This document shows, one piece after another, positions 1 to 25,437 of a DNA stretch of 25,437 nt. The DNA comes from a virus: positions 1-25,437 of IMG/VR virus record IMGVR_UViG_3300049491_001096; one strand, 5' to 3'. The notes below the pieces were generated by a model. The model saw nothing but the letters and a program-made list of their open reading frames with translations, was not told where the DNA came from and did not search any database. Made by a program: the position numbers and the translations under genes. How positions within the stretch are numbered: position 1 is the stretch's first letter; each line of letters starts with the position of its first letter.

Positions 1-254
1 TCCACCGATTCGGCCTCGATCGTCGCCTTCGGTTTTGCCCACGGGAAGCGGTTGCGCAGATCCGCCGGAATGCGCGCGTGCAGCCGCCCGAACCACGTAT
101 CCCAATGTTCGGGCGTATCCACACGCGGCAACTCCAGCCCGTACCAATGCTGGCGCCTGGCAATACGAGGCGCACCTTCCGGCGGCAAGCGTGACGCCAG
201 CCCGTCAATTGCACGCTGCAATTTGACGATGCAGGCATCGTCGGCGCTAAGCAT
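1..254 (-). CDS. Partial hypothetical protein (runs off the left edge)
   Basis: An open frame starts with ATG at 254, 6 nt after the previous stop, and is uninterrupted for 84 codons to the window edge. It reads MLSADDACIVKLQRAIDGLA, then PRIARRQHWYGLELPRVDT and FGRLHARIPADLRNRFPW. The predicted start is helical and charged, with several Trp. Codon use matches the neighbouring genes. I do not recognise a family; the missing C-terminal part could decide. It seems to belong to the same operon. Confidence 0.65.
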   Translation of the reverse strand, partial: MLSADDACIVKLQRAIDGLASRLPPEGAPRIARRQHWYGLELPRVDTPEHWDTWFGRLHARIPADLRNRFPWAKPKATIEAESV

Positions 255-260
255 CGCCGC

Positions 261-623
261 TCACGGTGCTGGCGGAACGTCCGGCGTCAGGTCGTCGAGC
301 GACTTGGCCACCGTGCCAATGGCCGCGCCCTTGCCGGCCAGCGCATCGGCTGCAGCCTTCAGCGCCGCCAGCGACGCATCCACAGCGGGCGTGGTGTTGC
401 CCGCGTTGCTCAGTGCCACCACCAGCTCGTCGAAAGCCTTGGTGAGTTGCGCTTCGCCGGCGGTGAGCTGGTCGCCCACCTGGCCGAGCGTGGTGGCCAC
501 GCCGTCTATCGCGGTTTTGAGTTCGGTGTTGTTCATGGTAATCAGCTCCTTTAGCTGTTGAAGTTGTGACAGCACTTCGCTGCCGGGTGGGGGAAAGTGG
601 AAATGAAAATGCACATCGTTCAT
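261..623 (-). CDS. Small helical protein with two possible starts
   Basis: From the ATG at 623 the product has 120 residues. It opens MNDVHFHFHFPPPGSEVLSQLQQ, a His/Phe alternation followed by an amphipathic helix. Residues from 30 on (MNNTELKTAIDGVATTLGQV) form a long Ala-rich coiled-coil helix ending in prolines (TPDVPPAP). The second ATG at 536 has a strong AAAGGAG ribosome site 9 nt upstream, better than the GAGG of the first, so a 91-residue short form is likely also made, or is the main one. No membrane segment is visible, so it is not a classic holin. Function unknown; it follows the secreted protein gene by a short gap. Confidence 0.75.
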   Translation of the reverse strand: MNDVHFHFHFPPPGSEVLSQLQQLKELITMNNTELKTAIDGVATTLGQVGDQLTAGEAQLTKAFDELVVALSNAGNTTPAVDASLAALKAAADALAGKGAAIGTVAKSLDDLTPDVPPAP

Positions 624-630
624 GGTGGCC

Positions 631-1344
631 TCACGGCGCTTGCTTGCAGGCCGTCGCTTCCGTGGCCGGCCCGCCATCCAGCGCCATGTAGGTCGTGGAG
701 CCGACCACCACGCGCACCGTGCTGCCGTTGCATAGCGCACCGACTGTGGCCTTGCGAACGGTGGCACCGGTAAGGCGCCCGGCCGAATACGTGAAGATCG
801 TGCCGCCAGCAGCGCGCCAAGTGTCGGGCGGCGCGGCTGGCGGCACCGGCTCGGCGCCGCACCATGCTGGCGAGTACACCGATGGCTTAGCCGGGTCTTC
901 CACGGCGGGCCTGTCGAACGTGATGCCCGCGGGCCAGTTCGCCGAGTCTTGCAGCAATTTACAGCCGCGGTAGTACAGCAGCGCCAGTTCGTACCGCTCC
1001 TGGTCGCCCACAATTGGGCAAGCTGCCCCGTCGTTCTCCAGATGCGCCTGCATCAGCATGTCTGGCGCCGCCAATATGCGGCCCAGCGCCGTTGCGAAGA
1101 CCCGATAGTCCTTGCACTTGTTTGGAATTGGGAAGCGCTGCGCCTGCCAATACCACTTCGTGGGCAAGTCACCCTGCCGCGTCGGCAAGTGGCACCACCA
1201 CACATCGATTTCGCCCCAGGCACTGCTCACGGTCCGGTATGCGGTGCCGGTGGCCGGCGAGAACGTGAACTGGCTCGGGAAGCAGTCGTAGGCGCGCGCC
1301 GCGAACGGGAGCAGCAGCGCGACGATGAGCAGAATGCGTTTCAC
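631..1344 (-). CDS. Secreted cysteine-rich protein of unknown function
   Basis: The 237-residue product has a Sec signal peptide: MKR, a hydrophobic LLIVALLLPF core and an ARA cleavage site before Tyr19. The mature part has eight cysteines spread over its length (first at DCF, last at TACKQ), an even number that fits disulfide bonds in the periplasm. No lipobox is seen. A proline-rich linker (EPVPPAAPPDTW) separates the larger N-terminal region from a C-terminal beta-like segment (ATVRKATVGALCNGSTVRV). It is not recognised as a named family. An exported product in a tail-fibre cluster may act on the host envelope, for instance in lysis or exclusion, but nothing here proves it. Confidence 0.82.
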   Translation of the reverse strand: MKRILLIVALLLPFAARAYDCFPSQFTFSPATGTAYRTVSSAWGEIDVWWCHLPTRQGDLPTKWYWQAQRFPIPNKCKDYRVFATALGRILAAPDMLMQAHLENDGAACPIVGDQERYELALLYYRGCKLLQDSANWPAGITFDRPAVEDPAKPSVYSPAWCGAEPVPPAAPPDTWRAAGGTIFTYSAGRLTGATVRKATVGALCNGSTVRVVVGSTTYMALDGGPATEATACKQAP

Positions 1345-1347
1345 AGC

Positions 1348-2412
1348 TCACTCCCACATGGTCACATCGATCCACAAATTGCCGTTGCCGGGAACGATGC
1401 CGGTGGCGCTGTAAACCTCGCTTGGGTTCAGTGGGCTGCCGTCGAACTTCGTGAGCACGATCGACGTGTTGCCGAGCCCGAGGTTGCCATGGCCCATCAC
1501 TTTGCGGCCGAAGTCATCGTCGCTGCTGATCTGGATCGTGCCGGCCTTGGGATACGTCCTGAGGAAAGACAGTTGCAGCGATGTCGAAGTCTGCAAAACG
1601 CTCAGGCCAAAGCCCTTGGGCGCGTGGTCCGTGTCGTCCTGGATGTACCAGACGCCAGAGGCGTTGGGGCGCAGGATGCAATGAAGTCTGTCCATGAAAT
1701 GCTCTCCGTAGAAAATTGGGTCGGCCGGGTCGGGGTTGCGCTCCCAGCCCTGCACGCCCGTAGGTGCGTACAGGAATCGGCCCTGGCCGACGTTGGCGCT
1801 GGCGCACTGGAAATTCGGGGCGCTGGTAGCACTGCCGACGACCAGGCGCATCAACCCCGTGACGTTGAACGCCACGGGGTACGGCGTGCCGTTGATGCTG
1901 AAACTCAGCGCGCCGCGGTTGAAGCGGATGCCAACGACAACCGGCACATCCTCGCTGGACGAGAATGGAGACGCGTAGGGTGTCTGCACGCCAGCGTTGA
2001 ACTTCTTGCCGCTGAAACCGTAGATCGTGTATTCATCGGCTGCGGTACCTGGGTATGTGGTCGGGTTGGCGAAGCCGGACAGGCCCACAAGCTGCACATC
2101 GCCCCCGTTGAACAGGAACACTTCCGCGTAGTAGTCGCCGTCATTGCCGCGTGCTACCTCTGACAGCATTTGCAGGAAACCGCTCGAGCCGTAGGCGGTG
2201 GTTTTGTTGGCGCAAACGGTCACGGCGCCGCGCGTGCGAGTTGTGCTCCACCCGACGATGGCGGGCGCAGGCGGTGGCGGCGCGCTGATCGTGTCCAGGA
2301 GCGTCGCATCCTTGTCCACGAGCAGGACCAGCACATCACTCGCGCCCGCATCGATCCGGCTCACTTGCAGGATGCTGCCCGCTGTTCGATGGATCGCAAT
2401 TTGGGTTGACAT
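1348..2412 (-). CDS. Virion protein with SPRY-like domain
   Basis: The 354-residue product starts MSTQIAIHRTAGSILQVSRIDAGA. A proline-rich linker (SAPPPPAPAIVGW, residues 43-55) leads to a region at about 90-215 that resembles the SPRY fold used in phage structural proteins: GDYYAEVFLFNGGDVQLVG, YGFSGKKFNAGVQTPYA, then VVVGIRFNRGALSFSING. The C-terminal 140 residues (HFMDRLHCILRPN, ISSDDDFGRKVMGHGNLG) are not recognised. The start at 2412 is 14 nt after the previous stop. It likely works at the tail tip with the LamG and fibre proteins; this is inferred from position. Confidence 0.8.
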   Translation of the reverse strand: MSTQIAIHRTAGSILQVSRIDAGASDVLVLLVDKDATLLDTISAPPPPAPAIVGWSTTRTRGAVTVCANKTTAYGSSGFLQMLSEVARGNDGDYYAEVFLFNGGDVQLVGLSGFANPTTYPGTAADEYTIYGFSGKKFNAGVQTPYASPFSSSEDVPVVVGIRFNRGALSFSINGTPYPVAFNVTGLMRLVVGSATSAPNFQCASANVGQGRFLYAPTGVQGWERNPDPADPIFYGEHFMDRLHCILRPNASGVWYIQDDTDHAPKGFGLSVLQTSTSLQLSFLRTYPKAGTIQISSDDDFGRKVMGHGNLGLGNTSIVLTKFDGSPLNPSEVYSATGIVPGNGNLWIDVTMWE

Positions 2413-2426
2413 GTCGGCCTGTTCCG

Positions 2427-3143
2427 TCAGCGAGCGAGCGCGCGCGTGCGCGGCGGGAAGGGGTCGGTGCGGACACCGCGCGTGATGCGAAAGTCCCACG
2501 CCAGCACCGCGCCCAGGGTCATCGCCACCAAAGGGGCGCCGCTCACAGGCACGTTGCCGCTCTTGTTGTGGCTGCTGCTGGTTGCACCGACGGTCAGCAC
2601 CAGGTTGGCGGAACCGAGCGAGTAGTCCCAGGCGATGCGGAACGGGCTCGCCACGTTGACCGCGAAGGCGCCTGTCGATGTGGCGTTCACGATGAAGTTG
2701 CCCACCGATGCGTAGTACATCTGCACCAGCAGGTTGCCCGAGCCATTCATGCCAAGATAGACGCCCTTGGCCGCGGTCGTGTCGCAGGTTTTGAAAAACG
2801 GCACCGCCGACAGCGACGAAAACTTGGCCCAGCCTTCCGCCGTCCAGGGTGTCGTGCCGTCGTGCAGAAACTCCCAATCCGCCGCCGCGCCAACGACCAG
2901 GTTTCCGCTCTGCAAATTCATGATCGCGCGGTTGAACGCATCGCGCCCGCCCGCCGCACTGACGACCGGCGTGCCGCTCAGCGCGATTGAGCGGCGCTTC
3001 AGCGAGTCATCGACAAAACGCGTCGCGTTTTCCGCATCGTGTCGCGGGCGCACAAGCAGCTCGACATCGCGCCGGTACGGGTCGCGCGTTCGTGGCGGGT
3101 CCAGCAGCATGCCGAGCACTTCGGCCGAGGTGGCGCCGCTCAT
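2427..3143 (-). CDS. LamG/concanavalin-like virion protein
   Basis: The 238-residue product begins MSGATSAEVLGMLLDPPRTRDP. From residue about 40 it shows the pattern of a LamG-type jelly roll: RFVDDSLKRRSIALSGTPVVSAAGG, then WTAEGWAKFSSLSAVPFF, a GVYLGMNGSGNLLVQMYY strand pair, and a closing DFRITRGVRT. Such domains bind sugars and appear in phage tail adhesins. It overlaps the fibre gene by ATGA and is likely part of the same tail-tip complex. The end is proline- and arginine-rich. Confidence 0.8.
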   Translation of the reverse strand: MSGATSAEVLGMLLDPPRTRDPYRRDVELLVRPRHDAENATRFVDDSLKRRSIALSGTPVVSAAGGRDAFNRAIMNLQSGNLVVGAAADWEFLHDGTTPWTAEGWAKFSSLSAVPFFKTCDTTAAKGVYLGMNGSGNLLVQMYYASVGNFIVNATSTGAFAVNVASPFRIAWDYSLGSANLVLTVGATSSSHNKSGNVPVSGAPLVAMTLGAVLAWDFRITRGVRTDPFPPRTRALAR

Positions 3144-4966
3144 GAGAGTTGCAGGATGCCGAGTTTGAAAGTGAACTTCTCGGCGCTGCCAGGCGTATAG
3201 GCGTTGCGCGCCACCGCCACGCCGTAGATCGTCGTCGTGCTGCCGCCGCAGGCAAGCAGTTTGGCGCCGTCGAGCACGGCCTCGATCGTGCCGTTGCCAC
3301 TGCCCGTGGCAAAAGCCGCGCCATAGAAGGGCACCATGCAGAGCAAGTCCTCCATGTCGGCATCGCTAGGCGCCCAGGCCGCGTTGTCGTTCTGCATCGT
3401 GATTGACGAGCGGAACAGATACAGGTCGATGTCGGGCTTGGTGCTCTGCGCAATCGAGTCGATGACCGATGCGCTGACCAGAAGGAACGCGCCGCCATTG
3501 GCCAGGCCGACACCGGTGAAGCTCAGGATCGTTGGCGCGCTGGTGCTGTTGCAGATCACGTCGCCCGCCGCGTAGACGTTGGTGTCCGCGGGGCGGGTGT
3601 AACTGGTTTCTTTAACAACGCCTGACATGGATGAAGCTCCCGAAGCGCTGCCAACGCCGCGCATGGTGAAGTAGTTGGTGCCGTCCGACACGACCATGGC
3701 ACCCTGCCCGGTGGTGAGCGCCAGCGTGGCCGCGCCGTCGATGGTCGATGTGGTCGGCGTGATCGTGAGCGTGCCCGCGCCGCGGTTTTGCACCCAGGTG
3801 TACCAGCCGATACCGAAGGCTCCGGTGGCCTGCGGCAGCGTGCCCGCAATGGCGCTGGCGTTGCTGTGAGTGACGAGCTTCGTGCGGTCGCCACTCACGT
3901 ACGTGTAGCTGGTTCCGGCCTGCGCGTTGACGCCGGTGCCAGCCGCGTCGAAGACCAGCGCGCGGTAGTTCGTGCCGTCGCTGGTGATGAGCGCGGCCAT
4001 GCCGCTGTCGAGCACCAGGGTGGCGGCGCCGTTAACAGTGCTGGTGGTCGGGGTGAGCGTGACGGCGCCTGCGCCGATGGCTTCCAGGCTGGCGTAGTAG
4101 CCGTCTTCAAAGCCCGTGGTGCCGGCCTGGGCGATCGTCGCTGCGATGCTCGACGCATTGCTCAGGGTGACATGCTTGCCTCGGTCCCCCGCGACCACGG
4201 CATAGGTGGTGCCGGTCTGCGCATTGCGCACATGCGCACCGCGAATCGTGCCGCTGGTGGTGATTGGCGAGCCGCTGGCGGTTTGCACGCCACCGGATGC
4301 ATCGACGCTGGACACCGTACCGCCGGTGCCGTCGTTGTTGCTCAACACCACGTTCGCGCCATCGGCGATGAGCTCCGCCGCCTTGCCTTGCGTTACCGCA
4401 ATACCCGAGCCGGCCGCGGTTTTTACGGTGAGCGTGAAAGCGCCGCTGGTGTTGTTGGTGACGCACCAGCCCTGCGGACCATTGGGCACGATCACGCTGC
4501 GGTTGCCGGTGAGTGCGCCGGTGACGTTGATGATTTGGCTGCGCGCCTGCGCGGCGCTCAGGGTCACGTCGGCGGTGGTCACGGCCACGCTGGTGCGGCC
4601 GAGCACGCCGGGCAGGTCTTGCCACACCCGCCAATCGACGTAGCTGGCCACGCCGCTGGCATTGGTCGTCACCACGTAGAGCGGCACTCGGCCCGCCGTG
4701 AAGCCGCTGGTATTGACGCTGGCCACGCCCGCGCGCGTGCTCTCCACGTAGTTGGTGGCGGATACCGTGCACGTCACTTGCTGGTCGGCAATGGTCGTGA
4801 GTACGCCATCGACCAGCATCGGCCCGCCGTGCAAGCCGAAGATCACGCCACTGCTGTTGGCCGGGTCCAGGCCGAACAGGGCGGACGGTTTTAGCGCGGT
4901 GAACATTTCGCCGATGGGCGTTTCCTTGTTCGCCTGGCTCGGGGTGATGGTGGTGGGGAAGGTCAT
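3140..4966 (-). CDS. Tail fibre-like protein with repeated beta domains
   Basis: The 608-residue product starts MTFPTTITPSQANKETPIGEMFTALKP. Residues about 249-340 and 348-437 are two clear copies of one domain (GTTYAVVAGDRGK / GTSYTYVSGDRTK; TLTPTTSTVNGAATL / TITPTTSTIDGAATL; SDGTNY in both). A more diverged relative is at about 127-212. A GTVSSVDASGGVQTASGSPITTSGT segment at about 216-240 is the linker type seen in many tail fibres. The C-terminal region (about 460-608) is a distinct beta domain. An ATGA overlap couples it to the hub. A receptor-binding or tip-decoration role is inferred. Confidence 0.85.
   Translation of the reverse strand: MTFPTTITPSQANKETPIGEMFTALKPSALFGLDPANSSGVIFGLHGGPMLVDGVLTTIADQQVTCTVSATNYVESTRAGVASVNTSGFTAGRVPLYVVTTNASGVASYVDWRVWQDLPGVLGRTSVAVTTADVTLSAAQARSQIINVTGALTGNRSVIVPNGPQGWCVTNNTSGAFTLTVKTAAGSGIAVTQGKAAELIADGANVVLSNNDGTGGTVSSVDASGGVQTASGSPITTSGTIRGAHVRNAQTGTTYAVVAGDRGKHVTLSNASSIAATIAQAGTTGFEDGYYASLEAIGAGAVTLTPTTSTVNGAATLVLDSGMAALITSDGTNYRALVFDAAGTGVNAQAGTSYTYVSGDRTKLVTHSNASAIAGTLPQATGAFGIGWYTWVQNRGAGTLTITPTTSTIDGAATLALTTGQGAMVVSDGTNYFTMRGVGSASGASSMSGVVKETSYTRPADTNVYAAGDVICNSTSAPTILSFTGVGLANGGAFLLVSASVIDSIAQSTKPDIDLYLFRSSITMQNDNAAWAPSDADMEDLLCMVPFYGAAFATGSGNGTIEAVLDGAKLLACGGSTTTIYGVAVARNAYTPGSAEKFTFKLGILQLS
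3656..4222 (-). repeat. Two tandem copies of a fibre domain (about 90 residues each)
   Basis: The segments 3947-4222 and 3656-3925 encode homologous domains in the tail fibre gene. Matching blocks are the Y-x-x-x-x-GDR-x-K start, the HSNAS / LSNAS turn, the TPTTST strand and the SDGTNY end. The copies are similar in protein but clearly diverged, so the duplication is not recent. Confidence 0.85.
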
Positions 4967-7902
4967 GCGGCGTCCTGCAAGGGGTAGCCTTCGCCGACCA
5001 CATCACTCACCATGCGCACATCGAGATAGAGCGGGTTGGCGAGGCTGTGGCCGTCGGTGGCGCGTTGGGCGGCGGTGTAGGTGAGGCTGGCAGCGGCCAC
5101 GGTGCCAAAGTCGCGCAGCAGGGTCGTGAAGGCGCCGCTGGTGTAGAGGCGCGCGTGATACAGCTCTGCCGCCTCGCCCAGCGGGCATGAATCGCCCAAG
5201 GCCCCGCCGAAGCGCGTGGGCATGCGCGTGCGGCGCGTCCAGCTCACGAGGATGTCGCCCGTGCTGGAATCTCGCGCGGCGACCAGCAGCACGGGGCTGA
5301 TGGGCTTGAGCGCAATGCCGTATTCGGTGATGGGCACGCCATCGACTGCCGCCGCCGTGGCGCCATCGGTAACGCCCTTCACAAAAAAAGGCACGGCCAG
5401 GTCGGCCGCGCCGCGGTCGATGCGGTCCATGCCCGGCACGCCGAGCAGGGCGAAGCCGTCGCCCGCGGTGATGCCGGCGCAATACTGCTCCGTGCCTTTG
5501 TCGCCCAGGTTGACGAAGCCGGTGAGCGTGTACACGCCCGCGCTCACCAGCGCGGCGGTGCGGAACTGGCCCAGCACCAAGCGGCCGTTCACGCCGACGG
5601 TGAAGGCGTTGAGGCTGCGATCGGCGAGCAGGGCATCGCGCGTGGCGCTGGCCAGGGTGCCGTCGCCCACATCTACGGTGAGGCTGCAGCCTTCGCCGAA
5701 CAACGGGCCGGGCGTGAAGGCGCCAGTGGCCGCAGTGACGGTGCCGAAGGTGGCGTCGTTGGCGTAGGTGGCGCGCTGGGTGTAGGCCACATCGTCGGGT
5801 GAATCGAGCCAGCGCGCGCCGGTGCTGGTGCCGGTTTTGACCAGGCCCCAGTAACCTGCATCGTTGTCGGCCGCACCGCGCAGGTTGGGCAAATCCAGCG
5901 CCATGAATTCGGCCACGGCCGGGGCCACCACGGTGATGGCGTTGCGGTCGTCGGTGCTGGCCGTGCCTGTATAGACAAGCGCGCTGGTGTCGTTGAGCTC
6001 CAGCTTGGCCTGGTGCGTTGTGCCGTCGTACGTGCTGGCGCGGATGAGCAGGTTGTACAGGTTGCCTTTTTCGTCGGGCAGGTAGATCGCGTCGCCCGGC
6101 TGCAGGGTGCTGCGCCGATCGCTCCAGCGCGAATCGGCCGTGTAGCGCGCGGCCTGGCGCAGCAGGTTGTAGGCAATGGCGCGGCCCTTGGCGGCGCTGG
6201 GCGTGAAGCCGACCAGGGTGGAGAGGCTCCTCACATTGGCGCTGGCCGGGCTCACGCGATCGGCCTGCACGAAGCCGGGATCGTGGTTGTTGAGCCGGTC
6301 GGGGAATTGCAGGCCGGCGATGGCCGGCTGTTCGTCGTCGTTGTCTTCCTTTAGCCCGCTGAAGGGCTTGCCGGGTTCGCCGACTTCGGCATTGGTGAGC
6401 GTGGCCACCGGCGCCAGGCCGCGCGGCATGAAGCGCAGCGGGTTGCCGGGCACCAGGTCCACGTAGTACATGTCGCAGAGCTTGGCGACGGCATCGGCCG
6501 TGGGGCCGCTGCATTGGTACTCATCGACCATGATCGCATCGCAAGCGCTGGTGTCCCAGTCCGCCAGGTCGATGGCTTCGTTCATTTCCAGCTCGTGGTC
6601 GATGATGCTGGATAGGCTGACCTGGCCGGGCAGCCAGGTGTCGAGCGGAAAGTCAGGCTCCGGCGGCAGCGGAGGCGCGGTGAAATCCGCCGACCAGATT
6701 TCGCCACGGCGCAGGGCGACGAAATCGGTGCGGAAGGTCTGCGCGTTGGGGCCGCCGCTGCCCTTGAAGGTTGAGACCGTGCCCGATGCACCGCCGCCGG
6801 CGTGCGTGTTGGTGAAGGTGTACACCAAAGCGCCATCGATGTACACGCGCGCGGTTTGGTTGGCGCCGGCGGGGATGACCAAGGCGATGTGCGAAAACGT
6901 GCCGGCAGCGAAGTTGGGGCCGAGCTGCAACGATGAGCCCAGATCGGCGCCGCTGATGCGCCAGTTCCAGCCCGACGGGAAGACGGGCAAGGCTTCGGCA
7001 TACCAATAGAAGCCGCTGTCGGTGTAGCTGACGACGATGGGAAAGTCATTGCTGCCCGAGTCCCATGTGCCGCGGCCTTCGAGCGTGAAGCCTTGTGCCG
7101 GGTCGATGGCGAGCGAGGCGCCCGCCCACTGCACGCCGGTGGCCGAAGTAGTGGGGCCGATGACGATGGAGGTGCCATCGAAGGCGTAGGCGGTGCCAAA
7201 GAAGCTCGGCGCATGGTTGAAATACGAGGCGTCGGCGGCGTCGAGATTGAGGCCGGTGGTCAACTGCACCACCGGGCCGATGGCGCCCAGCGTGGCCGAG
7301 GTGCTGAGCTCGGCCTCCACCAGGGGCAGGCTCTTGCTGCCGCCGCAATTGAGGCCGCGGATGCGCACCGTGGTGATGCCGCGAAAGGCCGAGACATTGC
7401 CCGCGCCCTTGGCCGTTTCGTGCACGCTCCAGGGCGTTTGCGCGGGGTTGCCGTCGGCAAGCTCGATGCTCTCCCAGGCATTGGTGAGTAGCGAGGCGGC
7501 GATGCTGGAGCCGCTGCTTGCGGCCAGGGCAGTGAATTCGATCTTCTTGTTCACCCACGCGCGCAGGATAACCTGCACATCGGTCTTGTGGGTGGCCAGA
7601 AAGATCACGTCGATGGTGAAGCTCAGGCTCGGCGGCTCGCCGCCCTTGCCGCCGCCCTGCACTTCGTGAAACTGGCTCATCCAGATGGGGCTGAGCGTGC
7701 GCTTGAAGGTGCCGTAGCCGCGCGACATGGCGGTGCCGGCGTTGATTTGCGGGGCGCTCAGGTCGCCGGGGTCCGGCCGATCCGGCGGCACCAGCAGGCC
7801 CAGGCCCGAGCCGGCCATGAAGCCGAGTTGCGCGCCGGCGGGGCCACCGATGAGGAAGCCGACTGCGGCGCCGCCGATCTGGAGGACTTGCTGCGTGCTC
7901 AT
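4963..7902 (-). CDS. Large tail hub / tip protein with inserted LamG-like domain
   Basis: The 979-residue product opens with a glycine-rich hydrophobic segment (VGFLIGGPAGAQLGFMAG), then GYGTFKRTLSPIWMSQFHEV, the usual N-terminal pattern of large tail hub proteins of the GTA gp15 / TipJ kind. Residues about 213-410 look like a concanavalin/LamG fold (FDGTSIVIG, then HIALVIPAGANQTARVYIDG). From about 425 the sequence (SSIIDHELEM, CDMYYVDLVPGNPLRFMPRG, ARYTADSRWSDRRSTLQPGD) fits the phage-tail_3 hub domain. The C-terminal 300 residues are beta-rich. It would sit at the tail tip and contact the receptor. No glycoside hydrolase TIM barrel is evident, unlike RcGTA gp15. Confidence 0.88.
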   Translation of the reverse strand: MSTQQVLQIGGAAVGFLIGGPAGAQLGFMAGSGLGLLVPPDRPDPGDLSAPQINAGTAMSRGYGTFKRTLSPIWMSQFHEVQGGGKGGEPPSLSFTIDVIFLATHKTDVQVILRAWVNKKIEFTALAASSGSSIAASLLTNAWESIELADGNPAQTPWSVHETAKGAGNVSAFRGITTVRIRGLNCGGSKSLPLVEAELSTSATLGAIGPVVQLTTGLNLDAADASYFNHAPSFFGTAYAFDGTSIVIGPTTSATGVQWAGASLAIDPAQGFTLEGRGTWDSGSNDFPIVVSYTDSGFYWYAEALPVFPSGWNWRISGADLGSSLQLGPNFAAGTFSHIALVIPAGANQTARVYIDGALVYTFTNTHAGGGASGTVSTFKGSGGPNAQTFRTDFVALRRGEIWSADFTAPPLPPEPDFPLDTWLPGQVSLSSIIDHELEMNEAIDLADWDTSACDAIMVDEYQCSGPTADAVAKLCDMYYVDLVPGNPLRFMPRGLAPVATLTNAEVGEPGKPFSGLKEDNDDEQPAIAGLQFPDRLNNHDPGFVQADRVSPASANVRSLSTLVGFTPSAAKGRAIAYNLLRQAARYTADSRWSDRRSTLQPGDAIYLPDEKGNLYNLLIRASTYDGTTHQAKLELNDTSALVYTGTASTDDRNAITVVAPAVAEFMALDLPNLRGAADNDAGYWGLVKTGTSTGARWLDSPDDVAYTQRATYANDATFGTVTAATGAFTPGPLFGEGCSLTVDVGDGTLASATRDALLADRSLNAFTVGVNGRLVLGQFRTAALVSAGVYTLTGFVNLGDKGTEQYCAGITAGDGFALLGVPGMDRIDRGAADLAVPFFVKGVTDGATAAAVDGVPITEYGIALKPISPVLLVAARDSSTGDILVSWTRRTRMPTRFGGALGDSCPLGEAAELYHARLYTSGAFTTLLRDFGTVAAASLTYTAAQRATDGHSLANPLYLDVRMVSDVVGEGYPLQDAA

Positions 7903-8357
7903 GCTGCAAGCCCCAGGCCAGGCACGCGGTACAGGCCCACGAGCTGCACCGCGCGGTCGCCGAGCATGAAGCGCGCCTTGATGACGCGCTTGTGGCGGAA
8001 GCCTTCGGCCTCGACCCAGTACTGTCGATCTGACTGGATATCGACCAGGATGCCCAGGTGCTGGGGGTGGCCTTGCTGGAAGCGCACCAGGGGCACATCG
8101 CCGGGCAAGCGGTCGTCGTAATGGATGCGTTGCATATGCTCTTCGCACAGCCCCTGGAGCACGGCGCCATCCGGCACGCGGCCGTAGCCGGCGACGTTGA
8201 ACGTGCGCGGCTTGATGCCATGCTCCCAGCTCGCGCAGACCAACGGGCCGGGGCAATCCAGGCCCACGCCGGGCACGCGGCCCTGGTGGTGGTACGGCGT
8301 GCCGACGTAGCCGAGCACGGTGGCCACGAAGGCGGCGCGCGCTGCCGTGGCGCTCAT
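7899..8357 (-). CDS. NlpC/P60-type tail peptidase (TIGR02219-like)
   Basis: This tail-tip cell-wall hydrolase would cut peptidoglycan peptides during DNA entry. The 152-residue product has GYVGTPYHHQGRVPGVGLDCPG, the nucleophile motif with Cys35, and HPQHLGILVD with His100. A third polar residue is probably in the YWVEAEGF segment. The length and motifs fit the GTA gp14-like family. ATGA overlaps connect it to the genes on both sides. The catalytic Cys is followed by PGP rather than the common AG/IG, a mild departure from the family motif. Confidence 0.9.
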   Translation of the reverse strand: MSATAARAAFVATVLGYVGTPYHHQGRVPGVGLDCPGPLVCASWEHGIKPRTFNVAGYGRVPDGAVLQGLCEEHMQRIHYDDRLPGDVPLVRFQQGHPQHLGILVDIQSDRQYWVEAEGFRHKRVIKARFMLGDRAVQLVGLYRVPGLGLAA

Positions 8358-9190
8358 GAATCCGCCCCCACCACTTGGGCGGCGGTGACGCCCTCTTGGC
8401 CACCGTGGTTGACGATGTTGTTGAACTTGTCGCGGCAGTCTTCGAACGCGCGCTTGGTGCACCCGGCCACGATGGTGCCGGTTTGCCCGATCACCGGAAT
8501 GCCGGCATACAGCGGCACGGCCAGGGTAATGTGGCCGCCCGCGGTGTGCTCGAGCACCCACAACGGGCGGCCGAGGCTGGCATATGGACCATCGGCAAAG
8601 TACAGCTCGCCGGCAGTGAAATAGTCCGTGGCCTGGGCCAGCGCGGCGCAGGTGAATTCACGCGCCGAAGTGACCGCGGCGATGGTGAAGGCGAATGTGA
8701 ATGCCGCCTTGCTCTTGGTGCACAGCGCCGAGCCGAAGCGGTACGGGCACAGCGGGCCGGTGGAGCGCGTCATGTCCTGCAAGGTGAGCTGGCGCAGATC
8801 CCGCAGCTCGACGGTGAAACCGCTCTCGGTGGGCGTGGCATTGCCCAGACGGTACTTCGGCCAGGGGCGAAAGCCCTGGGTAGTGTCGTCCTGGTTGTAC
8901 TGGTTGACTTCGACCACCGCGCCGCGCCAGCGCCCGGAAATGAACTGCGCGCGGGTCATGTCATCGGTCGTCAGGAATTCGATGTTCCCGCTATCGACGC
9001 CGAAGCCCAGGGTGCAGGTGATGCTGGAGAGGGTGAAGCCAGGCGCCGCCAGGTACACATCGCCGCCGATGGTGGCCGCGCGCGCGCCGCCGGTGTAACG
9101 AAACACCACGCCATCGGCACGGGTGATGCGGATGCTCCAGGCCAAAGCCTTGACGACGCCGGCCAGGTGGGCCTTGAGGGCCGCGGACAT
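8354..9190 (-). CDS. Tail hub protein, DUF2163 / TIGR02218 family
   Basis: The 278-residue product starts MSAALKAHLAGVVKALAWSIRITRADG and contains the family segment FLTTDDMTRAQFISGRWRGA. The C-terminal part has conserved cysteines in LCPYRFGSALC and GCTKRAFEDC followed by KFNNIVNHGG. This matches the GTA gp13-like hub family; the related lambda gpL and GTA hub proteins are reported to hold an iron-sulfur cluster, and the four cysteines could do so here. I chose the ATG at 9190, 7 nt after the previous stop, over the ATG at 9247, which would overlap by 50 nt. The stop overlaps the next start as ATGA. Confidence 0.9.
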   Translation of the reverse strand: MSAALKAHLAGVVKALAWSIRITRADGVVFRYTGGARAATIGGDVYLAAPGFTLSSITCTLGFGVDSGNIEFLTTDDMTRAQFISGRWRGAVVEVNQYNQDDTTQGFRPWPKYRLGNATPTESGFTVELRDLRQLTLQDMTRSTGPLCPYRFGSALCTKSKAAFTFAFTIAAVTSAREFTCAALAQATDYFTAGELYFADGPYASLGRPLWVLEHTAGGHITLAVPLYAGIPVIGQTGTIVAGCTKRAFEDCRDKFNNIVNHGGQEGVTAAQVVGADS

Positions 9191-9197
9191 GACGGCA

Positions 9198-9809
9198 TCA
9201 AGGCTCAAGCGGTACCTCGATGATGTCGATGTTGTCCCAACGCACAAAGCGCGTGCCGTTGCCGCGGCGATGGACCAGGGTCGCGTTTTTCTGGTCGAAA
9301 TCGTACCGGCAAGGGATGTAGAACTCGCACGCCGCAGTGAGCGTGCCCAGGGCCGTGGTGATGGTGCCGGCGTGCAGGTCTTGCGTGTAGTGCGTGCCCA
9401 GGGTCTTCAGCACGCCGGCCGAGTACACGCGCAGGGTGCCGGACTTGATGAGCGTGAGGGGGCGCACTTCTTCGTAGCCGGCCTCGTCGGCGCCATAGAC
9501 CTTGCTCACCTGGTACGTGGTGCCGCTGATAAGCACTAGGCGGCTGTTGGCGACCAGTAGCTCGTAATCGGTCCAGTCCTTGAACGGAAAAGCGTAGGCG
9601 CGGCCTTTGGCCTTGCGGAAGTGCGCGTCGGCGGCCTGGTGGTCGGCGTCGGTCTTCAGGCCCTGGGAGCAGTTGAACTTGTGGCGCCCAAGCGGCCAGT
9701 TTTTGTTGCGGTCTTCCTGGCCGCCGAAGGCTTCGGCCACGGTGGTGCTGTAGCCCACGCCGCCGACGGCGCCGCGCGCGATGCGATCCGGGAAAGCCTG
9801 CGTGAGCAT
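9198..9809 (-). CDS. Distal tail protein, DUF2460 / TIGR02217 family
   Basis: The 203-residue product has the family features AFPDRIARGAVGGVGYSTTV at the N-terminus, HFRKAKGRAYAFPFKDWTDYE in the middle and a closing WDNIDIIEVPLEP. It corresponds to the gene transfer agent gp12-type distal tail protein, which forms the ring at the end of the tail tube. It starts one base after the tape measure stop. Together with the next three genes it keeps the gene order of the GTA tail tip. Confidence 0.9.
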   Translation of the reverse strand: MLTQAFPDRIARGAVGGVGYSTTVAEAFGGQEDRNKNWPLGRHKFNCSQGLKTDADHQAADAHFRKAKGRAYAFPFKDWTDYELLVANSRLVLISGTTYQVSKVYGADEAGYEEVRPLTLIKSGTLRVYSAGVLKTLGTHYTQDLHAGTITTALGTLTAACEFYIPCRYDFDQKNATLVHRRGNGTRFVRWDNIDIIEVPLEP

Positions 9810-9810
9810 G

Positions 9811-12800
9811 TCAGTGCGCGGGGTTGGTGCGGCGCGCTGCCGCGTTCTGCACGGTGCGCGCGAGCTTGCTCATGAGCTGCTCTTCGCTGCGCTTGTCCAT
9901 GCCTTCAGGCACGCTCACGTTGAACACCTGGTGGATGGTGTTGCCGCCGCCGCGCGAGCCGCGCGCGCCCGGCGCGGCGGACTGTGCGCCAGGCCGCAGC
10001 ACGCGCGGGGCGCTCACCACGCCGCCACCGGCATAGCCGCGCAGACCCAGGCGGATGGCTTCGGCCTGGGCTGGCCCACCGACGCGCCGCACGTCCTGCT
10101 GCGACCAGACTACCTCACCCTTGTGCACGAGGCCCGCGGGCTCAAGGGTGGCGCCGGGGCCGGTATAGCCGCCGCCGTCGAACGCAAAGAGGCTGGCCAC
10201 GCCGCTGCCGGCACCGGCCGCGCTGGTGGTGAGCAGCGCCTCGGCCGCGAGCTCGGCGGCAGCCGCCAGGGCGATGAAACTGGCATCGATTTCGAAGACG
10301 GCAATGCTCAACTCCAGCAGGGAATCCGCGCTGATCGAGAGTGCAGCATCGGTGCCGATGGCGGTGATGCCGAGCGCCGCCAGCGCGGCATCGGCCGCGG
10401 CAGTGGCAGAGGCCAGTGCGGTGGCCGCGATAGCGGGCGCTGCCGCGCCTGGCGCGCCGGACAGCGTGCCGCCCGCAAAGCCGGGCGCGGTAAGGGCGCC
10501 GGTGCTGGCCGGGAAGCCAAAGGCACCTTTGAGGATGCTGCCAAGGCCTTCGCCGCTGCCCGCTCCTTCGGTGATGCCGCGAATTTGCTTGCGAAAGAAT
10601 TCGGTTAACCGCTGTTCGACAAGTTCGCGGCTGAGGATGCGGGTAAGGCTGTCGCCCAGGCTCTTGACGGCGCTGCGGGCATCCTTGAAATTGAGCGTGA
10701 TGGCGCCCGCAGCCTTGCCCAGCGCGTCGGCCACTTCATCCCCCACCTGGCGCATGCGCACGAGCGCGGGATCGACGCTGACGGCGAGGCGCTCGAACTC
10801 CAGGCGCAACTGGCGGGCGAATTGCACGGCCGGGCTGTCGGGGCCGGCAGCGGCGGCGATGGCTTCCACGCGCGCGAGCTCGTCGCCCATTTGCTGCAAG
10901 GCCTGCGAGCGCAGTGCAAAGAGGCGCTGCTCGACTTCGGCGCGGCCGGCGCCGGACGCCTGGGCTTCGATGGCGACACGCTGCTCGGCGATCGAGAGGC
11001 CTTCGGTGATGCGCTGCACGTTGCGCTGGGCATCGCCGAAAGCAACCGAGGCGCGCGTGGCATCGTCGAACTGGCGCAACTGCTCGGGGCTGAGGCCCAG
11101 GCCGGTGGCCGAGCGGCGAGCGTTGTCGATGGCGGCATCGGCGCGCAAGCGCGCGGCGCCGCTGGCATTGCCTTGCAGTTCGAGCAGTTGCGCCTGAAAT
11201 TCACGCGCGCGGTTCAGGCGCTGCTCTTCTTCGCGGTCCTGCGCAAGGCGGTCGAGCGCTTCCTTGTCCCGGAAAGCCTGCCGCGCGCGGCCGGCGCGGG
11301 CTTCGAGGTCTTCAATCTTGGTGATGGTTTCGATGCGCTTGCTCGGGTCCGTGGTGTCTTTCAGGAAAGCCTGCAACGCGGTCTTTTCCTTGTCGAAGCG
11401 GGCGAGCTGCGCATCCAGAGCGCGGGCCTGGATGTCGGCGCGGTCGGCGTAGAAGCCAGCGACAGAGACCAGCCCATTGTTGTATTGCGCTTCGAGAAAA
11501 CGCTCATGGAACTGGATGGCTTCGCTCTCATTCTGGAACGCGCTTTCCAGGTTCTTCAGGGCTTGGTCGAGCAGGGCTTTGCGGACTTGCTCGGCTTCGC
11601 GCGCGGCTTTGTCGGCGGCGACGGCTTCGGGTACTCGGAAATTCAAGACTGGTTTGTCGGCCGCCGAGATGACAGGTCGGCCGCGGCGCGCCAACTCTGT
11701 GGGATCGACCTGGATGCGCGCGGCAATGCGGCCCGCTTCGCTGAACTGAAATCGAAGGGCTTCGCTGACCTTGGCCCCGTTTTCAGTGAAGAGTTTCAGG
11801 TAGCGGTCGTTCGCCTCGGCGGCAATCTGATTGCGCTTTTCCAACGCGGCTTTAAGTTCGTTTTGCCCAGCTTCATCGAAGATGAGTCGGCCGACGCCGC
11901 CGGGCTTGGCAAGGACACTGCCCGCCGCGGCAAGCAATTGCACGTCGGCGGATACGGACTCAAAACTGCCGCCCACTGCGCGAAGGAGTTTCACCCGGCC
12001 GGCCAGCGCTTCGGCAATCGTGGCGACGGCAATGGCCGCGCCTTGCGCAAAGTCGCGCACGCCCGTATTGGTGCCGAGTTTGCTTGCCGCATCGTCCATA
12101 CCCAGGGCTTCGCGCGCCGCCTTTGTGAGCTCGGCCGTCAGCGCCGTAAAGGCCGGCAACGTGGAGAGCGCGGCGATTTGCGCCGTTTGCTTCAACTCAC
12201 TGCGCACCCGGGCCTGGCGGTCCGCATAGTCATCGGCCAACTTGATTTGCTCGGCGGTGAGGCGGTTTTGCGTCAGCCCGCTATTGGCCAGTTCCTTGAA
12301 AAAGGGCAGCGCATCGGCGCCGCTCTTGCCCAGCAGGGCCACGGCCACTGCGGTTTTCCCAGCCCCATCCTTGAAGGTGTTCAGGCGCTGCGCAATCAGC
12401 TCGAACTGTTTCTCGGGCGCGAGGGTGCGGAAGCTCTCGAAATCGATGCCCAGGCGCTTGAGCGCGGGCGCGACGCCCTTGGTTTCTTCGGTGGTTTTTG
12501 ACAGGCCGGCGGTGAGCTTGACCATGAAGCCGGCGAGCTGGTCGGCGCTGACGCCCGCCACATCGCCAGCGGTGGTGAAACTGGCCAGGGCTTCGGCGCT
12601 GGCGCCGGTTTTTTCTTCCAGATCCTGGAAGTGCGCAGCGCCGTGCACCAGGTCCGGGAAGAGTTGCAGCAGGCCCTTGATGGCTTCGGTGGCGGCGCTG
12701 GCGAGCGCGCTTCCCGCAAAGACCGCGCCGACGCCGGCGAAGGACTTGTCCATGCGCGCGGCGGCGGATTCGACCACGCCGGCGGCGCGGCGCATTTCCG

Positions 12801-12855
12801 CCTCGAACTTGGCGGTTTGCGCAACGAGATCAATACTGAGGGTGGCCAGTGGCAT
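9811..12855 (-). CDS. Tail tape measure protein
   Basis: The 1,014-residue product sets tail length and is ejected with the DNA. It opens MPLATLSIDLVAQTAKFEAEM with a helical, coiled-coil-rich N-terminal region, and has a hydrophobic stretch (AVFAGSALASAATEAI) near residue 45. The C-terminal third contains TLNFKDARSAVKSLGDSLTR, typical of the lambda-family tape measure C-terminus, a long Ala-rich hydrophobic section (about 10215-10440), and FDGGGYTGPGATLEPAGLVH, a hallmark of this family. At about 1.5 angstrom per helical residue a tail of roughly 150 nm is predicted. The ATG at 12855 was chosen because the upstream open frame is Arg/Pro noise overlapping the chaperone. Confidence 0.95.
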   Translation of the reverse strand: MPLATLSIDLVAQTAKFEAEMRRAAGVVESAAARMDKSFAGVGAVFAGSALASAATEAIKGLLQLFPDLVHGAAHFQDLEEKTGASAEALASFTTAGDVAGVSADQLAGFMVKLTAGLSKTTEETKGVAPALKRLGIDFESFRTLAPEKQFELIAQRLNTFKDGAGKTAVAVALLGKSGADALPFFKELANSGLTQNRLTAEQIKLADDYADRQARVRSELKQTAQIAALSTLPAFTALTAELTKAAREALGMDDAASKLGTNTGVRDFAQGAAIAVATIAEALAGRVKLLRAVGGSFESVSADVQLLAAAGSVLAKPGGVGRLIFDEAGQNELKAALEKRNQIAAEANDRYLKLFTENGAKVSEALRFQFSEAGRIAARIQVDPTELARRGRPVISAADKPVLNFRVPEAVAADKAAREAEQVRKALLDQALKNLESAFQNESEAIQFHERFLEAQYNNGLVSVAGFYADRADIQARALDAQLARFDKEKTALQAFLKDTTDPSKRIETITKIEDLEARAGRARQAFRDKEALDRLAQDREEEQRLNRAREFQAQLLELQGNASGAARLRADAAIDNARRSATGLGLSPEQLRQFDDATRASVAFGDAQRNVQRITEGLSIAEQRVAIEAQASGAGRAEVEQRLFALRSQALQQMGDELARVEAIAAAAGPDSPAVQFARQLRLEFERLAVSVDPALVRMRQVGDEVADALGKAAGAITLNFKDARSAVKSLGDSLTRILSRELVEQRLTEFFRKQIRGITEGAGSGEGLGSILKGAFGFPASTGALTAPGFAGGTLSGAPGAAAPAIAATALASATAAADAALAALGITAIGTDAALSISADSLLELSIAVFEIDASFIALAAAAELAAEALLTTSAAGAGSGVASLFAFDGGGYTGPGATLEPAGLVHKGEVVWSQQDVRRVGGPAQAEAIRLGLRGYAGGGVVSAPRVLRPGAQSAAPGARGSRGGGNTIHQVFNVSVPEGMDKRSEEQLMSKLARTVQNAAARRTNPAH

Positions 12856-12860
12856 GGTGT

Positions 12861-13480
12861 TCAGTCGTCTTCGGTTTCGTCTTCGTCGGCGGCGCCGCCT
12901 TCGTCGGGCCGGCGGTGGTGCTTGATGGTGAGCAGGGCTTCGACCAGGGCTTCGCGGTCTTGCACGCCATAGAAGGCGCAGGCCAGGTCCAACTGGCCCC
13001 AATCGAGCGCATGGCTGCCTGTGCTGAGGAAGTTCCAGACCAGGATCGCCAGCGCATTGGCAGGGGTGAGCGGCTCGACTTCGCCCGCGTCTTCATCGGC
13101 CCCGCCGTCGCCGAGGTCGAGGCGGGCGCTCAGTTTCCCGAGGCGGCTTTTCTATTGTCGCTGTGGGCCTTGACGGCTTCGGCGATGGCGTCAGCGATCT
13201 TGCTGATCCAGTCCGCCCGGTCTATCACCACTTCGCGGAACAGTTCCGCGTGAAACAGCAGCTCATCTTCGGCGCCGCCATTGATGACGCTGGCCTCGGT
13301 GAAGCCGGACCAACCCACCGTGTAGCGCACAATGTGCTCGAGCTCGATGCCGCGCACAAGCTGCCACAACTCCCCTTCCGGCGGGCGGCGAATGGTGACC
13401 GAGAGCGTTTGATCTTCGTCCAGCCAGACGCGCGATTCGCGCTGCGCCTGGATGGCTTTGATGGTGGCCGAGCGCTCCAT
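12861..13480 (-). CDS. Tail assembly chaperone long form (gpG-T-like), -1 frameshift product
   Basis: The long product is the 116 residues of the short form joined to 90 residues read in the -1 frame, 206 in all. After the slip the frame continues from CTG at 13133 with LSARLDLGDGG, then LTPANALAILVWNFLSTG, WGQLDLACAFYGV and an acidic end (DEDETEDD) with TGA at 12861-12863. The T part has no ATG, GTG or TTG near its beginning and meets a TAG just upstream of the slip, so it can only be made by frameshifting. It ends five bases before the tape measure ATG. In lambda the T domain binds tail tube protein while G binds the tape measure; the same division is inferred here. Confidence 0.88.
13101..13139 (-). 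promoter_or_regulatory. -1 programmed ribosomal frameshift signal
   Basis: The heptamer GGGAAAC (13139 to 13133 on the minus strand) reads G GGA AAC in the chaperone frame, fitting X XXY YYZ, and the zero-frame TGA follows at once. A 6-bp stem (CCCGCC at 13126-13121 with GGCGGG at 13106-13101, 14-nt loop) begins 6 nt after the heptamer, the spacing usual for stimulatory structures. Lambda uses the close relative GGGAAAG at the same gene junction. Confidence 0.9.
13130..13480 (-). CDS. Tail assembly chaperone (lambda gpG-like short form)
   Basis: The 116-residue product starts MERSATIKAIQAQRESRVWLDEDQ, has a beta-rich first half and a helical C-terminal half (ELFREVVIDRADWISKIADAIAEAVKAHSD). 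It lies between tail tube and tape measure, the invariant place of the gpG-like chaperone, which coats the tape measure before tube polymerisation. Its last two sense codons before TGA are part of a GGGAAAC slippery heptamer, so a fraction of ribosomes should read on into the -1 frame and make the long form. Sequence similarity to lambda gpG itself is not visible; the call rests on position, size and frameshift. Confidence 0.85.
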   Translation of the reverse strand: MERSATIKAIQAQRESRVWLDEDQTLSVTIRRPPEGELWQLVRGIELEHIVRYTVGWSGFTEASVINGGAEDELLFHAELFREVVIDRADWISKIADAIAEAVKAHSDNRKAASGN

Positions 13481-13483
13481 GGG

Positions 13484-14128
13484 TTATGCCGGCAGCTTGA
13501 GCAAGAAGCCGCGGCCCTTGACGGACACGCTGCCTTTGCCGAGCTGCTTGGCCTGCACGTCTTCACCGGGCGCCGAGGGCACGCCGTAGTACAGGCGCAC
13601 GGCGCCGCCTTGCAGGGTGATGCGAACGAGGATTTTCGTGCCGGTGCGTGCCGCGGCTTCGACGAAGGCCATGGCCGTGCTGAGCACTTCCTTGGCCAGC
13701 ACGTTCAGGCTGAGCGGCTGCGCGGCCATGTTGCCGGCATCGATAACGTCGATGACATCGAGCAGGGTGGTTGCGTCAAGGTCTTCGGTGTTGGCATCCG
13801 GGATGCTGTAGCTGGTGGCCTCACCCAAGGTGGCGAAGGTGGTGGCCGGGGTGAAGTTGCCGGTGACGTAGGTGCTGTAGTTGGTGGTGTCCAGCCCCTG
13901 CAATTCGAAGGTGTTGGCGGCCACGTTCTTCACGCGCGTGGCCTGGTCCTCCAGTTGCACCATGCCATCCAGACCACTCCAGTAGCCGACGGTGTTGTTG
14001 GCCAGGCCGTGCGCGGTTTCGGTGGCCACACCGGTGGTGGCTTTGCTGACGGAATCGACCGCGATCGCGGTGGCGAAGGCGGTGGCCACTTCGACACGGA
14101 TGCCGCGGCCTTTGACGTTGGTGCTCAT
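13484..14128 (-). CDS. Major tail tube protein with inserted FCCH-like domain
   Basis: This protein would stack as rings to form the non-contractile tail tube. The 214-residue product starts MSTNVKGRGIRVEVATAFA and ends GSVSVKGRGFLLKLPA. From about residue 24 to 88 there is a small beta domain (VATETAHGL, SGLDGMVQLEDQATRVKNV, NTFELQGLDTTNYSTY). Its pattern matches the FCCH-like beta domains found inserted in many phage virion proteins. The rest (DATTLLDVIDVIDAGNMAAQP and FVEAAARTGTKILVRITLQGG) fits a tail tube fold. It has an AAAGGA ribosome site and precedes the chaperone and tape measure genes, which supports the call. Confidence 0.88.
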   Translation of the reverse strand: MSTNVKGRGIRVEVATAFATAIAVDSVSKATTGVATETAHGLANNTVGYWSGLDGMVQLEDQATRVKNVAANTFELQGLDTTNYSTYVTGNFTPATTFATLGEATSYSIPDANTEDLDATTLLDVIDVIDAGNMAAQPLSLNVLAKEVLSTAMAFVEAAARTGTKILVRITLQGGAVRLYYGVPSAPGEDVQAKQLGKGSVSVKGRGFLLKLPA

Positions 14129-14150
14129 GGTTCACGTCCTTTCAAGACGA

Positions 14151-14171
14151 TAAAAAACCGGCGCGGCCGGT
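14151..14171 (-). terminator. Terminator-like hairpin before the tail tube gene
   Basis: A perfect 6-bp stem (ACCGGC / GCCGGT, plus-strand arms 14157-14162 and 14166-14171) with a 3-nt loop is followed on the minus strand by six T (14152-14157). It ends 23 nt upstream of the tail tube ATG, which has an AAAGGA ribosome site. As with the capsid leader, no promoter can fit between hairpin and gene. Confidence 0.8.
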
Positions 14172-14206
14172 GGGTTGGGAAAAATGCGGATGCCTGGCCC
14201 GGTGGG

Positions 14207-14584
14207 CTAGGTATCGATCCAGAATTCAGTGACGATTTCGCTGCCTTCGAGGTCCAGCTCATGCTCGGTGATGACGTTGCGCGATTCGGTGGGCAGGCCA
14301 CCCACCGGCCCCTCGACGGTTGACAAGGCCAAGGCGGCTTCGAGCGCGTCGGCAAGCTCTTCGCATCCTGCCCGGGTGTCTGCCCAGCACTGGAAGCTGA
14401 CCCGGTAGAAAGTGCTGGCCACACTGCCGTCGAGCAGGTGCGTTGGCTCGCGCTCCACCACGTACACGATGTACGGCCGCGGCGCGCCCTGCACCACCTT
14501 GTCCGGCGCCAGGCGCGTGCCGACCAAGGCCGACAGCGGGGCGTAAGCCAGCAGCTCAGTGACCAGGGTAGTTTCGACGCTCAT
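14207..14584 (-). CDS. Tail completion protein, DUF3168-like
   Basis: The 125-residue product starts MSVETTLVTELLAYAPLSALVGTRLAP, the N-terminal pattern of the DUF3168 / tail completion family, followed by RPYIVYVVEREPTHLLDG and a VSFQCWADTRAGCEELADALE helix. Known members (HK97 gp11-like) cap the tail tube where it meets the head. An ATGA overlap couples it to the gp10-like gene. It lies just before the tail tube gene, as expected. A hairpin with a U run follows the stop. Confidence 0.88.
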   Translation of the reverse strand: MSVETTLVTELLAYAPLSALVGTRLAPDKVVQGAPRPYIVYVVEREPTHLLDGSVASTFYRVSFQCWADTRAGCEELADALEAALALSTVEGPVGGLPTESRNVITEHELDLEGSEIVTEFWIDT

Positions 14585-15159
14585 GCGCGCGCGCCCTGGG
14601 TTTGAAAGCGCTGCACCTGCGGGCCAAGCGATTGCTCGAAGGCTTGCAGGGCCTGGGGTAGTTTGCTGGCGGCGCTGCGCATGAAGTTGGCGCCGGGTTT
14701 GCGTTTTGCCGCGCCTTTGAAGCGCTTGTTCAGCGCGCGGCGGTTGCGCTTGCCGGCGGCACCCTTGCCGCCCGTTTCGGTACTGGCCGGGTTCCAGCCG
14801 AACTCTTGCCAGCGCCAGTAGTAGGGATCATTCGGATTCTTGGCGCCGCCGCTCTTGAGGGGACGCACGTTGACGAAGACGCCGACATCGCCCTGGCGGG
14901 TGTTGAACTTACTGGTGCGCACGCTGATGGCGCGCTTGAGCGTGCCGACCTTGCGCACGCCGCGCCGCTGCGCCGAAAAGCCTGCACGCGTGCTGAGTTT
15001 GAGCACGGGCACACGGCGCCGTGCTTCGGCCTGGATGATGCGAGCGGCCGCCTTGAGGGCGTTGCGCAGGGCCGTGCGGCGCAGCTTTTTCGGCAGATCG
15101 GACAGGGCAGCACGCGCGTCTTGCAGGCCGCTGATGCGAAGCTCGACTTCACTGCCCAT
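14581..15159 (-). CDS. HK97 gp10-family head-tail joining protein
   Basis: The 192-residue product begins MGSEVELRISGLQDARAALSDLPKKL, followed by RRTALRNALKAAARIIQAEARRRVP, the characteristic helix of the HK97 gp10 family. It continues with GTLKRAISVRTSK, a beta segment (VGVFVNVRPLKSGG), and PYYWRWQEFGWNPAS, and ends in a basic C-terminal region. Proteins of this family act in tail completion or head-tail joining. The start at 15159 was chosen by family fit; the open frame runs further upstream but overlaps the adaptor gene. Its stop overlaps the next start as ATGA. Confidence 0.9.
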   Translation of the reverse strand: MGSEVELRISGLQDARAALSDLPKKLRRTALRNALKAAARIIQAEARRRVPVLKLSTRAGFSAQRRGVRKVGTLKRAISVRTSKFNTRQGDVGVFVNVRPLKSGGAKNPNDPYYWRWQEFGWNPASTETGGKGAAGKRNRRALNKRFKGAAKRKPGANFMRSAASKLPQALQAFEQSLGPQVQRFQTQGARA

Positions 15160-15490
15160 CGCGGCCCCCGCTGGTGCAATAGAGGTCGAGGGTTTCGCGC
15201 AGGCCGTAGGCATCCATGGGCGGCGCGGCAATGCCGTAGGCAACACCAGCCCACAGCACGCGCATGCGCTCGTGCACGCCGGCCCGGTAGCGGATGCGAA
15301 AGAGCACCGGGCCTTCGGCCTGGATTTGCGCGGCGGCAAAATACTCGCTGCCGCGGCGCGGGTCAGCGCTGGCCCACACTTCGGCCACGTCTTCCCACGG
15401 CGAAACATCTTCGCCCTGGGCGTTGATGGTGGCCGGCGCTTCCCGCTGCTGGAGCATGACGCGCTGGTCGAGGCGGCCGGCGTTTTGCAT
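15149..15490 (-). CDS. Head-tail adaptor protein, SPP1 gp16 / HK97 type
   Basis: The 113-residue product starts MQNAGRLDQRVMLQQREA, matching the GRLDQRVTLQ opening of the phage head-tail joining family, and continues with WEDVAEVWASADPRRGSEYFAA and a beta region with HERMRVLWAGVAYGI. It is small and beta-rich, as known stopper or adaptor proteins are. It would seal the connector after packaging and make contact with the tail. It starts three bases after the previous stop and overlaps the next gene by 11 nt. Confidence 0.9.
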   Translation of the reverse strand: MQNAGRLDQRVMLQQREAPATINAQGEDVSPWEDVAEVWASADPRRGSEYFAAAQIQAEGPVLFRIRYRAGVHERMRVLWAGVAYGIAAPPMDAYGLRETLDLYCTSGGRDGQ

Positions 15491-15493
15491 GGC

Positions 15494-16066
15494 TCAGAGG
15501 TAGGTGCGCTCACGGTCGAGCAGGGCATCGACGAAGCGGTTGGGCAACTCGGCCACGGTGATGCCGGCAGCAAAGGCTTCGCGGTTGCGATAGGCGGCGG
15601 CAATTTGCAGGAGCATCCATTGCTTGATGCCGGCCGGCACGGCCGCCGCATTGCCGTAGCCGGCGGTGAAGCGCACGCGCACGGTGTTGGCTGCGGCCTG
15701 GGTGGCCGGCCAGGTGAAACCCACGGCGGGCAGGAGCCAGCCGGGCGAATTGTCGGGGTCGAGGGCGTAGTCGGCGCTGTCGATGGTTTGCTCGTTGCCG
15801 TCAACATCAAGGTATTTGACCGAGACGATGCTGATGGCCCTGGGCTTGGGCAGCTCGATTTCTGCCACGGGGAAGGCATCGAGCACCTGCTCCCAGGTTT
15901 GCGACACGAAGGCGCGGCCGGTGATGTGCTCGGCCGTTTCGCGGGCGGACTGGATGAGGACGGCGAAGAGCGCATCGTCGGCGCTGTGCTCGACTTTGCA
16001 TTGCGCCTTGGCTTCGTCCAGGCTCACGGGCTCGCTGGCGGGGGCGGTGATGAGTTTGAGGGTCAT
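15494..16066 (-). CDS. Head-tail connector, phiE125 gp8 / HK97 gp6-like
   Basis: This protein would bind under the portal as the first connector ring. The 190-residue product starts MTLKLITAPASEPVSLDEAKAQCKV, the typical opening of this family, followed by a helical AVLIQSARETAEHITGRAF segment. A beta domain (LPKPRAISIVSVKYLD and TVRVRFTAGYGNAAAVPAGIKQWMLL) and a C-terminal helix ending ALLDRERTYL complete the family pattern. It lies three bases after the repeat protein stop and has no strong ribosome site of its own, so translation is probably coupled. It begins the usual connector-adaptor-joining gene set. Confidence 0.92.
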   Translation of the reverse strand: MTLKLITAPASEPVSLDEAKAQCKVEHSADDALFAVLIQSARETAEHITGRAFVSQTWEQVLDAFPVAEIELPKPRAISIVSVKYLDVDGNEQTIDSADYALDPDNSPGWLLPAVGFTWPATQAAANTVRVRFTAGYGNAAAVPAGIKQWMLLQIAAAYRNREAFAAGITVAELPNRFVDALLDRERTYL

Positions 16067-16069
16067 GGT

Positions 16070-17656
16070 TCAGCGGCGCCGGGTGCTGGTGGCGCGCGGG
16101 CGGGTAGCACTGGTTGGCGCTGCGCGGCTGGGGCTGCTGAAGGCCTGGCGAGCGGCAACGGCGAGCACGGGCGAGCGGGCGGCGCTCGGCGCCACGCTGC
16201 CGGCTTGGCGGTAGCCGCTGACGCGCAATGCCGCCAGGGCGAAAGCCATGTCGATTTCCAACGACAGGCCAGTTGGCAGAGGGCCGCTGAAGATGAGCTC
16301 GAAGGCGGCTTCGGTTTCACCGGCGGCAAGCACCGGCGCGATCTGCATGGCGCCGAGGGCCTGCGCAACGTCGGCTTCCGCAGCCAGGCCGGCATCTCGA
16401 ATCAGGCGCCCGGCCAGGCCGATGGCGGCATCGGCCTCGGCGGCCAGCCCGGTGGCCGATCGCTGAACGGCGGCTAGAGCCTGAGCCGTCTCGGCTTCGC
16501 TGGCGATGCCGACGGACCGGCCAAGGATGCCGACCAGCGCCAAGGCCGTATCGGACTCGACAGCCTGCCCTGTTGCGCGTGACGAAACGCCGAGCAGGAT
16601 CTGCGCCGCGTCGGTTTCAGCGGCCTGACCGGTGGCTTTGATCTGGCGCGCAGCCAGCGCCTGGGCCGCATCGGTTTCCAGCGCCAGGCCAGCGGCAGCG
16701 CCTTGAGCCGGCGACAGCGGCAGTGCGGTATCGGATTCACTGGCCAGGCCAGTGGCGGCGATCTGACGCGCGGTCAGGGCCTGTGCAGTGTCAACTTCAC
16801 CGGCCTGGCCGGTGGCGCGAAGTTGCAGCGCGGACACGGCCTGAGCCGTATCGGTTTCGCTGGCTTGGCCAGTGGCACGGAGCTGCAATGCAGTCAGGGC
16901 CTGCGAGGCGTCTGCTTCGCTGGCCAGGCCGGTGGCGCGGATCGCTACCGCGACCAGGGCTTGCGCAGCGTCTGCTTCACCGGCCTGGCCGGCGGCGCGC
17001 AGTTGCAGCGCGGACACGGCCTGCGCCGCATCGGCTTCGCTGGCTTGGCCAGTGGCACGGAGCTGCAATACGGCCAGGGCCTGCGAGGTGTCTGCTTCGC
17101 TGGCCTGGCCGGTGGCACGGATCGCTACCGCGGTCAGGGCTTGCGCGGCGTCTGCTTCGCTGGCCTGGCCGGCGGCGCGCAGTTGCAGCCCGGCCAGGGC
17201 CTGCGCCGCCTGAGTCTCTGCGGCGACGCCGACGGTGCGCGCCAACACCATGGACAGAGCAAATGCAGCATCGGTTTCAGCGGCCAAGCCGACGGGTGTG
17301 CCGGCAGATGCCAAGGCCAACGCAATATCGGTTTCGCTGGCTAGGCCGATGACGCGAATTTGCAGCGCGGCAAGCGCCTGTGCCGCGTCCGCTTCTGTGG
17401 CTTGGCCGGCAACACGGACCTGCACCCCAGACAAAGAAAGCGAAGTGGCGGCTTCTGTGGCAAGACCCGCTGCGATGATCTGCAAGCGCGCAAGGTTGAG
17501 TGCGGTATCGGCCTCCAATGCCACACCAGCCGGCGATCCCGCCTGGCGCGGCAGCCACGGCGGCGCGTTGGCGCTATCGGCCTCGGGCGTGAGCCGCAGC
17601 GAACGCGGCTTGCGGACCAGCGTTTGCGCGCGGAGGAACCAGCCCTGGTTTTGCAT
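16070..17656 (-). CDS. Repeat protein of about 22 tandem 20-residue units
   Basis: The 528-residue product has a short N-terminal domain (residues 1-41, MQNQGWFLRAQTLVRKPRSL onward), about 22 contiguous units of 20 residues (about 42-480; one unit is 19 long), and a 48-residue basic Ser/Arg/Ala-rich tail ending TRRR. The consensus unit is ATGQASEADTAQALAALQLR, with Gly3, Ala5, Glu7, Asp9, Ala11 and Leu14 nearly invariant. The strict period and alternating small, acidic and hydrophobic positions suggest a stacked solenoid or an elongated fibre. It lies between the 385-aa head-region gene and the first connector gene, so a capsid or neck fibre is plausible. The function is not established. No catalytic motif, signal peptide or membrane segment is seen. 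Confidence 0.85.
   Translation of the reverse strand: MQNQGWFLRAQTLVRKPRSLRLTPEADSANAPPWLPRQAGSPAGVALEADTALNLARLQIIAAGLATEAATSLSLSGVQVRVAGQATEADAAQALAALQIRVIGLASETDIALALASAGTPVGLAAETDAAFALSMVLARTVGVAAETQAAQALAGLQLRAAGQASEADAAQALTAVAIRATGQASEADTSQALAVLQLRATGQASEADAAQAVSALQLRAAGQAGEADAAQALVAVAIRATGLASEADASQALTALQLRATGQASETDTAQAVSALQLRATGQAGEVDTAQALTARQIAATGLASESDTALPLSPAQGAAAGLALETDAAQALAARQIKATGQAAETDAAQILLGVSSRATGQAVESDTALALVGILGRSVGIASEAETAQALAAVQRSATGLAAEADAAIGLAGRLIRDAGLAAEADVAQALGAMQIAPVLAAGETEAAFELIFSGPLPTGLSLEIDMAFALAALRVSGYRQAGSVAPSAARSPVLAVAARQAFSSPSRAAPTSATRPRATSTRRR
16217..17533 (-). repeat. 60-bp tandem repeat array (about 22 in-frame units)
   Basis: The DNA repeats with a 60-bp period across this span without spacers, each unit encoding 20 residues. 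Units near the centre are the most alike and those at the edges are diverged. This is the pattern expected if the array grows by unequal crossover or slippage in its middle. Because the period is a multiple of three, long open frames also appear on the opposite strand; these are artefacts. Confidence 0.95.
16801..17160 (-). repeat. 180-bp higher-order duplication within the repeat array
   Basis: The three-unit block 16801-16980 matches the next block 16981-17160 with about 15 mismatches by eye, roughly 92 percent identity. Adjacent 60-bp units inside a block differ far more. A three-unit segment was therefore copied as one event after the units had diverged. The 17161-17220 unit begins a third, weaker copy. 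Confidence 0.9.
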
Positions 17657-17662
17657 GGCGCG

Positions 17663-18820
17663 TTACTCGGCCACGAGCGTCAGACGCCCGGCGTAGTTGG
17701 TGGCGGTGGTGGCCGGCTTGGGCATTTCGATGGCGGAAATGCAGGCGTTGTCGAAGACGCTGGTGAGCTGCATGGCGGTGTAAAGCGCATCGCCCACGCA
17801 GACCATGTTGGCCACGGGGCAGGCCACCAGGCCGAGCAGGTGGGCGACGATCCAGTCAATGGTGCCAGTGGCCACCGCTGCCGAGCTTTGTACCTGGGTG
17901 AGCGCCTTGACGCCGGTGTCGCCGCTGGCGAAGGGCATGAACCATGAGCTGGAGCCGACAGCCAGATCAATCTGGCCGACTGGGCAGGCGCTGATGCCTG
18001 CCGTGCTGGCGAAGGATTGCGCGGCGTTGCTGCCCTGGTCGGTGTATTGGCAGACCGTCCAGTTGTGCGCGGTGGCGGCCAGCACCGTGGTGGGGTTGGC
18101 GGGGAAAGCGAAGTTGCCGCCGATGTAGTCGGCCGCGGTGGCGGTGCCGGATTGGTAGCGCGAGAAGGTGCCCGTGACGGCCTGTGTGGCCGTGCTGTTC
18201 GGGTTGACGGCGGCGGAAAACAGGCGATCGACGATGCCCAGGGAATTGTTGATGACCGAGGCCGTCAACTCGATGGCCAGGTAGTGGCCGGTGTTGGCGT
18301 TGGCGGGGTTGGCGTAGCCCCAGCTCCCGGTATTGGCGCCGGTGTGCGCGGTGCCGCCAGGCAGAGCGCCACCGGCCGCGCCGGCCGCGGGCACGGTGCC
18401 GCGGGTCCACAAATCCATGCTGCCGCCAATGGCTGAGGCGGCGACGCCTGTCTTCTGAAAGTTGAGGTATTGCGCTTTGCCGCCGGTGACGGCCGCCACG
18501 AGCGCGTCGAGACTAACGAAAGCGTTCAGGCGCGCGTGATGGACCTTGCCGCCCCGCGCAACGGCCTGCACGCGCATGCGGCGCAGCTTGTCCATGGCGC
18601 GGTCGATGGCGGACATTTCGCTGCCGGCGCCGAGCCGGCCGACGAAATCGCCGCCGGGCATGGCCCACACGGCGCCCGGGCAATCGAACATGGGCGCCGG
18701 GAAGGGAAATTCGCGCATGGCACCGCTGATGCGTTCGACCGCGGGCGCGCCGAGCCAGCGCTCCAGACGGCCCGATGGCACATGCCGTAGGCCGCGGGTG
18801 TGGTGCAGCACGCCGTCCAT
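17663..18820 (-). CDS. Conserved phage head-region protein of unknown function
   Basis: The 385-residue product begins MDGVLHHTRGLRHVPSGRLE. The N-terminal 100 residues include a helical RAMDKLRRMRVQAVARGGK segment. The rest is rich in Gly, Ala, Thr and Asn and looks beta-structured, with DRLFSAAVNPNSTATQAVTG, ATAHNWTVCQYTDQ, FMPFASGDTGVKALTQ and a closing KPATTATNYAGRLTLVAE. I recall this type of protein in phage and metagenomic contigs without an assigned function. Its one-base overlap with the 153-aa gene and its place between capsid and connector genes suggest a virion head or neck component. The longer open frame upstream of the chosen ATG overlaps the 153-aa gene and reads as out-of-frame His/Arg-rich noise. 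Confidence 0.85.
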   Translation of the reverse strand: MDGVLHHTRGLRHVPSGRLERWLGAPAVERISGAMREFPFPAPMFDCPGAVWAMPGGDFVGRLGAGSEMSAIDRAMDKLRRMRVQAVARGGKVHHARLNAFVSLDALVAAVTGGKAQYLNFQKTGVAASAIGGSMDLWTRGTVPAAGAAGGALPGGTAHTGANTGSWGYANPANANTGHYLAIELTASVINNSLGIVDRLFSAAVNPNSTATQAVTGTFSRYQSGTATAADYIGGNFAFPANPTTVLAATAHNWTVCQYTDQGSNAAQSFASTAGISACPVGQIDLAVGSSSWFMPFASGDTGVKALTQVQSSAAVATGTIDWIVAHLLGLVACPVANMVCVGDALYTAMQLTSVFDNACISAIEMPKPATTATNYAGRLTLVAE

Positions 18821-19281
18821 CACGAGGCCCGGAAGAACACGCCCGTGGTCATTTGGATATCGGCCCCGCTCGGGGTCTGCACGAAATCGAACATGGTGAG
18901 CGGGATGATGTTGGCATCGGTGCCGCTGGTGGTGTCGCTGTCGTAGCAGACCGCGATCTTGCTGATGGCGTTGCCGGTGGCGGCCGTCCACGTGGTGGTG
19001 GGCAGGGACACGTCATAACGGTCGTTCGTGTCGTCGGGCGCGGGCAGCGCGGCAAGCTCGGCGTCGGTGAGCGTTTTGCGGCCCATCGTGGTCTGTTCGT
19101 TGGTGGTGCCGGCGATGAGCGCGGTGAGCGTGTCCACATCGATCAAGGTGGCGTCGGCTTCGAGGCCGCTGGTCTCGATGGGCACCAGGATCAGCGCGGA
19201 GTTGGCCGGGTCATTGCTCTTGACGCGGTTGTAATACTCGACGATGCGCCCTTTGGCGATGTTGAAAACGATGTTGGACAT
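18820..19281 (-). CDS. Conserved phage structural protein of unknown function
   Basis: The 153-residue product starts MSNIVFNIAKGRIVEYYNRV and contains ETSGLEADATLIDVDTLTAL, TTMGRKTLTDAELAALPAP and a C-terminal TTGVFFRAS. Similar small proteins occur next to capsid genes in siphovirus genomes from memory, but I know no assigned role. It has no signal peptide or membrane segment and is predicted as mixed helix and beta. The start has a GAGGA ribosome site 8 nt upstream. The stop overlaps the next start by one base (TGATG), so the 153-aa and 385-aa proteins are probably made together and may interact. A head-surface or head-completion role is an inference from position only. Confidence 0.85.
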   Translation of the reverse strand: MSNIVFNIAKGRIVEYYNRVKSNDPANSALILVPIETSGLEADATLIDVDTLTALIAGTTNEQTTMGRKTLTDAELAALPAPDDTNDRYDVSLPTTTWTAATGNAISKIAVCYDSDTTSGTDANIIPLTMFDFVQTPSGADIQMTTGVFFRAS

Positions 19282-19311
19282 GTCGTGGTCCTCGGCAGTG
19301 GGCGTTGAGTG

Positions 19312-19695
19312 TCAGGCGCTGAGCGCTGCGAGCGCTTCACGCTTGGTTGCGAGGTCTTTGGCCAGGGCAGCCTTCGTCTCGTCGTCTTTGTCCTTGGCAT
19401 CGACCAGCAACTGCTCGGCCTGGGCAATGGCAACGAGCAACTGCTCGGCCTGGGCAATGGCAACGAGCTGCGCCTCGCGCGCGGCGGTTCTCTGTTCGGC
19501 TGCGAGTTCGATGGCGCTGCGCGCGCTGGCGGCACCTTGGCCGCGCGCGTAGATCAGGGCTTCTTTGCAGGTATCGATACCGCCATCGGCGGCAAGCGCC
19601 TTGATGAGTTCGGGCTGCGCCTCGACGATCGTGCCGGCCTTCAGGCCATGCGAAACGATATCGCAGAGCACCAGCGCCGAGATGAGTTTGGCCAT
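19312..19695 (-). CDS. Putative capsid-associated (decoration) protein with internal repeat
   Basis: I do not recognise this 127-residue protein as a named family. It begins with a compact domain (MAKLISALVLCDIVSHGLKAG, then a KALAADGGIDTCKEA segment with two Cys in residues 1-45). From about residue 55 it is a charged Ala/Glu/Gln-rich helix with coiled-coil character. The helix holds an exact tandem duplication of ten residues (LVAIAQAEQL twice). It follows the capsid gene, has a good AAGGAA ribosome site, and shares the hairpin leader found before the capsid and tail tube genes. Position and leader suggest an abundant head-bound protein such as a decoration or short fibre protein. This is an inference; a connector or assembly factor is also possible. 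Confidence 0.7.
   Translation of the reverse strand: MAKLISALVLCDIVSHGLKAGTIVEAQPELIKALAADGGIDTCKEALIYARGQGAASARSAIELAAEQRTAAREAQLVAIAQAEQLLVAIAQAEQLLVDAKDKDDETKAALAKDLATKREALAALSA
19406..19468 (-). repeat. Perfect 30-bp tandem duplication inside a gene
   Basis: Two identical head-to-tail 30-bp copies (19407-19436 and 19437-19466) encode ten residues each, in frame, in the helical half of the 127-aa protein. Identity continues for one to two bases on each side. The absence of any mismatch suggests a recent slipped-strand duplication, which could vary in copy number between relatives. Confidence 0.95.
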
Positions 19696-19720
19696 GATGG
19701 TGATTCCTTGTTCGGTGCGT

Positions 19721-19757
19721 GAAAAGAACGGGCTCGGCGTGTCGAGTGCCGAGCCCG
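19721..19757 (-). terminator. Terminator-like hairpin after the capsid gene
   Basis: A perfect 10-bp stem (CGGGCTCGGC / GCCGAGCCCG, plus-strand arms 19729-19738 and 19748-19757) with a 9-nt loop is followed on the minus strand by TTCTTTTC. This has the form of a Rho-independent terminator. It ends about 26 nt upstream of the ATG of the next gene, which has its own AAGGAA ribosome site. It could end most capsid transcripts or protect the capsid mRNA 3' end. Confidence 0.8.
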
Positions 19758-19790
19758 CAAGGTCAGCTTTCGCTGAGAGGCCGCTGCAGT

Positions 19791-21044
19791 TCAGGTGGCG
19801 CTATTGGCGTAATACTTCACCGCGCCGCCCGCGTCGATGAGGTTGCCGCCGATGCGCTGGAAAGCCACGAAGCCCACCTGGCCGTTCAGCGTGAAGGCGC
19901 TGTCGGTCATGCGGAACATGGTCAAGTCCATCACACGGCGGATGACGTACTTGCGGAAGTCGCCCATCAAGATCGATTTGGCGTTGGCGGCCATCGCGGC
20001 CATGTCGTCGTTGATGGTGATGGGGCGGCCAAGCAGAGTGTCGGGGGCACCTCCGGGAACGTTGGTCTCGTAGCCGGGAACGAAGATTGGACGGCTGTTG
20101 CTGTCTTTGATCTTGCGCACGACCTTGAGCGAGCTGTCGGCCATCATGACGCCGAAGCCTCGACTGCGACGATAGGCGCGGTTGACACTGTGCTCGAGGT
20201 CCACCAGATCGTCATAGATGACACTGAGGGTCTGGCCCGTGGTGCCCGTCTTGCCCAGGGCGGCGCCGGTGACAATGCCGCGCGGCTGGCCGGAGCCCGT
20301 GCCGGTGGTGAAGTGGGTGTTGGTGATGCGGCCCAGGCGCACCGCCAGCACGCCCTGGATGTATGCCTCGATGTCCAGGAACGAATCCTGCACCAGTTCC
20401 CACGGCAGCGCGATTTTCTTGGAGCTGTACTTGTACACGCTGAGCGAGGTGTTGCCGAATGCAGTGTCGAGGCCAGCAACCGCTACGTTCTGGCCCACGA
20501 TTTCGCCTACTTCGGCCGTGGCGTCGGCGGTGGGGAAGTTCATGTCGGCGCCGCTGGCCGTCTGAATCAGCGTGGACACTTCCAACATGCCGCCGTAGGC
20601 CTTCATGGCCTCTTCCAGCGACCGCATGTACTCGGTGGCGACGGTATAGCCGCCTTCCGTGGTGGTGGTGGTGCTCATCGCGGCCCGGATATCCGGGTTG
20701 ACGCGGGCGTTCATCTCGGCGCGCTGGGCGTCGTTCAGGTTTGCCATGCCGCCGCCCAGGTAGGCCCGCAATGCCTTGGCGATCTCGCTGTGCTTGCCGG
20801 GCTCTTTGGTGGCGTCGTTGCGCACGCGGTCAAGCAGGGTATCGGTCTGCTCCGCGGCGAGTTTGGCCAGACGGCCTTCGCGGGTGATGTCTTCGTCGAT
20901 GCGCTCAATGACAGCCAAGTGCTCGTCGAGCTTCTTGGCTTCGGCATCTGGCATGCGCTGGTCGGCGGGGTACTTGGCGTTGAGTTCCTGGGCCTCTTTG
21001 GCCTTGGTGTTGCGGAGCTCGCGCAGTTGAGCGAGTTTGCTCAT
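19791..21044 (-). CDS. Major capsid protein, HK97 fold
   Basis: This is the main shell protein. The 417-residue product has an N-terminal helical, charged region (about residues 1-120, MSKLAQLRELRNTK onward) that fits the cleavable delta scaffolding domain. A core follows with the family hallmarks GGYTVATEYMRSL, FPTADATAEVGEIVGQN, KIALPWELVQDS, and TGTGSGQPRGI. The C-terminal part carries LLGRPITINDDM and a DFRKYVIRR segment. I chose the ATG at 21044 over the in-frame ATG at 21071 because GAAAGGAA sits at the right distance upstream of it. The neighbouring upstream protease would perform the cleavage. Terminator-like hairpins lie on both sides of the gene, so it may be expressed at its own level. 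Confidence 0.95.
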   Translation of the reverse strand: MSKLAQLRELRNTKAKEAQELNAKYPADQRMPDAEAKKLDEHLAVIERIDEDITREGRLAKLAAEQTDTLLDRVRNDATKEPGKHSEIAKALRAYLGGGMANLNDAQRAEMNARVNPDIRAAMSTTTTTEGGYTVATEYMRSLEEAMKAYGGMLEVSTLIQTASGADMNFPTADATAEVGEIVGQNVAVAGLDTAFGNTSLSVYKYSSKKIALPWELVQDSFLDIEAYIQGVLAVRLGRITNTHFTTGTGSGQPRGIVTGAALGKTGTTGQTLSVIYDDLVDLEHSVNRAYRRSRGFGVMMADSSLKVVRKIKDSNSRPIFVPGYETNVPGGAPDTLLGRPITINDDMAAMAANAKSILMGDFRKYVIRRVMDLTMFRMTDSAFTLNGQVGFVAFQRIGGNLIDAGGAVKYYANSAT

Positions 21045-21068
21045 GGTGCAGGTTCCTTTCGGGATGGT

Positions 21069-21094
21069 CAAAAAAAGCCCGCTTGCGGCGGGCT
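21069..21094 (-). terminator. Terminator-like hairpin before the capsid gene
   Basis: On the minus strand a perfect 7-bp GC-rich stem (AGCCCGC / GCGGGCT, arms 21088-21094 and 21076-21082) with a 5-nt loop is followed by seven T (21070-21076, the last shared with the stem). This is the form of an intrinsic terminator. It lies only 25 nt upstream of the capsid ATG, so a separate promoter between hairpin and gene does not fit. Read-through, antitermination, or a role as an mRNA 5'/3' end stabiliser is therefore needed to explain capsid expression. Confidence 0.85.
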
Positions 21095-21116
21095 GGGGCT
21101 CGTTGGCGCGAGTGCG

Positions 21117-21884
21117 CTACACGATGGGTTGCAGCACGCGCGCGACGCGCATGCGCTGTTCGCTACGGGCGCGGTGGTCAGCGCTTGCGTGCGATTGTTC
21201 GGGGGCCGATGCAGGCGTTTGTGCCGGTGCGTGGGCATAGGCGGTGAGGTTCCATTGCGCCGAGGCTTTGGCGGGCTCCGCCGCAATGCTGTCAGCGAGG
21301 CCGGCGTCGATGGCTTCCTGTGCCGTGAACCACGTTTCGGCCGTCATCATTGCCAGCACGTCTTCGGACGTCTGGCCGGTACGGTCGGCATAGGTGGTGA
21401 CGAGGGTGCCGTCGATCTTGTCAAGCAGGTCAGCGGACTTCTTGAGTTCGTCGGCGTTGCCCCAGGCCAGAGTCCAGGCTTTGTGAATCATCATCATGGC
21501 GCCCTTGCTCATGATGATTTCTTCGCCGGCCATGGCCAGGAACGACGCGGCGCTGGCAGCCAGCGCGTCGATATGCACAACGACTTTGGCCTTGTGCTCG
21601 CGCAACGCGGTTTCCATCGCGCGGGCGGCAAACACGCTGCCGCCGGGGCTGTTGATGCGCAAGTGAATCACGTCGGCTGTGATGCCGCGCAGCGCTTTCA
21701 CAAATGGCTCGGGGGCCACGCCGCCCCACCACTCGGCTTCGAGCTCGCTATCGACGATCACGTCATACAGCAGGATTTCGGCCTCGGCCGGCGCATCGGC
21801 CGCAGCCGCCGGCAGCATGCGCGCTTCGAAGCGGCGCGGCGCCTGTCGGTTACTGGCCAGCAGTTGGATCAGTCGGTTGGGCAC
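21117..21884 (-). CDS. ClpP-like prohead (head maturation) protease
   Basis: This serine protease would cleave the capsid scaffolding domain and then itself during head maturation. The 255-residue product shows the ClpP fold signature: HLRINSPGGSVFAA around residues 74-87, the nucleophile segment ALAASAASFLAMAG with Ser near 111, and MMMIHKAW with His near 134. The third catalytic position is unclear: the region TAETWFTAQEAIDAGLAD (about 181-198) has Glu/Thr where ClpP has Asp. The tail after residue 200 is low-complexity and Ala/Gln-rich. It lies between portal and capsid, the standard place. An alternative ATG at 21818 would shorten it by 22 residues. A strong terminator-like hairpin follows the stop. 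Confidence 0.92.
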   Translation of the reverse strand: MPNRLIQLLASNRQAPRRFEARMLPAAAADAPAEAEILLYDVIVDSELEAEWWGGVAPEPFVKALRGITADVIHLRINSPGGSVFAARAMETALREHKAKVVVHIDALAASAASFLAMAGEEIIMSKGAMMMIHKAWTLAWGNADELKKSADLLDKIDGTLVTTYADRTGQTSEDVLAMMTAETWFTAQEAIDAGLADSIAAEPAKASAQWNLTAYAHAPAQTPASAPEQSHASADHRARSEQRMRVARVLQPIV

Positions 21885-23169
21885 TGGTGCCTCCGTTCGG
21901 TTTGAGATTGGGGTTCGGCGGGAGGTTTTCTAAGCGGCGTACTTCGTCGGCTTCCATCCAGGGCATCTCGCCAGCGCGGCCCATGGCCACGCGGTAAGCA
22001 TCGAAGCGGGTTTTGATGTCGCCTCGAACAAGAGCCGTGGTGTCGTGCTCGACGAAAAAGCGCTGGCGGCTGGGCCAGAGCTTTCGATTGAATTCCTGCG
22101 CAAGCGGCACAAGATGGCGCAGCAGCGTGTACCGCACAAAGTTGCTGCCCTGCGCCTCCATGCCGGTACCCCAGCTACTATTTTTCTCGGTGTGGCCAAC
22201 CATGTGCGGCGGCACGCCGAAAATGCGGCAAATTTCTTCGACAGTGAACAGGCGCGTTGCCAGAATTTCAGCGTCCTTCGGGTTGACGCTGAGCTGCGCA
22301 GGTTCAAGGCCGCCGGTCAGGATGAGTGGGCTGCGGTTGGCACCGCCGCGACGCGCAAGCAGGGATGCGAGCAGGTTGTCGCGCTGCACTTTGTCAAGAG
22401 TGTTCGGCGTCTTGAGAGCGTAGTCGAACGTGGCGCCGCCGTTGAAGAACTGGCCGTGATAGCGTTCGGCCGCAATGGCGGTGCCGACTGATTCGCGCGC
22501 CGCATAGGTTATGGGGCTCGGGCTGAGCATGCAGTCGGGGTCAAAGCCGAGGCTGGGTAACTGGATGACATCGGCCCAATCGAGCGTGTACGCTTCGCCG
22601 CGCGCAGGCTGAATGCGCCAGTACCATATGCCGCGCTCGTCGCGCAGCGGTTGGACTTGCAGGGGATGATGTGGGCGCCAGCCAATGACGCGCGCGCTGC
22701 TACGGCTTGGGCGCAGCAGCTCGGCAAAACCGTCGCCATAGAAGAGCTTCCCCGTCAGCAGGATTTCCCAAGCGGCGGCGGCCGTCATGTCTTGGTTGGG
22801 CTGCTCGTTGAGCATCCACCAGTAATCATGATCGACCTGCTTGCGCTGCTGGCCTTCGCGTTCGTAGATGTTGAACGGAAGCGTGGAGATGGCGCCGGCG
22901 ATGAGTGCGACGCATCCATACACCGTGGACACGCGCATGGCGGTCTCGGCATTCACGGGGATGCCGGCCGCCGAGTTGGCGCCTGCGGCCCCGAGAATGT
23001 TGGCCAGCTCGTCGATCGTGAGATTGCGCTGGCTGCTGTTTTCCCCGATGGCTGCGATGGCTGGCGCTGAGGCAATGCGTTCCGATGCGCCATCGCGCGA
23101 GGCAATGAACCGTGCAAGCGCAGCCGATTCGTATTTGCGAGAAGTCAGATTGAAAACAGCAGCGCTCAT
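21850..23169 (-). CDS. Phage portal protein, HK97 family
   Basis: The portal forms the dodecameric ring at one capsid vertex through which DNA enters and leaves. The 439-residue product has the family pattern: an N-terminal STVYGCVALIAGAISTLPF segment, an HDYWWMLNEQPN motif, a central region ending GFDPDC, then ESVGTAIAAERYHGQFFNGG, and a C-terminal FTVEEICRIFGVPPHMVG block that is typical of HK97-type portals. The start at 23169 gives an ATGA overlap with the terminase stop; the longer open frame upstream is arginine-rich noise. The C-terminus overlaps the protease start by 35 nt, which suggests coupled translation. Confidence 0.95.
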   Translation of the reverse strand: MSAAVFNLTSRKYESAALARFIASRDGASERIASAPAIAAIGENSSQRNLTIDELANILGAAGANSAAGIPVNAETAMRVSTVYGCVALIAGAISTLPFNIYEREGQQRKQVDHDYWWMLNEQPNQDMTAAAAWEILLTGKLFYGDGFAELLRPSRSSARVIGWRPHHPLQVQPLRDERGIWYWRIQPARGEAYTLDWADVIQLPSLGFDPDCMLSPSPITYAARESVGTAIAAERYHGQFFNGGATFDYALKTPNTLDKVQRDNLLASLLARRGGANRSPLILTGGLEPAQLSVNPKDAEILATRLFTVEEICRIFGVPPHMVGHTEKNSSWGTGMEAQGSNFVRYTLLRHLVPLAQEFNRKLWPSRQRFFVEHDTTALVRGDIKTRFDAYRVAMGRAGEMPWMEADEVRRLENLPPNPNLKPNGGTSAQPTDPTAGQ

Positions 23170-24902
23170 CCTGCGAGCTCCAGGACGATGATTTCTGGCA
23201 CGACCTGCACTTGCTGCATGGCCTTGGCGCGACCCACGGCCATGATCCCCGCCAGCAGCACGTCGATTCGGCCCGTAGCCTTGGCCTTGCTGAGCTTGCG
23301 GTTGCCGGCGTCGTCTTCGACGATCACGGCATTGGCCGCGCACCAGGTGAGGATCGGGTGGCCGTTGTGCACGAGGCGGCCGTCCAGCAGGTCGGCTTCG
23401 AAGACTTCGATGGCGCCGGTCATGTCGCGGTATCCCTGGCCGAATTCGGCGAGCTCTGGCAGCTCTATTTCTTGGTCATCGGCCAGCGCGCGCAGGTCTT
23501 CGATGCGCCAACGGTCATAGGCCAGGCTGACGATATCGAAATGAGCCGTGATGGCTTGGAGTTGGCGCAGCACATGCAGGCGGCTGATGGCGCGGCCTGG
23601 CGTGGTCAGCAGGTATCCATCGCGCTGCCATTGGGTGTAGGGCACTTTGTCCTGGCGCTCGCGCTCGGCCAGGCCGTCTTCGGGGAGCCAAGCCCAGGCA
23701 AGCAGCTTCCAGGGCTCGCCGTCGGACACCGGCTCGACGACGATGGTGAGCGCGGTGAGGTCGGTGGTGCTGGAAAGGTCCAGGCCGGCGTAGGCGCGCC
23801 GGCCGCGCAGGTCTTCGACGGTGTATTCGCGCGATGCCGGCAACCAGATTTCCGGGCTGAGCCACGGGCTATGGGCTTGCGTCCATTCGCAGAAATTCAG
23901 GCGCCTGACGATGGCTTGCTTGCTGGGCAGGCCGCGCGCTTCGACGACTTGTTGGCGCAGGTAGGACAGGCCGGGCAGGTCGGCCTCTTGCAGGCTTGGG
24001 TTTGCCTTGGGCCAGCAGCGCTCATCGGCGATCGGGTCTTCGCCAGGATCAAGGCCGCAGACGAATGAAAAGAACGCATCGTCCTTCAAGGTGCCGGCGG
24101 CGATGTCGCACGCGTATTCGTGATATTGGCCGCACGGACTGGTGCGGTCATGCCCACTATTCGTGATGATGAACAACAACGGCTGGCGGCGGCTCTTGAA
24201 ACCGGCGCGTAGCATCTCGATGACGTGGTTGGTGGGATGCTCGTGCAGCTCATCGACAAGGGCGATATGCGGGCGCGGGCCGCTCTGGCCTTGGTCGGCG
24301 GATATGGGGCGAAAGAAGCTGCCGGTCGCCGGATAAGAAAGGTTCCAGGTGCGCTCACCGATTCCAGAGGGGCTGAGGCGGCGCAGCAACTCGGGGCTCT
24401 GCTGATACATCGCCACGGCATCACGAAAGAGGATCATCGCTTGGTCACGCTTGGTGGCCGCGGCGTAGATTTCAGCGCGCGCTTCACCATCCGCGCTGAG
24501 GCCGTGCAGGCCAACGCCAGCCGCCAACGGGCTTTTCCCGCTGCCTTTGCCGGTTTCGACGTAGGCAACGCGGAAACGCCGGGTGTTGTCGTCCATGCGA
24601 ACCCAGCCATAAATGCAGCCGATGACAAAGGCTTCCCATCCGAGCAATTTGAACGGCCGGCCTTCATAGTCGCCGCCATTCAGGTGCAGCACTTCCTCAA
24701 AAAAAGCGATCGCATGATTGCCTCGGGCCACGTCCCACATGAAGCCGCGAGCAGCCGCGCTTTGCAGATCCTGCAAATGGCGAGCCACGGCCGCGCGGAC
24801 GTGCGGTCCGGCGGTGACGGCGCCAGCAACGACCTGTTCCGCCCAGGCGGTGGCGCGATCAGCGGGCGGCGGAGCCTTGCGGACGCGGCTTGGCCGCCGC
24901 AT
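23166..24902 (-). CDS. terL: Phage terminase large subunit, HK97 family
   Basis: This is the packaging motor: an ATPase that translocates DNA into the prohead plus a nuclease that cuts the concatemer. From the ATG at 24902 the product has 578 residues. A Walker A motif (ETGKGSGKS) lies at about residues 116-124 and a Walker B motif (IALVDELHE) at about 213-221. The nuclease half begins with GLDLSSTTDLTAL, acidic residue near 375, and ends with a conserved RIDVLLAGIMA segment. The small subunit lies just upstream and the portal overlaps by 4 nt. The start is uncertain: a GTG at 24935, one base past the small subunit stop, and a TTG at 25007 are in frame. None has a clear ribosome site, so coupling to the previous gene is likely. 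Confidence 0.95.
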   Translation of the reverse strand: MRRPSRVRKAPPPADRATAWAEQVVAGAVTAGPHVRAAVARHLQDLQSAAARGFMWDVARGNHAIAFFEEVLHLNGGDYEGRPFKLLGWEAFVIGCIYGWVRMDDNTRRFRVAYVETGKGSGKSPLAAGVGLHGLSADGEARAEIYAAATKRDQAMILFRDAVAMYQQSPELLRRLSPSGIGERTWNLSYPATGSFFRPISADQGQSGPRPHIALVDELHEHPTNHVIEMLRAGFKSRRQPLLFIITNSGHDRTSPCGQYHEYACDIAAGTLKDDAFFSFVCGLDPGEDPIADERCWPKANPSLQEADLPGLSYLRQQVVEARGLPSKQAIVRRLNFCEWTQAHSPWLSPEIWLPASREYTVEDLRGRRAYAGLDLSSTTDLTALTIVVEPVSDGEPWKLLAWAWLPEDGLAERERQDKVPYTQWQRDGYLLTTPGRAISRLHVLRQLQAITAHFDIVSLAYDRWRIEDLRALADDQEIELPELAEFGQGYRDMTGAIEVFEADLLDGRLVHNGHPILTWCAANAVIVEDDAGNRKLSKAKATGRIDVLLAGIMAVGRAKAMQQVQVVPEIIVLELAG

Positions 24903-24936
24903 GGTAGCCGGCGGCTCGGTTACTTCTATGCTCACA

Positions 24937-25413
24937 TCAATGCGCGAAGAAGCGCCCGGTTCCGGCAGCGGCCGGCGGTTTCCCGAAGAGGTCGCCCTGC
25001 GGGTCAATCATCACGCGCGAGCGGCTCACCGGGTCCATGCCGAAGCGGGCCATGAAAGCCTCGGCGCGTTTGCTGCTCATCGCCATGGCGACATGGAGCT
25101 GATTGAGCATTTCCCCGCCCTTGGACGTAATAACTACGAATTTGTCTCCGCGCTCCAAGCGCGCACGGCGATAGTCGGCAACCGCATCGCACAGCATTTC
25201 GAGCGCAATCACGTCGGCTACGGTCAGGACGCGAACGCGCTGGAGCATCGGCGCAACCTGCGTCCACACGACTGCAGAATCCGCCGCAAGATGCGCTGGC
25301 GGCTTGAGCTCCAGCAGCAGATCTGGCTCAGGCTCTTTCCCGTTGCGCCTGTCGGCACGATCCGTGCCTTCAAGGCGCTTCTGCGCCGATGGCTTTGGCA
25401 ATCTACCCGCCAT
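24937..25413 (-). CDS. terS: Phage terminase small subunit, P27-like
   Basis: This protein would recognise phage DNA and hand it to the large terminase to begin packaging. The 158-residue product starts MAGRLPKPSAQKRLEG, close to the usual N-terminus of P27-family small terminases. A helical core follows, with a P-x-HL-x-x-x-A-x-x-x-W segment near residue 40. It sits directly upstream of the large subunit, as expected. The frame stays open to the window edge with a GTG at 25437 and an ATG at 25425. I chose the ATG at 25413 because it matches the family start and follows a run of eight G (25416-25423) that can act as a ribosome site. An upstream extension cannot be excluded because the window ends there. 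Confidence 0.85.
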   Translation of the reverse strand: MAGRLPKPSAQKRLEGTDRADRRNGKEPEPDLLLELKPPAHLAADSAVVWTQVAPMLQRVRVLTVADVIALEMLCDAVADYRRARLERGDKFVVITSKGGEMLNQLHVAMAMSSKRAEAFMARFGMDPVSRSRVMIDPQGDLFGKPPAAAGTGRFFAH

Positions 25414-25437
25414 AGCCCCCCCCATCCATTTCGCCAC

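Follow-up and report, generated by a model that had tools for sequence, protein, structure and literature searches.

The locus raises the question of what an exported, cysteine-rich protein might do at the end of a phage tail gene cluster. The window, by which we mean the whole stretch of DNA analysed, is a virus record of 25,437 bases in which a simple gene caller found 26 genes, all on the minus strand and ordered from terminase to tail. An earlier note had singled out positions 631-1344 without giving the strand; we read the open reading frame there on the minus strand as the gene of a 237 aa exported, cysteine-rich protein, with a GTG start at 1344, a stop at 631, and a Shine-Dalgarno-like GGGAG (1351-1355, minus strand) seen in the sequence 5' of the GTG. 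The coding potential of the frame was positive, and comparison with the closest homologue, in genome G884, gave a dN/dS of 0.39 at a dS of 1.32, which is near saturation. Judged by these comparisons the gene is real, with one homologue over its full length, in G884, and two others that are more distant.

The Sec signal peptide and the eight cysteines of the mature protein that had been described earlier are both present. The N-terminus (MKRILLIVALLLPFAARA, followed by YDC) combines basic residues with a hydrophobic core and an A-x-A site, giving a predicted signal peptide of residues 1-18 (1291-1344, minus strand) with cleavage between ARA and YDC. It was scored with our own heuristic, and by that score its hydrophobic core was the strongest among the 26 called window genes (3.24; next 2.50). 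There is no cysteine at +1, and because a lipobox is missing we rejected the lipoprotein reading and the predicted signal is of type I. The homologues at loci L189 (G884), L190 (genome G594) and L191 (an IMG/VR stretch) also start without a lipobox, and a signal peptide is found in all four members of the family; in L190 the gene caller took a later start, and reading the frame further upstream shows a signal peptide, MMFRLLLAAVLGGALVAVPARA. The cysteines lie at residues 21, 51, 77, 109, 128, 162, 205 and 233, making eight in the 219 residues of the mature part versus 53 in 7,930 (0.67%) in the other called genes (binomial P 1.3e-4) and the highest cysteine density of the 26 called window genes. 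Their number is even throughout (eight in the window, six in G884, four each in L190 and L191). The G884 homologue keeps six of the eight and lacks Cys77 and Cys109 together, while Cys205 and Cys233 are common to all four members, and from this pattern we infer disulfide pairs 77-109 and 205-233. Since the signal occurs in four of four members, the cysteine numbers are even and two cysteines are missing together from the closest homologue, the exported, disulfide-bonded product that had been proposed is supported at the level of sequence.

The family is small. Within the family to which G101 belongs, 399 genomes were searched and gave 11 matches. Two were accepted: the full-length homologue in G884 (51% identical, E 6e-62) and, in G594, a C-terminal match (54% over 72 residues). 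Among the other nine, three contained stops (L183, L187, L188), L180 was a 173 aa open frame overlapping an opposite frame read as a metal-transport-like gene, L181 gave the same gene list, and at L182, L185 and L186 no signal-bearing gene was called at the match. G594 and G884 belong to one genus, and three of the six genomes searched in it gave a match (G884, G594 and, at E 0.008, G691, the last of which was set aside). The L191 homologue came from a profile scan of IMG/VR, in one of 37 stretches. A search of 370 genomes, mostly overlapping the earlier sets, returned two matches, again G884 and G594, and a search of 365 returned four, of which G884 was one and the rest were discarded (stops in G225 and G324; G431 opposite a chaperonin-like gene). 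Also discarded were the single match in 399 genomes of one order (chance, with three stops), the three matches from a six-genome search with the limit at E 1 (two interrupted by stops, the other at E 0.43), and one match from each of two 50-record searches, a frame with a stop in one and 31% identity over 121-232, in a head-gene region, in the other. L190 and L191 match the window protein mainly in its C-terminal domain; because BLAST joins the G884 protein to that of L191 over 202 columns (27%, E 4e-7 in a small set), the whole architecture seems to be common to the family.

Profile and database searches placed the protein in no described family. Nothing in Pfam, PHROGs, NCBIfam, PADLOC, PDB, 50,697 phage records or 72,556 plasmid records matched the window protein significantly, and neither a catalytic family nor a virion family came up. 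With the limit at E 1, Pfam gave no family for the window protein or its C-terminal fragment, and with the limit at E 0.1 it gave none for the three homologues; PHROGs gave one family at E 0.2 for the window protein. Residues 54-78 of the C-terminal fragment weakly matched phrog_14145 (E 0.044), a 68 aa family to which no function is assigned; this family occurred in none of the 300 genomes searched in the order and in none of 14 controls. Homologues were sought by tblastn in phages and in plasmids with no result, and by 8-mer scans, which returned nothing from viral_contigs and 42 stretches from genome_contigs, none of them confirmed; a W-rich DNA pattern led to one contig, in which no relative was found. 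Our literature search found no paper on the exported cysteine-rich family. Exported proteins of such a kind are ordinary; this family is undescribed, and three homologues are a thin representation of it.

Structure prediction, which the earlier note had suggested, was informative for the C-terminal domain and not for the N-terminal part. The single-sequence model was useless (pLDDT 40), and in the AlphaFold2 model from four sequences pLDDT was at least 70 for 57 of the 219 residues, with only residues 172-237 modelled well. This domain (634-831, minus strand) was predicted to have six strands; averaged over ten-residue blocks, its pLDDT lies at 79-87 from mature residue 161 onward. It includes Cys205 and Cys233 and, in the comparison of four members, the most conserved block (TWRAxGGTIF ... 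EATxC). The remainder of the mature protein (residues 19-171; 832-1290, minus strand) stayed at pLDDT under 50, so that the model does not resolve its fold. No match to PDB or to viral models reached E 0.001 or better. The best Foldseek values were 0.82 in PDB (SlpX) and 0.48 in BFVD (an uncharacterised phage protein), the lists being otherwise mixed, and 6yft was the sole match (E 0.93) in a PDB profile search with the limit at E 10. In a second-look list, six of 31 rows cover the C-terminal domain at Z 2.1-4.0, below the level of a clear match: S-layer SlpX (two rows), the SlpA teichoic-acid-binding domain, the binding domain of the endolysin LysPBC5, and, from two putative peptidases, segments that we take to be SH3b domains. 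As modelled, then, the C-terminal domain may be described as a small beta fold; its matches are few and weak and fall mainly among wall- or surface-binding domains, and that it binds the wall is our guess from the fold.

The position of the gene agrees with the earlier description of it as the end of the tail cluster: it comes after the tail-tip and fibre genes, and its homologues stand just before lysis-type genes. In the window its GTG sits 3 nt past the stop of a gene with a SPRY-like domain (1348-2412, minus strand; PF00622 E 1.1e-05, 26.0 bits, just under the cut-off of 26.3), which is probably a fibre or receptor-binding gene and weakly matches the gene upstream of the L189 homologue (27%, E 3e-05). 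The gpJ-like tail-tip protein (Rcc01698/phrog_4271) is encoded at 4963-7902 (minus strand; the profile scan used the longer frame 4963-8403) and carries a laminin-G/concanavalin-like stretch (PF13385, 26.3 bits, cut-off 27.6) upstream of its Phage-tail_3 domain. Searches with the SPRY-like and tail-tip genes found no homologues in viral_contigs. Elsewhere in the window, between the head and head-tail genes, 16070-17656 (minus strand) encodes a 528 aa protein with many short Ala/Gln/Glu-rich repeats (phrog_14065, E 1.9e-14).

Directly downstream, beginning 7 nt after the stop, lies a partner gene (261-623, minus strand) for a 120 aa coiled-coil-like protein, which follows the exported gene directly in four of four members and is 63% identical in L189. 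An alternative start of this coil gene lies at 536, and a later start (MNNTELK) has its own Shine-Dalgarno-like site. In three of the four members (G884, L190 and L191) a possible in-frame start of the coil gene overlaps the stop of the exported gene, the gene caller having preferred a later start in L190 and L191. The L189 coil protein found nothing when searched in phages. Loci L193-L195 carry a coil gene of the window kind; about 3 kb upstream of that in L193 a gene at 744-2180 (plus strand) encodes a DUF1996 protein (PF09362 E 4.5e-45) with a signal peptide and 14 cysteines in its mature part, and a literature search on DUF1996 in phages returned one paper, whose subject is a fungus.

The window record ends 630 bases past the gene of interest, with an open reading frame cut by its end (3-254, minus strand) and ahead of any lysis gene, and the junction of tail and lysis genes is therefore visible in the relatives only. 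In L191 an endolysin gene follows 28 bases after the coil gene (phrog_181 E 1.9e-55; chitinase-type phrog_14712 E 5e-44; Pfam GH19 under its cut-off), and after it comes a gene that we read as Rz-like. By our own reading the coil gene is followed by a lysozyme-like gene in L190 (no Pfam match) and by a holin-like gene in L189 (PF25612 below its cut-off, E 0.006). In L190 and L191 the exported gene is separated from the tail tip by three membrane-protein genes, with no SPRY-like gene directly upstream there. In positions 1-3200 we found no promoter where only 0.5 would be expected by chance, so the presumed late expression of the gene is argued from its position. Terminator-like sites in the same interval were at chance level (three found versus 3.3 expected), and Rfam gave no match.

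Relatives of the major capsid protein number 59 in IMG/VR (38-82%) and six among GTDB genomes, those of Aquabacterium, Methylobacillus, Caballeronia, Variovorax, Paraburkholderia and Methylibium; because of these genera, which we take to belong to Burkholderiales, the host is probably a member of that order, and the phage one that infects bacteria living in soil and water. Relatives differ in what follows the tail. G056 (capsid 74%) matches the window genes up to the tape measure and has no exported cysteine-rich gene; its tail is followed by membrane proteins, an exported polysaccharide lyase and then, as we read them, lysozyme-like and Rz-like genes. The lyase (L144:12398-13528, plus strand; PF14099 E 2.3e-22) has a Sec signal peptide and lies between the membrane-protein genes and the lysozyme-like gene. 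G055 (capsid 78%) has a different tail and no such gene. Tails of the window type without the exported gene occur in G078 (L153) and in a second prophage of G884 (L200, on C21), where the tail module is syntenic and the tail tip 33% identical over 510 residues. Since same-type tails exist without it, the gene at 631-1344 is, as far as these loci indicate, an accessory gene.

A natural exchange between L190 and L191 bears on what the accessory might be. Their DNA is 96% identical over 3.9 kb, up to a point inside the tail-tip gene, and the tail-tip proteins are 92% identical over their first 798 residues and then diverge (1149 versus 1467 aa, with one 41% patch of 222 residues). Beyond this the exported protein is 83% identical with a dN/dS of 0.18, and the coil protein 56% identical with a dN/dS of 0.66, indicating less constraint. 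The L191 endolysin has no match among the L190 genes, and we read this as a swap of the endolysin; a 508-base stretch inside the L191 Rz-like gene is 91% identical in L190, so that the lysis region differs only in part. Because the receptor end was replaced while the exported protein was kept, the pair argues against a receptor-specific exclusion protein, as far as a single pair can whose two receptor ends might still use one receptor. Among the roles in the host periplasm that the earlier note had listed, receptor masking is weakened to that extent, and action near lysis fits the neighbourhood best.

Our tentative preference is for a late, periplasmic, disulfide-bonded accessory of an envelope or lysis step, a role we regard as possible and somewhat short of probable. 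The protein would be made when the late genes for tail and lysis are expressed, pass through Sec into the periplasm of the host, and there be cleaved from its signal and folded with disulfides; it may act jointly with the downstream coiled-coil-like protein in an envelope or lysis step, its C-terminal beta domain most likely binding a wall or envelope component and so holding the protein at the cell wall. Against this count the weakness of all structural matches, the lack of an SH3-clan match in Pfam, and a coil gene that has no known function and is under less constraint between L190 and L191, as does the SPRY-like upstream neighbour in the window and L189, which is the kind of place where exclusion genes are found. 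We also entertain, as an unlikely elaboration, that the exported and coil proteins form an undescribed two-gene envelope module exchanged as a unit, independent of the receptor-binding domain and the endolysin, which would serve the lysis of Gram-negative hosts as a disulfide-bonded factor that binds the wall in the periplasm, with a cytoplasmic partner. A spanin (Rz, Rz1) was considered for the window protein and rejected, given the cleavable type I signal, the lack of a lipobox, the 219 aa cysteine-rich part and the separate gene of L191 that we read as Rz-like.

Among known systems, the nearest in kind comes from T1-like phages, for which a 2026 report describes an SH3 protein that stands alone next to the lysis module, to its authors' knowledge the first in phages of Gram-negative bacteria (PMC13164509). 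This DUF7244 protein of Drexlerviridae (T1, KanT1), a proposed lysis auxiliary, resembles the window protein in its small beta domain, its weak wall-binding likeness, its place beside lysis-type genes, which in our family is seen in the relatives, and its occurrence in phages of Gram-negative hosts. The window protein differs in its Sec signal, eight cysteines, extra N-terminal part and linked coil gene, and in matching no Pfam family.

Superinfection exclusion, which seems to us rather unlikely, would have the periplasmic protein block an outer-membrane receptor from inside, as do T5 Llp, T1 Cor and Rtp45, or block the injection step, as does T4 Spackle. Llp and its relatives are described as lipoproteins of the periplasm whose genes adjoin that of the receptor-binding protein (PMC9586334; PMC12685063), and according to the T5 paper such proteins can be located directly downstream of gpJ in most phages of the kind it treats (PMC9586334). 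Our gene likewise directly follows a probable receptor-binding gene in the window and L189, and it shares with Llp (T5), Cor (T1, phi80) and Rtp45 (Rtp) periplasmic export, as predicted, and possible disulfide bonding, which known exclusion proteins can show (Llp Cys11-Cys58; Spackle). In contrast to these small lipoproteins, however, it carries a type I signal and is much larger at 219 aa, is separated from the tail tip by the membrane-protein genes of L190 and L191, and keeps its sequence in the one pair in which the receptor end changes, an argument that leaves the injection-block variant unaffected. Spackle (gp61.3), an inhibitor of tail lysozyme, similarly has a cleaved periplasmic signal and a disulfide, both predicted here for the window protein, but is a 75 aa helical bundle made early, whereas our protein has a beta C-terminal domain, stands among late genes and has no sequence match in PDB. 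Cor (PMC13164509) and Spackle (PMC7677548), the latter periplasmic and with a disulfide, are both described as early.

That the protein is instead an exported passenger at a permissive site, with a target outside the producing cell or a benefit for the lysogen (for example as a surface or polysaccharide factor), we consider improbable. Relatives do hold unrelated exported proteins at or near this junction, such as the L144 polysaccharide lyase and the L193 DUF1996 protein, but the constant company of the coil gene suggests a joint function, and the profile searches found no catalytic family. Most doubtful is a virion-associated protein with a signal-like N-terminus, acting as a fibre or tail-tip accessory. 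The gene does follow fibre genes, and the earlier premise that virion proteins lack signal peptides proved weaker than stated: the gpJ-like tail tips at L190:11162-14611 (minus strand) and L191:1550-5953 (plus strand) start with the signal-peptide-like MRRALALLGLLLAPAAAWAD, a fibre-like protein right after a spike-like gene (L157:1190-1954, minus strand) has a clear signal-like start, and a 1312 aa PKD-domain protein inside a tail cluster (L160:7500-11438, minus strand) bears a signal. Because tail proteins of relatives have such starts, a signal alone does not exclude a structural role; a cleavable signal together with many cysteines nevertheless fits export and not cytoplasmic assembly, the gene in L190 and L191 lies beyond the membrane-protein genes and near the endolysin, and no virion family was matched.

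As a kind, exported accessory proteins encoded where tail and lysis genes meet are common, and they are rarely explained. Here the receptor end and the endolysin were exchanged on either side of a gene that stayed conserved, which favours a general role in the envelope over receptor-specific exclusion, and the exported gene with its coil gene makes a small, testable unit. If periplasmic wall binding is true, the family would add an exported, disulfide-bonded example to the wall-binding-like lysis auxiliary reported from phages of Gram-negative hosts (PMC13164509).

Follow-up and report, generated by a model that had tools for sequence, protein, structure and literature searches.

Neither of the lambda-type tail proteins G and T is present in the mature virion. 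In lambda, the binding partner of G is the tape measure protein and that of T is the tail shaft subunit, and G and GT are made at about 30:1 (PMC5009743). In one phage tail-chaperone cluster with a relationship to HK97, two tested genes were frameshifted at 6-7% (PMC3711429), and the shift sites G_GGA_AAC and A_AAA_AAC have been documented for g-t of the archaeal viruses HCTV-1 and HCTV-2 (PMC5009743). The locus described here lies in the window, i.e., the whole stretch of DNA that was analysed, a 25.4-kb viral contig (25,437 nt) from an IMG/VR record with a G+C content of 66%. As in lambda, a -1 slip is predicted on a heptamer of the GGGAAA type close to where G ends, and the T frame has no start of its own. 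The differences from lambda are that the heptamer ends in C (GGGAAAC instead of GGGAAAG), that a TGA stands directly after it, that a conserved 3' hairpin is predicted in the relatives of the window, and that G and T of the window have no match in the family libraries. The heptamers of HCTV-1 and HCTV-2 are the same as the two dominant heptamers of the window's family, although the hosts of these archaeal viruses differ. We assign a probability of roughly 96% to the reading that a tail assembly chaperone gene of the lambda G/GT type is translated here with a programmed -1 frameshift of the ribosome.

Gene neighbourhood

The virion genes of the window run on the minus strand. The capsid genes lie between the terminase and the tail terminator, and G and T are placed between the genes for the major tail protein and the tape measure protein (Table 1), in agreement with the lambda-like arrangement proposed in the preliminary description. 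Some other features of the neighbouring genes were recorded. A stretch of the tail tube protein scored with the E1_FCCH domain of ubiquitin-activating enzymes at E 2e-6, just below the Pfam cut-off, and the homologue of this protein in Vibrio phage MZH0603 is annotated as E1_FCCH. Among the head genes, an ORF of 528 aa (16070-17656, minus strand) is built of tandem repeats of about 60 nt, or 20 aa (16736-17206, period 60, 7.8 copies, 73% matches). Two perfect 30-bp tandem copies were found at 19406-19468, inside a 127-aa ORF (19312-19695, minus strand).

Table 1. Positions of the features discussed in the text. Coordinates are those of the window, except in the last row, where they are preceded by the locus.
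Feature	Position	Strand	Basis
Terminase	23166-25007	minus	
Tail terminator	14207-14584	minus	
Major tail (tube) protein, upstream of G	13484-14128	minus	Pfam Phage_tail_3, phrog_584
G frame, putative tail assembly chaperone, zero-frame product of 116 aa	13130-13480	minus	family alignment, predicted fold
-1-frame TAG ahead of the slip, blocking initiation from further upstream	13152-13154	minus	
Slippery heptamer G GGA AAC	13133-13139	minus	in-frame X XXY YYZ at homologous codons, 53/53
Zero-frame TGA directly 3' of the heptamer	13130-13132	minus	sequence; position varies in relatives
Probable 3' stimulatory hairpin, starting 4 nt after the heptamer	13082-13128	minus	pairing probability; homologous helix in relatives
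T frame (-1), 90 codons, CTG at 13133 to TGA at 12863-12861, predicted to be accessible only through the slip	12861-13133	minus	conserved 53/53
Tail length tape measure protein, following T and starting with the ATG at 12855	9811-12855	minus	phrog_24, phrog_9483, others
Post-tube genes of Pseudomonas phage phiAH14a, YMC11/02/R656, Stenotrophomonas phage S72 and Acidovorax phage Aval	L026:4017-4340, L025:3939-4256, L027:4012-4347, L028:4143-4481		

Predicted slip site and reading frames

The end of the G ORF reads AAA GCC GCC TCG GGA AAC TGA. The preliminary description had pointed to this in-frame heptamer with its adjoining stop, to a TAG just upstream in the -1 frame and to 90 open codons in that frame after the slip, and all of these were found again. 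The T frame closes 5 nt ahead of the ATG of the tape measure gene. In-frame sites of the form X XXY YYZ, with Y being A or T, occurred nine times in the 6838 codon positions of the 18 main genes of the window, and the only one situated at the 3' end of a gene was the heptamer of G. Since such sites are this rare, and since GGA makes up only 7.7% of the Gly codons, the heptamer at the end of G exceeds chance expectation. The joint synonymous probability of the codon choice TCG GGA AAC was 0.014.

In the mechanism we propose, most ribosomes would make G and terminate at the TGA. With the P-site tRNA on GGA and the A-site tRNA on AAC, the ribosome would be delayed by the hairpin about 4 nt downstream, and in a minority of cases, presumably a few percent, the tRNAs would shift back by one base and pair with GGG and AAA. 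Translation would then continue through CTG AGC GCC and yield a fused G-T protein of 206 aa (...KAASGN-LSARLDL...). If lambda is taken as the model, G would coat the tape measure protein, while the T domain would recruit tail tube subunits.

Relatives and conservation of the junction

Used as direct query, the fused G-T protein of the window gave no match in viral_contigs or in annotated phages, and no relatives were found with the tape measure protein as query. The tail tube protein retrieved 23 loci, 14 of which, all with full-length or near-full-length tube matches, had the same downstream arrangement (L002-L014 and L018). Ten of the fused G-T proteins were then aligned, and a search with this alignment retrieved 59 viral loci and two Burkholderiales contigs. 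Profiles of G and T made from the ten sequences were then searched separately against all forward frames of every locus, and T was in the -1 frame relative to G at every locus with significant matches to both profiles. After removal of duplicates, 53 distinct sequences remained, i.e., the window and 52 relatives. The closest relative, L002, has a fused protein 59% identical to that of the window.

An in-frame slippery heptamer was present at the homologous junction codons in all 53 distinct sequences, where the ten profile sequences had been chosen beforehand for GGGAAAC or AAAAAAC and the independent evidence comes from the other members, recruited by protein similarity alone. The most common type was A AAA AAC (35 sequences), followed by G GGA AAC (12) and A AAA AAA (4), with A AAA AAT and A AAA AAG found once each. 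The switch between Gly-Asn and Lys-Asn with the slip pattern kept is what selection for slippage would predict. The frameshift reading gains support from this: both the -1 relation and the in-frame heptamer are retained even where AAA AAA C stands in place of GGG AAA C. In most relatives the zero-frame stop followed directly after the heptamer, and in others it came 1-19 codons later, so that the TGA is not an essential part of the site.

A frame break of this kind would also arise from a sequencing or assembly indel, or from decay of a gene in which G and T were one continuous ORF, and a single metagenomic contig would not be enough to exclude an indel. However, 53 distinct sequences, which come from many samples and include one bacterial genome contig (L089), share the -1 break at one and the same codon, and this leaves such an explanation hardly any credit.

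The T frame as coding sequence

The T frame had low dN/dS values in five close pairs of relatives, namely 0.08 (L003/L004), 0.11 (L010/L011), 0.12 (L057/L061), 0.13 (L085/L086) and 0.14 (L008/L009). For the window and L002 the value was 0.58, and more distant pairs were less clear. These comparisons indicate purifying selection on T as read in the -1 frame. The 88-aa ORF starting with ATG (13096-12830), which overlies T in the zero frame and which had earlier been regarded as a wrong-frame call, is not a conserved gene, because the stretch is broken by zero-frame stops, at least two of them, in 50 of the 53 members.

T could in principle be a separate gene without any frameshift, translated by internal initiation or by coupled reinitiation at the TGA. 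In annotated phages the T frame does have a CDS entry of its own, with an internal start, and in a minority of the relatives (L044, L060 and L066) an in-frame start is found within the first few T codons. Against this, the T frame of the window has no usable start, as previously proposed: its first TTG is codon 48 and its first ATG or GTG is codon 57. T of L002 contains no ATG, GTG or TTG at all, and 34 of the 53 members have no start in the first 25 T codons. Furthermore, internal initiation would not need the heptamer, which is kept in 53 of 53 sequences. We therefore consider separate initiation of T very unlikely. The conserved -1 coding frame lacking a start of its own is instead in line with programmed frameshifting.

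Probable downstream hairpin

Stimulatory RNA structures on the 3' side are frequent at programmed frameshift sites, but they are not required of all. A 6-bp stem, CCCGCC/GGCGGG (13126-13121 / 13106-13101), had been suggested for the window. Its complementary arms are indeed present, but in a 60-nt fold their pair probability was 6e-5, as compared to 0.9998 for an outer helix CGCCCGC (13128-13122) / GCGGGCG (13088-13082). The 6-bp stem was favoured when the fold reached at most 48 nt past the heptamer, and the outer helix from 52 nt on. The stem was thus rejected as the main structure; the conserved structure shares its 5' arm and uses a more distal 3' arm. The letters of the window would also allow GCCCGC/GCGGGC to cross with CTCGAC/GTCGAG. 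Judged by eye, this crossing pairing was set aside as likely due to chance, because it lacks a loop that could span the stem and L002 has nothing corresponding to it.

In most relatives the fold is a long hairpin that begins about 5 nt past the heptamer and consists of two helices, an outer GCCCTN/NAGGGC (homologous GCCCTC/GAGGGC) and an inner CTSGAYGC/GCRTCSAG. In an alignment of 35 sequences, 79% of the cells were consistent with the pairing, against at most 46% for slid versions of the hairpin. The covariation score was higher than in all 500 shuffles, whereas the pair counts and pair-type counts did not exceed them. As the hairpin is situated in coding sequence, bases not fixed by the protein were chosen for the covariation test. 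The test used an alignment guided by the protein sequences and one approximate tree. In it, a Leu wobble base and the first base of a Glu/Gln codon on the opposite arm formed C-G in 26 and G-C in 13 sequences with two exceptions (Fisher 1.1e-8), and changed jointly in 13 of 14 independent leaf pairs. On the same alignment and tree, an Asp wobble base and the first base of a Val/Ile codon gave a Fisher value of 4.9e-5 and covaried in 11 of 15 leaf pairs, while two control combinations of mismatched pairs both gave p = 1. RNAalifold on the whole alignment returned no structure, probably due to divergent members being out of register, and Rfam had no match here.

In the window and L002 the outer helix is retained, with one U-A pair exchanged for G-C (aligned through the codons GAG GGC / GCG GGC), which counts as one event because the two are sister sequences. 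The inner helix of the window differs from that of the relatives, and the folding energy downstream of the heptamer in the window was not significantly lower than in shuffles (z -0.92). The hairpin is thus well supported as a predicted structure of the relatives' family, but only plausible in the window itself. The covariation points to a stimulatory 3' structure in the family, of which the window keeps mainly the outer helix.

Covariation a few nucleotides downstream of the heptamer fits ribosomal pausing, and it bears on transcriptional slippage at a homopolymer as another source of the -1 product. Many of the relatives have runs of six to seven A at the site, which speaks for such slippage. 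The window and 11 relatives, on the other hand, have G3A3C, a run too short for polymerase slippage, and together with the hairpin this makes a transcriptional origin extremely improbable as compared to slippage of the ribosome.

A good stem was absent in a few relatives, L076, L077, L082 and L083. These form a sub-clade with the slip site A AAA AAA GCC TGA and no clear 3' hairpin, which suggests that heptamer and stimulator can trade off.

Predicted folds and comparison with annotated phages

G and T of the window had no match in Pfam, PHROGs, NCBIfam or annotated phages. A model of G built with 47 sequences (pLDDT 94.7) matched predicted tape measure chaperones when compared with BFVD by Foldseek (probability 1.00, TMq 0.52-0.56), among them those of Proteus phage PM135 (E 4e-3) and Vibrio phage JSF10 (E 2e-2). 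In a second structural alignment of the G model, against solved structures, the two highest ranking were the HK97 tail assembly chaperone 2ob9 (Z 4.2) and YqbN 3klu (Z 4.1), followed by YbaB-like entries with Z 3.6-3.8, all of these scores being modest. The alignment with 2ob9 covers 86 residues at 12% identity, with a Z score in the twilight range and no sequence match. The G profile gave only implausible weak matches to PDB sequences, and the T model had no meaningful match in the PDB, the best being homeodomains at E 2.9. T matched phrog_680 weakly in 21 of 47 members (best 7e-5) and phrog_17368 in five members. The identification of G and T as chaperones is thus a prediction from gene position, the weak phrog_680 matches and the modest structural matches.

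In four annotated phages with remote tube homologues (last row of Table 1), the gene following the tube gene ends in GGGAAAC TGA, and the -1 frame is open for 103-110 codons. The G-T pair of phiAH14a matches phrog_569, phrog_680 and phrog_17368, phrog_680 being the same family as that matched by T in the window's family. In phiAH14a, the G part as well as the T part is matched by phrog_17368, which therefore looks like a model of a G-T fusion. The A4 profile had no match in the genomes of the four phages. Comparison of the window's family with the pairs of these phages gave no convincing alignment for the G profiles and a weak one for the T profiles (E 0.05). The records of all four phages list T as a CDS of its own that begins at an internal start, and that of Aval is named FAD-dependent oxidoreductase, probably a misannotation.

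Discussion

A frameshifted tail chaperone of the lambda G/GT kind is of an already known kind, and the G-T arrangement as such is expected for a long-tailed phage. What is new is the sequence family, which is uncatalogued in Pfam, PHROGs and NCBIfam, together with its predicted conserved hairpin. More tentatively, and in our view rather less likely than not, the loci may represent an undescribed chaperone family in which the toggle between GGGAAAC and AAAAAAC is coupled to the covarying two-helix hairpin within T, acting as a dedicated and tunable stimulator. If this is true, loss of the hairpin in branches of the family, partial in the case of the window, would be expected alongside changed strength of the heptamer. 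Annotation has missed the T gene in no fewer than 53 distinct sequences of phages and prophages, where it can now be named. As the heptamer and the hairpin vary independently, the family offers an evolutionary data set on how phages may set the ratio of G to GT.
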